Positions 1 to 64,000 are shown, counted from the stretch's first letter. The stretch is 64,000 bases of DNA from a virus (IMGVR_UViG_3300024299_000645:103437-167436), one strand, 5' to 3'. A program made the numbers and translations. The notes: a model not told the origin generated them from the letters alone.

Positions 1-2
1 GG

Positions 3-326
3 AAGCGTATTGAGAGTTTACAATACATTTTTCGTGAAGATTGTTCGAACATCATGTCAGATGATTCGAATGAGTTCAATGCTTTATTTGAAGTAGTAGA
101 TGGACAACATCCACCTATTCTTCGTTATGCTTTAGCGAAAAAAATAAACATTGAATCTTTTATCATCCTAGATGATATTTTATGTTTCATACCCAAATTT
201 AATAGAGATCTTCAGGACCCAATCGTGTGGCCGGACTACTATAAGAAGTGTGTGAAATATAAGCCATTCTTTACTCATGAATTTGAAGCAAGCAGAAAAA
301 GCTTGAAAAAAGTTCTTGACATTTAA
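3..326 (+). CDS. 59: gp59 helicase loader, C-terminal part (5' end outside window)
   Basis: The reading frame is open from the first complete codon at base 3, so the gene begins before the window and only about 107 C-terminal residues are present; the ATG at 54 is internal. The segment INIESFIILDDILCF followed by a VWPDYYKK block lines up with the C-terminal helical half of T4 gp59 (FETFILLDSFLN, LVWNNYSIK). gp59 loads the gp41 replicative helicase onto gp32-coated DNA at forks. It lies directly upstream of gene 32, its functional partner. The last codons overlap the -35 element of the gene 32 promoter. The assignment rests on remembered alignment over a partial protein. Confidence 0.72.
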   Translation, partial: KRIESLQYIFREDCSNIMSDDSNEFNALFEVVDGQHPPILRYALAKKINIESFIILDDILCFIPKFNRDLQDPIVWPDYYKKCVKYKPFFTHEFEASRKSLKKVLDI

Positions 327-344
327 TAAAGAATGTTATATAAT
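316..344 (+). promoter_or_regulatory. Consensus sigma70-type promoter for gene 32
   Basis: TTGACA (316-321), a 17-base spacer and TATAAT (339-344) match the bacterial housekeeping consensus perfectly. The -35 box overlaps the gp59 stop codon. Transcription would start near 351, leaving a 60-base AT-rich leader before the gp32 ATG at 411. It suggests early expression of gp32 by unmodified host polymerase. Confidence 0.85.
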
Positions 345-410
345 ATATGTTATATTATGATTAAGTGAATAAAGCGTATACAACGAAACAAAGCAGTTAT
401 AAGGAGAAAT

Positions 411-1346
411 ATGTCGTTTGCAGATATGAAGAAAAAAAGAGGTTCCTCATTAAGCCACCTCAGCGAAGAGCTTAATAAAATCAACAATCCCGGATTTGGT
501 GTAGATGAACGTTTTTGGAAAGCCGACTTAGATAAGGCTGGAAACGGTTATGCAGTCATCAGATTCTTGCCCCCTATTGAAGGAGAAGATCTTCCTTGGG
601 TTCGTGTTTTCAATCATGGTTTTCAAGGACCAGGTGGATGGTATATTGAAAACAGTCTTACTACTCTTGGTAAGAAGGATCCAGTTTCTGAATATAATTC
701 AGGTCTTTGGGCTACAGGTGTAGAAGCGAATAAAGATATTGTTCGTAAACAGAAAAGACGTTTGACTTATTATGCCAATATTATGGTAGTTGAAGATTCA
801 AAGCGTCCTGAAAATGAAGGGAAAGTTTTCCTTTTTAAATTCGGGAAGAAGATCTTTGATAAAGTCAATGATCAGATGAATCCTCAGTTTGAGGACGAAA
901 CACCTGTTAATCCTTTTGATTTCTGGGAAGGAGCGAACTTCAAATTGAAGATTCGTAAGGTAGAAGGCTTTACAAATTATGATAAAGCTGAATTTGCTGC
1001 TCCTACACCATTGTCAGAAAATGACGAAGACATGGAAAGGATTTGGAAACAACAGTATTCACTTCAAGACTTTTTGAAGCCTGATAACTTCAAGTCATAT
1101 GAAGAATTATCCTCACGTTTAAATAAAGTTCTTGGTAAAGGAATTGATCCTTCCATGCAGAGAGCTGAAGATACAGTGATAGGTCCTGTTGATCATACTA
1201 GTGTACCTTTTGATGGTGGAGTTCCTAATAGGCCTGCACCGCAACCAACTGTAAGTGCTCAAAATGATAATTTGGATCAGGGTAGTATGGATTCTGGAGA
1301 AGGAGATACTCTTTCTTACTTTGCTAAATTAGCTGAAGAAGAATAA
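411..1346 (+). CDS. 32: gp32 single-stranded DNA-binding protein
   Basis: This 311-residue protein (T4 gp32 has 301) follows the T4 gp32 plan. It has a basic N-terminus, then a core with NGYAVIRFLPP, NHGFQGPGGWYIE and ENEGKVFLFKFGKKIFDKV, and an acidic, flexible C-terminal tail ending GDTLSYFAKLAEEE. It coats ssDNA in replication, recombination and repair and contacts gp59, UvsY and the polymerase through the acidic tail. The T4 zinc ligands Cys77, Cys87 and Cys90 appear replaced: the aligned segment reads ENSLTTLGKKDPVSEY with no cysteine, while the His of NHGF remains. AAGGAG lies six bases before the ATG. A terminator follows immediately. Confidence 0.96.
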   Translation: MSFADMKKKRGSSLSHLSEELNKINNPGFGVDERFWKADLDKAGNGYAVIRFLPPIEGEDLPWVRVFNHGFQGPGGWYIENSLTTLGKKDPVSEYNSGLWATGVEANKDIVRKQKRRLTYYANIMVVEDSKRPENEGKVFLFKFGKKIFDKVNDQMNPQFEDETPVNPFDFWEGANFKLKIRKVEGFTNYDKAEFAAPTPLSENDEDMERIWKQQYSLQDFLKPDNFKSYEELSSRLNKVLGKGIDPSMQRAEDTVIGPVDHTSVPFDGGVPNRPAPQPTVSAQNDNLDQGSMDSGEGDTLSYFAKLAEEE

Positions 1347-1357
1347 TCATTCATTTA

Positions 1358-1387
1358 GTGGTCATCTACTGGGTGACCACCTTTTTC
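1358..1387 (+). terminator. Rho-independent terminator after gene 32
   Basis: Perfect stem GTGGTCA (1358-1364) / TGACCAC (1374-1380) with a 9-base loop, followed by CTTTTTC. It lacks a T-run on the opposite strand, so it should act on rightward transcripts only. The right half of the stem and the T-run lie inside the 3' end of the tape measure gene that converges from the other strand. Confidence 0.85.
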
Positions 1388-3669
1388 AATGAATCTTTTC
1401 GTGAACTAGTATCAAGGTCAGTCTGGAGGACGATGCCTTCGGTTTTGGTGGTGACTACTGAATTATCTACTACATTTACTGGTTGTCTATCTCTTTCTTG
1501 TCTTGCTAATTCCCTCTCTTCTTTTCTTTTTCTCTCCTCGGCCGCCACAAGTCTTTTATATGCTTCTGGATCATCTTTTTCCATTTTAGCCATTTGGTAA
1601 TGTTTTGAATCTTTACCGAAAATTCCTTTGGCTGCCTTTTTCCCTAAAAATCCCATATCCATCATCAACCTCGCAATAAATTGGGGAATTCTTCGGACGA
1701 AGGCAAAGACTGGTTCTAGAACATGATCGTAAATTGCATCGGTTGCCATTGTAAATAATTTTTTGATACCAGTAAATAAAGAAAAGTTACCATCTTTATC
1801 TCTTAGATTTTTATCAATAAATGCTACTGCATTTTTAAAATCGAATTTTTTTAATATCCAAGCAACTGCTTCACCTAATAGGTTTGGTATAGCAAACAAT
1901 ACATCGTCGAATACAGACTCTATACCGGCCCCTATTGCGCCTGTAATACCACCTTCTTTATATCCATCTACAATATTACTTATTACATCAAACGCAGAAA
2001 AAAGGAACCCAATAGGAATGAATACCTTACCAATAACTTTTGCGATCTTACCTACAAAACCTAAAATGTCTTTTAAGGGTTTGATCCAATCAGTTAAAGG
2101 AGCAATTATACCTGAAAACGTTTTTGCGGCTTTTGTAAGAATGCCGTCTTTAGGTCCGAATGCACCTTTGAATGAATCTCTAAAAGAATTAAAAGTTTTA
2201 ATTGGATGAGCTAATGCTTCTGCATTTAAAAATCCAAGAGCACCAAAGTTAAGTACGTTTACTAATTTGAAAAACCCTTTAGTAATTTTTAACATAGTAC
2301 CAAAGATATTATCAATGGCAGTTAAGAATCCAGTCTTTACTTGCATCAACTTACTACCTTCAGCAAACATTGGCATCTTAAAGAATGCTCCAAACCTTGT
2401 ACTAAATCCTGCTTTTGCTTTTACTATGCCTTCAGCAACATCATCACCTATATTGAAAATTTTAGTTTTCAATTTAGAAAACATACCTTGTTTTTTAATG
2501 ACAAGGTCATCAACTTTTGCAGGATCTAATCCTAACATTTTTATAATACTGGAGTTGAATTTTGTTTTAGCTAGTTTACCTGCATCTGCCGCTTCGTCAC
2601 TTATTTCTAATATATTAGCGTGCTTCTTCAAGAACTTTATTTTAGCTGCGTCGGATAATCCTTCTGCATCAGCAGCAAAAGCCAACATCTTAGATTGGGA
2701 TTTTAGAAACTTTAGTTTATCTTTTTGAATACCGTCAGTATGGTCAGCCATCCATGCTAACATTTTAGATTGCTTTTTCAAAAAGCCGGCTTTATCAGCA
2801 GCGGACATATCTTCAGCTGTATTCATCCACTTCAACATATTCGTCTGAGCATTGAAGAACTTCAATTTATTTGCATCTGTTAATTTTTCAGCATCAGTAG
2901 CCCATGAAGCTAGTCTACCTAGAGTTTTAGTAAAGTTGTTTTTTTGAGCGAGCGCAAATTTGTCTGTGTCTGGGCCAAATTTTAAAAACTTTCCTATATC
3001 ATCTGCAAATCCAGCCTTTTGTTTAGCAAGTTCATTAGGAAATTTTTGTTCAAAACCAAAGTACTTTTTTAAATTAAACCACATACCACTTTTGGTTTTT
3101 CCTAAATCTTTAACATCTCCAGGAGGAAATCCTAAGGCACCTTTGATTTTATCAAAAAAAGATGTCCTATGAATTTTCATATTATCAAGTAATTTTGTGA
3201 ACTGATCGCCAGTAAAAAAAGCTGTTATCGAATCTTTAAATAATGCTAATCCGGCTATAGCCGCACCGCCGAGTCCGGCAGCTAATCCACCCCAACTAAA
3301 ATCTAAGCCACCTAAGGATGGTGCTCCACCTCCTCCACCACCTTTATCTTTATCTTTAGCTAAACGAGCGGCTTCCATTGCTGCTTCTAATCGCTTTCGT
3401 TCAGCATCTTTAATAAAGTCAAGGTATTCAGCAAAGAGATCGGCAGTTCTAAATGTGTTAGCTTCGACTGATTGTAATAAATTATTACTCATATCGCCCA
3501 TGCGAATTGAGTTAGACCAATATTGTGTCTGCGCATCAAATGAATCTTTCATTTGATTTACAAACATGCCGCTAGAAATAGCATCTGCTCCTAATTGTGA
3601 AGACACCTCATCTTGCCATTTTTTACGGGCAGCATGTTCTTTTGGATCTGTTTTTACTGTCTCAGCCAT
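1366..3669 (-). CDS. Tape measure protein (gp29-like)
   Basis: A 767-residue, helix-rich protein directly downstream of gp26/gp51. It has a Gly-rich linker (about residues 110-118), a hydrophobic stretch (about 129-144), a Lys/Phe-rich middle, further hydrophobic segments near 570-650 and a charged C-terminal coiled coil. Residues 246-370 are five tandem 25-residue repeats, each starting with Phe and carrying a conserved ML or LA core. Position, size, helicity and repeats fit the tail-length ruler; T4 gp29 (590 aa) is the functional equivalent, but I see no strong sequence match to it. The ATG at 3669 overlaps the stop of the -1-frame gp51-like ORF by eight bases, so the two are translationally coupled. 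Confidence 0.78.
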   Translation of the reverse strand: MAETVKTDPKEHAARKKWQDEVSSQLGADAISSGMFVNQMKDSFDAQTQYWSNSIRMGDMSNNLLQSVEANTFRTADLFAEYLDFIKDAERKRLEAAMEAARLAKDKDKGGGGGGAPSLGGLDFSWGGLAAGLGGAAIAGLALFKDSITAFFTGDQFTKLLDNMKIHRTSFFDKIKGALGFPPGDVKDLGKTKSGMWFNLKKYFGFEQKFPNELAKQKAGFADDIGKFLKFGPDTDKFALAQKNNFTKTLGRLASWATDAEKLTDANKLKFFNAQTNMLKWMNTAEDMSAADKAGFLKKQSKMLAWMADHTDGIQKDKLKFLKSQSKMLAFAADAEGLSDAAKIKFLKKHANILEISDEAADAGKLAKTKFNSSIIKMLGLDPAKVDDLVIKKQGMFSKLKTKIFNIGDDVAEGIVKAKAGFSTRFGAFFKMPMFAEGSKLMQVKTGFLTAIDNIFGTMLKITKGFFKLVNVLNFGALGFLNAEALAHPIKTFNSFRDSFKGAFGPKDGILTKAAKTFSGIIAPLTDWIKPLKDILGFVGKIAKVIGKVFIPIGFLFSAFDVISNIVDGYKEGGITGAIGAGIESVFDDVLFAIPNLLGEAVAWILKKFDFKNAVAFIDKNLRDKDGNFSLFTGIKKLFTMATDAIYDHVLEPVFAFVRRIPQFIARLMMDMGFLGKKAAKGIFGKDSKHYQMAKMEKDDPEAYKRLVAAEERKRKEERELARQERDRQPVNVVDNSVVTTKTEGIVLQTDLDTSSRKDSLKKVVTQ
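2560..2934 (-). repeat. Five tandem 75-base (25-residue) repeats in the tape measure gene
   Basis: Residues 246-270, 271-295, 296-320, 321-345 and 346-370 of the tape measure protein share one register: F-L-K-x-Q-S-K-M-L-A-W, then an acidic turn, then an Ala/Asp/Lys-rich end. All five units are exactly 25 residues long. The DNA is diverged between units, so the repeat is old rather than a recent slippage product. Confidence 0.85.
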
Positions 3670-3856
3670 GTCTTTGTCTTTCTTCTTCCATACGTTGATT
3701 TTCTTCTTCTATATGTTCAATTAAGAGGGCAATATAAAGGTCTCTTTCGTAACACATCATATTTTCTATCTCAGTCAAACTCCATTTATGATTCTGTATT
3801 AGAGAAAAAATGGTTTTATAATAGTTAACTAAACTATTGTGACTGAGTATTAACCG
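3662..3856 (-). CDS. 51: gp51-like tail assembly ORF read in the -1 frame (frameshift extension of gp26)
   Basis: This 64-codon frame has no ATG, GTG or TTG near its 5' end. It is open only back to a TAA inside gp26, and the first possible start (a TTG) lies after conserved-looking sequence. The product contains NHKWSLTEIENM and CYERDLYIALLIEHI and ends in an acidic/basic helix, which resembles the short gp51 hub assembly proteins of T4-like marine phages. It follows the slippery heptamer at 3862-3856 in the -1 frame, so it is probably made only as a gp26-gp51 fusion of about 303 residues. Its stop overlaps the tape measure start. The coordinates give the first codon read after the slip. Confidence 0.72.
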   Translation of the reverse strand, partial: RLILSHNSLVNYYKTIFSLIQNHKWSLTEIENMMCYERDLYIALLIEHIEEENQRMEEERQRHG

Positions 3857-4572
3857 AAAAAAGCCTGTAGCCCCTCCAAGGCTACCTTGTCTTTTTTACC
3901 ACATTTTTCGCACTGCCAAGATACTTCATGTCTTAATTTAGGCATGGTATTAAAATAAGCAACAATCTTACCAAATTGATTTTGATTTAGACTGTAAATA
4001 AAATCTTCTAATTCTTGTTCGGTACTATTTTTAATATCATGATATTCTTCTTTATCATATATTCCAGCAATACATGCTTTGGTAATTTGAAAGATAGAAT
4101 CCATTTGAGATTCCTCTGCTGGTCTTGTCATTCTATCAATATCTGGATATCTTAATTGCACTGATATTTTATCATCAAGTTTAACCAGATCTTTATGGTC
4201 TTTATTAATATGTAATTTAATATCATTACAATTAATTTCAACTTGTGTGGTGCCATTACACCCATCTTTTTCATCAGCTGTTGGGTGTCTCATCCCAACT
4301 GTTATCAATTCACCTACTGAGCGCGCTCGTAAATTTAAAAATAACATTTCAACATCAAATGCTGGTAGGTCATTTGTAACAAGATCCTCATCAAGGCAAC
4401 AATTTTTAATAATTTGTTTAGTTGCAGTGACAATATCTTGCGTATCTCCACCTTCAAGTGCTGTTAATAAAATCTTTTCTTCTTTAACAAGAAAAGGTCT
4501 ATATTTAACCGGCCTATCTACGCTATGTAATTTGATCGTATAGGTCGGATTATCTATTACTGGTAAACTCAT
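3850..4572 (-). CDS. 26: gp26 baseplate hub / tail assembly chaperone
   Basis: A 240-residue protein of the T4 gp26 family. It has an N-terminal β-type segment with YRPFLVKEEKILLTALE, a VEMLFLNLRARSVGE helix and a C-terminal CxxC pair (WQCEKCGKKDK) that may bind zinc. In T4, gp26 acts with gp51 in hub assembly. The order gp26, gp51, tape measure mirrors the G, GT, tape measure order of other long-tailed phages, so a tape-measure chaperone role is likely. The last codons carry a slippery heptamer (see the frameshift feature), so a second, longer product is expected. It follows the tube-like gene with a 20-base gap. Confidence 0.85.
   Translation of the reverse strand: MSLPVIDNPTYTIKLHSVDRPVKYRPFLVKEEKILLTALEGGDTQDIVTATKQIIKNCCLDEDLVTNDLPAFDVEMLFLNLRARSVGELITVGMRHPTADEKDGCNGTTQVEINCNDIKLHINKDHKDLVKLDDKISVQLRYPDIDRMTRPAEESQMDSIFQITKACIAGIYDKEEYHDIKNSTEQELEDFIYSLNQNQFGKIVAYFNTMPKLRHEVSWQCEKCGKKDKVALEGLQAFFG
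3856..3877 (-). promoter_or_regulatory. Probable programmed -1 ribosomal frameshift signal
   Basis: In gp26 codon phase the minus strand reads T TTT TTC (3862-3856), a canonical slippery heptamer, three codons from the gp26 stop. GGAGGGG (3877-3871) lies eight bases upstream of the heptamer, the distance at which an internal Shine-Dalgarno stimulates -1 slipping in dnaX. A weak AT-rich hairpin (AATAGTT/AACTATT, 3838-3820) lies downstream. Confidence 0.75.
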
Positions 4573-4592
4573 AATATCTCCAATTCAATAAA

Positions 4593-5120
4593 TTATATCG
4601 TGGTCCATTTATGACATGCAAAGCTCACATTAAACTGACCAAGTGTGTTATTTGAATCCCATCCTAACGTGGTGGCATCAACGTTTATTGGGAATGTATC
4701 CATATATTTAGTACCTGTTGTTGCTTCTTCTTCACTAATCGATTCATTGGATTGATCAAATGCCAACACAGTTATATCGCCTTTATAATCATCAAAATAT
4801 TTCATATTTCCGGTTTCAGTTGGAACACAAAAATCCATCCATTTAATAAAAAAGTTTCTGGCTTCCCATGCATTAGTAATGATAAATTGTAATTGATATT
4901 CAGTGTAAGTATTTTCTCTTGCCATTTTACGAACAGGGCCATAATGTTTCAAATCTGAAGTAGCTATTGTTCTCGCACCTAAGGGAGCCTGATTACAAAA
5001 GAAAGTAAGTCCTGCAGGCAAATGAACCTTACTCGGTGGTTTTATTTTCGCCACGAATCTATTCATTGGGGCTATACCACCCGCCTCATCCAATTTAGCT
5101 AAAAAATCTGTCGTATTCAT
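4593..5120 (-). CDS. Tail-tube-fold protein (gp19/gp54-like)
   Basis: A 175-residue protein with the GP19-type pattern: LTFFCNQAPLGARTI, a TYTEYQLQFIITN strand, an FFIKWMDF helix and the C-terminal LGWDSNNTLGQFNVSFACHKW. The last motif matches the end of the gp19 and gp54 tube folds (x-L-x-W-x-x-N-x-x-x-x-F-x-V-x-F). T4 gp54 starts the tube on the baseplate. The location upstream of gp26 and the tape measure suggests a tube-initiator or tube-paralogue role rather than the main tube, which is probably one of the genes at 52967 and 53561. Its start overlaps the preceding gene by four bases. The family is reasonably sure, the exact T4 equivalent is not. Confidence 0.6.
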   Translation of the reverse strand: MNTTDFLAKLDEAGGIAPMNRFVAKIKPPSKVHLPAGLTFFCNQAPLGARTIATSDLKHYGPVRKMARENTYTEYQLQFIITNAWEARNFFIKWMDFCVPTETGNMKYFDDYKGDITVLAFDQSNESISEEEATTGTKYMDTFPINVDATTLGWDSNNTLGQFNVSFACHKWTTI

Positions 5121-5722
5121 AAGGTCCTTATCATTGCTTGACTATCCATCCAGACTTCAGATTTATCAGCTTTTCTAAAATCTTCAACAGGTAAATGTAT
5201 TGCTGTAGCCCATTCATCAGCAGGAACATGTATAAATGTGCCTGAAGAGTATGTTATATCGTATTTATGTATGGTTGGTTTAACTTCTTTATATCTAACA
5301 AAAGGTCTTATGTCGCTGTAAGAAATGTCTATATAAGTTCTTGAAGTATCCTCATTTAAATTAATCCGGACAATTAATTTTTTCATCAATGCTTCTCTTA
5401 AATGATGCGGCAGATAATGAAAATTTATTCCTACAAAACCTCTTGACCAAGCTTCAATTGGAATAACTAACGGAAACCTATCATAATATTTTAATTTATT
5501 TTTATGCTTGGGATCATAGTTCATAAAATACATATGACCCATTTGTATTCTGTTTTCGCCTCTAGCTAAACGAGCTTGTTCTCTGGTACCTTCTGATATA
5601 ATTTTATATGGATCTTTAATTCCGCGCGATCTACCGACGGTTAATTCCTGACGAAGGGTATTAAATTTATCCCTCAACCATACAATTGCTTCATCTGCTA
5701 GTTTTGTTAGTTTTAGTGCCAT
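5117..5722 (-). CDS. Conserved T4-like phage protein of unknown function
   Basis: A 201-residue protein between gp4 and a tube-fold gene. The core has GHMYFMNYDPKHKNKLKYYD and RFPLVIPIEAW followed by GFVGINFHYLPHHLREALM. I recognise this layout from marine T4-like phages but do not know its function. It is mixed α/β with a basic N-terminal third and has no signal peptide or membrane segment. Its place next to the head completion nuclease-fold protein gp4 suggests a virion assembly role; the T4 neighbour gp2 (DNA end protector) is a possible functional counterpart, but this is only positional. It begins three bases after the gp4 stop and overlaps the next gene by four bases. Confidence 0.55.
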   Translation of the reverse strand: MALKLTKLADEAIVWLRDKFNTLRQELTVGRSRGIKDPYKIISEGTREQARLARGENRIQMGHMYFMNYDPKHKNKLKYYDRFPLVIPIEAWSRGFVGINFHYLPHHLREALMKKLIVRINLNEDTSRTYIDISYSDIRPFVRYKEVKPTIHKYDITYSSGTFIHVPADEWATAIHLPVEDFRKADKSEVWMDSQAMIRTL

Positions 5723-5725
5723 GTA

Positions 5726-6169
5726 TTATTTAGATAATAATTGATCCTCGGTTAATATAACAAATTTCCAATTTTTCTTTTTGCAAACTGCACTTGCTGC
5801 TTTCCACTTTGCTTCATTAACCCCATATCTTTTCATTTCTAATAAAAATCTACCAGTTTTTCGTTTTCTGCCGGTATCTTTAGGGGGAACAGTTTGTTTC
5901 TTAGGTTTTATTTCAATTAAGGAAATTTCTATAAGACCGTCATGTTTTTTAGTTTTTACCCAAAAGTCTGGATAGTATTTGTGTATTCTTCTATCAAGTG
6001 GGGATCTATATGGAATTACTACTTCTTCACTAGCCCATTTAATAATACTTGGATTCTCATCACAATACACCATAAAGCGTCTTTCCCACAAACTTCTATA
6101 AATTATCTTAGTGGGATCACCTTTATATTTGCTTCGATTTTTAGGTTTATACTTTCCTTTATAAGCCAT
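5726..6169 (-). CDS. 4: gp4 head completion protein
   Basis: A 147-residue protein closely following T4 gp4 (also called gp50/65). The N-terminus has KYKGDPTKIIYRSLWERRFM, then an acidic strand (IIKWASEEVVIPYRSP), a YYPDFWVK strand and LIEIKPKKQTVPPK. The E, D and E-x-K residues in this order are the catalytic pattern of TnsA/Vsr-type endonuclease folds. gp4 completes heads after DNA packaging so that tails can join. It is the first gene of the leftward block, directly behind a minus-strand late promoter at 6211-6204. Confidence 0.9.
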   Translation of the reverse strand: MAYKGKYKPKNRSKYKGDPTKIIYRSLWERRFMVYCDENPSIIKWASEEVVIPYRSPLDRRIHKYYPDFWVKTKKHDGLIEISLIEIKPKKQTVPPKDTGRKRKTGRFLLEMKRYGVNEAKWKAASAVCKKKNWKFVILTEDQLLSK

Positions 6170-6179
6170 ATCAATTCGT

Positions 6180-6187
6180 TATAAATA
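6180..6187 (+). promoter_or_regulatory. T4-type late promoter, rightward (gp48 onward)
   Basis: Exact TATAAATA 47 bases before the gp48 ATG at 6235. It sits back to back with the leftward late promoter at 6204-6211. The two boxes are arranged so that the predicted transcripts overlap at their 5' ends. Confidence 0.8.
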
Positions 6188-6203
6188 ATTTAATATATTA
6201 GGC

Positions 6204-6211
6204 TATTTATA
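6204..6211 (-). promoter_or_regulatory. T4-type late promoter, leftward (gp4 to tape measure)
   Basis: The plus strand reads TATTTATA, i.e. TATAAATA on the minus strand, 35 bases upstream of the gp4 ATG. This is an exact match to the T4 late promoter box used by gp55 RNA polymerase with gp33 and the sliding clamp. It is the only candidate promoter seen for the leftward block. Confidence 0.8.
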
Positions 6212-6234
6212 CAAGAATAACAGGAATTTTTTAC

Positions 6235-7125
6235 ATGGCAATTTCAGACACAGAAAAAAATTTACAATATCCATCTGACTTAATGAAGACAACCGAACAA
6301 CATTGGGTGGAGTTTACGGCCTATCCTGCGCTCTTTGGAGGAAAATATTCTCCAACATCAGATTTTTCAATAGCTCTTCCAATGAGTGCCCAAGCAATGA
6401 TTAGTACTTCTGAAGCTATATACGCTGAACAAGAGGGATTAGGAACCGTATTATCTGAAACGGCCGGTAAGGTTGCAGGTGGTTTAAAGCCATGGTTTAC
6501 ATCGGGCAAAGGCATAGAAAAAAATGTTGCAACTACTTTAGCTGGAATTACAAAGGATATGAATCAAAGTACTGGTGAAAGTGTAGCAGAACATGGCGTC
6601 GCACAAATGATAAGGAAAAATGATTTTTTAAAAAGAGCTGCCGGTGGTTTAAATGTTGCTATTAATCCTAAAATGTCTTTATTATATCAAGGACCTGGAA
6701 AGTTTAGAAAATTTACTTTTGAATTTCCCATGATAGCAAAATCAGCAGGTGAATCGGACATGATACAAGGTATTATAAAGAGATTTAGAATGGCAACATT
6801 ACCAGGTTACACAGATTCTCATGTAACTAACGCCCAGACTTCTACGGGATCCGAAGCAAAAAGAGGAGCCGGATCAAACTTTTTTACATTTCCAAGTAAA
6901 TTCAAAATTCATTTTGGTCACGGTGGAGGAACAGGAAGTTCGCTACAAGGGAAGGAAACACCCTTTAAAATAGCAGATAGTGTATGTAATGCTTGTGTGG
7001 TTAATTATGCCGCTGCCGGTATTCCATTCTTTTTTGAGAATAATCACCCGTTTGAAGTTAAGATGACCCTTACATTTACAGAAACAATAATTATGACCAA
7101 AGAGTTGGTCAATAATGGATTTTAA
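6235..7125 (+). CDS. 48: gp48 baseplate tail-tube cap
   Basis: A 296-residue protein with the gp48 signature: the middle reads DFLKRAAGGLNVAINPKMS then LLYQGPGKFRKFTFEFPMIA, and the C-terminus has a tube-like FFFENNHPFEVKMTLTFTET. T4 gp48 (364 aa) caps the hub and, with gp54, starts tail tube polymerisation. It is the first gene of the long rightward late operon, behind a late promoter. Its stop overlaps the gp53 start (TAATG). Confidence 0.88.
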   Translation: MAISDTEKNLQYPSDLMKTTEQHWVEFTAYPALFGGKYSPTSDFSIALPMSAQAMISTSEAIYAEQEGLGTVLSETAGKVAGGLKPWFTSGKGIEKNVATTLAGITKDMNQSTGESVAEHGVAQMIRKNDFLKRAAGGLNVAINPKMSLLYQGPGKFRKFTFEFPMIAKSAGESDMIQGIIKRFRMATLPGYTDSHVTNAQTSTGSEAKRGAGSNFFTFPSKFKIHFGHGGGTGSSLQGKETPFKIADSVCNACVVNYAAAGIPFFFENNHPFEVKMTLTFTETIIMTKELVNNGF

Positions 7126-7685
7126 TGTCTTATTTTAGTTATTTACCAAAAGTAGAATATAATATAACAAAAAGTAAATATTTTGAGACCTCAACTGCTG
7201 TTGATATATTTGTTAGAAATTTAATAAAACAGAACGTTATAGATAAAGGCGTAACGTTTGATCTACATACTATTGGAGACGGTGAAAGACCGGATATAAC
7301 ATCATTCTTGATTTATGGAGATGTTAAATATGATTGGATTATATTTTTAGCAAATAGGATGTTTAATCCTTATTTTGATTGGCCTTTGAGCAGTCAAGAT
7401 TTTAGAAAATTACTTCAAAGTAAATATGGTACAGCTGAACGCGCAAGAAAAGTTATTCATGAATATCATCAAATTATACAGCCAGCAACAGATTCTGTAA
7501 GAGAAATAAAAGTTGTAGTTGATAATGAAACATGGTCATCTTTAAATGATTCGGAAAGAAGTCGAATAACAAAATATGATTATGAATTTAAAATAAATGA
7601 AAGAAATAGACAAATTAAAATAATTGATAAACAATATATTGAAAGTATTTTTAAAGAAGCTCAATCAAAACGATATGGAACGTAA
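7125..7685 (+). CDS. 53: gp53 baseplate wedge subunit
   Basis: A 186-residue protein (T4 gp53 has 196). It opens with a gp53-type N-terminus (MSYFSYLPKVEYNIT). Then come a D-x-x-T-F-D-L-H block, the family's most conserved segment DWIIFLANRMFNPYFDWPLS with DFRKLLQSKYG, and a LysM-like C-terminal part ending in Arg/Lys helices. In T4 gp53 binds the inner wedge (gp6, gp25) and lets wedges join around the hub. It overlaps the gp48 stop codon by one base. Confidence 0.92.
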   Translation: MSYFSYLPKVEYNITKSKYFETSTAVDIFVRNLIKQNVIDKGVTFDLHTIGDGERPDITSFLIYGDVKYDWIIFLANRMFNPYFDWPLSSQDFRKLLQSKYGTAERARKVIHEYHQIIQPATDSVREIKVVVDNETWSSLNDSERSRITKYDYEFKINERNRQIKIIDKQYIESIFKEAQSKRYGT

Positions 7686-7688
7686 AGT

Positions 7689-9479
7689 ATGGCGGGAAGA
7701 ACAGATGCAGAAGAAACAGGGGAAGGGTATGAATGGCATCAAACAGATAGAACTCCTACAACATCACCGGTAGAAGATAATTCCACTCAGGCAACTGCTC
7801 GGATTCCTGGTGACTATAAGGTTGAAAAGTTAGTTCTTTTGTCACCTAATATAGATGCAGAAATTGATTTAACACCGACTTTTGATACTATATCTATATT
7901 TGAAGATATAAGCACACCTTATTTATTAATGGATTTGTCTATAGTGGAATCATACGGACTAAGAGAATTGATTCCTCTTATTGGTGAGGAATTTATTGAA
8001 CTTGTGGCAGGCACTGCTGGTGTAACAGCAAAATCCGGTTCACCATCACAAAATAAATTTGATGGTATTATTAGTAAAGTCTTTAGAGTGACAAGCTTGT
8101 CACCGATAATATCAACATCTGAAAGAGTTAAAAATTATGTTATACATTGTGTTTCTGTAGAGGCAATTATTAATGAAAAAACTAGAATAAGTAGGGGATA
8201 TAGAAAAAAGTCAATTGATCATGTTATTAAGGACATTTATAAAAAAAATATTGTTAAGCCTTTGGAGAATGAATATAGTAGTTATGTTGGAAAAGATAAA
8301 GTTAAACCATTAGTTATTGAACCAACCGAAGGTACTCATGATATTACGTTTCCTTTTAAAAAACCATTTGATATTTTTAATGATTTATCGGAAAAGGCTT
8401 TAACTCTTAATGAACCTGAAGAAGAAAATGTTGCGCAAGCACGTGGTGATGTTCCACCGGCACGACAAGCAGGTGGTGCATTGTATATGTTTTATGAAAC
8501 ATTATCTAATTTTAGATTTGAAAGTTTAGAATCAGTTTTTAAACGGACCCCTAAGCGACATATATATGCAAAACCTAGTCCCTCAATCAGCGCAGATGAT
8601 ATCATAAATGGTTTTAATGTTTGCCTAGATTATCAAATTGATGGGCTCTTTGATATTATTGATAACTTACGTGCCGGAATGTATGCTTCAAAATTAATAA
8701 CTCATGATATGACACGGATGCGATATGATATTACAGGTTATAGTTATGTTCTTAGAAATGATACACCTATTTCAATACCTGAACCTTCAACGGGCATAGA
8801 AACTGAAACACAATCCGGAAGCACAGAACCAGAAGCATCTAAAAAGAAATTAGCAGATTTAACTTTGTCATTAGCTAGAACTGGTGCTGGCGGTAAATTA
8901 TGTACAGATAAAAATGACCTTTTACATGATAGTGATGATGGTGAACGTTGTAAAATAAAATTTATGGCTACGGATTTAAATCACGCTTATTTTTTTGAGG
9001 CGAATAGAAAAGATGCCGGAGGCCCTAAAGAAAAAGGAATAAAAGAAAGCAATCTTGAAAGAAGAGTACAATTAAGAGATTCACAATTACAACAATTAGA
9101 TAACATTAAACTTACACTTAGAATGTATGGTGATTCATCTTTAAGAGTTGGAGAAATTATAAACTTTTATGCTCCTTCTCAAACTTTGCAAGAAGGATCA
9201 GAACAAACAGCCGATGTATTTTTAAGTGGTAAATATATTATAACAAGAATTAAACATATTATTAATGCTGAACAATATCTGATGAATATTCAATGTAGAA
9301 AAGATGCTTGGTATTCTGATTTACCAGCGTTTGATCAAGCACTAAATGCATCTCGTTTACTTGGTAATACTTCTAAAGACGAAGCGAAGGCTAGGGCCTT
9401 AAACGTTAAAATCTCATCCGGTACAACTGATGCGAGCAATGCTCCAGATACAATTACGCCAAATGATGAAACCATATGA
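7689..9479 (+). CDS. Baseplate hub protein (gp27-like)
   Basis: A 596-residue protein in the position expected for gp27, just before gp5. It begins with a disordered Asp/Glu/Thr-rich leader (about residues 1-40). A hub-type β-domain follows with ISIFEDISTPYLLMDLSIVE and LIPLIGEEFIEL, then a second β-domain near 150-260, and a C-terminal part around 470-540 with LRVGEIINFYAP typical of gp27/gpD/VgrG-like hubs. It is much longer than T4 gp27 (391 aa), with an Ala/Glu/Ser-rich insert near 360-385. It should form the trimeric ring that connects the tube to the gp5 spike. Confidence 0.7.
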   Translation: MAGRTDAEETGEGYEWHQTDRTPTTSPVEDNSTQATARIPGDYKVEKLVLLSPNIDAEIDLTPTFDTISIFEDISTPYLLMDLSIVESYGLRELIPLIGEEFIELVAGTAGVTAKSGSPSQNKFDGIISKVFRVTSLSPIISTSERVKNYVIHCVSVEAIINEKTRISRGYRKKSIDHVIKDIYKKNIVKPLENEYSSYVGKDKVKPLVIEPTEGTHDITFPFKKPFDIFNDLSEKALTLNEPEEENVAQARGDVPPARQAGGALYMFYETLSNFRFESLESVFKRTPKRHIYAKPSPSISADDIINGFNVCLDYQIDGLFDIIDNLRAGMYASKLITHDMTRMRYDITGYSYVLRNDTPISIPEPSTGIETETQSGSTEPEASKKKLADLTLSLARTGAGGKLCTDKNDLLHDSDDGERCKIKFMATDLNHAYFFEANRKDAGGPKEKGIKESNLERRVQLRDSQLQQLDNIKLTLRMYGDSSLRVGEIINFYAPSQTLQEGSEQTADVFLSGKYIITRIKHIINAEQYLMNIQCRKDAWYSDLPAFDQALNASRLLGNTSKDEAKARALNVKISSGTTDASNAPDTITPNDETI

Positions 9480-9504
9480 CACATAGTATAAGGATTGAAA
9501 GATA

Positions 9505-11535
9505 ATGGAAACTGACTTTATGGGCAAAGCTGGCTTTATTTGGGCCATCGGTGTTGTTGAGGATAGAAATGATCCTCTGTATCTAGGAAGATGTAAAGTA
9601 AGATACTTAGGTTGGCATACTAGAGATAAACAAGAATTACCAACAGTAGTATTACCTTGGTCATTTCCTTTAATGCCAATAACATCCGCTTCACAAACAC
9701 AAGTTGGTACAAGTCCCACTGGCCCTGTTCCAGGAACTTGGGTTTTATCTTTTTTTAAAGACGGTCTAGATGCCACTGATCCAATTATGTTAGGAACATT
9801 GCCCGGTCGGCCTGATAAAGCATGTGATCCACGTGATGGTTTTAATGATCCCCGAACTTGGCAGCCCAAACCATTTCAAGTAGATGACAACGGTGCGGTT
9901 ATTGAAGGATCAGTTGAATTTAAAGATGTGCCCCAATTTCCATTAAAATTGAATCGGGTTAGGGATAAGGGCGTTGAAATTACAGAACGTACTGATGATC
10001 CTAATAAACATAAAGATAAAGATATTTGGGATTTTTCTTATAACTTTCCTAATATAAGATTTTTAAATGAACCTACTACTCCTAGATTAGCTAGGGGTTT
10101 GCAGGATACATCAGCTAAAATTCTTAATAGAGTAAGACCAGGTCCTGGGCCTGCATCTGTAATGGTTGAAGGTAATGCAGAGTCTCCTTTACAAAATAGA
10201 AGAGATGTAAAGATGGGCAAATTTGGTATTAGAGCTAGTGATTTTGCTGATAGGCCAACCTTCATGGAACCAGAGTCTGCATATGCCGCACAGTATCCTT
10301 ATAATCATGTTCATCAGACTGAAAGTGGACATGTTATAGAAATGGATGATACTCCAACTGCGGAAAGATTGTCTTGGACACATAGATCAGGTGCCTACCG
10401 AGAAATGGGACCAGCAGGTGATGTTGTAGATAAAGCAACCAGAGATGCGTGGTCCTGTGTTTTGAGAAACTCATATGAACAAATAAGTGGTAATAAATTT
10501 TCTTCGATAGATTATGGATATGAATTAGCTGTGGCCGCTACAGGAGGAAAAGAAGATTATTGGCTTAGAGTATGTGGTACTGGCGATGTTCATTTAGAAG
10601 CCGAAGAAGGTAACATTGAAATGTATACTAAAAACGGCGTAACTTTTATAAATGCGAAGCGAATTGAATTTAATGCTAAAGAATATATTAGAATGTCTGC
10701 TCCGCGGATTCAACAAACAAAATTTCCACGGAACAATCCGAGTTTAAATCCATCAGAAGCAGGAGATAAATCAGGACAGGAAGTCGAGGTAGCAGGAAAT
10801 CAATCAGAAAATGTTGGCGGTGCGAAAACAGTAAATGCTGGTCAAATTGGAATGAACACAATGGGACCTTTTACTACATCATGTCAAAGTGAATCAAAGA
10901 ATATTTCTCATAGTTCAGAAACAACAGTTATGGGATTAAATATTCTTTTGGGTCAAGGTGCAGCCGGCTGGAGTACTGCAGTTCAAAATGGAATTATTAA
11001 TTTAAGAAGTGCAGACGCCAAAGCTGGAACAGGTGGAATTTTACTTCATTTAAATGAATTACCAGTTTCCAGTCCGTCATCGGCAAAGTCATCAGCGGTT
11101 GGTTATTTGTCTATTATGCCTACTGATCCAATCTCGTCGGAAATTGAATTAGCTTCGACATTTGGTAAAGTTTCTATGAAAAATAAATTCGGTGAAATAG
11201 CATTAGAAGAAGCCCCAATGGGAACCGGAGGAAATCTAAAACTAGAGACAAATGGTGTAGGCGCTGAGATGATGATGAAATCACCGATGGGAGGAATCAG
11301 TTTTGATGCAACGGGTAAGGTTAATATCTGGAATGAGGTAACTTCTTTAACGAACATAGTAAAAGTTCTCTTTAGACATCTTTTGGAACACACACACGGA
11401 CATAATGATACTATTATGGGTACACCAAACCCAATGGCCGTAACATTACCAAACGCGTTGCAACCATGGTATACAGACTTACTTACAGAACAGGCTAAAC
11501 TAGATGGCTTTTTTGCGCAAAACAAGGGTTTTTAA
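9505..11535 (+). CDS. 5: gp5-like central spike protein, no lysozyme domain
   Basis: A 676-residue spike protein. Residues about 1-110 form an OB-fold (GVVEDRNDPLYLGRCKVRYL and LPWSFPLMPI, then WVLSFFKDG). A proline-rich linker follows. From about 250 there is a gp5/VgrG-type β-prism with HQTESGHVIEMDDT, GDVHLEAEEGNIEMY and later short repeats. I find no T4L-type lysozyme domain between the OB-fold and the β-prism, so this spike pierces but probably does not digest. A His cluster HTHGH (residues 629-633) near the C-terminus could bind a metal at or near the tip. It starts 25 bases after the gp27-like gene. Confidence 0.85.
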   Translation: METDFMGKAGFIWAIGVVEDRNDPLYLGRCKVRYLGWHTRDKQELPTVVLPWSFPLMPITSASQTQVGTSPTGPVPGTWVLSFFKDGLDATDPIMLGTLPGRPDKACDPRDGFNDPRTWQPKPFQVDDNGAVIEGSVEFKDVPQFPLKLNRVRDKGVEITERTDDPNKHKDKDIWDFSYNFPNIRFLNEPTTPRLARGLQDTSAKILNRVRPGPGPASVMVEGNAESPLQNRRDVKMGKFGIRASDFADRPTFMEPESAYAAQYPYNHVHQTESGHVIEMDDTPTAERLSWTHRSGAYREMGPAGDVVDKATRDAWSCVLRNSYEQISGNKFSSIDYGYELAVAATGGKEDYWLRVCGTGDVHLEAEEGNIEMYTKNGVTFINAKRIEFNAKEYIRMSAPRIQQTKFPRNNPSLNPSEAGDKSGQEVEVAGNQSENVGGAKTVNAGQIGMNTMGPFTTSCQSESKNISHSSETTVMGLNILLGQGAAGWSTAVQNGIINLRSADAKAGTGGILLHLNELPVSSPSSAKSSAVGYLSIMPTDPISSEIELASTFGKVSMKNKFGEIALEEAPMGTGGNLKLETNGVGAEMMMKSPMGGISFDATGKVNIWNEVTSLTNIVKVLFRHLLEHTHGHNDTIMGTPNPMAVTLPNALQPWYTDLLTEQAKLDGFFAQNKGF

Positions 11536-11549
11536 ATAAAATAACTAAT

Positions 11550-11726
11550 ATGACAAATCAAACACAGTGGGAAAAAACAACACAATTAGTTCCTCATCCA
11601 AAGGTGTTAGAACTAATGAGCAAGTTAAAACAATTAAATGATCTCGAGACTAAATTGATGACAGAATTTAAAAATGCACTAGAAAAGCAAGCGCAAGAAG
11701 GGGATAATGGCGGAACAAGAAGCTGA
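11550..11726 (+). CDS. Small charged protein between gp5 and the 1153-aa gene
   Basis: A 58-codon frame beginning ATGACAAATCAAACA. It encodes a helical, Lys/Leu/Glu-rich peptide (VLELMSKLKQLNDLETKLM) that probably forms a short coiled coil. It overlaps the start of the next gene by 20 bases, which favours coupling. No clear Shine-Dalgarno sequence is seen, so expression is uncertain. Function unknown; a small baseplate or spike accessory protein is possible from location only. Confidence 0.45.
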   Translation: MTNQTQWEKTTQLVPHPKVLELMSKLKQLNDLETKLMTEFKNALEKQAQEGDNGGTRS

Positions 11727-14700
11727 TCTAGATCAGCTTCTTTCCCGGAAAATGGTGGAACAAGAAGCTGATGAGTGGTCCTCTAGAAATTTAGGAGATA
11801 TAGGTTATCTAAAGCACTTTTTTGAAGTAGCAGCAAAAGGTCTGGAACTTCATAAGGAGAACGCGGCATTTATTAAGGAGGCTTATGAATTTAATAGGGC
11901 ACTTGTATTTGCTAAGGTAGATCCATTATTTGCAGCATTAGATAAAATTTTTCAAGAAATTTTAAAACTATTAGATGATCTCAGAGGTTTAGGTTTTTAT
12001 TATCTACCTGTTCATTCAAAATCAATTGGTACATCTAATGAAGTACAAAGAAATCCTGTTACAGGTGGACTATTGATTGGGGGTACATATTATGCAAAAG
12101 CAACCGCCAGTGGCATACCCGGAGAATACAAAAAAGCTAATGTTTTTCTAGGTGACACTCCAGCTACGGATAAAGAAACAGGTGAACAAATATACGTAAA
12201 AGATACAGCATGGGAAGATCCATTTGATGCCGACGGCAACAGCACAGGAACAGAATTAACCTTAGAGAATGCTTTTGTATATGCTAATGAGAAGTTAGGT
12301 TTAACGCAATTATCTCCAACTGGTATTTTACAAACAATTGATAGATCTTTTGACGATAAAAATGATGTCCCTAAAGGTAATACGGCTTTTACAACCGATA
12401 CATCACAATTATTGTCAGAAGATTATTATCTATCAGGCCGGCCAATATTTTCAAATTCTGCAACGGTAGGTGGAATTATTATTATAATGGGAGCACCCTC
12501 TTTTGATAAATTTGGAGATATTTTAAAAACATTTAATAAATTTATTAATTTAGAAAGTTTTAATCAGTTAGTAGCTGATGTTAAGAAAATACTCAATCCG
12601 CCTGTCGTACATAGAATAAAGTTATCTTGGGTAAGCACCAAAACTATTGATGTGGATAGTGAGTCACCGGATTTTAATACACCGCCTTCACTTTCTGATG
12701 CTCCCGGCAAGAAAACTTATATAGAAAAAGATGATACCGTAGGTTCATTTTACAAGCACGATAAGAACGAAGATGGAACATACAAAAGCAATAGAGTTTT
12801 GAAGGCTACGGTAGGCAAATCAATAGCCCGAGTCACTAAAGTTATAACGACTGAAAACATGGTAATTGAAGATAGAGAAACGCTAGGCCATAAAGCAGAT
12901 ACTCATAATACCAATTTAACAGAAACAATGATTAAAAGGAATCATCAAGAAATAAAAATAGATAGAAATTTGGTTCCTTATCAAAATCAAGAATTGGAAA
13001 TTGCATATATGTCACCCGGCATGGAATTTAAAAAAGGTGATATTATTGTAGAAGCGATACCCATGACGGACTCTGGAGGTACTCAAACCGCAACCGGAGA
13101 TAAAATTGATCTTAATAAACAAAATGCGGGTGATCCAGGTAAAGACAATGATAAGGAATATGTTCAAGTCACTGAGGGTGAACTTATAGTCGGAAAAGTA
13201 GTGGATGAATTCTATGCAGATGCTTTACCTGAAAAACCAGATTGGAGAGGTAAAAGATTAGAAGAATTAATTCCACCTTTAGGTTCAGTTTTAGATACTA
13301 CTGAAGCACATGTAAGAAGTATATTCGCAACTATTAAAAACTATCAGGCCAGTCTAGATCCGATTATAAAATACTTAGATGGGAAAATGGATGAACTTAC
13401 GGCATTCAGTAATGAAATTGAAGAATTATTAGAATTATTTGCTGTAGGTATTCCCGCGCTTGGTATGTACACATTATACTTGAATCCCCAATTAGGGGGC
13501 ACAGCTCGTTTCAGAGAAAGAATGATGGGTGCAGGAGGACCTGATAAGCCACCTGAAAATTTAAAATTTTGTGCCGGTGTTTGTTTTTTAGGTGGTGGAC
13601 CAACAGGAGGACCATTAGTTAAATCTCTTGATTTTCTTGCGTTGATGCTAGGAATGAGAAAGCCGACAGAGGAAGAGGCAGTTGCGCAATCTAGATTGGA
13701 AGAATTGGCGACTCCGCTTTTTGATGAAACAAAAACATATATGGCCGGAGATAAAATTTATTATAAGGGCGTTAATTATATTTGTTTAGTTAATTATACA
13801 ACTGGCGAAGAACCTATAATAAAAGATCTGAATGATGAAAATGTGATTAATGCAGCATATTGGGAAAGACTAGGAGAAGCTGGAGTTAAGGATGAACAAG
13901 TTACAGTTGGAGATGCAAGAACTCCTGAAGAAATAAGAAAAGCCAAAATAGATTTTTTGAAAGATACTAAAAAGGCTTTAGGTGATATTTTAGTTAAATT
14001 AAATGGGGCTTCACCTGGTGCATCAAGTTTAAGAAAGAAGATTATGGATGTTCCTCTTTATGGAGCAATGGATCCACTGCAATCACCACCAGCGTTTATT
14101 TCATCTGGTGCAAATGAATCCACTTTTAATGATCTTCTAAACTTAAGAGATATGGATTTAGAAGAGTTAGATTTATTGGTTTATAGAATCACAGAAATGT
14201 TGGTTTCAGTGGAAATTACAATGATTCAAGAAACACCAGATGTAGACACAGAACCTGGTAGTTTTAGATCAAAAGGGAAATCGTTACTTATTTTAAAAGG
14301 TGAATTTATAGATGAAGTTGATGATTTTGAAGGGGGACAAAGAAAGGTTAAACCAAATACAACTATTACTATTCTTGATCCTCTCAATCCAGGTTCTGGT
14401 TCAACAAGAACTGTAGAACGTATGTCAAATACAACAGTGGCCGTTCTTAATGAACCATTTGAACCAGATATAGAAACTGCACTGGCTTATGATGTAATTT
14501 TAACTGATCAAAATGAAACTGAATATAAGTATAAGTCCGAATATAGAGCAAATAATACACACTATTATCATCCAGGATATAGATTACGTGAATTTGAAGC
14601 CAAGGCAAATACTATTTCAACTTATTCAAAAGTTGATGTAGCGGGTAATTATATAGATATACCTGAGTATGAAGCCGGGAACCCGAAAGGTTCCGGGTTC

Positions 14701-15168
14701 GACAACAAACCGCGAAATGTTAATGAATACCCGCTTGGTACCATTATAGAAATAAATGGAACTGTACCACAATCAGAAGGATATGTTGGTGGGGGTGGAA
14801 TAGAAGTATTATTAGAAGAAGAAGAACAGGTGGCAGAGACATGGAATGCGATTGGTGTTTCACAGGATGATGTCTTAATTGTAACTCTTGATACAGGAGT
14901 ATTTACTAAGTATATTCAAGAAGTTCTTGATGATACACATATAGCAATTGATTCCGCCATTCAAGCAGGGGGAGATGCTCCGTATCAAACCTTGTTATAT
15001 CATTCTGATTGGGATTTTGAATTATCAATCGGCAAAAAACAAGTAAAGGCCCAAGACGATAAGATACAGAGTAGTAAGAATAAATTTCTTGATTATTTGA
15101 ATGATATTAATGCTCAGGCAGATGAGATTTATGATTACTTGGATAAATTGAATAACGAGGGTTGGTAA
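11707..15168 (+). CDS. Large virion structural protein (1153 aa), baseplate region
   Basis: Not matched to a T4 gene. The N-terminus (1-130) is helical and includes AKVDPLFAALDKIFQEILKL. The middle is mixed and repeat-poor. About residues 672-728 look like a carbohydrate-binding module of the CBM5/12 type (Y-x-x-G-D-x-x-Y-x-G-x-x-Y, later a Trp). The C-terminus (1090-1153) is a charged coiled coil. Its place between the gp5 spike and wedge genes gp25 and gp6 makes it a probable baseplate or peripheral hub component. It carries a local GC-rich inverted repeat at 14675-14700. A late promoter overlaps the end of the gene. Confidence 0.6.
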   Translation: MAEQEADLDQLLSRKMVEQEADEWSSRNLGDIGYLKHFFEVAAKGLELHKENAAFIKEAYEFNRALVFAKVDPLFAALDKIFQEILKLLDDLRGLGFYYLPVHSKSIGTSNEVQRNPVTGGLLIGGTYYAKATASGIPGEYKKANVFLGDTPATDKETGEQIYVKDTAWEDPFDADGNSTGTELTLENAFVYANEKLGLTQLSPTGILQTIDRSFDDKNDVPKGNTAFTTDTSQLLSEDYYLSGRPIFSNSATVGGIIIIMGAPSFDKFGDILKTFNKFINLESFNQLVADVKKILNPPVVHRIKLSWVSTKTIDVDSESPDFNTPPSLSDAPGKKTYIEKDDTVGSFYKHDKNEDGTYKSNRVLKATVGKSIARVTKVITTENMVIEDRETLGHKADTHNTNLTETMIKRNHQEIKIDRNLVPYQNQELEIAYMSPGMEFKKGDIIVEAIPMTDSGGTQTATGDKIDLNKQNAGDPGKDNDKEYVQVTEGELIVGKVVDEFYADALPEKPDWRGKRLEELIPPLGSVLDTTEAHVRSIFATIKNYQASLDPIIKYLDGKMDELTAFSNEIEELLELFAVGIPALGMYTLYLNPQLGGTARFRERMMGAGGPDKPPENLKFCAGVCFLGGGPTGGPLVKSLDFLALMLGMRKPTEEEAVAQSRLEELATPLFDETKTYMAGDKIYYKGVNYICLVNYTTGEEPIIKDLNDENVINAAYWERLGEAGVKDEQVTVGDARTPEEIRKAKIDFLKDTKKALGDILVKLNGASPGASSLRKKIMDVPLYGAMDPLQSPPAFISSGANESTFNDLLNLRDMDLEELDLLVYRITEMLVSVEITMIQETPDVDTEPGSFRSKGKSLLILKGEFIDEVDDFEGGQRKVKPNTTITILDPLNPGSGSTRTVERMSNTTVAVLNEPFEPDIETALAYDVILTDQNETEYKYKSEYRANNTHYYHPGYRLREFEAKANTISTYSKVDVAGNYIDIPEYEAGNPKGSGFDNKPRNVNEYPLGTIIEINGTVPQSEGYVGGGGIEVLLEEEEQVAETWNAIGVSQDDVLIVTLDTGVFTKYIQEVLDDTHIAIDSAIQAGGDAPYQTLLYHSDWDFELSIGKKQVKAQDDKIQSSKNKFLDYLNDINAQADEIYDYLDKLNNEGW

Positions 15169-15176
15169 TATAAATA
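15169..15176 (+). promoter_or_regulatory. T4-type late promoter before gp25
   Basis: Exact TATAAATA, 19 bases before the gp25 ATG at 15196. The box follows directly after the stop codon of the 1153-aa gene. The predicted leader is only about a dozen bases, which still includes the AAGGAA ribosome site. Confidence 0.75.
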
Positions 15177-15195
15177 GATTAAATAAGGAACATCT

Positions 15196-15618
15196 ATGGC
15201 ACAAACACGATACACAGAAATAGAGTATGATGAAAAAACTGGCGCAACTATCTATTCTGATGTTGATATATCTTTTAAAGCTCATCCTGTAACAGGTGAT
15301 ATTATTAAAACAAAGAATGCGACTGTGATAAAACAATCTATGCGTCAGATATTACAAACAAGAGCAAATGAAAGATTGGGTCATCCTGAAATTGGCGCAG
15401 GTGTTCAAGAATTATTATTCGAACCAATGAATCAATTAACAGAAAATAGACTCGTTAGAAAAATTGCAGACTCTTTAAGAATGTTAGAACCTCGGGCTAC
15501 AATAAGGGATATAATTGTAATGGGTGATCCAGATAAAAATGCTTATAGGATAAAAATTATTTTTACGATGTTAGGGCAACAAACCGACGAAATTTTCGAA
15601 ACTTATACGTATAGGTAA
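15196..15618 (+). CDS. 25: gp25 baseplate wedge subunit
   Basis: A 140-residue member of the gp25/GPW lysozyme-like wedge family (T4 gp25 has 132). The signature region has KQSMRQILQTRANERLGHPE, GVQELLFEPMN and the final IKIIFTMLGQQTDEIFETYTY. It forms the core wedge bundle with gp6 and gp53 and contacts the first sheath ring. It lies three bases before gp6, as expected for partners made in fixed ratio. Confidence 0.93.
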   Translation: MAQTRYTEIEYDEKTGATIYSDVDISFKAHPVTGDIIKTKNATVIKQSMRQILQTRANERLGHPEIGAGVQELLFEPMNQLTENRLVRKIADSLRMLEPRATIRDIIVMGDPDKNAYRIKIIFTMLGQQTDEIFETYTYR

Positions 15619-15621
15619 GTA

Positions 15622-17508
15622 ATGGCAACAGATGTAGCGAAATTAAATGTTTCAGAACTGGACATGCCGGCTATCAAATCCAACATGATAGCCTTTTTAA
15701 AAAGTCAAAGTGAATTCGCAAATTTTGACTTTGCAGGTTCAGGATTGGATGTAATAATGGATATGCTAGCATATAATACTTATTATAATTCATTTTATTT
15801 AAATATGTTAGCAAATGAAATGTTTTTAGATACTGCGGAACTTAGAAATTCTGTTGTACAGAAAGCCAAACAGATGGGTTATACACCTCGATCTGTTCAA
15901 GGAACAAAGGCAATAGTTACATTGCAGATAACTCCTAGTGATCAAGCAACCACAATGGTTGTAGAAAAAGATAAAAGATTTTCTGCTACTATAGATCAGG
16001 ACAAATATATTTTTACTACTGCGGATTCGTATAATGCTATAATTGGTTCCAATGGAAGATTCACGGTTCCCGATGTACAGTTGAATCAAGGTATAAGGTT
16101 AACTCACAAATATGCAGTTGATTATTCTAACAAAGAGCAAAAATTTCTTTTACCTAATCCACAGACTGATGTTACAACATTAGAGGTTACTGTAAAGGCT
16201 TCACCGACTTCTACAATTATAGATACCTATACAAAGGTAACAGACACAGTTAAAGTAACAGCAACATCTAAAGTATTTTTCTTATATGAAGAATTTGATG
16301 GTAGATATGAAGTACAATTTGGAGATAATAAAGTAGGAGCGCGTCCAGCTGATGGAAGCCAAGTTATTTTAACAACAAATATTTCTGATGGCCAAGTTAC
16401 AAATAAAGCCGCAACTTTTCAAGCTATTGATTTAATAGGAGGATATGCGGATGTTCAAGTAGTAACTACAACCGCTGGTTATGGTGGTGCTGTAAGGGAA
16501 TCAATAGAAGAAATAAAATACGGTGCGCCTAAATTATATGAAACTCAAAATAGAGCAGTTACATTAAATGATTATAAAAGAATTGTAGAAAATGAATGGG
16601 TTAATGCAGAGTCAGTAACATGTTGGGGCGGAGAACAAAATGATCCGCCAAGATATGGAAAAGCGTATATTGCAGTAAAACCCAAGAGTGGATTATACTT
16701 AACATCAAAAGATAAAAATGCAATTAAAACTGATATATTATTAAGAAAGAATATGGTTTCTGTAACACCAGAGATTGTTGCTCCTGATTATCTTTATCTA
16801 AAAATTACTTCAGATGTTAGATATGATCCAAATAAAACTATTCAATCTGCAGATCAAATAGGATCAAATATTGTTAATGTGGCTCTAAATTATAATCAAA
16901 ATGAATTAGGAAAATTTGATTTGAGATTCAGGTATTCACGATTAACTACTTTAATTGATAATACAGATCCAGCCATTTTAAATAACCAAACAACTGTTCT
17001 TTTATTTAAGAGATTGGTGGTAGAATTAGCACAAGCTTTCAACTACGCACAGAATTTTTCGAATCAATTAAAATATCCATACGTTGGTTATAAAGGAACA
17101 TTGACTTCTTCAAAATTTCAATATATTAATGAATCAACAGAAGTTGTAGAAACTGGATGTACATTATCTGATGCAGATGGTATTATTCAAGTTGTAAAAG
17201 AAGCAGCCGGCGAAGTTGCAGTTATTAATACTAATGTTGGGACGTTAGATTATACTACAGGTAAGATGACTTTGGTATCATTTAAACCTATAACAGTTGA
17301 AGCTGTTGTAAATAATAATACAATTGAAATATTTGTGCAAACTAATGTATTGGATATAACACCTATAAGAGAACAAGTTATTATAGTTGAAAAGAAAGAT
17401 ATCCAAATTAATATGATGACCGATACTTCATTAAGTACAGGTGATTTCCAAATGGCAACATCTGATGAAACCCCCGCGCAGGTAATTTTTGGAGCTAATA
17501 CTGCATAA
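15622..17508 (+). CDS. 6: gp6 baseplate wedge protein
   Basis: A 628-residue protein (T4 gp6 has 660) of the gpJ/gp6 family. The N-terminus has FDFAGSGLDVIMDMLAYNT and LNMLANEMFLDTAELR, hallmark gp6 helices; the middle has the FDGRYEVQFGDNKVGARP motif. The C-terminal domain mediates the ring of gp6 dimers that holds the baseplate together. The stop overlaps the start of the gp7 gene by one base (TAATG). Confidence 0.94.
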   Translation: MATDVAKLNVSELDMPAIKSNMIAFLKSQSEFANFDFAGSGLDVIMDMLAYNTYYNSFYLNMLANEMFLDTAELRNSVVQKAKQMGYTPRSVQGTKAIVTLQITPSDQATTMVVEKDKRFSATIDQDKYIFTTADSYNAIIGSNGRFTVPDVQLNQGIRLTHKYAVDYSNKEQKFLLPNPQTDVTTLEVTVKASPTSTIIDTYTKVTDTVKVTATSKVFFLYEEFDGRYEVQFGDNKVGARPADGSQVILTTNISDGQVTNKAATFQAIDLIGGYADVQVVTTTAGYGGAVRESIEEIKYGAPKLYETQNRAVTLNDYKRIVENEWVNAESVTCWGGEQNDPPRYGKAYIAVKPKSGLYLTSKDKNAIKTDILLRKNMVSVTPEIVAPDYLYLKITSDVRYDPNKTIQSADQIGSNIVNVALNYNQNELGKFDLRFRYSRLTTLIDNTDPAILNNQTTVLLFKRLVVELAQAFNYAQNFSNQLKYPYVGYKGTLTSSKFQYINESTEVVETGCTLSDADGIIQVVKEAAGEVAVINTNVGTLDYTTGKMTLVSFKPITVEAVVNNNTIEIFVQTNVLDITPIREQVIIVEKKDIQINMMTDTSLSTGDFQMATSDETPAQVIFGANTA

Positions 17509-20500
17509 TGGCTGATAACAGAATATCTGAAATAATACAAAATCAATTACCATCCTTCTTTACTGAAGAAGGTAGTAATCTCCCTGTCTTTATGACAAAG
17601 TATTTTGAATTTTTAGAATCCTACCAAATAGAATATACTGATTTAGAATTAGACGAATATAATATTGTCCAAGAGGATGATGACGGCGCATATTATGTTC
17701 GAGGGACTGCTATAGATCAAAGAGAACTTGTTTACGAACCTTCAGATGGTGCAGAGTCAACTGATGCCGGATTGCAATATGGACACTTTTATCCTGTTTA
17801 TGGAAATAAGGCACCTGCTATAGCCGCTTCTGATGATGGTACAATTTATGAATTAGAATTAGAAGAGTTAAGGGGTAATGTATTTTATATGCCGAGAAAA
17901 GGCGGAGCAAATGGTGGTAACTATGGTATAGCAATAAAAGATCCTCCTAGCACCTCATATACTGCATATACAGCCGCTTCTAGAATTGTAAAGGAAGATT
18001 CACCAGAAGATGGGAAAGCTAATACAGAAATTATAGTTGAATCGGAAAGAGGAGAAGATGCTACATTTGCTATTGGTGAAGTAATTATAGGCGCTACATC
18101 TGGTGCTCAACTTATAGTAACTGGTTATCAAAGAAAAAACGAACCTGCTGGTAAATTTTTAGAAACAGCAAATACCGCATCTCCAAAATATAATTTAGAT
18201 CCACATCTATTATTCGCACGTCCTATTAATGGAAGAGTATTGATACACGGAGAATCTATTAGAGGTAGATTGACACGTGCAAAAGCTACAGTAGGTGAAA
18301 CAGATAAAGATTTATTGAGAAATCCTCTTCGAGGTGCTGCCGATATAGATTTAATGACTGATGTTGATGCGGCTGACAACTACATGTTACAACAATTCAG
18401 GGAAGATTTCTTATCAAATATTCCTTTTGATGCAATTGGAGATTTAAGACAAGCGATTAAAACAGCAAGGGATATCTATAGAAGCAGAGGTACAGAAGAT
18501 TCTTTTCTTTGGTTATGGAGAACAGTATATGGATCAGATCAACTAAGTTTTATATATCCAAAAGAAAGATTATTGAGACCTTCCGATGGTACCTGGAGTT
18601 CTGCAAAATCTGTTAAATTATATACCGGTACCGCTATAAACCCAGATGAATTTAATAGTAAAGTTATTAAAGGTCAAGATTCTCAAGCTACAGCAACTGT
18701 TGATAATTCTATTGCATATATTGAAGGATCGACCGCAGTAACAGAATTATATTTAACAGATTATGTTAAAGGGTATGATGCTCGTTTTGATATCTATTCT
18801 GATTTTCAACCCGGCGAAAAAATAGCAACGATTGAAGCATTTGTTGATACTGAAGCTGGGCTTTCGGAACTTATGAATAGTCCTGATTCTTCTGATGCTG
18901 TGAAAGCAATGGCATTTCCGGCAGGTTCTTCTAGAGGAGATTGTATTGCTGTTATTGGTGATATTACAATTGTAAGCGCCGGTACAGGTTATAAGGTTAA
19001 TGATGAATTAGTAATAAAAGGAGGTCCCGGACAAGGTGCTTCAGCACGTGTATCCGCAACCGCTAATGGCGCAATTGATGAGATTATTGTAGATGATGGC
19101 GGTAATGGATATATGGGCGGTGAAATGTTAATAGTTGATAGTGCCGGCACACTGGGCACCAATCATACTGGCGCTATTCGCGGAATTCTAGAAACAGGAA
19201 CATTTAGAGATTCTAATTCAACAATTGATAAAGTTATTTCAACTGCAAATGGTGGTTCAGCTGCTTCCGCTATTTCATTAAATGCATTTTCATTTTCTGT
19301 TGATGATCCAGGCGATGTAAGATATCCCGAAAATATTAATACACATTTTAGTTCAAGTAATTCAACTACTTGGGTTGCTGAAGTAACAAATCAAGATACT
19401 GAAGATGGCGGCGCTAATATTTTACTTGAAGAAGGTGACGGATTAATTTTAATAGATAGTACAGATGGCTCAGCAGATGCTGGTGATAATATTCTTTTTC
19501 ATACAAAGAATTTTGAAGATGATATTCAATCAGGCTATTATGTATATGATTCTAAAACAGGAACTAAAGGAACAATTGCTGGGCCATCAGTAAACACTAC
19601 ATGTTTTGTTTATGTAATTGAGAGTGAATCGGCGGCTAACTTTGTTGAAAATAGTTATGGTGATTTATACTATAGTGCAAACGCTACAGCAGTTCCTGGG
19701 AAATCCCAAATGTTTCAAATTGCTTCAATTAAACCAGCAAGTTATTATGAAACAAATCAATTAGGAGATAATACTTATTCTATTGATAGCTATTACGGAG
19801 CAACAAAATATACCTATACTTCTTTTGGTGCAATTGCGAATGTACAGGTTATAACTACTGGAATTGATTATTTAAAAGGCCCAAGTTATGAAGCATCTAA
19901 TCAAACTATATTAGGAAAGAAGGCATATGAGTTTGAAGATCCTATTACTGGAAAAAATACTGCTGAATTATCATATTTAAATTTTGCAGAAAATGTTCAG
20001 GGGAAATATAGATTTGGTGAATATGTTATCGGACAGACTTCAGGTAAAAAAGCTCAAGTAGTACAGCCATATGTTAATTCATCGGCGAATTCTACTGCTA
20101 GTTCAATGAAAGTGAAAGAAGTAGATACAACATTTTCTCTTGAAGACGAAAGTGTTATTTTAAGCGGATTAGGAACATTTGAGAATAATACTTCTGCTCT
20201 TTATTCTTTTTCTACTAAGGGTGTAGGTGGTGCTGTTGTTATAGCATCAAATGGAAATGAAACTTGGGATAATCAAACAGGTGATACTGGTAATAATACT
20301 CTTTCTATTGAATCTTCAAATACAATATATGGATCATATAGTGGTAAGATTGCTGTTAATGATCAATTGGAAACATATGTTGGACTTAAGGGTTTAAATA
20401 ATAGTACAGGTGCTGACTATGAGAATTTATTAAATGCCGGTAATGAATATATTGGAAGAATAAGTTTTAGAGCTAGTACTGTTTTATCTAGTGTTGTTCT

Positions 20501-23500
20501 TAGATATGGACATTCTAAAACAGATGTAAACTTTGTAAGCGACGGTGCAATAGGCGGATTAACAAATGTAGATTTGTATAGTCAAGTAGGCACTAATAAT
20601 GCTGATCAAATTTATACTTATGAAGGCAAATTTACAGTTGATCCTACAAATAATTATCATGCGATATATTTGTATATAAAAATGAATACATCTACAACAT
20701 ATACATTACATGTAGATAAAATTGAAATGATAGATGTTACAACTCGTGGTAAGCTTGAATATGAAGGATTCAATACAGCAGATGAACCAGAATCATTTAT
20801 GATTATGGAACCATCGGAATTTACTGCTGGAGAAACTGTTGTATCTTTAGTTGGTGCTAGAACAGCTGTATTAGCAAGTGCAAATGTTCAATCAGTTGAA
20901 TCAACTGAGAATTATGGTAATAATGCTGTATTAAAATCCGGTGCTTTAAAAACTGGAGCTATTAAAGCTCTTACAATTGCACAGGCAGGTATAAACTATA
21001 CTACAGTTCCTACAGTTACGGCCCCAACAGGTGATAACAACGCGACATTTACAGCTAACCGTACAACTATAACTAATTATCCTGGAACGTTTAAAAGTAA
21101 ATTAGGAATGATTAGTGATATTATCAGGGTACAGGATTCTTACTATTATCAAGATTTTTCATATGTTTTGAGATCTGATATTCAGATTGGTACCTTTAGA
21201 GATATGGTAAGGTCTTTTGTTCATCCAGCAGGATGGGCAGTATTTGGTGAGATAGGTATTGAATTTTTGATTAGTATGTCCATTGAGGCAGAATCAGTCA
21301 CTAATAAAAAGCTTGAATTGTTCGTTGATAGAACACCAGCATATGTTACACAATACGGCCCAATTGATAAAGATATGAGAATGGGTTATAATAGAACAAT
21401 GATGCCGTTTGATAGTGAATATGGCCAAATTGATTTTGATTGGGGTATTATTCATAATTATCATATTGAATTCTTAGATCCAAGATGTATTGGTTTTGGC
21501 GCAACGACAGATGATAAACATTTTGCATTTCACTTAGGAAGGCAAGACAGTACTACTTGGTTAAATGGACTCGGATGGGACTATGAAAAAGATTATGCTG
21601 GTAATTTAGCTGGGCAATTTGGTGTAGCTACACCTTACAATAGTAGTGATGCCGGCAGAGTAGAAATAACACATTGGTTCATAGAACATGATCAAACTAA
21701 TGCTTTGAACGAAAGTACTAAAATTGCACCTTGGTATCCGAATGTAATCGCAGAATATGTTATTCCAGGTCACTATGAAGGAAATGAATGTACAGGACAT
21801 AGCGCCGGCGGTGGAGTTTCCCTACACGGTAAGGATTCACACTATAATACAGAAAATAGATGGAACCCTCAAACTTCGACTAATGCAGCTGGGACATATG
21901 CGGGCGCACAAAGACCACCGGAAACTTTCTGGGGTCTAGGTGGAGACGGTAATCCAAGTCTAGTACGTAAAGGTGGATTTGAATATTGGCCAGAAATAGG
22001 TATATTAGGAAAATATACTTCACCGGATGGTAATGAAACAATGCCATTAGTTACCACTCATGTAAGTTATGGTGAAGAAGAAGTTGAATTAATCGGTGAT
22101 GCTACTATAACTGTAATAAGTTGGAAAGAGCCTACACTGCCTATAAGAATGGCAACCGCGTCATTACCAAATTTAACTAGTGTTGATACATATGTTAAAT
22201 TAGATGAGAGTAGGGTAAAAATACAACCATTTGATAATATGTCCATTGATAGACAAACTGTACATTGGCCAAATGCTGCAGATCGTTTAATCGCGGTAAC
22301 AGTTTCAAGCACTGATTTTCTTTTTGATGGCGTAAACATTAATGATAGTGCATGGTCAAGAAAACTTATCAAGGGTGTAACATATCGTTTTAATCAAGAA
22401 GATAGTACTAATTTAGGACACCCATTAAGATTTGCAAATCTTCTTGACGGTAAACATGCTGCAGGATATGTAGAAGCAACAAATCAATATCCTTATACTG
22501 CAGTTGGCACACCAGGAAGTGGTGGATCATATGTTGATTTTAAAATTCCAGATTTTGATGTAGCACATGTTGATGGTTCTGGTAGCTGGAGTAAAAATGA
22601 TACAGTATGGGCTTATTGTCATAATCATTCAAATATGGGCGGCCCAGTAAAAATAGAAGAGAAGATAGTAGTTAATGGTTCTGAATGGATGCATGTTAAA
22701 AAATCTCTGGGTGTTAATACTCCAGATACTACTGCTTCCGGAATTTATAGAGATCCAACTTATGAATATGGACAGTCATATGCTAGACCAAAAGATAAGA
22801 GATTAAATAATCCATTAAGAACTGATAATAAGTTTGAAGTCGCAGTTGCAAATATTAAAGCTGGACATGTTGTAGGATTAAGAACGGATGGGACAATACA
22901 ACAGGTATATCAAACAGGGAATGTTTGTTTCCCAAGAATCAATTATGTTCATTCATTATTAGGAATAGTTCAATCAGATGGCGCTGTTGGGGAATTTGTT
23001 GAAGTTCATGATACTGATTCAACAGAAGAAAAAGTTTGGGATCTAGTACCTGGTGCTGAATATTATCCTAATTATAGTGCAAATTCTGCGAATCTTCAGG
23101 AAGAGGCATATGTTACAACTACTCCTCCTACAATAACTTCTGCAGATGCTCTTGATAGAATTAAATTAGGAAAAGCAGACACAAAGGATTCATTAAATTT
23201 ATCTTTTCCTAGATGGGAGATATATACTTATCAAGCACATGAAAATTTAGTAGAAGGAAATGTAGTAGGTTTAATGTCTAATGGTAAGGTACAAAAAGTT
23301 TTCTGTGAAGTAGATGGAACGGCTAAACCTCAATTAGATGGCGTTCACTCATTACTTGGTATAGTAAAAGCGGATTGTTTACTAGGAGATTGGGCTGAAA
23401 TAATAACAAAAGATCAAACTCACGAGATGGCAGCATTCTTTCAAGGTGCAGACACAAACTTTACATGGGCAACAGATACAGATCTTTATGTTGATTATAG

Positions 23501-24140
23501 AGATGCTTCTATAAAGCTAAATGTAGCTTATAGCAACCATCCACTTAATAAGATTGGAAAGTCACTTGCTGGACAACAAGGTACGGAACAGACGGTATTA
23601 GTGACATGCGATATACCGACACATGGAACATATTCGCCTACATGGGATAAAACGAAAGCTAGTTGGCCATGGAATACTTATTGTAGAGTATCCACAGTTC
23701 CACATTTAGATGATATAGTAGGCGATAGCACAATAGAAGAATACGCAGGACTTGGTATAGAATTAACTATGCCACAGAATGATCACCCAGTAGAAAATCT
23801 TGAATCTGGGCAGAGCATATTATTTGATGATATAAATATTATACTAGAAGAAGCAGATGGGATGCTTCTCGAAGATGGTGATGAAGTATTAGTAGAAGAT
23901 GGTACAACTGATGCAACATCTGCCATGGGTAAATTAAAAATCGAGAATGATTATCTCTTATATGAAGACCTTATAAATACAGGTAGTGACTATAAACGTA
24001 TTAATATATATAGTAGGTTTGATGCTAAATATATTGTAGGTAATTATACCACAAGTAGTTTTAATGTACATGAGCGCGCGAATAAATACTTCCCGGAAGG
24101 ACGTAGTGATCACGCAGCTCAACATGCAGTTTTAGAGTAA
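17508..24140 (+). CDS. 7: gp7-like baseplate wedge protein, greatly enlarged (2210 aa)
   Basis: The N-terminus (FFTEEGSNLPVFMTKYFEFL), the block near 300-335 (DLRQAIKTARDIYRSRGTED, then FLWLWR) and FRDMVRSFVHPAGWAVFG near 1230 match the C-terminal half of T4 gp7 (the SDVIRFVHPVGFGF region). T4 gp7 is 1032 residues, so about half of this protein is extra. The extra parts include short G-x-G-Y β-repeats near 485-540 and 800-950. A cupredoxin-like domain lies at about 1600-1720, with H1638, C1704, H1707 and M1710. Two tandem copies of a VHSLLGIV-containing unit lie near 1783-1965. Late in the protein are acidic ILLEE/LLEDG repeats. It anchors the wedge periphery and may display domains outward. 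Confidence 0.8.
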   Translation: MADNRISEIIQNQLPSFFTEEGSNLPVFMTKYFEFLESYQIEYTDLELDEYNIVQEDDDGAYYVRGTAIDQRELVYEPSDGAESTDAGLQYGHFYPVYGNKAPAIAASDDGTIYELELEELRGNVFYMPRKGGANGGNYGIAIKDPPSTSYTAYTAASRIVKEDSPEDGKANTEIIVESERGEDATFAIGEVIIGATSGAQLIVTGYQRKNEPAGKFLETANTASPKYNLDPHLLFARPINGRVLIHGESIRGRLTRAKATVGETDKDLLRNPLRGAADIDLMTDVDAADNYMLQQFREDFLSNIPFDAIGDLRQAIKTARDIYRSRGTEDSFLWLWRTVYGSDQLSFIYPKERLLRPSDGTWSSAKSVKLYTGTAINPDEFNSKVIKGQDSQATATVDNSIAYIEGSTAVTELYLTDYVKGYDARFDIYSDFQPGEKIATIEAFVDTEAGLSELMNSPDSSDAVKAMAFPAGSSRGDCIAVIGDITIVSAGTGYKVNDELVIKGGPGQGASARVSATANGAIDEIIVDDGGNGYMGGEMLIVDSAGTLGTNHTGAIRGILETGTFRDSNSTIDKVISTANGGSAASAISLNAFSFSVDDPGDVRYPENINTHFSSSNSTTWVAEVTNQDTEDGGANILLEEGDGLILIDSTDGSADAGDNILFHTKNFEDDIQSGYYVYDSKTGTKGTIAGPSVNTTCFVYVIESESAANFVENSYGDLYYSANATAVPGKSQMFQIASIKPASYYETNQLGDNTYSIDSYYGATKYTYTSFGAIANVQVITTGIDYLKGPSYEASNQTILGKKAYEFEDPITGKNTAELSYLNFAENVQGKYRFGEYVIGQTSGKKAQVVQPYVNSSANSTASSMKVKEVDTTFSLEDESVILSGLGTFENNTSALYSFSTKGVGGAVVIASNGNETWDNQTGDTGNNTLSIESSNTIYGSYSGKIAVNDQLETYVGLKGLNNSTGADYENLLNAGNEYIGRISFRASTVLSSVVLRYGHSKTDVNFVSDGAIGGLTNVDLYSQVGTNNADQIYTYEGKFTVDPTNNYHAIYLYIKMNTSTTYTLHVDKIEMIDVTTRGKLEYEGFNTADEPESFMIMEPSEFTAGETVVSLVGARTAVLASANVQSVESTENYGNNAVLKSGALKTGAIKALTIAQAGINYTTVPTVTAPTGDNNATFTANRTTITNYPGTFKSKLGMISDIIRVQDSYYYQDFSYVLRSDIQIGTFRDMVRSFVHPAGWAVFGEIGIEFLISMSIEAESVTNKKLELFVDRTPAYVTQYGPIDKDMRMGYNRTMMPFDSEYGQIDFDWGIIHNYHIEFLDPRCIGFGATTDDKHFAFHLGRQDSTTWLNGLGWDYEKDYAGNLAGQFGVATPYNSSDAGRVEITHWFIEHDQTNALNESTKIAPWYPNVIAEYVIPGHYEGNECTGHSAGGGVSLHGKDSHYNTENRWNPQTSTNAAGTYAGAQRPPETFWGLGGDGNPSLVRKGGFEYWPEIGILGKYTSPDGNETMPLVTTHVSYGEEEVELIGDATITVISWKEPTLPIRMATASLPNLTSVDTYVKLDESRVKIQPFDNMSIDRQTVHWPNAADRLIAVTVSSTDFLFDGVNINDSAWSRKLIKGVTYRFNQEDSTNLGHPLRFANLLDGKHAAGYVEATNQYPYTAVGTPGSGGSYVDFKIPDFDVAHVDGSGSWSKNDTVWAYCHNHSNMGGPVKIEEKIVVNGSEWMHVKKSLGVNTPDTTASGIYRDPTYEYGQSYARPKDKRLNNPLRTDNKFEVAVANIKAGHVVGLRTDGTIQQVYQTGNVCFPRINYVHSLLGIVQSDGAVGEFVEVHDTDSTEEKVWDLVPGAEYYPNYSANSANLQEEAYVTTTPPTITSADALDRIKLGKADTKDSLNLSFPRWEIYTYQAHENLVEGNVVGLMSNGKVQKVFCEVDGTAKPQLDGVHSLLGIVKADCLLGDWAEIITKDQTHEMAAFFQGADTNFTWATDTDLYVDYRDASIKLNVAYSNHPLNKIGKSLAGQQGTEQTVLVTCDIPTHGTYSPTWDKTKASWPWNTYCRVSTVPHLDDIVGDSTIEEYAGLGIELTMPQNDHPVENLESGQSILFDDINIILEEADGMLLEDGDEVLVEDGTTDATSAMGKLKIENDYLLYEDLINTGSDYKRINIYSRFDAKYIVGNYTTSSFNVHERANKYFPEGRSDHAAQHAVLE

Positions 24141-24168
24141 TTAATTAATAACGATTGGAGTTATCGAA

Positions 24169-25896
24169 ATGCCGGCTTTAGTAACAAATAAATTTAGAAT
24201 GTTCAATGCAAAGCAGTTTCGAGAGTCTTTTGACGAAGATTCCGGAATGACAACATTTGCGAACACAGTCGCGGGCGATACATACTTAGAATCTAATATG
24301 TATCTTTTCATCGGTGGTGTCCAGAACTGGGCTAATGTAGCAGGAGCCGCGGCAGCAGACAACGACACAACACCCCCTACACCCACCGATTCAGTATCAA
24401 ATACTTATTATAATCATTGGAAAGATATGATCGCAGCTAAAAAGGTTGTATCTACTGATGTGACACATTGTATTCCTAGATATAATTGGGCTAACAATAC
24501 ATCTTATTTTGCTTATGATAATACGCAAAATGCTATGCTTGCCAATACCTTTTATGTCATGACAGATGAATATAATGTATATAAGTGTTTAGCAAACAAT
24601 AACACTGGTGGAACAAGTGTTGCAAAACCAACAGGTCAAGCAGCAACTATTGTTACACCTGGATCAGATGGATATAAGTGGAAGTATATGTTCACAATTT
24701 CGGCCGCATCGGCTTTGAAATTTGTAACCACTAATTATATTCCTGTACAACAAGTACGTTATCAGAATACTGTTATGGCATCGGCCACACAGGAAAACAC
24801 CTTACAACGTGCTGTTGAAAATGCAGCTGTTGATGGTGCTATCAATATCTATAGAAAAACAGCTAACGGAACAGTTGGTGGAGCTGAATATTTAATTTTT
24901 GAAACCAACACATTGGATAACGGTTTTGGTAGTGCATATTCACATACTACTACTTCCGTACGTATTCATAGTACCGCAAGTGCTGCTGATGATGTTTATG
25001 TCGGTTCAGATATATTCTTTACATCAGGAAATGCAGAAGGACAAGGTGGAACTATTACAGATTATAATGGTACTACAAAAGTAGTTACCTTCGCGCCAGC
25101 AGTTTCATCTGCGGCCGCACAAAGTGATAGTTTTCAAATTGCACCTAGATTACAAATATTAGGTGATGGAAGCGGAGCAAATTGTAGATCAAACGGAACT
25201 AATACTTCTGGTTTAACTGATGTTATAACAATTGCCGCAGGTTCTGGATATACAAATGCAGCTGTTAGTGTTTTAGCTAATAGTTCTTGGAATACAGATG
25301 ATGCCACAGTTCAAGCTGTTATCGAACCAAAAGGCGGTCATGGATTTGATGCCACAGAAGAATTAGGTGGATATAACGTTATGGTTAACGTTAGACTTGA
25401 AAATGATGAGTCCGGAGAATTTACAGTAGCCAATGATTTTAGAAAAATTGGTTTAATTTCACATCCGAACGCAGCTAATACAACTAATGATAATGATCTT
25501 GCTATACCAGCAACTATTTCATTGGCTGACCAGGCACTTAGAGTTACAGTGCAATCTTTTTCAGGTTCTGCATATTCATCAGACCAATTAGTAACAGGTT
25601 CAGTATCAGGTGCAACAGGAAGAGTAGTTGACTGGACTTCAGGAACAAGTAAATTGAGAATGTCTCAAGTTACAAAAGGTTCAAATACTTCAAACGGATG
25701 GGATGGAACACCAGGTTCTTTTCAAGCTAACGAAGCGTTGACGGTTTCTGGAGGTGGAACAACCGCTAATACAAGTGCTATTGAAGGACCTGACTTGAAA
25801 CAATATACTGGTGATATTCTATATGTTGAAAATAGATCACCAATTTCAAGAGCTAGTGACCAAATCGAAGATGTTAAGTTAATAATTAACTTCTAA
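24169..25896 (+). CDS. 8: gp8 baseplate wedge protein
   Basis: A 575-residue protein whose N-terminal half matches the gp8 family: KFRMFNAKQFRESF, then YLFIGGVQNW, MTDEYNVYKCLANN and GYKWKYMFTISAA. T4 gp8 has 334 residues; the additional ~240 residues hold β-repeat modules of the kinds also seen in gp7 and gp14 (GSGYTNAAVSV; QLVTGSVSGATGRVV). In T4, gp8 dimers link gp7 and gp10 in the wedge. It begins 28 bases after the gp7 stop, with a TTGGAG ribosome site. Confidence 0.85.
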   Translation: MPALVTNKFRMFNAKQFRESFDEDSGMTTFANTVAGDTYLESNMYLFIGGVQNWANVAGAAAADNDTTPPTPTDSVSNTYYNHWKDMIAAKKVVSTDVTHCIPRYNWANNTSYFAYDNTQNAMLANTFYVMTDEYNVYKCLANNNTGGTSVAKPTGQAATIVTPGSDGYKWKYMFTISAASALKFVTTNYIPVQQVRYQNTVMASATQENTLQRAVENAAVDGAINIYRKTANGTVGGAEYLIFETNTLDNGFGSAYSHTTTSVRIHSTASAADDVYVGSDIFFTSGNAEGQGGTITDYNGTTKVVTFAPAVSSAAAQSDSFQIAPRLQILGDGSGANCRSNGTNTSGLTDVITIAAGSGYTNAAVSVLANSSWNTDDATVQAVIEPKGGHGFDATEELGGYNVMVNVRLENDESGEFTVANDFRKIGLISHPNAANTTNDNDLAIPATISLADQALRVTVQSFSGSAYSSDQLVTGSVSGATGRVVDWTSGTSKLRMSQVTKGSNTSNGWDGTPGSFQANEALTVSGGGTTANTSAIEGPDLKQYTGDILYVENRSPISRASDQIEDVKLIINF

Positions 25897-25917
25897 TATT
25901 TTACAATAAGGTAATAA

Positions 25918-28900
25918 GTGTCAGGCGTAAAAACAAATTTTAACATTGCACCATACTATGATGATTTTGATAAAGATAAAAACTTTCATAGGATCTTATT
26001 CAGACCTGGTTTCGCAGTTCAGGCAAGGGAACTTACCCAGATGCAAACCATCTTGCAAGAGCAAGTTACCAGGTTCGGTGATCATATCCTTAAAGAAGGC
26101 AGCAAAGTTTTTGGTGGAGATGTAACACTCAATACACAAGTTAATTCTTTAAAGTTAGAATCGGCTTTTGATAGTGCTACTGTAACAGTTAGTTCTTTTG
26201 AAGGTAAAACTATTACTGGCGGCTCCTCAGGTGCCAAAGGTTTAGTTATTAGAGCAGAAGCTCTTACTGTATCAGATCAACCTACTTTAATTTTTTCTAA
26301 ATTAGGTGGTGGAAATTTTTTAGATGGCGAAACAATTTCTACTTTAGAAACAACACCATATCAAGCTAATACTGTTAGTTTAAGTGGTGCCTCTGGAGTG
26401 CAGTATGCTCAGAATACGGCATCTGTCGCAAGTATTACAGAAGGGTGTTTTTATATAAGTGGATTTTTTGTTTTAAACCCCGCGCAAACTATTGCCTTAG
26501 ATAAGTATAGCGGTTTACCAACAAAAAGAATTGGTTTAACAGTTACTGAATCTATTGTTCAAACAGATGATGATTCATCTATTTTAGATAATGCACAAGG
26601 TACTGCTAACTATGCGGCACCGGGTGCTGATAGATTTAAAATGGCATTGACTTTAACATCTTTAGATATAGCAACAACAACTACTGCTACAGATGGAACT
26701 GTCACAACTACTTCTAGTACTTTTACAGAATATGCTGGTGAAAAATTTATAGAATTAGTTAGAATGGAATCTGGTGTTAAAGTTTCAGAAACCAAGTTTC
26801 CAATTTATGGGGAACTTGAAAAAACATTAGCTAGAAGAACATTTGATGAATCAGGTTCATATACTGTAAGACCATTTGGAATACAATTAAGAAATCATAA
26901 AGATGGAAATACTGCTTTAATCTCTGCCGGATTAGAAGCAGGTAAAGCTTATGTAAAAGGCTATGAATATGAAAATATTGCAACACAATATATTGATGTA
27001 GAAAGAGGTCGTGATACAGCAAATGTATCAGATTATATTGTTGCATCAGATTATGGCAATTCTTTGTATCTTAAAAATGTTTTAGGTACTTTCGATATAT
27101 CCAAACATGAATTGGTGGATTTGCATTGTTGTCCTTCCGCTTCTGTTAATGCTATGTCAAATGATACTAATGCGTTAACAAAATACAATCAAACGAAGAT
27201 GGGAACAGCGAGAATAAGATCGTTTGATTGGGAACAAGCAGATCTAACTGCATCTAATACTACACACTTTCATTCAGTATATTCATCTCGAATATATGAC
27301 ATACGTTTAGATAAAACTATCGCCGGTGAAGTAACTGGTGAAGGTGATGATTTAACAACTCTTGGTGTCCCAGCAGGAATTACATCATATGCAAATGGAG
27401 CATATAAGGGCGCAGTGGTAACTGTTAATACCACGAACGGCTCTACTGTTTCAAGTGATACAGTTTCGATTGCTGAATATATTGCTATAGGTTCACAACA
27501 CATAATTAAAGCTAATACTGCTTTATCACAAAAAGTATTATCAAATTCAACATTTACTATTTCTTTTAAATTTCAAGATTTAGGTTGTTTGATTGTAAAG
27601 CATGCAGCTGTAGATCAATTAACTGCTGCAAACACAACTTATGTTGTAAAAACAACATCTGCAGATATTGATAAACTATCAAAATTTAATAATGATCCTG
27701 AAGGAATAGCCCAATTATCAGGTGTAAGTAAAAATACATTATTATATCAATTACCATTTTCACCTTTGGCAACTATACCTGATGGGGTTACTTATACATA
27801 TAAAACATTTCAATCGATTTCTGTACCAATGGCAGGTGTGACAACTGTATCGACAGCTTCCGGTGCTTTTATAGGAACAGGCGCTCAGTCCGCATCAACT
27901 GCGAAAGAATTGTTTTCAGTAGCTGTTAAAACAATTGATAATGCCGCCAGCCCACCGGTTGATAATGTAACAGGAGAAGCATTAACTGAAGGGCAGTTAT
28001 TAAATTTTGATGCATCTACAGGTAGAACAGCAACTATTGATAGTCCTACTCAAACAACATTAAATTTAAATACAAAAAGTGGTGCATATCAAGTAGAAGT
28101 ACTTTCAACTATTAGAACAGCTAATGCAACGCCAAGATCAAAAACGTTAACGGTTGGAAATACAACTGTCATAGCTTCAAATACAACTATTTCTAAAGGT
28201 CAAGTTCATATTGCTGAGCCTAATAAAAAGTCCGGTAAAAAAGATAACTTGATGATATCTGATGTTGTTAATATAGCTTATATAATTGATTCTGGTGACC
28301 CTGCTCAACCGGTAGGTCAACCGATGATAACAGCACTCAAAGATGCTGCATCAACAACTGCCGTAGACGCTACTTCCAGATATGATTTAGATAACGGACA
28401 ACGAGATAATTATTATGATTGGGCTTCTATTACATTAAAGCCTGGTCAACCAGCCCCTGCTGGACAACTATTAATAATTTGTGATCATTTTAGTAATCCT
28501 GCTTTAACACCACCAATTCAAGATGCGCTTGCTGGATATTTTTCAATTACATCATATGCCGACGTAAGTTCAAATACAGGATATCATTATGACCTACAAG
28601 GTGTTAAAAGAAAAGGATTTAATTTCTCTGCTGTTCCAAAATATACAAGTCCTACAACAGGTGAAGAAATTGAATTAAGAGATTGTATAGATTTTAGACC
28701 CACACGTTATTCTGCTAATAATGATAAAGGTTCTAATACTACAAATGATATGACATCTAATAATGCAGCGATTCCTTCTTCACAGTTGGGATCTGCCGGT
28801 GGAACACCAGACCCTGAATATACATTTCAATTTAATATTCAATACTATTTGGGCCGGAAAGATAAATTAACTCTTTCTAAAGATAGGAAGTTTAATGTAA

Positions 28901-31900
28901 TTAAAGGTGTACCTGCATTAGAACCAGTTGCTCCTCCGGATGACGACGATTCTATGACATTGTATACATTAACTATTCCTCCATATACTTTTAATACTCA
29001 AGATATTAAAACAAAGTATATTGATAATAGACGTTATACAATGAGAGATATTGGTAAACTAGAAAAGAGGATTGAAAATTTAGAATATTATACTGCATTA
29101 TCAATGTTAGAAAAAGAAGCTGCAGCTTCATCTATTTCTGGCGGATCAACACAAGACTCACTCTTTAATCCTGCCGGTGATAGATTTAAAAATGGTATTT
29201 TAGTAGATGGTTTTAAAGGTCATGGAATAGGTGACGTTATAAACAATGATTATAGATGTTCAATTGATATTGAAAAGAATGAATTAAGACCTCCATTTAA
29301 GACAGATAACTATACATTTCAAATGACGGATATTGGAGGTTCTAGTAATAATGTTCAATGGCATTATCCAGCACAAGAACTAATAACATTACCTTATACA
29401 ACTGCTAATTTAGTAAATCAACCATTAGCAAGTACTTATAAAGGAGTTAATCCATTTGGTTTAGCTCAATTTACTGGTGGTATTAAAACATATCCTGATT
29501 CAGATACATGGTATGATACTGAATTCCGACCTGAGGTATTAGTTAATATTGAAGGTGTTAATGATAATTGGCAGTTTGGAAATTATCGTGCCGGACATGG
29601 ATCACAATGGGATAATTGGACTAAAAATTGGCATGGCGAACAAATTAACCCAGAACCAGAAATAAGTGTTAAGGATGCCGGTGCAACTTCTATTGGTATA
29701 AGAAAAGCAAATCTTATTAACAAAGGACAAACACGAAAAGGTATAACTTCAAAAAATATTCCAGACTCAATTAAACGATCATTAGGAAATAAAGTAGCAG
29801 ATATTTCTATGACATTCTGGATGAAGGCACACTTGCTAGGTTCTCAATATACACCAGATGATAATAGAATATATTTTGTAGCAAGAGGATTAAAGCCAAC
29901 AACAAATGTATATGTATTTTTTGATGGAGATAATGTATCCGCAAACGTTTATCCAATGCCTTTCTTAACAATTAATGGTGTTGATACAGATAAACATCTA
30001 ATGTTGGGTGAAACAATATCTGAGGGTTCGAATGTTGCGCAAATTATACTTCCACAATTAACTACTTCAGGTGGAACCGCAACTGCGTATATTAAAGTAG
30101 TTAAGGCATTAGATCTTAATGGTGATAATGCTGATCTAGATCAAGCTTTTTCACCAGGTTCAACAACTATTCTTACATCTAATAGTGGTGTTTCCGGAGT
30201 CATATCAAATAGAACTGTGCCTACAAGAGGACAAGCAGATTATATGTCAACTAATCAAGCCGGTGAATTTGCAGGTATTCTTTCTATACCAGCAGGAGCT
30301 CACAAATCAGGTGAAAGATTATTAAGAGTTACTGATCAAGAAATAAATTCTGTTCCAGATTCAACTATGGCAGCAGAATGTACTTACACCGTAAGAGGTT
30401 TAGTAGATGGTAGAGAACCAACTTCGATTTCAACTAGGCCCTCTGTTTCACGAAGAGAAGATGTCACTAATGAAAATGTAATAACAAGTCCTACTAGTAG
30501 AATTGAAGGTTCATCTCAGTGGATGGATCCAATGGCTCAAACATTTATTGTTAATAAGAGTAATTATCCTGAAGGGGCTTTTATTAAATCAGTAGATTTG
30601 TGGTTTAGACAAAAAGCAACAGCTAATAGTTCAACGCCGCAATTACCTATAACGGTTCAGATTAGACCACTGATTAATGGATATCCAAGTTCAGGAACTA
30701 TTATTCCACATAGTGAAGCAGTAAAAAGACCAGAAGAAATTAATACTATAGTAACTGCTCCGGATGCTTCAAATACATCTCATTATACAACATTTGAATT
30801 TCCTGCACCAGTATATTTAACAGGTGATGAATATGCATTGGTTGTTCTTTCAAATAGTTCTGAGTATCAATTATGGACAGCTATACAAGGATTAAGTCCT
30901 TTAACTGATACATCCATCAGTCCTAATATTAGAATACCTAAGCAACCAAATATTGAAACAATGTATTTACCAACCAATGCGGGCATGCCACAAATGTCTC
31001 CAGGTGAATCATTGATGATGAGAGTTAATAGGTGTCATTTTACAACACAAAATCAAGGCAACATAATTTTGATGTCTAATACACATAGTCAAAATATGGC
31101 CACATCTAATGTTTATATAGATGCATATAAATTTAATACATCAGTAATGAATTTTGATAGTACAACAATTAATATGGCATTTAAGACTACTAATACATCT
31201 GGTGGATATTCATCAACGAATTACGTAACAGCCGAGAAAGATAAAAACGTTAATCTTGAAGAACGAATGATGATGCAGTCTAATACAGCAAATAGTTTTA
31301 GTACACATATTACTATGAGATCTACTTCAAAATTTGTTTCACCATTGATTGATACTTCAAGATTTAGTTTAACTACAGTTGAAAATGATGTTGATAATGC
31401 AGCTCTAGCAAATTCAAATATATACATTATTAATGCTGGCGCAGCTTATACATCTACAGCAGTAGCTACAGTTTCTGGTGGAAATGGAACAGGTGCAGAA
31501 ATTGCATTAACACTTTCAGCTGGTGGAATTTCGGGTGCAACAGTTACTAACGGTGGTTCGGGTTATACAGAAACTCCAACAATAACAATATCAGATACAG
31601 GACATACTGGAACCAATTTCGCAAATGTTGTTGTAAGTAGTGAATTAGATGCACAAGGTGGACCAATCAATGCTAAATATATTACAAGGAAAGTTAACCT
31701 TGAGGATGGTTTTGAAGCAGAAGATATTAAAGTTATCGTTCAGGCTTATAAACCAGAAAGTGCTAAAATATATGCATACGCAAAAGTTTTAAGTCCTGAT
31801 GATTCCTCTGCATTTGATGATAGAGATTATATCCTATTATCACAAGAAACAGCTGCTTCTGTACATTCTTTAAATGAAGATGATTATAAAGAATTTTTAT

Positions 31901-32055
31901 TTAAATCACCAAATGATACAATTGATTATACTGATGATTCAGGAACCAATTATAAGAAGTTTAAAACATTTTCAATTAAGTTATGTATAACTTCTACTAG
32001 TACTTTAAAAGTTCCTAAAGTGAAAGATTTAAGAGCAATAGCATTAGATGAATAA
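25918..32055 (+). CDS. Very large virion structural protein (2045 aa), DUF4815-like N-terminus
   Basis: Starts with GTG (TAAGG upstream) immediately after gp8. The N-terminal region has FHRILFRPGFAVQARELTQM then ILQEQVTRFGDHILKEGSKV, a segment I associate with the DUF4815 family found after gp8 in marine T4-like phages. The middle contains KGHGIGDVINNDYRCSID and FWMKAHLLG blocks shared by that family. Near 1690-1760 in the C-terminal part there are two β-repeats (GAAYTSTAVATVSGGNGTGA; GGSGYTETPTITIS). The gene occupies the place of T4 gp9/gp10 (wedge pins and fibre attachment), so a peripheral baseplate or fibre-connector role is inferred. Its end overlaps the next start by eight bases. Confidence 0.7.
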   Translation: MSGVKTNFNIAPYYDDFDKDKNFHRILFRPGFAVQARELTQMQTILQEQVTRFGDHILKEGSKVFGGDVTLNTQVNSLKLESAFDSATVTVSSFEGKTITGGSSGAKGLVIRAEALTVSDQPTLIFSKLGGGNFLDGETISTLETTPYQANTVSLSGASGVQYAQNTASVASITEGCFYISGFFVLNPAQTIALDKYSGLPTKRIGLTVTESIVQTDDDSSILDNAQGTANYAAPGADRFKMALTLTSLDIATTTTATDGTVTTTSSTFTEYAGEKFIELVRMESGVKVSETKFPIYGELEKTLARRTFDESGSYTVRPFGIQLRNHKDGNTALISAGLEAGKAYVKGYEYENIATQYIDVERGRDTANVSDYIVASDYGNSLYLKNVLGTFDISKHELVDLHCCPSASVNAMSNDTNALTKYNQTKMGTARIRSFDWEQADLTASNTTHFHSVYSSRIYDIRLDKTIAGEVTGEGDDLTTLGVPAGITSYANGAYKGAVVTVNTTNGSTVSSDTVSIAEYIAIGSQHIIKANTALSQKVLSNSTFTISFKFQDLGCLIVKHAAVDQLTAANTTYVVKTTSADIDKLSKFNNDPEGIAQLSGVSKNTLLYQLPFSPLATIPDGVTYTYKTFQSISVPMAGVTTVSTASGAFIGTGAQSASTAKELFSVAVKTIDNAASPPVDNVTGEALTEGQLLNFDASTGRTATIDSPTQTTLNLNTKSGAYQVEVLSTIRTANATPRSKTLTVGNTTVIASNTTISKGQVHIAEPNKKSGKKDNLMISDVVNIAYIIDSGDPAQPVGQPMITALKDAASTTAVDATSRYDLDNGQRDNYYDWASITLKPGQPAPAGQLLIICDHFSNPALTPPIQDALAGYFSITSYADVSSNTGYHYDLQGVKRKGFNFSAVPKYTSPTTGEEIELRDCIDFRPTRYSANNDKGSNTTNDMTSNNAAIPSSQLGSAGGTPDPEYTFQFNIQYYLGRKDKLTLSKDRKFNVIKGVPALEPVAPPDDDDSMTLYTLTIPPYTFNTQDIKTKYIDNRRYTMRDIGKLEKRIENLEYYTALSMLEKEAAASSISGGSTQDSLFNPAGDRFKNGILVDGFKGHGIGDVINNDYRCSIDIEKNELRPPFKTDNYTFQMTDIGGSSNNVQWHYPAQELITLPYTTANLVNQPLASTYKGVNPFGLAQFTGGIKTYPDSDTWYDTEFRPEVLVNIEGVNDNWQFGNYRAGHGSQWDNWTKNWHGEQINPEPEISVKDAGATSIGIRKANLINKGQTRKGITSKNIPDSIKRSLGNKVADISMTFWMKAHLLGSQYTPDDNRIYFVARGLKPTTNVYVFFDGDNVSANVYPMPFLTINGVDTDKHLMLGETISEGSNVAQIILPQLTTSGGTATAYIKVVKALDLNGDNADLDQAFSPGSTTILTSNSGVSGVISNRTVPTRGQADYMSTNQAGEFAGILSIPAGAHKSGERLLRVTDQEINSVPDSTMAAECTYTVRGLVDGREPTSISTRPSVSRREDVTNENVITSPTSRIEGSSQWMDPMAQTFIVNKSNYPEGAFIKSVDLWFRQKATANSSTPQLPITVQIRPLINGYPSSGTIIPHSEAVKRPEEINTIVTAPDASNTSHYTTFEFPAPVYLTGDEYALVVLSNSSEYQLWTAIQGLSPLTDTSISPNIRIPKQPNIETMYLPTNAGMPQMSPGESLMMRVNRCHFTTQNQGNIILMSNTHSQNMATSNVYIDAYKFNTSVMNFDSTTINMAFKTTNTSGGYSSTNYVTAEKDKNVNLEERMMMQSNTANSFSTHITMRSTSKFVSPLIDTSRFSLTTVENDVDNAALANSNIYIINAGAAYTSTAVATVSGGNGTGAEIALTLSAGGISGATVTNGGSGYTETPTITISDTGHTGTNFANVVVSSELDAQGGPINAKYITRKVNLEDGFEAEDIKVIVQAYKPESAKIYAYAKVLSPDDSSAFDDRDYILLSQETAASVHSLNEDDYKEFLFKSPNDTIDYTDDSGTNYKKFKTFSIKLCITSTSTLKVPKVKDLRAIALDE

Positions 32056-32281
32056 GATACAAACCGAAGACCCTCGTTTTGTTAGGGACATACACTCAAA
32101 GGCACTTTTAGCCACAGATAAAACTGCCCTAAATAGACACAGATCACAACGGCTAGCTGTTGAGGCCGCTCGTAAAGAAAGAGCTGAGCATCGAGCAGAG
32201 CTTGATAGATTAAGTAATACTGTGGATAAGATAGAAAAATTATTAATGAATGTTTTAGAAAAGGATAAAGATGGCAGCTAA
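32048..32281 (+). CDS. Small basic coiled-coil protein
   Basis: A 77-residue protein of unknown function. It is highly charged, with Arg-rich DPRFVRDIHSKALLATDK and a C-terminal coiled coil (ELDRLSNTVDKIEKLLMNVL). It overlaps the preceding structural gene by eight bases and the following fibre gene by eleven, a tight coupling that suggests a fibre or baseplate assembly helper. No membrane segment or signal peptide is present. Confidence 0.65.
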   Translation: MNKIQTEDPRFVRDIHSKALLATDKTALNRHRSQRLAVEAARKERAEHRAELDRLSNTVDKIEKLLMNVLEKDKDGS

Positions 32282-33806
32282 TGTAGCGTTATCAGATACG
32301 TTTGATTTATGGAGAACACGTACAAATCAACTATTGATGTACACTCAAACACAGGGTGGAAAAGACGTATTACACATTTCTAATACTACCAATTCAACAT
32401 CTAATACAACAGGTGCAATTACTTCAAATGGTGGTATAGGAATTAAGTCGTCAGCAGTCATCGGTGGTGATTTACTCACACATTCAGGCTTAACTGTAAC
32501 AAAAGTTTCAAGTTTACAAGGTAATACCGATATTGGTGACACGAACGCAGATACTTTAACAATTACTGCGAGAATTGATTCTGATACGATACCTTATACC
32601 GATGCCGATAAGAATTTCGGTAATAGTACATGGAGATGGGGAACAGTACACGTTAGTGGTATTGTAGGTTCAAACTCGTCTGCCTCTATATTAATTCCAA
32701 CAGGCACTTCCGCTGAAAGAGCAGGTACTACAGGTGCAATTAGATGGAATACAACACTAGAAAGATTCGAAGGTAATACAGGAACATTATTTTATCCATT
32801 CGGAGGAAATCCTGAAGATCAAGATGGTGATACACAAATTACTACAGACAACGCAAGTGACGAAGATATAATTAGATTCTTTACTGGTAATTCTTCAACG
32901 CAATCAACCGAACGAATGAATCTAGGTACATCAGGTAACCTAGCAATCGGAACTGGCTCAACTCTTGGTGATGCGATGTTACACGTTGAGGGTACAGCTA
33001 ACGTCACCGGCACCGTAAACTTCACAAATAGGACTAATTTAAAGGGTAATACGCACGTTACAGGAGGAGCCTGGGCAAACGTTTCTGTATCTGATTATGT
33101 TAACTTTGCAACAGAATCTATGACGTTAGATTCTAATACAGTAATTGTAACCGGTAATTTAGTTGTTCAAGGAACCAGAACATATAACGATACTACTATT
33201 ATGGTTTCCGAAGATAAAACAATGGTCTTTGGATTAGCAAGTAATATCTATAGTCAATCAGATGCTAGTTCTGGAACAGTTACCTCCCAGAGAAATAATT
33301 CAACTGAGACACACGGATTATCGGTCACTGATAAAGTCTTTATTACTGATGCTGGAACTTCTGGTTTAACAGCAGAAGCAATATATACAGTTGCTACAGT
33401 ACCGACAACCACTACATTTACGTTAACAGGTTATTCAGGGTCCGGATCGTTTGATTTCGCGAAATGTCATACAGATGCTTCAGCAACCGGCGGTGGTATG
33501 ATAATACCTGGTGCCACTGTACACAGTGTATTATATAATAGTACAGTTGGAGGATGGGTTGTTTCTGATGGATTAAAGAGTAACGGCGCTGCCCATTTTA
33601 CAAGTACAATAAATATGGATGGTGATTTAGATATCGATGCCGCAGTTGTCCATGATGGGGCTTTCACCCATGATGGGGCATTCAAAACAACAGCAGGTGG
33701 AACCGCTGCCGCTAATTATATTTTAAAAAGTGGAGGCGCAACCGGAGAAAGTTCATGGGTAGCTTTTGGGATATATGATTCATCCGGAACGAGACTTGGA
33801 CCATAA
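32271..33806 (+). CDS. Tail-fibre-like structural protein (511 aa)
   Basis: Rich in Thr, Ser, Asn and Gly, with short β-strand units typical of trimeric fibres (SNGGIGIKSSAVIGGDLLTH; GNTDIGDTNADTLTITARID). It contains the N-terminal TFDLWRTRTNQLL motif seen in fibre proteins of marine T4-like phages and the phrase WRWGTVHVSG. The C-terminus ends IYDSSGTRLGP. It may connect the baseplate to the repeat-rich proteins encoded next. There is no recognisable chaperone or receptor-binding domain, so fibre identity is inferred from composition, repeats and position. Confidence 0.65.
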   Translation: MAANVALSDTFDLWRTRTNQLLMYTQTQGGKDVLHISNTTNSTSNTTGAITSNGGIGIKSSAVIGGDLLTHSGLTVTKVSSLQGNTDIGDTNADTLTITARIDSDTIPYTDADKNFGNSTWRWGTVHVSGIVGSNSSASILIPTGTSAERAGTTGAIRWNTTLERFEGNTGTLFYPFGGNPEDQDGDTQITTDNASDEDIIRFFTGNSSTQSTERMNLGTSGNLAIGTGSTLGDAMLHVEGTANVTGTVNFTNRTNLKGNTHVTGGAWANVSVSDYVNFATESMTLDSNTVIVTGNLVVQGTRTYNDTTIMVSEDKTMVFGLASNIYSQSDASSGTVTSQRNNSTETHGLSVTDKVFITDAGTSGLTAEAIYTVATVPTTTTFTLTGYSGSGSFDFAKCHTDASATGGGMIIPGATVHSVLYNSTVGGWVVSDGLKSNGAAHFTSTINMDGDLDIDAAVVHDGAFTHDGAFKTTAGGTAAANYILKSGGATGESSWVAFGIYDSSGTRLGP

Positions 33807-33826
33807 TATAAAGACGATGAAAACAA

Positions 33827-35296
33827 ATGGCATCACCGTTAAAGGTTATAAATTCTGGATCGGATCTTCAACAAATGACCGATGCAGAAATAGACAATAT
33901 GATAGTTCCTCTTGTTTTGCAGGAGTTCGCCTCTAATCAAACATACAATGTTCGAGGTAACGTAACTGCATATGCAAACAACTCTGGGAACGCCGGCGGA
34001 TTTGATAATAGACTCCGAAATGATGATGTAGGAGATCATCCTATTTCAGCTGGCAATTTCACTACAACTTCCTGGTCTATTCAACAAGAGCAGTCCAACG
34101 CTGCTGGAACTACAAATGTAATTTATCCCACTAAGTGGGTTACATCTGGTGGTAAGTTGCAGCGAATGACTACTGCTGAATTACAAACTACTATTTTAGC
34201 TAGAGTTGCTAATCATTGGAAAACAACTACCTATCCCGTTGGTGGTTATTATTTTGGTACTGCTGCACCCGATGCAGATACATGGATTTATTGTGGTGAT
34301 GTTCTAACAGAAACTTATAGACAAACCGGTACAGATAGTTCAACTGATTTTAAGTTATGGAGAAAAACAGGGCCAACCTCCACTTCTGGTTCAAGACCTG
34401 TTTATAATAGAACAGGTAATGATGGCGTCCAGGAATTGTCCGATAATGATATGAAATCGTTAGCGGCAGAATGGAGAAACTATCTATTTAATGTTGAATC
34501 TATTGGTCATTATGAAATGGTTTCCGGTTCATCAGCACCAGGAACAGGTACTTGGACACAAGTAGGAAGTTATGTAGATTATTTAACGGATACAGGTAAT
34601 GTAATATATTCTCAAGGATACGAAGGAATATATTCAGCTGGTTATGAAGGAATATATTCTAATCAATATGAGGGATTGTATTCCGGACAATTTACAGGAA
34701 TGTATTCAGGACAATTTACTGGTATATATTCAGGGCAGTTTGCAGGTATATATTCGCGAGGTTATGAAGGATTCTATTCACAAGGATATTCCGGTGGTTA
34801 TGGAGGTGGTTACCAGGGACCATATGTAGGTTCTTATCGATCAGGATTTATGGGTGATTATCGTGGTGACTATGAAGGAAGTTATATAATGACCTATGGA
34901 TCAGGTAGTGAAGAAGGATTAAACCCTAGAGCTTCATCTGAAGGTCCTGCATATACTGGCACATATTCAGGTACATTTTCAGGAATTTATTCCGGTACAT
35001 TTTCAGGAATTTATTCTGGGGTATATTCAGGAATTTATTCAGGACAATATTCAAATCAATATGCCGGCTTTTTTTCAAATCAATATGAAGGCATTTATTC
35101 ACAAGGTTACCAAGGAATATATTCTGGAGGATTTGAAGGCATTTATTCATCAGGTTTTGAAGGTTTTTATAGTATGTTTTATGTTGGAATTTATAGTAAT
35201 CAATATACTGGAATTTATAGTAATCAATATACAGGTTTAACAGTGCTATCATCATTAGGTTCTGCAACGTACACATTTTGGAAGAGGGTTGCGTAA
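33827..35296 (+). CDS. Tyr-rich octapeptide-repeat virion protein A
   Basis: A 489-residue protein. The N-terminal half is ordinary, with MTDAEIDNMIVPLVLQEFAS and tandem segments each beginning with MTxAE-like helices and followed by a β-domain. From about residue 258 to 470 it consists of repeats of the form [I/L/M]-Y-S-x-x-[Y/F]-x-G, with stretches of the shorter Y-S-G-x unit. A non-repeat break (GSGSEEGLNPRASSEGP) interrupts them. It ends TYTFWKRVA. A long, flat, Tyr/Ser/Gly surface suits an adhesive fibre or whisker. It is paralogous to the next gene, whose start overlaps its 3' end. Confidence 0.7.
   Translation: MASPLKVINSGSDLQQMTDAEIDNMIVPLVLQEFASNQTYNVRGNVTAYANNSGNAGGFDNRLRNDDVGDHPISAGNFTTTSWSIQQEQSNAAGTTNVIYPTKWVTSGGKLQRMTTAELQTTILARVANHWKTTTYPVGGYYFGTAAPDADTWIYCGDVLTETYRQTGTDSSTDFKLWRKTGPTSTSGSRPVYNRTGNDGVQELSDNDMKSLAAEWRNYLFNVESIGHYEMVSGSSAPGTGTWTQVGSYVDYLTDTGNVIYSQGYEGIYSAGYEGIYSNQYEGLYSGQFTGMYSGQFTGIYSGQFAGIYSRGYEGFYSQGYSGGYGGGYQGPYVGSYRSGFMGDYRGDYEGSYIMTYGSGSEEGLNPRASSEGPAYTGTYSGTFSGIYSGTFSGIYSGVYSGIYSGQYSNQYAGFFSNQYEGIYSQGYQGIYSGGFEGIYSSGFEGFYSMFYVGIYSNQYTGIYSNQYTGLTVLSSLGSATYTFWKRVA
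34597..35240 (+). repeat. 24-base repeats encoding YSxx[Y/F]xG octapeptides
   Basis: About two dozen imperfect 24-base units encode IYSQGYEG, LYSGQFTG, IYSNQYTG and similar octapeptides, mixed with 12-base YSGx units. Third-position changes are common, so protein sequence rather than DNA is conserved. Confidence 0.85.
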
Positions 35297-37131
35297 TGGC
35301 TACTGACGGAAGGGTAATGAGAATCTATCCACTGGGTAGTAACACAGAATTAGCCGCAACAGAAAGTGGAAAATTATATATAGGGTCAGTAACTGAAACC
35401 GGTTCCGGAGCTTCTGCTAATATTGGTAAAATTACAACTATTACATCTACACCGGGAGCTGGAGTATATGATAATGTATTTTCAGCCGGCGATTATCTTG
35501 TTATTAGACATCAACAATATGGAATGTTAGGTGTTGGTCAATGGATTAAAGTTCAATCTGTTTCAAGTACGGGAGCCAGTACAGAATTAACTTTAGAAGA
35601 TGGTACTGCAGAATTTTACAAATATTTAAATTCATCCGGAGCAAGTTATACAGGACAAACTAGCGTAGGTATTACATTTGAAAAGGTAATGGGTTGGGGT
35701 ATTAGACAAATGACCAACGACCAAATTGATGATTCCATAGTTCCAGAAGTTTTTAATAGATGGGGATCCTATACAAAAGGAACTGCAACACATGATGATT
35801 GGAAAAGTCATATAAGACCTTTAGCTGGTACTTCTAATACATCTGGTTATGATTTATGTGGAACTGTTGGTGAAAGATATAGAAGCCCAGATGTTGTAGG
35901 CGATCATCCAGTAGCAAATAATGTAACTATAACTAATTATTCATTAGAACAATGTGTTGGAACAAAGCCTTTTAACGGCGCATCAAATGCAACACATGTT
36001 GATGATTTAGATAGCACTGTAGAATTTTTAGGTGCTAATACAGGTGGATCTCACGGCGATAAAGTATACGAAATGTCAGACGCAGACATTGCGGCCGGCC
36101 CTGTTATTGCTAGGTGTAATGCATATTTTACTTCAGCATCAAATACTGTTGGTTCTTATCATATTGGAACTGCTGTGGGAGATTCAGATACTGGTTCTTG
36201 GCATGATGAAACATGGTATACAGATACAGTAATAACATCGTCAGGTTCAGCAAACGTTGCATATCATCTTTATAGAAAAGAATCAGGAGCGGTTAGAGGA
36301 TGGTCAACTTCAAGATCTTTATCAAATGCTAATACAGAAGCAAGAGCCTCAAATTCTGTTACACATTGGACTGGTGCTAATGCTGACTATATTGCTGTAG
36401 GAAATTATCCACGTGCAGCAACGGATGAGGTAATATACTTACCAATTTATAATCAAGGTAATAATCAAGCTAAAGAATCAAATACTGTTCAAGCCTATGG
36501 ACATTCTGCAACTTTACAAAATACTGCAGATGATGCTGGTATACATTTGCATTGGATTAAACATTTATTGATATCAAATGCTGGTGAATATAGTTTAGTA
36601 ACAGGTAATACAGCTCCTGGAATTGGTACATGGTCATTTTGTGGTAATGTATATGATAAAGTTACAACAGTTGGGGATGTAATATATTCTCAAGGATATG
36701 AAGGAATTTATTCTGCAGCATATGAAGGCATTTATTCATTAGGATATGAAGGCATTTATTCATCCGGATTTCAAGGTGGATATGCTGGTGGATATGCTGG
36801 TGGATATGCTGGTGGATATGCTGGTGGTTACGCCGGTGGATACACTCAAACTTATGGATCTATGGCTGAGTCTCCAAACCCACGGACTTCCTCAGAAGGT
36901 CCTACATACTCTGGAACTTATTCAGGCACTTATTCTGGAACGTATTCAGGCACTTATTCTGGAACGTATTCAGGCATATTTTCGGCTGGCTTTATTGGAA
37001 TTTATAGTAATCAATATGGTGGAATATATTCTGGACAATATGCTGGATTCTATAGTAATCAATATACTGGAGTAACGGTATTTTCTACTTTAGAAACACA
37101 AAATTATAGTCTTTGGAAAAGACACGCCTAA
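35278..37131 (+). CDS. Tyr-rich octapeptide-repeat virion protein B
   Basis: A 617-residue paralogue of protein A. It shares the MTNDQIDDSIVPEVFNRWGS helix motif, the QGYEGIYS-type octapeptides, the break SMAESPNPRTSSEGP and the C-terminal SLWKRHA. The repeat part is shorter (about 475-600) and includes runs of GGYA tetrapeptides and GTYS tetrapeptides. The start at 35278 overlaps protein A by 19 bases; an internal ATG at 35296, coinciding with the end of gene A (TAATG), is an equally good start. Likely a second adhesin or fibre subunit that acts with or instead of protein A. Confidence 0.68.
   Translation: MEEGCVMATDGRVMRIYPLGSNTELAATESGKLYIGSVTETGSGASANIGKITTITSTPGAGVYDNVFSAGDYLVIRHQQYGMLGVGQWIKVQSVSSTGASTELTLEDGTAEFYKYLNSSGASYTGQTSVGITFEKVMGWGIRQMTNDQIDDSIVPEVFNRWGSYTKGTATHDDWKSHIRPLAGTSNTSGYDLCGTVGERYRSPDVVGDHPVANNVTITNYSLEQCVGTKPFNGASNATHVDDLDSTVEFLGANTGGSHGDKVYEMSDADIAAGPVIARCNAYFTSASNTVGSYHIGTAVGDSDTGSWHDETWYTDTVITSSGSANVAYHLYRKESGAVRGWSTSRSLSNANTEARASNSVTHWTGANADYIAVGNYPRAATDEVIYLPIYNQGNNQAKESNTVQAYGHSATLQNTADDAGIHLHWIKHLLISNAGEYSLVTGNTAPGIGTWSFCGNVYDKVTTVGDVIYSQGYEGIYSAAYEGIYSLGYEGIYSSGFQGGYAGGYAGGYAGGYAGGYAGGYTQTYGSMAESPNPRTSSEGPTYSGTYSGTYSGTYSGTYSGTYSGIFSAGFIGIYSNQYGGIYSGQYAGFYSNQYTGVTVFSTLETQNYSLWKRHA
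36768..36970 (+). repeat. Near-identical 12-base tandem repeats
   Basis: At 36777-36842 the unit GGTGGATATGCT is repeated with few changes (GGYA). At 36910-36970 TCAGGCACTTATTCTGGAACG-type 24-base units recur (TYSG). Unlike the diverged repeats of gene A, these copies are almost identical at DNA level, which favours recent expansion and length variation. Confidence 0.8.
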
Positions 37132-37163
37132 ATATAACTAATAACATATTATGAAGAGGAATT

Positions 37164-37745
37164 ATGGCAGAAACTGCAGAAGTCGCTGAATCCACCGAGT
37201 GGAGTCACGATACAATGATTGAAGGACTATGGCGCTCTGGTGATAAACAAGAAGTTTCCATTTTATATGAACGAGAAGATAAATCTCGATATTCCGGACA
37301 AGCAGAAGAAGGAACAAAAGAATGGAAAGATTTCTTTTTTAAATTCACTACCGAACAAGTAGACTCTTTTACAGATGCACATCGTGCTCAAAGAGAAGCC
37401 CACGGGCCAAGGCCTGATCATCAAAAACAAATTCAAAAAAGAGAAGACAAACAAGCAGTTGAAAGGAAAAAAGCAGCTGATGAATTAGAATCTCTTTTTC
37501 GTGCAAAATTAGAAGCTTTTGAAATACCAGAAGTTAGAGACAGTGAAAATCGAGATTTAAGATCTCGTATTAGAAAATCTAAATCATTAACAGAAATTTC
37601 TGCGTTAGTTGCTTCACTCATTACTCTATCTATTATCAGGGTAACCTTAAAAGCAGAAGACCTTTTAGATGAAACACCAGAAGTAAAAGAAACTTCTGGA
37701 ACAATTGAAGAAGTTGCTAATGAGGTTCCTAAGGATGAGAACTGA
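37164..37745 (+). CDS. Charged helical protein of unknown function (193 aa)
   Basis: The N-terminal ~75 residues form a small α/β segment (ILYEREDKSRYSGQAEEG; FFFKFTTEQVDSFTDAH). The rest is Lys/Glu-rich helix with one moderately hydrophobic stretch near 140-155 and an acidic tail. It follows the two Tyr-repeat proteins and overlaps the glycosyltransferase start by eleven bases. A fibre-assembly chaperone would fit the position, but I do not recognise a family. Confidence 0.6.
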   Translation: MAETAEVAESTEWSHDTMIEGLWRSGDKQEVSILYEREDKSRYSGQAEEGTKEWKDFFFKFTTEQVDSFTDAHRAQREAHGPRPDHQKQIQKREDKQAVERKKAADELESLFRAKLEAFEIPEVRDSENRDLRSRIRKSKSLTEISALVASLITLSIIRVTLKAEDLLDETPEVKETSGTIEEVANEVPKDEN

Positions 37746-38538
37746 TGAAGGTTTTTTATTAGTAGCTACTAACCATAAACCGTATCACACTGCTGCACAA
37801 CAGTTAGCTGATAGTTTAAAAGAATTTGCACCTGAACATCCGGTAATACTTTTCACAGAAGATAAATGGGTAGATTGTCCTGGAAATCATATTTTTGATG
37901 AAGTCCATGGAGGTATGCCTAGTTCTAATCGCGCTAAATTACTAGCATTAAAAGATACTCCTTTCGATATTACATGTTATTTAGATTCTGATATGGTATG
38001 TGTTCATCCGGATGCACCTTTAATTTTTAAAGGTTTAAAAGATGGATATGATATGGCGTGGACTAAAATTAGAACATATGCCGCAGCTATGGTTTGGTGG
38101 GATAAAAAACAATTAAAAGTCCCACATGGTGGAATGTGCTTATATAGAAAATCAGATAAAATGATTTCTTTTATGGAACAATGGTGGGAAAATTGGTGTT
38201 GGAAAAAGAATCAAGTAGCAGAATGGGACGAAAGATGGAATGGCAAATATCCTTATTGGGAAACCAGAGGATGGGATCAGTTTCCTTTACATTTAATGAT
38301 GGGCGCTATTAGACAAGATGATCCATGGTATAGACCTGATATAAAATGGCATTGGGTTTATGGCGGCGATCCACCCTGTACACCTGAAACAGATGATTGG
38401 AATGATGGAAGTGATTCAAGGTGGAATTGGATTATTGGATACCATCATGATAGGGAAAATATGAAACCAGAAGATATAGTATTTCGCGATTATTCGTGTT
38501 TATTATTTAAAAGTCAATATCAAAATGGAAGAGTATGA
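37735..38538 (+). CDS. GT-A-type glycosyltransferase
   Basis: A 267-residue protein. The start at 37735 (MRTDEGFLLVATNHKPY) is preferred over an upstream in-frame TTG, since it begins right before the first Rossmann-type strand and GAGG lies nine bases upstream. The DxD metal/nucleotide-sugar motif is CYLDSDMVCVH (residues 81-91). It also has KLLALKDTPFD before the DxD and a Trp-rich C-terminal acceptor region (WWENWCWKK; WDQFPLHLMMGA). It probably transfers a sugar to a virion or host surface acceptor. It sits between the Tyr-repeat proteins and two oxygenase-like genes and overlaps both neighbours. Confidence 0.78.
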   Translation: MRTDEGFLLVATNHKPYHTAAQQLADSLKEFAPEHPVILFTEDKWVDCPGNHIFDEVHGGMPSSNRAKLLALKDTPFDITCYLDSDMVCVHPDAPLIFKGLKDGYDMAWTKIRTYAAAMVWWDKKQLKVPHGGMCLYRKSDKMISFMEQWWENWCWKKNQVAEWDERWNGKYPYWETRGWDQFPLHLMMGAIRQDDPWYRPDIKWHWVYGGDPPCTPETDDWNDGSDSRWNWIIGYHHDRENMKPEDIVFRDYSCLLFKSQYQNGRV

Positions 38539-39335
38539 AACATACAGAACATATTACTAATTTTTGTAATGATCCAGATATTTTAAATATTTTAGAAGAA
38601 CTTGGTGAATATTTAGACGGTTTAGATTTAGATGCAATGAAACTTCGACCAGGGCGTCAAAATAAACCTGAAATGAATGCTGTCATTTCAGATAATTATT
38701 TAAGTACATTTAGAAAAACAGTTAGGCCAGGACCTCCTTGGCATCAAAAAATAGTAGATCTTCTATTAGATTTAAAACAAAGAAAACGTAATACAAAAGT
38801 AGCAGACCTGGCAACTGCTTTAGGAAAAAGAATAGGAGCAAGAAAACAGGCTCTCAGTGCAATATATCCTCCAGGTGGCTATGTTGGGTGGCATACTAAT
38901 GCAGATGTTCCGGGTAGAAATTTATTATTTACTTGGTCTCAAAAAGGTGAAGGTGTTTTAAGATATAAGAATCATACAAAAGGATTCTCTTTTGATATAC
39001 CTGATCACAAAGGTTGGAATATAAAATCATTTGATTGGTTTAGTCATGGTCAATCTGAAAAGGAAGGATATACATGGCATGCTGCAGGATCAAATTGTTT
39101 AAGAGCAACCCTTGCTTTTGTTATTCATAATAATCCAATGTCCAACGAAATGTTAGAGGATGACTTCAATTTAACATCTTGGAGTCCGGGTTGCTTTATA
39201 AGTGATACTGATTTAAAATATGAATCTAAGTGGTGGGAGAATACTAAAGATAGTATTATCAATTATGAATTAAGTGATGAATTAATAAGTGAACTTGAAA
39301 CAAGCCCTTCAGGTGTAAAATATGGTCCTCGATAA
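38535..39335 (+). CDS. 2OG-Fe(II) oxygenase-like protein
   Basis: A 266-residue protein with a double-stranded β-helix pattern: IYPPGGYVGWHTNADVPGRN holds the first metal His (H120) and YTWHAAGSNCLRATLAFVI holds the distal His (H182) and 2-oxoglutarate-binding Arg (R190). The usual HxD is HxN here (N122), with an Asp two residues later, so iron binding may be altered. Hydroxylation of a phage or host protein or sugar is plausible. It overlaps the glycosyltransferase by four bases and the next oxygenase by 14. Confidence 0.65.
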   Translation: MKHTEHITNFCNDPDILNILEELGEYLDGLDLDAMKLRPGRQNKPEMNAVISDNYLSTFRKTVRPGPPWHQKIVDLLLDLKQRKRNTKVADLATALGKRIGARKQALSAIYPPGGYVGWHTNADVPGRNLLFTWSQKGEGVLRYKNHTKGFSFDIPDHKGWNIKSFDWFSHGQSEKEGYTWHAAGSNCLRATLAFVIHNNPMSNEMLEDDFNLTSWSPGCFISDTDLKYESKWWENTKDSIINYELSDELISELETSPSGVKYGPR

Positions 39336-39909
39336 GAAATCCCCTTATATAAGAATTCAAAGTGGATGGTTTAAAAAGAATAAAGATAAGATTATTAAAG
39401 AATTTGAACCTTTAGTTGAAGAAGGAACGACTGTAGGTGGAAATAAAAACGAAAAAAGAAAATCAGATGTTCATCTTTTTGATATTTGGAGATTAGAATT
39501 AACTGATTTTAAAAAAGTTATTATTTTTAAAGTTAAAGAGATATTTACTACAGAAAATAAAAATTATGGATTTGATTTAGATTATTCTACTGTAAATATT
39601 CAATTTACTAGATATCAAAAAGATGATTTTTATGAATGGCATGCAGATGATGATTTACTGAATACACATATAAAAACACATAGTATAAGAAAATTAAGTA
39701 TGGCAATGCCTTTAAATATTGGTGAATTTGAAGGTGGTGAATTTGAAATTAAATTATCCCCAAGTGAAAATGCAAAAACAAGAAAAATACCTATAGAGCC
39801 TGGAAATATAATAGTATTTCCTAGTTTCTTAGAGCATAGAGTCCTCCCAATAACCTCAAATACACGTTATTCTTTAGTGGCGTGGATCTCAGGACCTCCA
39901 TGGAGATAA
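39322..39909 (+). CDS. 2OG-Fe(II) oxygenase, prolyl-4-hydroxylase type
   Basis: A 195-residue protein with an intact catalytic set: HxD in FYEWHADDD (H107, D109), the distal His in FPSFLEHRVLPI (H172) and 2-oxoglutarate Arg in NTRYSLVAWISGPPW (R182). It also has the FEGGEFEI strand typical of the PiuC/P4H-like group common in marine phages. It would hydroxylate a side chain using O2, Fe(II) and 2-oxoglutarate. The substrate is unknown; the neighbouring Tyr/Ser/Gly-repeat proteins are candidates. Confidence 0.8.
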   Translation: MVLDKKSPYIRIQSGWFKKNKDKIIKEFEPLVEEGTTVGGNKNEKRKSDVHLFDIWRLELTDFKKVIIFKVKEIFTTENKNYGFDLDYSTVNIQFTRYQKDDFYEWHADDDLLNTHIKTHSIRKLSMAMPLNIGEFEGGEFEIKLSPSENAKTRKIPIEPGNIIVFPSFLEHRVLPITSNTRYSLVAWISGPPWR

Positions 39910-39912
39910 ATA
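39905..39912 (+). promoter_or_regulatory. Possible late promoter variant before gp13
   Basis: GATAAATA differs from the late box only in the first base and lies 40 bases before the gp13 ATG, the usual spacing in this genome. It overlaps the stop codon of the oxygenase gene. Confidence 0.4.
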
Positions 39913-39941
39913 CAATATATGTAGACAGAAAATGTATTGTA
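39911..39941 (+). repeat. Inverted repeat in the gp13 leader
   Basis: TACAATA (39911-39917) and TATTGTA (39935-39941) form a perfect 7-base inverted repeat with a 17-base loop just upstream of gp13. There is no T-run, so it is not a terminator. It could be a weak leader hairpin or chance in AT-rich DNA. Confidence 0.3.
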
Positions 39942-39952
39942 GGATATGAACC

Positions 39953-40696
39953 ATGGCAAAACCGCAAACTCGCGAACAATTAAAACAATACTGCCTCAGA
40001 AGTTTAGGTCACCCAGTTATAGAAGTTAATGTTGATGACGATCAATTAGAAGATCGCATTGACGAAGCTTTACAAGTCTGGAATGACTATCATTATGATG
40101 GGTCGGAAAAAATTTATTTAAAACATCAAGTTACATCAGATGATATTACTAACGAATATATTACCGTTGGGGAATCAACTATAAGTATAATCAAAGTACA
40201 TCCTATTGATTCAACAACAGGAAACATTAATATGTTTGATGTGAGATATCAATTAAGATTAAATGATATATTTGATTTGAGTAAACAGCAGCTTTCAGGA
40301 TATACTATGGCTATGCAACACTTGAGTTTAATAGAAAATTTATTTAATCAATCTCCTTCTTTCAGATTTAATAGACATACAGATAAAGTTTATCTTGATG
40401 TTGATTGGGATAAAGAATTGGTTGTTGGAAAATACTTATTATTTGAATGTTATAAATCCGTAGACCCAGAAGAATTGACCGATGCATATAATGATCTTTG
40501 GCTAAAAAAATATATATCTTCATTATTTAAAAGACAATGGGGATCTAATCTATTAAAATATGAAGGTATGCAATTACCCGGTGGCACTACATTAAATGGT
40601 AGACAAATTTTTGATGATGCAACAACTGAATTACAAATGTTGGATGATGAAATCTTTACGAAGTATCAATTACCTGACGACTTTATGGTAGGATAA
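39953..40696 (+). CDS. 13: gp13 neck protein
   Basis: A 247-residue protein (T4 gp13 has 309). The N-terminus has QLKQYCLRSLGHPVIEVNVD and QLEDRIDEALQVWNDYHYDG, the strongest gp13 signature; the C-terminus has YISSLFKRQWGSNLLKYEGM then LPGGTTLNGRQIFDDA. gp13 and gp14 form the neck that seals the packaged head and accepts the tail. Only a tiny gap separates it from two small genes, followed by gp14. Confidence 0.92.
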   Translation: MAKPQTREQLKQYCLRSLGHPVIEVNVDDDQLEDRIDEALQVWNDYHYDGSEKIYLKHQVTSDDITNEYITVGESTISIIKVHPIDSTTGNINMFDVRYQLRLNDIFDLSKQQLSGYTMAMQHLSLIENLFNQSPSFRFNRHTDKVYLDVDWDKELVVGKYLLFECYKSVDPEELTDAYNDLWLKKYISSLFKRQWGSNLLKYEGMQLPGGTTLNGRQIFDDATTELQMLDDEIFTKYQLPDDFMVG

Positions 40697-40697
40697 A

Positions 40698-40943
40698 ATG
40701 AAAAAATTTAAAACTTTTATAGAAAAACCTGAATTCTGTAATGTGCCCGGCGGAGTTAAAAGTCCAGCTCTTGCAGCGAAGTGTGCGGAACCAGAAAAGA
40801 AAAAACCGGCACCTCAACAAGCTGATATTAGATCAAAAGCTTTGAAGGATAAAAAAGATAAGTGGAAAAAATTAGGTTTATCTACTCAAGAACAAGCTGA
40901 ATTAATTGCAAAATATACCAAACATTCGGAAATTGCTGGATGA
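40698..40943 (+). CDS. Small basic protein of unknown function (81 aa)
   Basis: Begins MKKFKTFIEKPEF, reminiscent of T4 capsid-targeting N-termini (MKTYQEFIAE), but lacks the Glu expected at the gp21 cleavage site. The middle is Lys/Pro-rich and the C-terminus helical (STQEQAELIAKYTKHSE). It lies between neck genes gp13 and gp14 and overlaps the next small gene by four bases. Possibly a minor head protein; function unknown. Confidence 0.6.
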   Translation: MKKFKTFIEKPEFCNVPGGVKSPALAAKCAEPEKKKPAPQQADIRSKALKDKKDKWKKLGLSTQEQAELIAKYTKHSEIAG

Positions 40944-41143
40944 AAACGTTTCAAGAATATATTGATGAAGATATCAATTTGCCCATAGAAGTTGGAGATA
41001 TTGTTCTCGGTGGGAAATTTAAAAATAGAAGAATAGAAGTAAAAGATATCGGAAAAAATGAAAAGGGTGATATTACTATTAATGGAAAATCAATTCTCAG
41101 GATCAGAATAACAGACGAAAAGGCTGACGATGCCGACGAGTAA
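40940..41143 (+). CDS. Small protein with capsid-targeting-like N-terminus (67 aa)
   Basis: Starts MKTFQEYIDED, nearly identical in pattern to the T4 internal protein III targeting peptide MKTYQEFIAE/A, including the I-x-E just before the gp21 cleavage point. The rest is a compact β-protein (VGDIVLGGKFKNRRIEVKDI, then ILRIRITDEK) seen often in marine T4-like phages. It may be packaged in the head and trimmed by gp21. It overlaps gp14 by 14 bases. Function unknown. Confidence 0.62.
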   Translation: MKTFQEYIDEDINLPIEVGDIVLGGKFKNRRIEVKDIGKNEKGDITINGKSILRIRITDEKADDADE

Positions 41144-41972
41144 TTATTTTCAAAAATTTGATCATAATAATGAACAAAATCTTCTTCAAGATTTAATGGT
41201 GGAGTCTATTCAAATTTTTGGACATGATGTATCTTATTTGCCCAGAACAAAAAATAACGTAGATAACATATATGGTGAAGATCCAACTTCATCTTTTGAA
41301 TCAGCTTATCCTATAGAAATGTATATTAAGAATACTGATGGATTTGAAGGCGAAGGTGCATTTGTTGGTAGATTTGGATTAGAAATCAGAGAACAAATAA
41401 CATTTACTGTTGCAAGACGTACTTGGGATGGACAAGGAATATCTGATAGACCTTTAGAAGGCGATTTAATTTGGATGCCTCTAACAAGTAAGTTATTTGA
41501 AATACAATTTGTTGAGCACCAGGCTGTCTTTTATCAAATGGGAAAACTTCCTGTTTATGATTTATCTTGTGAATTGTTTGAGTATAGTGATGAAGATATT
41601 GATACAGGTATAGCAGCAATAGATAAAGTAGAAGTTGAAAATGCTTATTCAGTAGAATATGTATATTCCGCTAATTCGGGTGTTTTTACAACTGATGAAA
41701 CTGTTACAGGAACTCTTTCAGGAGCAACGGCAGTAGTATTACAAACATCAACTTCAGGTTCAGATAGTATTATAAGGTTAACAAATATTGTTGGTACTTT
41801 TAGTGCAACGGAACAAATTACAGGTGGCACTTCAGGCACGACAGCTAATTTAGGTGCAACTGCAACGGAGTTTGCAGGTGACAGTACTGCTAATAATAAA
41901 ACAATACAGACGACAGCAGATGGCATTATAGATTTTAGTGAAGGAAATCCATTTAGTGAAGGAAGTTTTTAA
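41130..41972 (+). CDS. 14: gp14 neck protein with β-repeat extension
   Basis: Residues 1-170 match gp14: NEQNLLQDLMVESIQIFGHD, EMYIKNTDGFEGEGAFVGRF and GDLIWMPLTSKLFEIQFVEH. The remaining ~110 residues are an add-on of two short modules of the type TDETVTGTLSGATAVVL, which recur in gp7 and gp8 of this phage. The family end (DFSEGNPFSEGSF) follows the modules, so they are inserted before the C-terminus. gp14 forms the outer neck with gp13. It overlaps gp15 by one base (TAATG). Confidence 0.9.
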   Translation: MPTSNYFQKFDHNNEQNLLQDLMVESIQIFGHDVSYLPRTKNNVDNIYGEDPTSSFESAYPIEMYIKNTDGFEGEGAFVGRFGLEIREQITFTVARRTWDGQGISDRPLEGDLIWMPLTSKLFEIQFVEHQAVFYQMGKLPVYDLSCELFEYSDEDIDTGIAAIDKVEVENAYSVEYVYSANSGVFTTDETVTGTLSGATAVVLQTSTSGSDSIIRLTNIVGTFSATEQITGGTSGTTANLGATATEFAGDSTANNKTIQTTADGIIDFSEGNPFSEGSF

Positions 41973-42967
41973 TGTTAGGACAATATTGGTATCACGGATT
42001 AACAAGAAAATATGTTTCTATATTTGGAACCATTTTTAACGACATCTATTTAAAGCGTAAGAATGCTTCTGATGAATTTGTCGAAACATTAAAAGTTCCC
42101 TTAGCATACGGTCCGAAACAAAAATTTATGACTAGGATCTCGGGCGATGCTAATCTAGACAAAAAGGTGGGGATGCAACTGCCGAGGATGGGCTTCGAGA
42201 TGACTTCCATGTCATACAGTCCCGAGAGAATGTTGCATCCCCTTAACCAACAAAAATCAATGTGGAAGGGTCAAATTGGAGTAGTTAAAAGTCCAGTACC
42301 ATATGATTACGCTTTCACATTGTCAGTGTTTGTAAAAAATGCGGATGACGGAACACAAATAATTGAACAGATAGTACCGTTTTTTCAACCCGATTTTACA
42401 GTAACTATAAATGCACTTCCAACAATGGGAATCAAGTTAGATGTTCCTATTATTTTAAATGGTGTTAATATTGAAGATTCATATGAAGGTGATTATCAAA
42501 CACGAAGAGCAATAGTTTGGACATTAGATTTTACAGTTAAGGGTTTTCTTTATCCGAATATTAAAGGTAAAGGATTTGGTGACGGTAGTGATGATCAGGC
42601 AACAGCATTAATACGCACATCAATTATCAATTTTCATATAATGCCGTATAGAGATCCAGGCTCGGTAGACGCCGAAAGAATTTTATTAGAATCAGATACA
42701 GGGTTTGGAAAAGGTAGGGATGAAATATTAAATGAAGATGATTCCAAAATGTTATTAGAAACAACTAGAACAGATATTAATGCAACATTAGTAAAATCAA
42801 GATTTACATCTAAAGTACCTATAGATGTACCAGCTGGCGATGATTATTATGAACCAACAGAAACAAGAGATTTCTTTGCAGAAGGTCTTGAATGGGATCC
42901 AGCTACAGGTACTGATACAATGGGTGGTACATTAGATATAAACGCATTCGGTAATTCAAACAAATGA
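41972..42967 (+). CDS. 15: gp15 tail terminator / sheath stabiliser
   Basis: A 331-residue protein (T4 gp15 has 272) with the gp15 signature N-terminus (YWYHGLTRKYVSIFGTIFND), a middle PRMGFEMTSMSYSPERML segment and FTVKGFLYPN near 190. It ends the tail tube and sheath so that the tail can join the neck. The last ~90 residues are an acidic extension containing ILLESDTGFGKGRDEILNED. Its stop overlaps the gp16 start (ATGA). Confidence 0.9.
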   Translation: MLGQYWYHGLTRKYVSIFGTIFNDIYLKRKNASDEFVETLKVPLAYGPKQKFMTRISGDANLDKKVGMQLPRMGFEMTSMSYSPERMLHPLNQQKSMWKGQIGVVKSPVPYDYAFTLSVFVKNADDGTQIIEQIVPFFQPDFTVTINALPTMGIKLDVPIILNGVNIEDSYEGDYQTRRAIVWTLDFTVKGFLYPNIKGKGFGDGSDDQATALIRTSIINFHIMPYRDPGSVDAERILLESDTGFGKGRDEILNEDDSKMLLETTRTDINATLVKSRFTSKVPIDVPAGDDYYEPTETRDFFAEGLEWDPATGTDTMGGTLDINAFGNSNK

Positions 42968-43419
42968 TTAAAGATAAAATGGAAACTATTGAAAATATTG
43001 ATAAGCAGGTTGACCCTAAAACGGTTGATACAAAATTAGATGAGGTATTTGAGATTACACCAACATCTAAAAATGAACCTGTTGTATATAAAAAACCAGA
43101 AGTGAATGATGATGGAATGGATACTGATTTTCAGTATGCACGAGAAAATATATATAATGTGATAGAGAGAGGGTCTGACGCCATGGAGGGCTTACTTGAA
43201 GTAGCTAGGGAAACAGAACACCCGAGAGCATACGAAGTAGTAGGTCAGTTAGTTGATAAGTTAACAAATGCAAATAAAGAGTTAATGGGATTACATAAAA
43301 CAAAAAAAAGCATGTCAGATGAAGTCGTAAGGTCACCTCAAAATGTTACTAACGCACTATTTGTAGGGAGTACAGCTGATCTTCAGAAGATGCTGAAACA
43401 GAAATCTAAGGAGGCGTAA
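42964..43419 (+). CDS. 16: gp16 small terminase subunit
   Basis: A 151-residue protein (T4 gp16 has 164). The core has DFQYARENIYNVIERGSDAM, EGLLEVARETEHPRAYEV and LVDKLTNANKELMGLHK, the two long helices that form the terminase ring. It recognises concatemeric DNA and regulates gp17. In T4 genes 16 and 17 are adjacent; here about 5.6 kb separate them. AAGGAGG at its 3' end serves the next gene. Confidence 0.88.
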   Translation: MIKDKMETIENIDKQVDPKTVDTKLDEVFEITPTSKNEPVVYKKPEVNDDGMDTDFQYARENIYNVIERGSDAMEGLLEVARETEHPRAYEVVGQLVDKLTNANKELMGLHKTKKSMSDEVVRSPQNVTNALFVGSTADLQKMLKQKSKEA

Positions 43420-43421
43420 GC

Positions 43422-43772
43422 GTGGAATCGCTATTCAGTGCGGTAAATATAACAATGTTTGGGATTATATTATTTTCCTCATTGTTCATATTTCTATTCA
43501 ACTACAGACACGATAATAAAGACAAGTATCAGGGCAAGTATTCTCTAATTGTATTTGATCTTTTCATTAACATGGGTATGTCAATTACTGGTTATATTTT
43601 AGTATGGCTAGTATTTGAAAACGTTCCACAATTAGCTCCATTTAACACTTATAGATTTCCAGTAGGATATATGTTTGGTTTGACTTCTAATATAAGCATT
43701 CCAATTGTTTTGAAGTGGTTTACATCACAAATCACTAAAAAGTTAAATGAAGCAGTGAAGAAAGGAGTATAA
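43422..43772 (+). CDS. Small membrane protein, holin-like, first gene of the island
   Basis: A 116-residue protein starting with GTG behind a near-ideal AAGGAGG. It has three hydrophobic segments at about 9-27, 40-65 and 80-100 with short charged loops (YRHDNKDKYQGKY) and a basic C-terminal tail (KKLNEAVKKGV). This layout fits a class I holin or a small inner-membrane partner of the following cytochrome. Its stop overlaps the cytochrome start (TAATG). No family match is recalled. Confidence 0.6.
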   Translation: MESLFSAVNITMFGIILFSSLFIFLFNYRHDNKDKYQGKYSLIVFDLFINMGMSITGYILVWLVFENVPQLAPFNTYRFPVGYMFGLTSNISIPIVLKWFTSQITKKLNEAVKKGV

Positions 43773-44230
43773 TGGCGGTAAAACCTAAACAAACTACTGC
43801 TCCTGAAGAAGTTGCGGACGAACATGTCGAGGTAATGGAATTAGAACCAGTAAAAGCCATTGAAATAGAAACTAAAAATCTAGTAGCATCAAGTAGAATA
43901 TTCATATACACTATAATAGGATTACTGGCATATTTAATTTTCTTAGTAATACCAGATATTTCCGAGAAGGTTACATGGGTGGAAAAGGATCTTAATTCTG
44001 TATTAGTACAATCAGAAAGATTCAAAAAATCCACCAGAGTATTTGCAAGAGATAATCAATGTGCATCTTGTCACTTAGAGCCTGATTATCTTCTTCATAA
44101 TCTCTTAACGAAGTATCCTAGTTTTTCAGATATTAAATCATTTATGTCTGTAGGACATCAACGATATTATACAATGACTCAACCTATATCAGATGCTGAA
44201 CTCTTAGCAATTTATAGGACTTTACAATGA
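43772..44230 (+). CDS. Membrane-anchored c-type cytochrome
   Basis: A 152-residue protein: an acidic cytoplasmic N-terminus (1-40), one transmembrane helix (about 43-61), then a periplasmic domain with NQCASCHLEP (CxxCH at 97-101, covalent heme c attachment). Downstream, YYTMTQPISDAELLAIYRTL fits the Met-ligand loop and C-terminal helix of class I cytochromes c; M135 or M125 would be the sixth ligand. Host Ccm machinery would be needed to attach the heme. It is coupled by overlaps to the membrane protein before and the binding protein after it. A role in moving electrons in the host envelope during infection is inferred. It is not a known T4 gene. Confidence 0.78.
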   Translation: MAVKPKQTTAPEEVADEHVEVMELEPVKAIEIETKNLVASSRIFIYTIIGLLAYLIFLVIPDISEKVTWVEKDLNSVLVQSERFKKSTRVFARDNQCASCHLEPDYLLHNLLTKYPSFSDIKSFMSVGHQRYYTMTQPISDAELLAIYRTLQ

Positions 44231-45348
44231 TCATGGTTGGCAAACTTCTTGCATTTTTAATATTTTTAGTTATATCAGCATATCCCGGTAAAGCCAAAGA
44301 TTCTCCTCATGATCGTACTGGCGCAGTAGTTAGCAAAATAAAACAAATAGAATACATTCCAACATATGGATCAACGTTTAAAAGAGTAAAAGAACGTGGT
44401 CATATAATATGTGGTGCCAAAGATTCTATGCCAGGTTTTGGAGAAGAGCTTTGGGATGCAGAAACAGGCGTATTAAAATTTCAGGGCTTTGATATAGATA
44501 TTTGTAGGGCAATTGCTACTGCAGTATTCGGAGATAAGGAAAAGGTTGAATATGAAATAATAGATGGTAAAACAAGATTTAGTTATTTAATAGATGGAAC
44601 GGTTGATGTGGTATCGGCTACTGTTACATACACATATACTAGAAATGTTCTTAAAAAATTAGAGTTCATGCCCACTACATATTATGATGGACAAGGATTT
44701 ATTGTTCGAAAGACTCTTGGTGTATCATCTGCAAAGCAAATGGATGGTGCAAGAATATGTTATAGTTCAACCGGAACTGCCGCAAAAAATACTAAGGATT
44801 TTTTTACAAAACATTTTCTTAATTATGTTCCAGTTGTGGTGCCAGTTGGAGAAAAATCTAAAGATTATTACTTAGATCGTAAATGTGATATGTATGGCAC
44901 AGATCGCTCCGGTTTAGCATCTAATAGAATTGGTTTTAAAAATCCGGAACAACATGTGATCCTTCCAGAAATTATTTCAAAAGAACCTCTTGGTCCAGTA
45001 GTAAAATATGGAGATCAACAATGGTCTGATATTGTAAGGTGGACAATATATGTTCTGTTCATTGCAGAAGAAATGGGATTAAATTCAAATAATATATCTA
45101 AATTTAAAAATAATATAGATCCAAGTATACAACGATTTATGGGCGAATTAAATGGTAATGATCATCCTCATCTAGGGGCTAAATTAGGATTAGATGCTAC
45201 ATGGGCATATGAAGTTATTAAACAAGTTGGAAATTATAAAGAAATATATGAAAGAAATCTTGGTGAAAATACACCTCTAGCTCTTAAACGTGGGCTAAAT
45301 AAATTGTACACTGAAGGTGGTTTATTATATGCACCTCCATTAAAATAG
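44227..45348 (+). CDS. General L-amino-acid ABC transporter periplasmic binding protein (AapJ/YhdW-like)
   Basis: A full-length, apparently intact 373-residue protein of the family 3 solute-binding proteins. A signal peptide (hydrophobic core LLAFLIFLVISA, probable cleavage after GKA near 23) precedes the mature domain. Motifs typical of AapJ/BztA are present: VKERGHIICGAKDSMPGFGE, FQGFDIDICRAIATAVFG (85-102), a T-x-T-x-x-R binding segment (R139), YYDGQGFIVRKTLGV, MYGTDRSGLAS, ISKEPLGPVVKYGDQQW and the end LYTEGGLLYAPPLK. It would load amino acids onto the host AapQMP permease; no permease genes are present. Its start overlaps the cytochrome stop (ATGA). Confidence 0.9.
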   Translation: MIMVGKLLAFLIFLVISAYPGKAKDSPHDRTGAVVSKIKQIEYIPTYGSTFKRVKERGHIICGAKDSMPGFGEELWDAETGVLKFQGFDIDICRAIATAVFGDKEKVEYEIIDGKTRFSYLIDGTVDVVSATVTYTYTRNVLKKLEFMPTTYYDGQGFIVRKTLGVSSAKQMDGARICYSSTGTAAKNTKDFFTKHFLNYVPVVVPVGEKSKDYYLDRKCDMYGTDRSGLASNRIGFKNPEQHVILPEIISKEPLGPVVKYGDQQWSDIVRWTIYVLFIAEEMGLNSNNISKFKNNIDPSIQRFMGELNGNDHPHLGAKLGLDATWAYEVIKQVGNYKEIYERNLGENTPLALKRGLNKLYTEGGLLYAPPLK

Positions 45349-45355
45349 GGAAAAA

Positions 45356-45673
45356 ATGCCAGATGAATTAGTCGATAAAATGTCAAATGAAATAGCCGCA
45401 GCAGAAGATAACTTACGAATATGGACAGAAAAATATGAAATGGAAGTTAGGCGTGAAGCAGTGACTGCACAAGCGGATGCAAAGATGGCACTTGACGCGG
45501 CAAAAATAAGATTAGAGAAGTTGACAGCACAATATAAACCAGAATATTTAACTAGGTTTGAAGCACTTCCAGTTCCACCAAAGTTTAAGCCACCATTGCC
45601 TGTAATACCAGAAGAAATTAAAAAAGAAATTCTACCAAAGGTAACCAGAAGTAAGAAGAAAAAGAAAAAGTGA
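45356..45673 (+). CDS. Coiled-coil protein with Lys-rich tail (105 aa)
   Basis: The first two thirds form a charged α-helix (ELVDKMSNEIAAAEDNLRIW; ALDAAKIRLEKLTAQYK), followed by a Pro-rich segment (PVPPKFKPPLPVIPEE) and a poly-Lys end (RSKKKKKK). It begins eight bases after the binding protein stop with GGGAAAAA as a weak ribosome site. No signal peptide. The basic tail may bind nucleic acid or membrane. Function unknown. Confidence 0.55.
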   Translation: MPDELVDKMSNEIAAAEDNLRIWTEKYEMEVRREAVTAQADAKMALDAAKIRLEKLTAQYKPEYLTRFEALPVPPKFKPPLPVIPEEIKKEILPKVTRSKKKKKK

Positions 45674-45712
45674 GTTAATAAAATATAAACATTATAATTA
45701 AAAAAGGATGAT

Positions 45713-45937
45713 ATGTCTTGGATTGGGAATATAATTAAAAAAGTTTTTAAAAATGAAGGTTTAAAACAACCAGAACCTGAACCTAAAAAAGCTGAGAAAA
45801 AAGTAAAAAAGAAAAATTTGAAAAGTATGACAAAAAAACAATTAGAGTCATACGGTAGAGAATTAGGTGTCGAATTGGATAGACGACATAATAAAGCTAA
45901 ATTAATTGCACGACTGGAAGAGGCGGTTGCAAATTAA
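45713..45937 (+). CDS. Small protein with SAP/HeH-like C-terminal motif (74 aa)
   Basis: An amphipathic N-terminal helix (SWIGNIIKKVFKN) and a Lys/Pro/Glu linker precede a helix-extended-helix motif (SMTKKQLESYGRELGVELD, then NKAKLIARLEEAV) of the SAP/HeH type that often binds DNA or RNA. AAAAGG lies upstream. A TATAAACA at 45684-45691, one base off the late consensus, lies 22 bases before the ATG and could be a weak late promoter. Function unknown. Confidence 0.55.
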   Translation: MSWIGNIIKKVFKNEGLKQPEPEPKKAEKKVKKKNLKSMTKKQLESYGRELGVELDRRHNKAKLIARLEEAVAN

Positions 45938-46211
45938 TAATACAATAAAAGAGTATTGGCGCGATTGGGCTGCACTCGTTTATTTGTTTATCTGCTTAGT
46001 AGATTTTTTTGTAGCGCCTTTGATATGGAACTTAATGATGGCGGAATATTGTGACACACATGATTGTATAAAAGAAGGTGTAACACGATGGATTCCTTTG
46101 ACACTTGAAAGTGGCGCCATGTTTCATCTTTCATTCGGAGCAATCCTTGGTGCAACGTCATTTAATAAACATAAAGAGATTCACGCTAGCACTAAGTCTA
46201 CTGATACTTAG
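45927..46211 (+). CDS. Putative holin (two membrane segments)
   Basis: No ATG is available before the first membrane segment. The TTG at 45927 with GGAAG six bases upstream is the preferred start (94 aa); another in-frame TTG lies at 45906. The protein has KEYWRDWAALVYLFICLVDF then VAPLIWNLM (membrane segment 1), a short periplasmic loop with two Cys (YCDTHDC), and RWIPLTLESGAMFHLSFGAI (segment 2). It resembles the GTA-type/3TM holin group with its W-P-L/T-L and GAILG motifs. It overlaps the lipase gene by 65 bases in another frame, typical of lysis cassettes. Confidence 0.52.
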   Translation: MQINNTIKEYWRDWAALVYLFICLVDFFVAPLIWNLMMAEYCDTHDCIKEGVTRWIPLTLESGAMFHLSFGAILGATSFNKHKEIHASTKSTDT

Positions 46212-46893
46212 TGGATGTGCTGAAAATAAAACTGATTCAAATAATGATCTTGATAGTGGAGATAAATCAAATCTACCAGTCACAATATCATCTCTGATTG
46301 AACACGCAGAGTATTGTAAAGTAATTTACGATAGTGGTGGTAATCAAAAAGATGAAGTTGCATTTGATGTAAAACAAGATAGTGGAATAACAATAATTAT
46401 TATTAGGGGCACTGCCAATGCAGAAAATGTCCAATCTGATATTGATGTAAGATTAGTAGATGATGCAGTCACAGGAATCAAACTTCATAAAGGATTCAGA
46501 GATGCGTCTTTAGGTGTTATGGAGATTATTGATAGAGATCATACAGTTGAACATACTGTACATATTACAGGTCACAGTTTAGGTGGAGCTATTTCACAAA
46601 TAATAGGAATGTGGCTTCATAAAAGAGGTCACAATGTTCAAATCTATTCTTACGGATCACCAAAAGTTACTTATCAAATTATGTCTGGAGGACAGCCCAC
46701 TCATTGGCGTGTGGTTCGTCTTAGCGATCCTATCCCTTTTACTCCTCCCTGGCCTTATGCTCATACCGGTCTTTTTATAGATAGTCAGACTTTAGATTGG
46801 GGTCCAGATAATGATAATGGATTAATTTCTCAAACAGATGGCTTGACTCACGCCATAGCAAAATATGTGGAAACATTGAAAGCCGCTCAATGA
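46147..46893 (+). CDS. Class 3 lipase lipoprotein, candidate lysis enzyme
   Basis: A 248-residue protein starting at TTG 46147 (or GTG 46150) behind GGAG; no ATG is available upstream of the signal peptide. A lipoprotein signal peptide (basic HLINIKR, then FTLALSLLILSGC) puts the lipidated Cys at 24. The catalytic domain has IIIIRGTANA, KLHKGFRDAS, the nucleophile elbow GHSLGG (S144), D194 in RLSDPIPF and H235 in LTHAIAKY, a complete Ser-Asp-His triad for the lipase_3 family. Anchored in the envelope it could hydrolyse phospholipids and help disrupt the outer membrane at lysis, in place of spanins. It is embedded among holin-like genes. Confidence 0.8.
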   Translation: MVQRHLINIKRFTLALSLLILSGCAENKTDSNNDLDSGDKSNLPVTISSLIEHAEYCKVIYDSGGNQKDEVAFDVKQDSGITIIIIRGTANAENVQSDIDVRLVDDAVTGIKLHKGFRDASLGVMEIIDRDHTVEHTVHITGHSLGGAISQIIGMWLHKRGHNVQIYSYGSPKVTYQIMSGGQPTHWRVVRLSDPIPFTPPWPYAHTGLFIDSQTLDWGPDNDNGLISQTDGLTHAIAKYVETLKAAQ

Positions 46894-47612
46894 AGGGTGA
46901 AGAAAGACCTTACTTAAAAAAATATGGAATAGAAGAAAAGGTTAACCCATTTGAAAACATTCCAGAAGATAGAACAGCCGTAGATAACATTTTAAGAGTG
47001 AATCACGGTAATCAAATGAGATTAAACTTGATGGCTGATGCTAAAGCTAATATTATGATTACTGTTTCTTCTATTGTTTTTTCAGTCACTATAGCTAATT
47101 TAGATAATGAAATAATGAAATGGCCTTTAATAACATTTGCAGTTGGAAACTTTTTTACATTATTATTTGCCATATTTGCAATTATTCCAAAAACAGCTTA
47201 TCCTAAGCTACCACATTCCAATGAAATTGATAGAAAATCGCCTTGGTTTAATCCTTTATTTTTCGGACATTTTGCACATATTGATATTGATGAATATAAA
47301 AAAGATTACGCAGAAAAATTGTTGACTGATGATAAAATATATGATACTATGGTAGGAGATATATATGGCCAAGGAAAAGTACTTGCACTTAGTAAATATA
47401 AGTATCTCAAATGGTCATATAATTGTTTTCTTGGAGGGATGGCATCAGCAATGGCAGTTTTTGCATTACAAGGGGCTGCAGCAGATTTTATATTAGAGTA
47501 TGGATTATGGTTAAAAGATATTATATTTGAGGAAATATCATTTACTTTTGATGGACTGAGAGAAGTAGCCTGTCAAATAAGTACTCCATGTCGACAGAAA
47601 TATAACTTATAA
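46890..47612 (+). CDS. PycTM-like (Pycsar effector-type) membrane protein
   Basis: A 240-residue protein matching the layout of the Pycsar effector PycTM (formerly DUF5706): RLNLMADAKANIMITVSSIV (44-63) leads into membrane segment 1. Segment 2 follows at about 79-99, then an NPLFFGHFAHIDIDEYKKDY block (121-140), DIYGQGKVLALSKYKYLKW (157-175) and segment 3 (178-196). In bacteria PycTM is opened by cCMP/cUMP to depolarise the membrane and abort infection. No cyclase is seen here. The phage copy may serve lysis, act as a decoy, or interfere with host Pycsar. It overlaps the lipase gene by four bases. The residues after 200 are extra relative to the minimal domain. Confidence 0.72.
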   Translation: MKGEERPYLKKYGIEEKVNPFENIPEDRTAVDNILRVNHGNQMRLNLMADAKANIMITVSSIVFSVTIANLDNEIMKWPLITFAVGNFFTLLFAIFAIIPKTAYPKLPHSNEIDRKSPWFNPLFFGHFAHIDIDEYKKDYAEKLLTDDKIYDTMVGDIYGQGKVLALSKYKYLKWSYNCFLGGMASAMAVFALQGAAADFILEYGLWLKDIIFEEISFTFDGLREVACQISTPCRQKYNL

Positions 47613-47615
47613 ATA
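47608..47615 (+). promoter_or_regulatory. T4-type late promoter within the island
   Basis: Exact TATAAATA overlapping the stop codon of the PycTM-like gene and 31 bases before the ATG at 47647. It would boost late expression of the membrane proteins, the basic protein and gp17. Confidence 0.75.
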
Positions 47616-47646
47616 TGATATACAGATAACTTTATGGAACGTATAA

Positions 47647-48027
47647 ATGAGTATATTGAATAGAAGTAAACGTCAAGGTGACGATAAAATAAATACTGTT
47701 AAGGAATTGATTATTACATCAGAAGATAAATTATGGGAAAGTGATCCAATGAAAGCATTGACATTTGAAGGTACGGAACGTCGCAAAAAATTGAACTGGT
47801 GGACAAGAACATTTTTATCCATTGTTATAGTTCTTACTTTTTTATTCTTAGTGTGGTTACTCTTTATGGAGGACCTGCCTGATGCATCTCGCGATTTAAT
47901 AAATATAATGACCGGGGCGTATGTGGCGGTACTCGCCAAAGCAACGGACTACTGGTTCAAAGATAAAGATGATCCAGAACACAAAGAAACAGAACGAGAA
48001 TTAGCAAAAGATGCTAGCGTAAGCTAA
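47647..48027 (+). CDS. Holin-like membrane protein (126 aa)
   Basis: A basic N-terminus, a membrane segment at about 55-74 (TFLSIVIVLTFLFLVWLL), an acidic turn (MEDLPDASRD), a second moderately hydrophobic helix (LINIMTGAYVAVLAKATDYW) and a charged tail. The DASRDLI...YWFK pattern recalls small phage membrane proteins with a YWFG motif found in lysis regions. It is transcribed from the late promoter at 47608. Holin or antiholin function is inferred from topology and neighbourhood only. Confidence 0.52.
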   Translation: MSILNRSKRQGDDKINTVKELIITSEDKLWESDPMKALTFEGTERRKKLNWWTRTFLSIVIVLTFLFLVWLLFMEDLPDASRDLINIMTGAYVAVLAKATDYWFKDKDDPEHKETERELAKDASVS

Positions 48028-48055
48028 TAAATTAAAATCTAAAAAAAGTAAAGCT

Positions 48056-48331
48056 ATGTCTTTAGAAAAAGAAAATTTAGAGGCCCATGTTGACTTATGT
48101 GCGGAGAGGTACCAGCGCTTGGAAGAAAAGTATCAACTGCTGAAAGATACTATTGATAAAAGTAATACGGTTATTCACGAAAGAATTTCCAAAATGAAAG
48201 ATAGTATGGACGAAATGAAAGCATTATCAATAGAACAACATTTTAAACTAAATAGAATAATAATAACTACTGCTGTTGCTGTTATAGGTACTATTGTTGC
48301 CGCAGTTATTCAACAGTTGATCCATAATTAG
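48056..48331 (+). CDS. Coiled-coil, C-terminally anchored membrane protein (91 aa, XhlA-like)
   Basis: A charged coiled coil (residues 1-65, with ERYQRLEEKYQLLKDTIDKS) ends in one C-terminal membrane helix (IIITTAVAVIGTIVAAVIQQ). This resembles XhlA-type haemolysin/lysis proteins, which work with a holin at the inner membrane. It lies 28 bases after the previous holin-like gene. No enzyme motif. Confidence 0.55.
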   Translation: MSLEKENLEAHVDLCAERYQRLEEKYQLLKDTIDKSNTVIHERISKMKDSMDEMKALSIEQHFKLNRIIITTAVAVIGTIVAAVIQQLIHN

Positions 48332-48337
48332 GTTAAT

Positions 48338-48805
48338 ATGTTAACATTGATTGATATAATAGAAGAAGAACTAGATGAATTATTAGAGCTTGAAGAAGAT
48401 CTTGCTGAAGATGGTTTAACTTTAGAAGATTTCTATGAGTGGACTGATCAATTAGATGAAAAAGAATCCCAAGCAAATTATATTAATAGAATGAAAAAAT
48501 TGGGTAGAAAAGCCAGACGTATAAACAAGTTATCTTCAACGAAAAGAAAAAAGAAAAGATCTCAATTAAGACGAAAGACTGCTGCTAAGATTCAAAAATC
48601 AGCCCTACGTAAGGCCCAAGGTGATGTAATACCAAAAGCAGTAATGAAGGCTACAGGTACTGGTGGAATGATTAAAAGAAAAAGATGGAAAGAAATGAAA
48701 AAGAAAATGGTTGATAGAAAGAAAGTAGTAAAAGCCCGTGAAGTTAAAAGAGGCGAACCCGCAAGGATGAAAGCAGCCCGTAGATCAATGGCCAAACGAG
48801 GATAA
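48338..48805 (+). CDS. Acidic-leader, highly basic protein; candidate internal head protein
   Basis: A 155-residue protein of two opposite halves. Residues 1-45 are strongly acidic (LIDIIEEELDELLELEEDLA), and residues 50-155 are about 40% Lys/Arg (RRINKLSSTKRKKKRSQLRR). L22-A23-E24 matches the gp21 cleavage rule (L/I-x-E), so an acidic targeting leader could be cut off to leave a DNA-binding, histone-like protein in the head. It lies just before gp17. The alternative is an RNA-binding or scaffold protein. Confidence 0.55.
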   Translation: MLTLIDIIEEELDELLELEEDLAEDGLTLEDFYEWTDQLDEKESQANYINRMKKLGRKARRINKLSSTKRKKKRSQLRRKTAAKIQKSALRKAQGDVIPKAVMKATGTGGMIKRKRWKEMKKKMVDRKKVVKAREVKRGEPARMKAARRSMAKRG

Positions 48806-48807
48806 AT

Positions 48808-49011
48808 ATGCATCATATTTCAGTAAAAGAAAAAATTGAACATACAAAGTCATACAGTTCTGATGGTGGAAGAAATGTTCGTAAAGTTATAAAAAAAAGA
48901 ATTGTTTCCCGAAGAAGGACCGCAGTCACAGAATCAGGTGCTGAATTATTGAAAACCGCTCCAAAAGATGAAAACGGTCAAACCAATTGGAAAAAAATAA
49001 TGAATAGCTAA
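48808..49011 (+). CDS. Small basic protein upstream of gp17 (67 aa)
   Basis: Rich in Lys and Arg (NVRKVIKKRIVSRRRTAVTE), ending TNWKKIMNS. It starts two bases after the previous gene and ends directly against the gp17 ATG with no gap, so it is coupled to terminase translation. Possibly DNA-associated. No known family recognised. Confidence 0.55.
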   Translation: MHHISVKEKIEHTKSYSSDGGRNVRKVIKKRIVSRRRTAVTESGAELLKTAPKDENGQTNWKKIMNS

Positions 49012-50664
49012 ATGCCAAGTACACATTATCTCGGAAATCCAAAATTAAAATCTGCTAATGTTCCAGTAGAATTTGCTGAAGAAGAATTAGCTGAGTATAT
49101 AAAATGTCAAAGTGATCCTGTATATTTTATTAAAAAATATGTAAAGATTATTCATGTTGATAAAGGCTTAGTGCCTTTTGATCTATATTCTTTTCAAGAG
49201 AATATGGTAGAGACATTTCACGACAATAGATTCGTGATTTGTAAGATGCCACGACAGTCTGGTAAGTCAACCACTATTATTGCATTCTTTTTACATTACA
49301 TACTTTTTAATGAAAATGTACAAGTAGGTATTCTTGCTAATAAAGGTTCACTCGCTAGAGAATTATTAGATAGATTAAAACTATCTTATGAAAATTTACC
49401 CATGTGGTTACAGCAGGGTATTTTAGCATGGAATAAAGGTAATATAGAATTAGAGAATGGTTCAAAAGTATTAGCGGCTGCTACATCATCATCCGCGGTA
49501 CGGGGATCATCATTTAATATAATCTTCCTAGACGAGTTCGCCCACGTTCCAAAAGAATTAGCAGAAGAATTTTTTACTTCAGTATATCCAACTATTTCTT
49601 CTGGGCAAACTACCAAAGTCTTTATTGTATCTACACCTTTAGGGTTAAATCAATTCTATAAGATGTGGGTTGATGCAGAAGAAAAAAGAAGTAATTATAT
49701 ACCTATAGATGTTCATTGGTCTGAAATTCCAGGTAGAGATTCAAAATGGAAAGAAGAGACCATTCGAAATACCAGTGAAAGACAATTTTCACAAGAATTC
49801 GAAACTGAATTTGTTGGTAGTACACAGACACTTATAGCAGGTTCTAAATTAAGACAATTGCCGTTTAAGACACCAATACATTCGCAAGAAAATATTGATA
49901 TATTTGAAAATCCAATAGAAAAACATTCGTATACTATATGTGTTGATACGGCAAGAGGACAGGGATTAGATTATTCCGCACTTACAGTTATAGATTCAAC
50001 TGAAGTCCCTTATAAACTTGTAGCGAAATATAGATGTGATACTATATCACCTTTACTATATCCTAACATAATTTATAAAATAGCTAAACATTATAATGAG
50101 GCATATGTATTAGTTGAAGTAAATGATATAGGCGAACAGGTAGCAGTTACCTTACACCAAGATTTAGAATATGAAAATATGATGATGATGACTTGGAAAG
50201 GCAGAGGCGGACAACAGCTGGGCGGTGGGTTTGGTAAAAATGCTCAGTGGGGTGTAAGAACTACTAAACAAGTTAAACGTTTAGGATGTGCTACATTAAA
50301 GAGTTTAATCGAAGAAGATAAGTTAGTTATTACAGATTATGATGTAATATATGAACTTACTTCATTTTCAGCAAGAAAAGATTCATACGAAGCTGAAGAA
50401 GGTCATCATGATGACTTAGTAATCACGTTAGTCATCTTTGCGTGGTTAACTAATCAAGAATATTATAAAGAATTAACAGATGTAGATTTACGTGAAAAGA
50501 TGTACTCAGAAAAAATGAAAGAAATTGAAGAAAGCTATTTACCGTTTGGAATTATAGATGATGGATTGGAAGAAGAAGAAATCGTCGATAATGAAGGAAA
50601 TAGGTGGCAAGTTGACCGAACCAATAGAGTTTTAGAAGATACAGGTCATCATACTTTTTTCTGA
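49012..50664 (+). CDS. 17: gp17 large terminase subunit
   Basis: A 550-residue packaging motor (T4 gp17 has 610). The ATPase domain has the Walker A variant KMPRQSGKST (78-87), Walker B IIFLDEFAHVP (170-180) with catalytic Glu, and the coupling motif VFIVSTP. The nuclease domain has the RNase H-type acidic residues CVDTARGQGLDYSAL and GHHDDLVITLVIFAW. It cuts concatemers and pumps DNA into proheads. Its ATG directly follows the stop of the small basic gene; no classical ribosome site is obvious, so coupling is likely. Confidence 0.96.
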   Translation: MPSTHYLGNPKLKSANVPVEFAEEELAEYIKCQSDPVYFIKKYVKIIHVDKGLVPFDLYSFQENMVETFHDNRFVICKMPRQSGKSTTIIAFFLHYILFNENVQVGILANKGSLARELLDRLKLSYENLPMWLQQGILAWNKGNIELENGSKVLAAATSSSAVRGSSFNIIFLDEFAHVPKELAEEFFTSVYPTISSGQTTKVFIVSTPLGLNQFYKMWVDAEEKRSNYIPIDVHWSEIPGRDSKWKEETIRNTSERQFSQEFETEFVGSTQTLIAGSKLRQLPFKTPIHSQENIDIFENPIEKHSYTICVDTARGQGLDYSALTVIDSTEVPYKLVAKYRCDTISPLLYPNIIYKIAKHYNEAYVLVEVNDIGEQVAVTLHQDLEYENMMMMTWKGRGGQQLGGGFGKNAQWGVRTTKQVKRLGCATLKSLIEEDKLVITDYDVIYELTSFSARKDSYEAEEGHHDDLVITLVIFAWLTNQEYYKELTDVDLREKMYSEKMKEIEESYLPFGIIDDGLEEEEIVDNEGNRWQVDRTNRVLEDTGHHTFF

Positions 50665-50676
50665 AACCGGTTTGTT

Positions 50677-50684
50677 TATAAATA
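50677..50684 (+). promoter_or_regulatory. T4-type late promoter before gp18
   Basis: Exact TATAAATA 49 bases before the gp18 ATG, in the short gap after gp17. Confidence 0.8.
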
Positions 50685-50733
50685 ATCTTAGTAACTAATA
50701 ATACATGAACTTAATGAATCATAGGAGAAGAAG

Positions 50734-52929
50734 ATGGCATTTACAGTAAGTCCAGGAGTAGTTACTCGTGAGATTGATTTAACTACAATTGTGCCTGAGA
50801 CTGGAACAACTGCAGGTGCTTTTGCTGGGGCTTTTCGCTGGGGACCCTTAGAAGAGGTTGTCAATGTTAGCAGTGAAGATCTACTCGTAGAAAATTTCCA
50901 GAAGCCTGACTCTTCAACATATCTATCTTTTTTCACAGCGGCGAACTTCTTAGCCTACGGTCAAAATTTAAATGTTGTTCGAGTAGCAAATTCACAAGCA
51001 TATAACGCAACGACAGATGCGGCAAATACTGTCTTAATTAAAAGTGACACAGCCTATTACAATACATATTACACCGAATTTGGAGGCTCAGGAGCTTCTG
51101 ATAATTACGGTGAATTTGCAGCGAAATATGCAGGGGAACTAGGTAACTCACTTAAAGTCGGATTATGTGGTGCTGACATACCAGAGCTAATTTTGACAGG
51201 AGCTGTAGCTATTGCCTTTTCAGGAAATGAAGGTACTGTTACAGGAACGTCAACTCTTTTTACAATGGAATTACAAGTCAATGACGTTATTAAAAATAAC
51301 GATGCTAGCACATATTTCATAGTAACAGCAATAGCGTCCGATACATCAGCAACAGTTCAGTCTTCAAGTAATACTGCTGTGACTGGTTCAAATTTATTTA
51401 CTAGAATGAAATCATCACATTACGAATCACCATCAACAAGTGTAATGGGAACAGTTCAAGTTTCCGATACCGCACGAAAAGTAATGACTGGAACAGGAAC
51501 ATATTTTGATATCAACTTGATAGCCGGTGACAAAGTAACACTTAATGGTGAAACACATTCAGTAGCTTCTATTACAAGTAATACAAGCGCAACCTTAGAA
51601 ACAGCAATTTCACCAAGTTCGACAGCAATTTCAGGTTCAATTGCATGGTCCAGAGAATGGGAGTTCGCAGGTAATTTTGATTATGCGCCTACCACTTCAG
51701 ACTTTGGAACACGAAGAGGTGTAACACGAGATGAAGTTCATGTAGTTGTAGTAGATGAGGACGGAGAATGGACAGGTGTTAAGGGAACAGTATTAGAAAC
51801 TTTTCCAGCACTGTCCGTTGCCTCAGATGCTAAATCAGAAGATGGTCAAGCACTTTATTATAAAGAAGCTATTAATAGACGGTCTAAATACATTTGGTGG
51901 ATGAAACACCCTTCAGGAACGGCTGCGAGTACAGCACCTAATACTGCACTATGGGGAACTTCCGCTAATTCAGCTTCCAAGCCTGCATTTACACAGAATA
52001 GAATAACTGTTAATGCAAGCATGACAGGTGGAGCAGATGGTCAAACGTTAACTGATGCTATTACAATTACAGGATTCGATAAATTTAAGTCTTCAGAAGA
52101 CATAGACATTTCATTAATGATTGCTGGATCTTGTTCTTCAACAGTTGCCAGTTATTTAATTAGTAATATTGCTGAAGTTCGAAAAGATTGTATGGTATTC
52201 ATCAGTCCAGAACAAAGCGATGTTGTTAATAATGACGGCGGAGAAGTTACAGCAATTAATGATTTTAGAAATAATTTACCTAGCACATCATATGCGGTTA
52301 TTGATTCTGGATGGAAATATCAGTATGATAAATACAATGATACGTTCAGATATGTTCCGTTAAATCCAGATGTCGCCGGACTCGTTGTACGAACAACATT
52401 GGAAAGAGATTTTTTCTTCTCACCAGCAGGCTTTAATAGAGGCCAGGTTAAAAATGTTGCTCGCCTCGCATGGAATCCTAATAAAACGGAAAGAGACAAT
52501 CTTTATAAAAATGGTGTAAACCCAGTTGTTTCGTTTTCAGGTCAAGGTACATTATTATTCGGTGACAAAACATTGTTGGCTAAGCCTTCGGCATTTGACC
52601 GTATTAATGTACGTAGATTGTTTATTACTTTAGAAAAATCAATTGCTATCTTCGCACAATTTTCAATGTTTGAATTTAACGATGATTTTACGCGTTCATC
52701 ATTTGTTTCGGCAGTAGAACCTTTCCTTAGAGATATTCAAGGAAGAGGTGGAATTACAGATTTTGCTGTAATTTGTGACGAATCAAATAATACACAGGAA
52801 GTTATAGATAGAAATGAGTTCATCGGAAGTATATTCGTGAAACCAACCAAATCTATTAACTTCATCTTACTCAACTTTGTTGCTGTTAGAAGCGGTGTAG
52901 AGTTTGAAGAAGTTGTGAATGCTGTATAA
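50734..52929 (+). CDS. 18: gp18 contractile tail sheath protein
   Basis: A 731-residue sheath protein (T4 gp18 has 659). The N-terminus has FTVSPGVVTREIDLTTIVPE and GAFAGAFRWGPLEEVV. The conserved C-terminal domain has RRLFITLEKSIAIFAQFSMF, EFNDDFTRSSFVSAVEPFLR and FIGSIFVKPTKSINFILLNF. Residues about 153-306 hold two tandem copies of a ~75-residue β-module (GTSTLFTMELQVNDVI and GTGTYFDINLIAGDKV) that would be displayed on the sheath exterior. It is preceded by GGAGAAG and its own late promoter. Confidence 0.95.
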   Translation: MAFTVSPGVVTREIDLTTIVPETGTTAGAFAGAFRWGPLEEVVNVSSEDLLVENFQKPDSSTYLSFFTAANFLAYGQNLNVVRVANSQAYNATTDAANTVLIKSDTAYYNTYYTEFGGSGASDNYGEFAAKYAGELGNSLKVGLCGADIPELILTGAVAIAFSGNEGTVTGTSTLFTMELQVNDVIKNNDASTYFIVTAIASDTSATVQSSSNTAVTGSNLFTRMKSSHYESPSTSVMGTVQVSDTARKVMTGTGTYFDINLIAGDKVTLNGETHSVASITSNTSATLETAISPSSTAISGSIAWSREWEFAGNFDYAPTTSDFGTRRGVTRDEVHVVVVDEDGEWTGVKGTVLETFPALSVASDAKSEDGQALYYKEAINRRSKYIWWMKHPSGTAASTAPNTALWGTSANSASKPAFTQNRITVNASMTGGADGQTLTDAITITGFDKFKSSEDIDISLMIAGSCSSTVASYLISNIAEVRKDCMVFISPEQSDVVNNDGGEVTAINDFRNNLPSTSYAVIDSGWKYQYDKYNDTFRYVPLNPDVAGLVVRTTLERDFFFSPAGFNRGQVKNVARLAWNPNKTERDNLYKNGVNPVVSFSGQGTLLFGDKTLLAKPSAFDRINVRRLFITLEKSIAIFAQFSMFEFNDDFTRSSFVSAVEPFLRDIQGRGGITDFAVICDESNNTQEVIDRNEFIGSIFVKPTKSINFILLNFVAVRSGVEFEEVVNAV

Positions 52930-52932
52930 ATA
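52925..52932 (+). promoter_or_regulatory. T4-type late promoter before gp19
   Basis: Exact TATAAATA overlapping the gp18 stop codon, 34 bases before the gp19 ATG. Confidence 0.8.
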
Positions 52933-52966
52933 AAGATAATTATACAACAATATTAGGGGAATTTAA

Positions 52967-53533
52967 ATGAGTTTTCAAGTTGATGGACAGAATAGTTTCA
53001 TTTCGAAACTAGCTAAAGGAGGCGCGAGAGCTTCCCTTTTTGATGTAAATATTACACTCAAAGGGGATGCGTCAACTACTGGTACCAATCCAAACTTCAA
53101 ATTTATGTGTAAAGGTGTGCAAATCCCTGCTAACGCATTAGGTATAACTACTGTTAATTATTTTGGTCGTGCGGTTAAGATTCCAGGCAATAGAACGTTT
53201 GAGGATTTAACAACAACTGTTATAAATGATGAGGGATATTTCATCAGAAACCAATTGGAAAGTTGGATGCATAAATTGAATTCGCACCAAGGTAATGTAC
53301 GTGATGCAACCATGGTAAAAAAGTTAGATGGTTACACTGCGGATATGACAGTATGGACCTATGCGAAAACAGGGGATTTTGATCAAGGATATAAATTTGA
53401 AAATTGTTTTCCAACTGCACTAGATCAAATTGATGTAAATTGGGATCCAAATGATGCAGTAATGGAATATACAGTTACCTGGTCTTACGATTATTGGGAG
53501 CACATAGGTATAACCGCTGATTTTGACGGATAA
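52967..53533 (+). CDS. 19: gp19 tail tube protein, first copy
   Basis: A 188-residue tube protein (T4 gp19 has 163). It has NSFISKLAKGGARASLFDVN, KFMCKGVQIPANALGITTVN, YFGRAVKIPGNRTFEDL, a YFIRNQLESWM helix and the ending IDVNWDPNDAVMEYTVTWSY, all typical of GP19. It stacks as hexamers inside the sheath around the tape measure. It has its own late promoter and GGGGAA ribosome site. A paralogue follows 27 bases downstream. Confidence 0.92.
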   Translation: MSFQVDGQNSFISKLAKGGARASLFDVNITLKGDASTTGTNPNFKFMCKGVQIPANALGITTVNYFGRAVKIPGNRTFEDLTTTVINDEGYFIRNQLESWMHKLNSHQGNVRDATMVKKLDGYTADMTVWTYAKTGDFDQGYKFENCFPTALDQIDVNWDPNDAVMEYTVTWSYDYWEHIGITADFDG

Positions 53534-53560
53534 ACGAGATAATTTTTAAGGATAGAAAAA

Positions 53561-54109
53561 ATGCCAGATTTTAGAATAAGCTCTTTTACGAGCAAGTTAC
53601 AAGGTGGTGGAGCAAGATCCAATCTCATGGAAATGACATTGGGGACAGTCCCAGGAGGCGGCACTGCTACAGATTGGAAATATTTGTGTAAGGGTTCTCA
53701 AATACCACCATCAAATATTACACCAATTGAGGTACCTTATTTTGGCCGCCAAGTGAAAGTTGCTGGGGAAAGTAGAGAATTTCCTGCCTTATCTACCATA
53801 GTCGTTAATGATGAAATGCATACCCTGAAAAGCGCACTTGAGAAGTGGATGGCGATTCTTAACGGCCACAAATCAAATAAGGCCAAAGAAGGCATATTCG
53901 CGACCAGAAGTAGTTATACTACTCAAATGACATTAAAAATGTTTAAAAAAGATGGTGAAAAAGATCAAGAGTGGAAGTTTATCGGCGCTTGGCCATCAAA
54001 TGTATCAGCTATTGATTTAAGTTGGGATTCAGGGAACACAATTCAAGAATTCACCGTAGATTGGCAGTATGACTACTACACACATGAGCAAGCAAACGTT
54101 ACGTCATAA
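53561..54109 (+). CDS. gp19-like tail tube protein, second copy
   Basis: A 182-residue paralogue of the preceding tube protein with the same layout: FTSKLQGGGARSNLMEMTLG, YLCKGSQIPPSNITPIEVPY, FGRQVKVAGESREFPAL and IDLSWDSGNTIQEFTVDWQY. Identity is clear but moderate, so the duplication is old. It may alternate in the tube, form a specialised ring or be the major tube protein. Two tube genes here plus the tube-fold gene at 4593 make three paralogues. Confidence 0.85.
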   Translation: MPDFRISSFTSKLQGGGARSNLMEMTLGTVPGGGTATDWKYLCKGSQIPPSNITPIEVPYFGRQVKVAGESREFPALSTIVVNDEMHTLKSALEKWMAILNGHKSNKAKEGIFATRSSYTTQMTLKMFKKDGEKDQEWKFIGAWPSNVSAIDLSWDSGNTIQEFTVDWQYDYYTHEQANVTS

Positions 54110-54148
54110 TAACCCGTTTGCTTTAATACTTATAGATAGAAATATATT

Positions 54149-55837
54149 ATGAAATTATTTGGATTTAATATTGAGAGAGATCGTAAACCCGACTTACCTG
54201 CACTAAGTTTCCCGGAAAATCAGGAAGGTGCTATCGAAGCCACTTCGGCTGGTGGTGCCTTTGCTTCTTATCTTGATTTAGAGGCATCTGCTAAAACTGA
54301 CGCTGATTTAATAATGAAATATAGGGAAATGGCAGAGCATCCCGAATGTGATATGGCAATTGAAAATATTATTCAGGAAGCCATTGTTACCAACCAAGCA
54401 AGAAATCCCGTTGATTTAGACTTAACTCATACAGATTTATCAAAAAATCTTCAAGATAGAATTTCGGATGAATTTGAAATTATCTTGAAATTACTTGATT
54501 TTAATAATCAAGCATATGATATTTTTAAGCGTTGGTATATTGAAGGTAGAATCTTTTATCATGCAATGATAGATCCAAAAGAAATTGAAAAAGGAATTCA
54601 AGAATTAAGATTAATTGATTCTTTTAAAATTAAAAAAGTTAGACAAATAATCCCAGATCAAAAACAAGCACCTGGTGTTTTCAAATTACCTAAATTTGAA
54701 GAGTATTATTTGTTCAATGAAAAAGGATTATTAACACCAAGTCAAATGGGTGTTAAGGTAGCTCCAGATTCTATGATAATGGCACATTCAGGAATAATGA
54801 CAAGAGATAAGAAATTCGTTGTTTCTCATTTACATAAAGCCATTAAAGGATTAAATCAATTAAGAATGTTGGAAGATGCTGTCGTAATTTATAGAATAGC
54901 AAGAGCACCAGAACGAAGAATATTCTATATTGATGTAGGCAACTTGCCCAAGCAAAAAGCTGAGCAGTATCTAAAAGATATTATGACAAGATATAAAAAT
55001 AAGCTTGTATATGATGCAGCATCTGGGGAGATCAAAGACGATAGACGACATCAATCAATGTTAGAGGATTATTGGCTTCCACGAAGAGAAGGTGGAAGAG
55101 GAACGGAAATTTCTACTTTACCTGGTGGACAAAATCTAGGTGAAATGGAAGATGTTGATTATTTCAGAAAGAAATTATATCAATCATTAAATGTTCCTTT
55201 ATCCCGATTAGAAGCTGATACACCTTTTGTATTAGGTAGAGCATCTGAAATTAGTAGAGATGAATTAAAATTTTCAAGATTTATTGATAGAATTAGAATA
55301 AGATTTTCTCATCTATTTTTTCAAATAATGGAAAAGCAATTGATTCTTAAAAACGTTATTCATACATCTGAATGGCCAAAATTAAGAGAAACTATCAGAT
55401 TTAATTATGCAATGGATAATCACTTTGCTGAATTAAAAGAACAAGAATTAATGACTGATAGATTAAATATGATGAGGGACGTAGAAGAATTAGTTGGAAA
55501 TTATTATTCTAAGCAGTTTGTTAAAGATAAGATTCTTAGACTTACACCAGAAGAACAAAAGAGAATCGAAAAAGAAATTAAAAAAGAAGAAAAAGAAGCT
55601 GAAGCAGATGGTGATCAATATCCGCCACAAGCAGGAATGCCACCGGTAGTTCCACCAGTTAATAAAATTAATGTACAGCCGGGAGCTGATCCAGGTGGTG
55701 GAACCTTTACGCCGGCGGATCAGGGCCTGGCAACATCTCAAGGAATGCAACAAGCTCAAGATGAAGTACAACCAGAATTATTAGCAGGACAAAATTTATT
55801 AACGCTAAATAAGAAAAGAATATATGGTGGAAAATAA
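54149..55837 (+). CDS. 20: gp20 portal protein
   Basis: A 562-residue portal (T4 gp20 has 524). It has KYREMAEHPECDMAIENIIQ, IVTNQARNPVDLDLTHTDLS, YHAMIDPKEIEKGIQELRLI, IYRIARAPERRIFYIDVGNL and KLYQSLNVPLSRLEADTPF, all central portal motifs. The C-terminal 80 residues form a charged coiled coil followed by a Pro/Gly-rich tail. The dodecamer starts prohead assembly and is the DNA channel. TATAGATA at 54129 is a possible weak late box. Confidence 0.96.
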   Translation: MKLFGFNIERDRKPDLPALSFPENQEGAIEATSAGGAFASYLDLEASAKTDADLIMKYREMAEHPECDMAIENIIQEAIVTNQARNPVDLDLTHTDLSKNLQDRISDEFEIILKLLDFNNQAYDIFKRWYIEGRIFYHAMIDPKEIEKGIQELRLIDSFKIKKVRQIIPDQKQAPGVFKLPKFEEYYLFNEKGLLTPSQMGVKVAPDSMIMAHSGIMTRDKKFVVSHLHKAIKGLNQLRMLEDAVVIYRIARAPERRIFYIDVGNLPKQKAEQYLKDIMTRYKNKLVYDAASGEIKDDRRHQSMLEDYWLPRREGGRGTEISTLPGGQNLGEMEDVDYFRKKLYQSLNVPLSRLEADTPFVLGRASEISRDELKFSRFIDRIRIRFSHLFFQIMEKQLILKNVIHTSEWPKLRETIRFNYAMDNHFAELKEQELMTDRLNMMRDVEELVGNYYSKQFVKDKILRLTPEEQKRIEKEIKKEEKEAEADGDQYPPQAGMPPVVPPVNKINVQPGADPGGGTFTPADQGLATSQGMQQAQDEVQPELLAGQNLLTLNKKRIYGGK

Positions 55838-56003
55838 TGGTAGAGAAATTATAGCAACAATTATTGATGATATTGTTGCAGGCAGAGATTATAACGCACT
55901 GACTTCAGTCCAGAATGTATTACAAAAAAATACTGCTACAAGATTAACAGATTTTAAAAAAGACCAAGCTGAAACAATGTTTAAGGAAAAACAAGATGTT
56001 TAA
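55824..56003 (+). CDS. Small prohead core protein (gp67-like)
   Basis: A 59-codon frame starting inside the last codons of gp20 (14-base overlap). The product has EIIATIIDDIVAGRDYNALT and a helical AL...VL..NT..RL.DFKK.QAE.MF pattern. A small helical protein between gp20 and gp21 is what gp67 is in T4 (80 aa, prohead core), and the A-x-x-x-L, K-x-x-x-A-x-x-MF pattern resembles it. The stop overlaps the next gene by eight bases. Family assignment is tentative; coding status is well supported by overlap and composition. Confidence 0.6.
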   Translation: MVENNGREIIATIIDDIVAGRDYNALTSVQNVLQKNTATRLTDFKKDQAETMFKEKQDV

Positions 56004-56283
56004 ATACGATAGAAAAACCTTTTTACCAACAGATCAACGTCAGGAATTGAATGAAATTAGTGACGATCAAAATCCTGAATTTATGTTTCAAACAATGCAT
56101 ATGAAGCTTGTGATTGCTATAGCGAATGGAAAAATTAACGCTAAAAAAGCGGCATTAGAAGAGTTGGCTAATCGTGGTTATGATAAAAACGGTAAATGGG
56201 TCGGATGGGATGAGAATCCTGCAAAAACTGCTCGAGAAACAAAAAGACGCGCAAAATTAAAATGGCTGTACCCTTCCGGGTAG
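55996..56283 (+). CDS. Conserved small protein of unknown function (95 aa)
   Basis: An acidic/helical N-terminus (FLPTDQRQELNEISDDQNPE), then MHMKLVIAIANGKINAKKAA and LEELANRGYDKNGKWVGWDE, a motif I have seen in small marine phage proteins, and a basic C-terminus (RETKRRAKLKWLYPSG). It lies between the gp67-like gene and gp21 in the head gene cluster. Function unknown. Confidence 0.6.
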   Translation: MFKYDRKTFLPTDQRQELNEISDDQNPEFMFQTMHMKLVIAIANGKINAKKAALEELANRGYDKNGKWVGWDENPAKTARETKRRAKLKWLYPSG

Positions 56284-56319
56284 GAACGACAGAGCCAGTA
56301 AACTACGACATTAAATTAG

Positions 56320-56327
56320 TATAAATA
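56320..56327 (+). promoter_or_regulatory. T4-type late promoter in the head cluster
   Basis: Exact TATAAATA, 25 bases before the ATG at 56353. Confidence 0.78.
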
Positions 56328-56352
56328 AAACATACACTTTAGAAAGTAGACA

Positions 56353-56619
56353 ATGAAATTAAAAGCTGCAAATACTGCTAGTACAACAACAAATTTGAGT
56401 TTAGGAAACGCTACTGCTGTAGCCGTAACTACTACCGCTGTTACATTAATTACTATTATAGATAGTGACGGAACAGCATCGGGCACAGACGGAACTGTAG
56501 TTGGCTCAATTTCATTACCTGCTGGTTCAGTACAAATTATACAAAAAGATGCAGACCAGTTTATTAAGGCTAGTGTAACAAATGCGCAGTATACACCGGT
56601 TGCTAGGTCAAGTTATTAA
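56353..56619 (+). CDS. Small Thr/Ala-rich β-protein, possible head decoration or structural protein (88 aa)
   Basis: Composed of short β-strands (NATAVAVTTTAVTLITIIDS; GTVVGSISLPAGSVQIIQKD) and ending VTNAQYTPVARSSY. It lacks charged helices, unlike the core proteins around it. It has its own late promoter, suggesting high-level late synthesis as a virion component. The place between the gp67-like gene and gp21 is unusual for a decoration protein, so the role is a guess. Confidence 0.55.
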   Translation: MKLKAANTASTTTNLSLGNATAVAVTTTAVTLITIIDSDGTASGTDGTVVGSISLPAGSVQIIQKDADQFIKASVTNAQYTPVARSSY

Positions 56620-56628
56620 GGAAAACAA

Positions 56629-57279
56629 ATGAAACTAATTTGCGAAGTAAATGAAGAAATAGAAACTCTGGTTGAATCAGAGGGAGACAAAAAAGGTTAT
56701 TTCATTAAAGGTGTTTTCCTTCAAGCAGAACAGAAAAACAGAAATGGTCGCATATACCCTATGGAGACTATGGCGAAAGAAGTTGATCGTTATAGTAACC
56801 AATACATTAAAACAAATAGGGCTTTTGGCGAACTAGGTCATCCAGATGGACCCACGATTAATCTGGAAAGGGTATCGCACATGATTAAAGAGTTGAAGCA
56901 GGATGGACCCAATTTTACGGGTAAGGCGAAAATCATGGAAACTCCCTACGGGAAAATTGTTAAGAACCTAATTGACGAAGGTGCGAAGTTAGGTGTAAGT
57001 TCCAGAGGAATGGGTTCTCTGAAAACTACAGGTGGAGCACAAATTGTGCAAAACGATTTTCATCTTGCAACGGCTGGTGATATTGTTGCAGATCCTTCCG
57101 CCCCCATGGCTTTCGTAGAAGGCATCATGGAAGGTAGGGAATGGGTTTGGGATAACGGTATTTTAAAAGAAGCTGAAGTACAAGAAATTAAAAACGTTAT
57201 AGTTAAAGAATTTGCTAAGAAAACGAGGGACGAATCGGTTTACGCTGAGTCTTTTGAAAAGTTTTTATCAAAGCTTTAA
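56629..57279 (+). CDS. 21: gp21 prohead protease
   Basis: A 216-residue protease (T4 gp21 has 212). The catalytic His is in FGELGHPDGPTINLERVSH (H71), and the Ser in GAKLGVSSRGMGSL (S124/S125). QNRNGRIYP-like KNRNGRIYPMETM and DIVADPSAP are further family marks. It processes the scaffold and capsid proteins, cutting after L/I-x-E. It lies in the T4 order 20-67-21-22-23. Confidence 0.95.
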   Translation: MKLICEVNEEIETLVESEGDKKGYFIKGVFLQAEQKNRNGRIYPMETMAKEVDRYSNQYIKTNRAFGELGHPDGPTINLERVSHMIKELKQDGPNFTGKAKIMETPYGKIVKNLIDEGAKLGVSSRGMGSLKTTGGAQIVQNDFHLATAGDIVADPSAPMAFVEGIMEGREWVWDNGILKEAEVQEIKNVIVKEFAKKTRDESVYAESFEKFLSKL

Positions 57280-57282
57280 TTT

Positions 57283-57290
57283 TATAAATA
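57283..57290 (+). promoter_or_regulatory. T4-type late promoter before gp22
   Basis: Exact TATAAATA directly after the gp21 stop codon, 35 bases before the gp22 ATG. Confidence 0.8.
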
Positions 57291-57324
57291 TATACAGTAA
57301 CTAAAAATTCATAGGAGATTGTAA

Positions 57325-58617
57325 ATGTCTGAACAAGAAACTGTCCAAAAACAGCAGTCTCTTGCCAATAGTGTGAACGAACTAGAGACTTTAGCTCAAC
57401 AAGCATTGGAATTAGATGGCGAGGCAAGGGAAGAGCTCGTTGAACAGATTAAAACACGATGCGAAGAAGAGGGTCTGTCTTCCCAAGAAACTGATGAGCT
57501 ATTGGAAGAGATAGGTCTTGTTCAGGAAGCACGAGTGGTACAAGAGGCTGATAATAAACCTAAAGCTGGCAAGGGCGAATCTGCTGAAAAAGTAGATGGC
57601 GACCATGGTAAAGAACAACCTGATCCAAATCAAGTAAAAGGATCTGGTACAGCTATGGGCAACCCAGTTAAGGGAAAAGCAAAATGGAGCGATAAGGGTG
57701 AATCAATGGAAAAGGTAAAAGAAGATTCCTTACCTAAAACAAAAGCCGGTATGATGGCTGCTGTTTATGAGAGATTAGGAAAACTGAAGAAAGATCAGAT
57801 TTCTTCTAATTACGAATCCATTCTAAAATCCTTAGATGTAGTAACAGAAGGCACAGAAGAGTCTACTGATACAAAACCAATTGATGTCGCTGATGATATC
57901 AACGCATTAACCGAAGGCGAAGAGCTTTCTGATACATTCAAAGAAAAAGCAAGTACTATCTTTGAAGCCGCGGTGCAAGCTAAAGTAAATTCAGTAATAA
58001 TTGAAAGAGAGCAAGAACTTGAAGAACAAATGACAGTTCAGCTTTCTGAAGAGATTGACGAATATAAAGAAGAGCTAGTTAATAAGGTAGATAGCTATCT
58101 TAACTATGTTTCTGAAGAATGGGTCAAGGAAAATAAACTTGCCATTGAAAAAGGAATCCGCACAGAATTAACAGAAGGATTCTTAGTTGGTCTTAAAAAT
58201 CTATTTACTGAACATTACATTACAATCCCGGAAGAGAAAGTTGATGTTGTGGACGATCTATTTACAAAAGTAGAAGGTCTTGAAGAGCAACTCAACGGTC
58301 AAATTCAGAAAAATGTAGAAGTTCAATCAGAACTTACTAAGTTTAAAAAAGAAAAGGTCTTAGGCACTATTACAAAAGACTTGACGGAAACCCAAAAAGA
58401 AAAAGTAGCAGATTTAGCTGAAAATGTTGATGCTGAAGACGCAGAGGACTTTGAACAGAAGGTTGAAGTACTGAAGGAAAATTATTTTCCATCGGAAGAC
58501 AAAAAAGTCGCAATGGTCGAAGACATAGAATCATCAAATGATGATGAATCCAATCCCACTCATTTACAAGAGGGAATGGATAAATACATGTCGGCTATTT
58601 CACGACAAGTTAGATAA
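57325..58617 (+). CDS. 22: gp22 prohead core scaffold protein
   Basis: A 430-residue (T4 gp22: 269) acidic, helical protein immediately upstream of the capsid gene. The C-terminal two thirds match gp22: FKEKASTIFEAAVQAKVNSV, EELVNKVDSYLNYVSEEWVK and LTEGFLVGLKNLFTEHYITI. The first ~180 residues are a charged extension with a Lys/Gly/Pro-rich stretch. It forms the core that shapes the prohead and is later degraded by gp21; several L-x-E sites are present. It is preceded by AGGAG and a late promoter. Confidence 0.92.
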   Translation: MSEQETVQKQQSLANSVNELETLAQQALELDGEAREELVEQIKTRCEEEGLSSQETDELLEEIGLVQEARVVQEADNKPKAGKGESAEKVDGDHGKEQPDPNQVKGSGTAMGNPVKGKAKWSDKGESMEKVKEDSLPKTKAGMMAAVYERLGKLKKDQISSNYESILKSLDVVTEGTEESTDTKPIDVADDINALTEGEELSDTFKEKASTIFEAAVQAKVNSVIIEREQELEEQMTVQLSEEIDEYKEELVNKVDSYLNYVSEEWVKENKLAIEKGIRTELTEGFLVGLKNLFTEHYITIPEEKVDVVDDLFTKVEGLEEQLNGQIQKNVEVQSELTKFKKEKVLGTITKDLTETQKEKVADLAENVDAEDAEDFEQKVEVLKENYFPSEDKKVAMVEDIESSNDDESNPTHLQEGMDKYMSAISRQVR

Positions 58618-58668
58618 TAATAACAACTTTTTTTAGTAGTTTATAATAAAACATTTAGGAGATTAATA

Positions 58669-59997
58669 ATGTTTTTATCCGAAAATTTACAAGAGAAGTG
58701 GGGTCCTGTTCTTGACCATCCTGATCTTCCTCAAATCAAAGACTCTTACCGAAAAGCTGTTACAGCAGTTCTGTTAGAGAATGAGGAGAAGTCGATCCAG
58801 GAAGAAGGCGGTTCTTCACTTTTATTTGAGAGCTCTCCTACGAACGCTGTTGGTGCCGGTATAGGTAATACAGCTGGAAATATCAAGGGTTATGACCCAG
58901 TACTTATTTCTTTAGTTCGCAGAAGTATGCCTCTCTTAATCGCATACGATGTTTGTGGTGTTCAACCTATGACAGGTCCGACTGGCTTAATTTTCGCCAT
59001 GAAGTCCCGTTATGCAAGCCAGACTGGTTCAGAAGCACTTTTCAGTGAGTCTGATTCCGGAGTATCTGGATTGAAAGCTGGTGGAACTTCCGCTCACACA
59101 TCAAATGGTAACCCCGCGGCTGCCTCATCTAGTTCACTTGCATATCTCCCAGGTCGTGGAATGACTACGACTACGGGTGAAGCACTTGGCGATTCAGCTT
59201 CCAATGCTTTCGCAGAAATGGCCTTCTCAATTGATAAGGTAACTGTTACAGCGAAAACACGTGCTCTCAAAGGTGAGTACACGATGGAATTGGCACAAGA
59301 CTTAAAAGCAATTCATGGTCTTGATGCTGAAACTGAACTTTCAAATATTTTGAGTTCAGAGATTCTGTCGGAGATTAACCGCGAAGTTATCCGAACAATT
59401 TACGGTAACGCCAAAACTGGTGCCCAAACCAACGTAGCCTCCGCCGGTACATTCGATATGGATGTCGATTCAAACGGTCGCTGGATGGTTGAGAAATTTA
59501 AGGGTCTCATGTTCCAGATTGAGCGCGAAGCTAATGCAATCGGGCACGACACACGTAGAGGAAAAGGGAATATCCTTATGACTTCTTCGGATGTTGCTTC
59601 CGCACTGCAAATGGCAGGAGTGCTTGATTATCAATCTGCCGTTCCAGGTGGATCGTTGAATGTTGATGATACACAATCAACTTTTGCTGGTACTCTTAAT
59701 GGTCGTTACAAAGTATATGTTGATCCATATGCAACTATTCAAGACACAAACTGGTTTGTGATTGGATATAAAGGTTCGTCAGCTTATGACGCAGGACTTT
59801 TCTACTGCCCATACGTTCCACTACAAATGGTACGTGCGGTTGGTGAGAATTCCTTCCAGCCAAAGATTGGATTCAAAACACGATACGGAATGGTATCGAA
59901 TCCTTTCTCAACAGGAACCGCTGCATCCAGTGATGGATCACTCACATATAACACAAACGTTTATTACAGACGATGTCTTGTTACAAACTTGATGTAA
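58669..59997 (+). CDS. 23: gp23 major capsid protein
   Basis: A 442-residue capsid protein (T4 gp23 has 521). It has VGAGIGNTAGNIKGYDPVLI, LVRRSMPLLIAYDVCGVQPM, TGPTGLIFAMKSRY, RALKGEYTMELAQDLKAIHG and the C-terminal FQPKIGFKTRYGMVSNPF, all strongly conserved in T4-like gp23. L52-F53-E54 is the probable gp21 cleavage point, removing a 54-residue propeptide. No gp24-type vertex protein is seen nearby. A strong terminator follows the gene. TTTATAATAA near 58641 may act as a diverged late box. Confidence 0.97.
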   Translation: MFLSENLQEKWGPVLDHPDLPQIKDSYRKAVTAVLLENEEKSIQEEGGSSLLFESSPTNAVGAGIGNTAGNIKGYDPVLISLVRRSMPLLIAYDVCGVQPMTGPTGLIFAMKSRYASQTGSEALFSESDSGVSGLKAGGTSAHTSNGNPAAASSSSLAYLPGRGMTTTTGEALGDSASNAFAEMAFSIDKVTVTAKTRALKGEYTMELAQDLKAIHGLDAETELSNILSSEILSEINREVIRTIYGNAKTGAQTNVASAGTFDMDVDSNGRWMVEKFKGLMFQIEREANAIGHDTRRGKGNILMTSSDVASALQMAGVLDYQSAVPGGSLNVDDTQSTFAGTLNGRYKVYVDPYATIQDTNWFVIGYKGSSAYDAGLFYCPYVPLQMVRAVGENSFQPKIGFKTRYGMVSNPFSTGTAASSDGSLTYNTNVYYRRCLVTNLM

Positions 59998-60017
59998 TCT
60001 TGTATTAAATTAAGTGA

Positions 60018-60025
60018 TATAAATA
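60018..60025 (+). promoter_or_regulatory. T4-type late promoter joined to the gp23 terminator
   Basis: Exact TATAAATA whose last base is the first base of the terminator stem. Transcription should begin near 60031, inside the left stem arm, so the new RNA lacks an intact hairpin. It serves gp3, uvsY and uvsW. Confidence 0.78.
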
Positions 60026-60063
60026 AGGGTAAGGGGTCTTAGATTTCCTTACCCTTTTTTTTT
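60025..60063 (+). terminator. Rho-independent terminator after gp23
   Basis: Perfect 10-base stem AAGGGTAAGG (60025-60034) / CCTTACCCTT (60047-60056) with a 12-base loop and a continuous T-run to 60063. One of the strongest terminators in the window, placed after the most heavily expressed gene. Confidence 0.93.
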
Positions 60064-60071
60064 GAGGTTTC

Positions 60072-60587
60072 ATGGCAGCAACAAAACAACCAGACAATAT
60101 AAATTATCTTTCGCCTACTGGATTCAGGTTCTCTTGTCAAGCTCTTCCTGAAACACAATTCTATTGCTCACAGGCGGTAATACCTGGAGTATCTATCACA
60201 GAAATACCAGTAGCAACCCCCCACAGACAACATTGGGTAGCAGGTGATAATCTTGTATATGATGAATTTACTATCACAATGATAGTAGATGAATATATGC
60301 GAAATTGGCAAGAAATTCAGGAATGGATACTTGGATTAGGTAAGCCAGAAAGTTTTCAACAATATGAAAGAGCTAAAGCTGCAGATAAAATTAAAACACA
60401 AGGCTCTTTATTTGTACTCACCGGTTCAAAAAACCCAGCATTAAGATTTGACTTTTATGACCTATGGCCAAAATCAATATCATCAATAAACTTTGATATT
60501 CAGGCCTCTGAAATTACATATGCAACAGCAGATGTAGCTTTTCAATATAACTATTATGAAATGACGAGATTAAAACCATCAATGTAA
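60072..60587 (+). CDS. 3: gp3 tail completion / sheath terminator protein
   Basis: A 171-residue protein (T4 gp3 has 176) with the tube-like fold: QAVIPGVSITEIPVATPHRQ corresponds to T4 VPIPGIRIPVT; LVYDEFTITMIVDEYMRNWQ with EIQEWILGLGKP corresponds to FEYDPLIVRFIVDEELKSW with MYEWML. The C-terminus has FYDLWPKSISSINF. gp3 caps the tail tube. In T4 it lies elsewhere, but the gp23-gp3-uvsY-uvsW order is familiar from cyanophages. Confidence 0.85.
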   Translation: MAATKQPDNINYLSPTGFRFSCQALPETQFYCSQAVIPGVSITEIPVATPHRQHWVAGDNLVYDEFTITMIVDEYMRNWQEIQEWILGLGKPESFQQYERAKAADKIKTQGSLFVLTGSKNPALRFDFYDLWPKSISSINFDIQASEITYATADVAFQYNYYEMTRLKPSM

Positions 60588-60588
60588 T

Positions 60589-61032
60589 ATGAAATTAAGT
60601 GAAATACAGTTGTTATGGCAAAAAGATTGTCATATCGACGATACTAAATTAGATGTTGAATTATTAAAAATACCCAATCTTCATAGTAAATATTTGGAGT
60701 TATATAATGATGAATGTCTCCAACAAAGAAAATATTTCTACGAAAAAAAGAAGCTTCTAAAGTTAAAGACTATTTACTATGCTGGTAAAATGAGTCAAGA
60801 TGAATTAGAGGAACTCGGTTGGGAACCATTCATGTATAAAATTATTAAAGGATATGAACCTAAAATAGAAACATATCTTGCCGGTGATAATGATTTAATT
60901 AAAGCAGATGAAAAATTAGACTATATAAAACAGAAAGTAGATTTTCTAGAGTCAATTATCAAGTCCCTAAATACTAGAGGATATAATATTCGATCAGCAA
61001 TTGACTTTTTAAGATTTACAATGGGATCATGA
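60589..61032 (+). CDS. uvsY: UvsY recombination mediator
   Basis: A 147-residue protein (T4 UvsY has 137): MKLSEIQLLWQKDCHIDDTK at the N-terminus, then PNLHSKYLELYNDE and a helical C-terminus (YIKQKVDFLESIIKSLNTRG; IRSAIDFLRFTMG). It loads UvsX recombinase on gp32-covered ssDNA. It is coupled to uvsW by a four-base overlap (ATGA). Confidence 0.93.
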   Translation: MKLSEIQLLWQKDCHIDDTKLDVELLKIPNLHSKYLELYNDECLQQRKYFYEKKKLLKLKTIYYAGKMSQDELEELGWEPFMYKIIKGYEPKIETYLAGDNDLIKADEKLDYIKQKVDFLESIIKSLNTRGYNIRSAIDFLRFTMGS

Positions 61033-62477
61033 AGCTAAGTAAAGTAGATGATGTACATATGTTTATTGATTGTGATGCTTCGCAGGCTGCAGAGCTAAAC
61101 GACTACTTTACTTTTGAAATTCCAAATGCGAAATTTACTCCGTCATACAGAAATGGTTTCTGGGATGGAAAAATCAGATTGTTTGATGTTAGAAAAAGGC
61201 AACTGTACTATGGGTTATATGAATACGTTAAAAAGTTTTGTGAAACCGGAGACTATGAGTTACAAATTGACGAAGGTGTTACGGTCGGGGATCATAATTT
61301 TAGTGATATTGATTGCACTAGATATAGTGAACGGCTTAATTTAAACTTAACTCCGAGAGATTATCAATTACAAGCTGTTAGGCATTGTATTAATATGGAT
61401 AGATGTTTACTTCTATCACCGACAGCATCTGGTAAATCTTTCATAATATATTTGTTACTTAGGTATTTTAATACAAGAAGTTTAATAGTGGTACCAACTG
61501 TATCACTAGTACAACAAATGTATACCGATTTTCAAGAATATAGTGATGATTGGAATGTTGAAGAACATTGTCATTTAATCACTGCTGGTACAGAAAAAGA
61601 AACCGATAAACAAGTTGTAATCTCTACATGGCAATCTATCTATGCTTTGCCTAAAGATTACTTTAAAGAGTTCCGCTTTATGGTTGGCGATGAAGCACAT
61701 TTATTTAAAGCAAAATCTTTAACCTCAGTAATGAGTAAGCTAAAAAACTGTCGTTGGAAGTTTGGAACTACTGGAACTTTAGATGATTCCCAAACTCATA
61801 AATTGATCCTTGAAGGGTTATTTGGTCCTGTTTTTCAAGTTACACAAACAAAAGATTTAATTGATGCAGGATACTTAGCTCAATTTAATATACAATGTAT
61901 AGTATTCAGATATACACAAGAAGAAAAGTTATCAGCTAAAAAGTTTAATTACCAAGATGAGATTTCTTTCCTTATTAATCATGAAAAACGAAATAAATTC
62001 ATTCGTAATCTTGCATGTGATCAAACAGGAAATACATTATTATTGTATCAATTCGTTGAAAAACATGGTGAAATATTATATAATATAATACAAGAAAAGG
62101 TAAATAAAGATAGAAAAGTATTTTTTGTTCATGGAGGAGTAGATGGATCAGACAGAGAAGAAATCAGAAGAATTACTGAACAAGAGCGAGATGCTATTAT
62201 CATTGCAAGCTTTGGTACCTTTAGTACTGGTATTAATATTAGGAACCTTCACAATATCATTTTTGCTAGCCCTTCTAAATCTAAAATAAGGAACTTACAA
62301 TCAATAGGTAGAGGGTTACGAAAAGGAAGTAAAAAAGAGGAAGCTACTTTGTATGATATTTCTGATGATTTGTCTTATAAAACGTATACTAATTATACAC
62401 TCAAACATTTTAAAGAGAGAATTTCTCAATATAATGAACAACAATTTAAATATCGTATGTTTCACATTGGAATCTAA
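61029..62477 (+). CDS. uvsW: UvsW DNA/RNA helicase
   Basis: A 482-residue superfamily 2 helicase (T4 UvsW has 503). An N-terminal DNA-binding domain has SYRNGFWDGKIRLFD. The motor has LTPRDYQLQAV (Q-motif), SPTASGKS (Walker A, 130-137), MVGDEAHLFKAKSL (DEAH box), KFGTTGTLDD (motif III), IIASFGTFSTGINIRNL and LQSIGRGLRKG (motifs V and VI). It unwinds R-loops and branched DNA, helping the switch from origin- to recombination-dependent replication. Confidence 0.95.
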   Translation: MKLSKVDDVHMFIDCDASQAAELNDYFTFEIPNAKFTPSYRNGFWDGKIRLFDVRKRQLYYGLYEYVKKFCETGDYELQIDEGVTVGDHNFSDIDCTRYSERLNLNLTPRDYQLQAVRHCINMDRCLLLSPTASGKSFIIYLLLRYFNTRSLIVVPTVSLVQQMYTDFQEYSDDWNVEEHCHLITAGTEKETDKQVVISTWQSIYALPKDYFKEFRFMVGDEAHLFKAKSLTSVMSKLKNCRWKFGTTGTLDDSQTHKLILEGLFGPVFQVTQTKDLIDAGYLAQFNIQCIVFRYTQEEKLSAKKFNYQDEISFLINHEKRNKFIRNLACDQTGNTLLLYQFVEKHGEILYNIIQEKVNKDRKVFFVHGGVDGSDREEIRRITEQERDAIIIASFGTFSTGINIRNLHNIIFASPSKSKIRNLQSIGRGLRKGSKKEEATLYDISDDLSYKTYTNYTLKHFKERISQYNEQQFKYRMFHIGI

Positions 62478-62530
62478 ATTATATATTCCTCTGTGGCAAC
62501 AACATATTTATTATAACATATCTAAATAAA

Positions 62531-62573
62531 AAAATCAAGGAAAAAATAAAAAAAATAAATCCTTGATTTTATT
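62531..62573 (+). terminator. Terminator after uvsW
   Basis: Perfect 11-base inverted repeat AAAATCAAGGA (62531-62541) / TCCTTGATTTT (62560-62570) with an 18-base A-rich loop and TTTTATT on the plus strand. The opposite strand also carries a T-rich flank, but no leftward gene lies nearby. Confidence 0.7.
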
Positions 62574-62591
62574 ACAGAAATAGGGTATAAT

Positions 62592-63896
62592 ATGTCATTA
62601 AAGAAAAAATCCATCGAAGTTTTATTTGAAGATGGTAGGATATTGTTGCCTAATAATAGGTGGACACCTTATCATCAATTAGAACACGAATATATTCATG
62701 AGAATAGTATTGATTCTACATTCAGAAATACTGTTGATCTAGACTTATCTAAATGGGTCAGTGTTCTCGTAGATTATGGATATGGGGATATAGTTTGTAA
62801 TTTAAATTATTGGTTATGGTTAAATGAAATAAGACCTATTAAAATAAAGATTTTAATTGACATTACCCATGAGAAAAAAAGCTTTAATAATAAAGAATCT
62901 ACAAAAGATAAAATTGAATATTTAATACACAAACAATGGCAATCAAATATTGAATATAAGTATGTTACAATACGAAGATCTTTTGGTAATATGTTAAGGA
63001 CTTATAAAAGTGCATTCCGTGGTAAGGGATTAATGAAACATACTGATAAGAATTACCGAAGAATGTGGCATAAGTATGTACCTGTTAATTTAGAACAATA
63101 TTGGTTTACTCCTCTTTCAATGCAATTAGAATGGTTTCCAACAAAATCACAATGGGAAAATCCTAAAGAAAAAAAAGCAGTATTATATAGATATTCACCT
63201 CCTAGAGATTGGGATCTAATTACAAATTATTCTTTTGCAAATATTGGTGATAAAATGATATCACAAGATGAAAAGGAAGTTAGTAAATATTGGTCTAATT
63301 TAGAGAAAGCTTTAAAGAAAGAAAAATATAGTGTTGAATATCTTGATTATAATATGACACCGAATCAGTTATTTACAAAATTGTCTAAAGCTACAATGTT
63401 GATATCATCTAGAGGAGGCTTTTCATACTTATCGCAGCACATTGGAACCCCCACAGTTACAATTTTTCCTCCTGCGAGTATGGTTCTTAATAGAAATTAT
63501 AATGGACAACATGTTCAATTTCATAATAGATCAATTAAATTATTCGAACCAGAACATATTGCAAAAGTTGAAATTGATGAATTGGCTAAAAGAAGTACAT
63601 TAGAAAAATCTACAGCGTATTGGAAACAAACAGTATATAATACTCTTGAAAAAATGCAAACATTAGAAAATGATGTTGGGTCATTTAATTCAGCTACATC
63701 AAAAGTTTACAGAGAAGCATTACGAAAAGACGCGAACGAAAAACCGAATGAAGATTTAAGTAAAATACTCCCTATTATTCAATCGAAAGAGAATGAAGAT
63801 TGGGAAGGGAAAACTGTGAAATCAAGTATTAAAAAAGCTTTAACCAAAAAACCTAAAAAGAAAAAAGTGAAGAAGGCAAGTGGCAAGAAAAACTAA
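62592..63896 (+). CDS. GT-B-like glycosyltransferase
   Basis: A 434-residue protein. The C-terminal half has a heptosyltransferase-like nucleotide-sugar-binding pattern: KATMLISSRGGFSYLSQHIG then TPTVTIFPP, comparable with the S-x-G-G-x-x-x-x-A-x-x-x-G-x-P block of GT9-type enzymes. The N-terminal half holds DIVCNLNYWLWLNEIRPIKI, a Rossmann-type start. The last 30 residues are almost all Lys. The TATAAT directly before the ATG is too close to act as its promoter. AGGG is a weak ribosome site. It may modify virion proteins or host surface sugars. Confidence 0.6.
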   Translation: MSLKKKSIEVLFEDGRILLPNNRWTPYHQLEHEYIHENSIDSTFRNTVDLDLSKWVSVLVDYGYGDIVCNLNYWLWLNEIRPIKIKILIDITHEKKSFNNKESTKDKIEYLIHKQWQSNIEYKYVTIRRSFGNMLRTYKSAFRGKGLMKHTDKNYRRMWHKYVPVNLEQYWFTPLSMQLEWFPTKSQWENPKEKKAVLYRYSPPRDWDLITNYSFANIGDKMISQDEKEVSKYWSNLEKALKKEKYSVEYLDYNMTPNQLFTKLSKATMLISSRGGFSYLSQHIGTPTVTIFPPASMVLNRNYNGQHVQFHNRSIKLFEPEHIAKVEIDELAKRSTLEKSTAYWKQTVYNTLEKMQTLENDVGSFNSATSKVYREALRKDANEKPNEDLSKILPIIQSKENEDWEGKTVKSSIKKALTKKPKKKKVKKASGKKN

Positions 63897-64000
63897 GGGT
63901 ATTATTCATAGTATAAAGAAAGGTGTGAAAAAGAGAACTAGTATTGGTAAATCTCGACGTTCAACACCTAAAAATAAATCTAAAAAAGCTAACTTTAAAA
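63880..64000 (+). CDS. Small basic protein, 5' part (runs past window end)
   Basis: A GTG start with AGAAGG six bases upstream, overlapping the end of the previous gene by 17 bases. The visible 40 residues are Lys/Arg-rich (IHSIKKGVKKRTSIGKSRRS). The KKRTSIG...PKNKSKK pattern recurs in small proteins of marine T4-like phages. Open to the edge of the window. Function unknown. Confidence 0.55.
   Translation, partial: MARKTKGIIHSIKKGVKKRTSIGKSRRSTPKNKSKKANFK

Follow-up and report, generated by a model that had tools for sequence, protein, structure and literature searches.

How does a T4-like phage make the proteins that T4 encodes in two genes, 26 and 51, when its own gp26-like gene is followed by an open -1 frame? 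The question is raised by a locus in a 64,000-nucleotide stretch of viral DNA (IMGVR_UViG_3300024299_000645:103437-167436; this whole stretch is referred to as the window). T4 has been given as an exception to G/GT frameshifting (PMC5009743, 2016). Judging from its sequence, the uncultivated phage in the window very probably obtains two versions, one short and one longer, of the same tail-building helper protein from one gene: some of the ribosomes would slip back by a nucleotide, as is known from other phages. The frameshift signal is common to most of the T4 relatives examined but not to T4's own branch. The site, its conservation, the selection that acts on the -1 frame at the protein level, the lack of a start in the window genome and the single gene copy are all directly visible.

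Proposed recoding site and -1 frame in the window

The gp26-like gene (3850..4572, minus strand, as are all window features below) encodes a 240-aa predicted short tail assembly chaperone (TAC-N) that matches PF12322 (T4_baseplate) over residues 9-239 (E = 7.4e-58; 196 bits against a curated cut-off of 24.5) and phrog_150 ("baseplate hub," E = 2.6e-61). Its upstream neighbor (4593..5120) encodes a tail-tube-like protein (phrog_45, "tail tube," E = 1.8e-26). Directly downstream, a long ORF (1366..3669, 767 aa) encodes a predicted tape measure protein, identified mainly by its position, with Gly-rich and hydrophobic segments and a weak match to phrog_1047 (E = 9.5e-05). The resulting order, tube, gp26 chaperone, extension and tape-measure-like ORF, is also that of KVP40 and Rhizobium phage Y68, where a long ORF follows the tail.

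The 3' end of the gene reads GAG GGG CTA CAG GCT TTT TTC GGT TAA, with the stop at 3852-3850. A slippery heptamer, T_TTT_TTC, lies in the gp26 frame at 3862-3856, and GGAGGGG, a Shine-Dalgarno (SD)-like putative stimulator, is located at 3877-3871, separated from the heptamer by an 8-nt spacer, CTACAGGC. Both elements had been pointed out in the first-pass annotation of this DNA and agree with the minus-strand sequence to the base. Past the heptamer, the -1 frame (3665..3856) translates as FFRLILSHNSLVNYYKTIFSLIQNHKWSLTEIENMMCYERDLYIALLIEHIEEENQRMEEERQRHG and ends at a TGA at 3664-3662. As had been claimed, it stays open for 64 codons, counted after Phe-Phe, giving a long form of 239 + 64 = 303 aa, the predicted junction peptide of which contains GLQAFFRLILSHN. 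The -1 stop had been described as overlapping the tape measure ATG (3669-3667); it sits 3 nt inside the tape-measure ORF, so that the two ORFs do overlap, by 8 nt, but the stop codon lies beyond the ATG. The statement that no ATG, GTG or TTG precedes the conserved core of the -1 frame holds: the earliest possible start is TTG, at tail codon 28 and already within the core, and the earliest ATG is codon 34.

From base composition alone, 63 open codons would be expected with P ~0.004, so the single genome by itself is weak to moderate evidence. The -1 tail, however, matches phrog_634 ("baseplate hub assembly catalyst," E = 1.8e-25) as well as the C-terminal end of phrog_150, and we accept the extension as real because of the phrog_634 match and because all 80 independent contigs conserve it. 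The best-supported reading of the locus, with which the relatives agree, is the one originally proposed, a programmed -1 frameshift upstream of the tape measure gene. There is a strong probability that the gene is a tail assembly chaperone gene encoding the short TAC-N (240 aa) and a -1-frameshifted long form, TAC-NC (303 aa), for which the extension would be the C-terminal domain.

The majority of ribosomes would terminate at the gp26 stop and yield TAC-N. In a minority, GGAGGGG would pair with 16S rRNA while the ribosome pauses on U_UUU_UUC, both Phe tRNAs would re-pair one base back (two-tRNA -1 slippage), and the 64 further codons would be read to give TAC-NC. By analogy with lambda G/GT, both forms would coat the tape measure protein, the extension would recruit tail tube subunits, and neither form would be retained in the virion. 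We infer these chaperone roles from lambda G/GT (PMC5009743) and from gene order, and frameshifting itself and its efficiency from the features of the site. Like lambda G/GT and the chaperones of other long-tailed phages (PMC5009743; Xu et al. 2004, as cited therein), the window gene combines a short form and a -1 long form, a heptamer near the 3' end and a position between the tube and tape measure genes. It differs from lambda G/GT in its protein family (PF12322, gp26), in its poly-U heptamer, in the SD-like element inside the gene and in the downstream hairpin of some members.

An AlphaFold2 model of gp26, built from an alignment of IMG/VR rows only, had a pLDDT of 88.4. A Foldseek search of the PDB ranked 2ob9_B, the tail assembly chaperone of HK97, highest by probability (0.54; rmsd 3.0 over 62 columns), with an E-value of 1.9, which is not significant, and the likeness of the modeled fold to this chaperone is suggestive only. 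Against BFVD, the model retrieved gp26 proteins from across the superfamily and, more weakly, one gp51 (Acinetobacter phage ZZ1). Sequence searches of the PDB gave no match with the gp26 profile and only chance matches to unrelated proteins with the tail profile.

Conservation of the heptamer and selection on the tail

A scan of IMG/VR with gp26 yielded 80 loci of 36-80% identity. In all 80, the gp26 frame contains T_TTT_TTY and the -1 frame is open across it; the heptamer lies three codons before the stop, or five in three loci (L010, L023 and L049). The conserved -1 tail, NFALMQHHKYSLTELENMIPWERE, is cut by the contig end in two of the 80. Heptamer and -1 tail are also found together in KVP40, S-RSM4, S-H9-1, Desulfovibrio phage 7757, Menderavirus, Xanthomonas phage X1, Rhizobium phage Y68 (TTTTTTG) and Synechococcus phage ZZ01, and further in S-PM2, OLIVR6, ACP17, VmeM-32 (TTTTTTT), phiWae14, P-HM2 and AS-yj. 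A phase-correct U6 heptamer, 3-5 codons ahead of the gp26 stop and followed by a homologous -1 tail, is present in most of the sampled cultured phages outside T4's branch.

Constraint on the site was assessed in 78 deduplicated loci by comparison with the codon usage of the same genes. The codon preceding the Phe pair ends in T in all 78 (log10 P ~ -18.7) although the amino acid varies (Ser, Asp, Asn, Ala, Gly or Thr), and the first Phe codon is TTT in all 78, compared with 73% usage (log10 P ~ -10.5); both P values are overstated because the loci are related. The last base of the heptamer is C in 62 loci and G in one. An SD-like core occurs within 24 nt 5' of the heptamer in 69 of the 78 loci, and in the Glu-Gly pair upstream of the heptamer, Glu is encoded by GAG in 52 of 65 cases, against 26% GAG among Glu codons of the same genes.

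Selection on the tail was estimated over -1 codons 4-17, ahead of the core. Across 469 pairs, 263 of them usable, dN/dS was ~0.25, and between the window and its nearest relative (L001), it was 0.10/0.73. These ratios indicate that the -1 frame is under purifying, protein-level selection that begins ahead of any start codon.

This bears on the possibility that the tail is made on its own as a small protein, through an internal start or termination-reinitiation, which is how the "gp51" of many cyanophages is drawn in GenBank. At the gp26 stop, a TAATG or TGATG places an ATG in the -1 frame in KVP40 (L082:3829-3834), Rhizobium phage Y68 (L087:3691-3696) and Menderavirus (L086:3730-3735), and tail codon 5 is an ATG in 26 of 74 relatives. 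The window, however, has no candidate start before codon 28, an SD-like 4-mer precedes the first -1-frame ATG in only 1 of 73 relatives, and the annotated starts fall at differing internal ATGs. Reinitiation accounts for neither the frozen heptamer nor the selection 5' of the starts, and in T4 gp51 the tail is joined to a gp26-like domain, with the boundary at the same place (see below). We therefore regard a separate tail protein as quite improbable. Comparison across relatives, which the first-pass annotation had proposed as a check, thus came out in favor of frameshifting on both points, the retained heptamer and the scarcity of usable starts. A separate gp51 ORF with its own ribosome-binding site was rejected for the window and is a possible auxiliary route where TAATG/TGATG overlaps occur; since heptamer and stop/start overlap are found together in KVP40, Rhizobium phage Y68 and Menderavirus, a free tail could also arise there by reinitiation.

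None of the annotated phage records examined contains a joined CDS for gp26 and the tail; public annotations overlook the recoding signal or draw the tail as a separate gene. In cyanophages, "gp51" annotations are missing or take an arbitrary internal ATG as the start (57, 44 and 30 aa; L093:3220-3393, L083:3064-3198, L099:3289-3381 and L084:3014-3188), which shortens the conserved -1 frame.

Downstream RNA structure and the T run

The 51 nt immediately after the heptamer form more stable folds than synonymous randomisations do, with a mean z of -1.59, compared with -0.25 to -0.39 at offsets of at least 14 codons. Stems of at least 8 bp occur in 30 of 77 loci, against 3-16 in 20 synonymously randomised sets. 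In 25 loci, an 11-bp helix begins 5-6 nt after the heptamer, with 80.7% standard pairs (27-48% when slid), a percentage that is inflated because these loci were picked partly for showing a stem, and with a covariation score of 0.273 (0/500 shuffles). Compensation within the helix is apparent as third-position changes in Ala codons that track Val/Glu/Ala changes in the opposite arm. No single stem common to all loci was found in an ungapped register, stems being shared within subgroups only. A covarying hairpin just downstream of the heptamer is present in part of the group.

In the window itself, the candidate hairpin (3820..3838; 7-bp AATAGTT/AACTATT with a 5-nt loop, 17 nt downstream of the heptamer) is weak and not significant (z -0.64). 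It is predicted in the window and in L001-L003, and a paired G-C/A-U change separates the window from L001 and L003 from L002.

A run of six or seven T is present in every canonical member, as would be expected if RNA polymerase slipped on the T6 run and a subset of transcripts gained one U. Against such slippage, the X_XXY_YYZ phase is held even where the heptamer lies five codons before the stop (L010, L023 and L049), the T run is mostly not lengthened beyond the heptamer, as its predominantly C-ending last position shows, and the flanking SD-like element and the downstream hairpin (in part of the group) are stimulators of ribosomal frameshifting; we consider polymerase slippage highly improbable. 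The chance that a sequencing or assembly error in this homopolymer of a metagenomic contig (an IMG/VR virus record) has split one in-frame gene, an error in the six-T run having been named at the outset as what would refute the frameshift, is practically nil, and this explanation was rejected, since 80 independent contigs and many cultured phage genomes share exactly this arrangement.

gp26, gp51 and gene copy number in T4's branch

Seven phages that carry gene 51, from T4 to RB49-like phages, lack the heptamer and serve as a natural control. The Phe-Phe pair is retained as TTC TTT in the T4, Klebsiella, Proteus and Melville phages and is lost in the Acinetobacter, RB49-like and Aeromonas 50AhydR13PP phages. 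GAG TTT TTT does occur in one T4-like contig (L128), where the -1 frame encodes a different protein instead of the tail.

In T4 gp51 (L081:2150-2899, annotated "baseplate hub assembly catalyst"), PF12322 spans residues 1-201 (E = 3.9e-52) and a tail of ~50 residues comes after it; five more gp51 proteins likewise have the PF12322 domain. The match of T4 gp51 to phrog_150 extends along the entire protein, including the tail, and phrog_634 matches both T4 gp51 and the window tail. The tail profile aligns with residues 200-243 of T4 gp51 (hhalign E = 3.9e-05), so the domain boundary of gp51 corresponds to the frameshift junction. Going by these profile matches, T4 gp51 is a full-length gp26 paralogue ending in the tail. 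The first-pass annotation had described the frameshift product as a gp26-gp51 fusion; it was right in that the product is an extended form of gp26, but since T4 gp51 is already a complete gp26-like protein with the tail, the product would be the equivalent of gp51 rather than gp26 joined to gp51. T4 and the window phage would encode the same proteins in the same short/long relation, T4 with two genes and the window phage with one gene and a slippery site.

Gene copy number follows the same division. The 167,436-bp record from which the window is taken contains a single PF12322 gene, as does each of nine other sampled non-T4 phages, against two in T4. A search of the same record for a second, hidden PF12322 gene found none, and a stand-alone gp51 gene of the T4 type is absent. 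In the protein tree, T4's branch is represented by six gp26 and six gp51 sequences, which fall into two groups, and a 99/98 branch divides these from every protein of the single-gene type; the tree, the root of which is not resolved, has the minimum number of changes between the types. According to record taxonomy, KVP40 and Emmerichvirinae belong to Straboviridae, as does T4, which makes an ancestral frameshift and one duplication the simplest reading. On balance, we favor a scenario in which the frameshift would be ancestral in the whole T4 superfamily and would persist in the cyanophage, Rhizobium, Menderavirus, KVP40-like and Emmerichvirinae lineages. T4's branch would have swapped it once for duplication (26 and 51), with the heptamer lost and Phe-Phe kept in several phages, and the clade containing Ackermannviridae would have drifted to a non-canonical -1 site. 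If duplication replaced an ancestral frameshift in this way, T4's exception to the frameshift rule would be a derived loss.

The relation to the general tail-assembly-chaperone system, which had also been put forward, is supported but not new. The chaperone genes of T4-like phages were named by Vladimirov, Gautam and Davidson (2022, Virology 566:9-15), and as cited in PMC10885494 and PMC12846349, that work already equates gp26 and gp51 with TAC-N and TAC-NC. According to PRFect (PMC10885494), after the same work, some T4-like phages do not frameshift but carry two genes, one short and the other a longer fusion, and PMC12846349, also citing it, mentions the TAC-N genes of T4-like phages as known carriers of poly-T slippery sequences. 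To judge from these citations, the distribution of the frameshift among T4-like phages is probably already known at least in part. A literature search that did not extend to Vladimirov et al. (2022) itself found no description, in those words, of a gp26 frameshift in cyanophages. In Pseudomonas phage Adele (Vandenendeviridae/Andersonviridae; PMC12846349), there is likewise a conserved poly-T -1 site with the downstream ORF misannotated as a separate gene, and the case was made from conservation alone; Adele belongs to other phage families, and its motif is GTTTTT.

The present analysis adds the statistics, the anatomy of the stimulators, the natural control, the split in copy number and tree, and the non-canonical clade. 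In T4, the "hub assembly catalyst" gp51 resembles the long form, and the "hub subunit" gp26 the short form, of a single chaperone; elsewhere in the superfamily, the majority of sampled lineages appear to produce both forms from one gene via a recoding signal. This shows where T4, the best-studied phage with a contractile tail, deviates from a nearly universal rule; the ratio of long to short form becomes directly testable in T4-like phages, and the annotation of hundreds of genomes can be corrected.

The non-canonical clade, which comprises Ackermannviridae and two related lineages, has a homologous -1 tail and lacks the canonical heptamer (L090:3771-3965, L107-L121, L088:3680-3896 and L091:3640-3884). 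Its sites read GA[GA] ATT TTC ATT TAA, TCA CTT TTC AAG TAA and AGA CTT TTC ACT GTT TAA. The -1 tail of Ackermannviridae has no early ATG, and the site of this type perhaps involves single-tRNA slippage on U_UUC.
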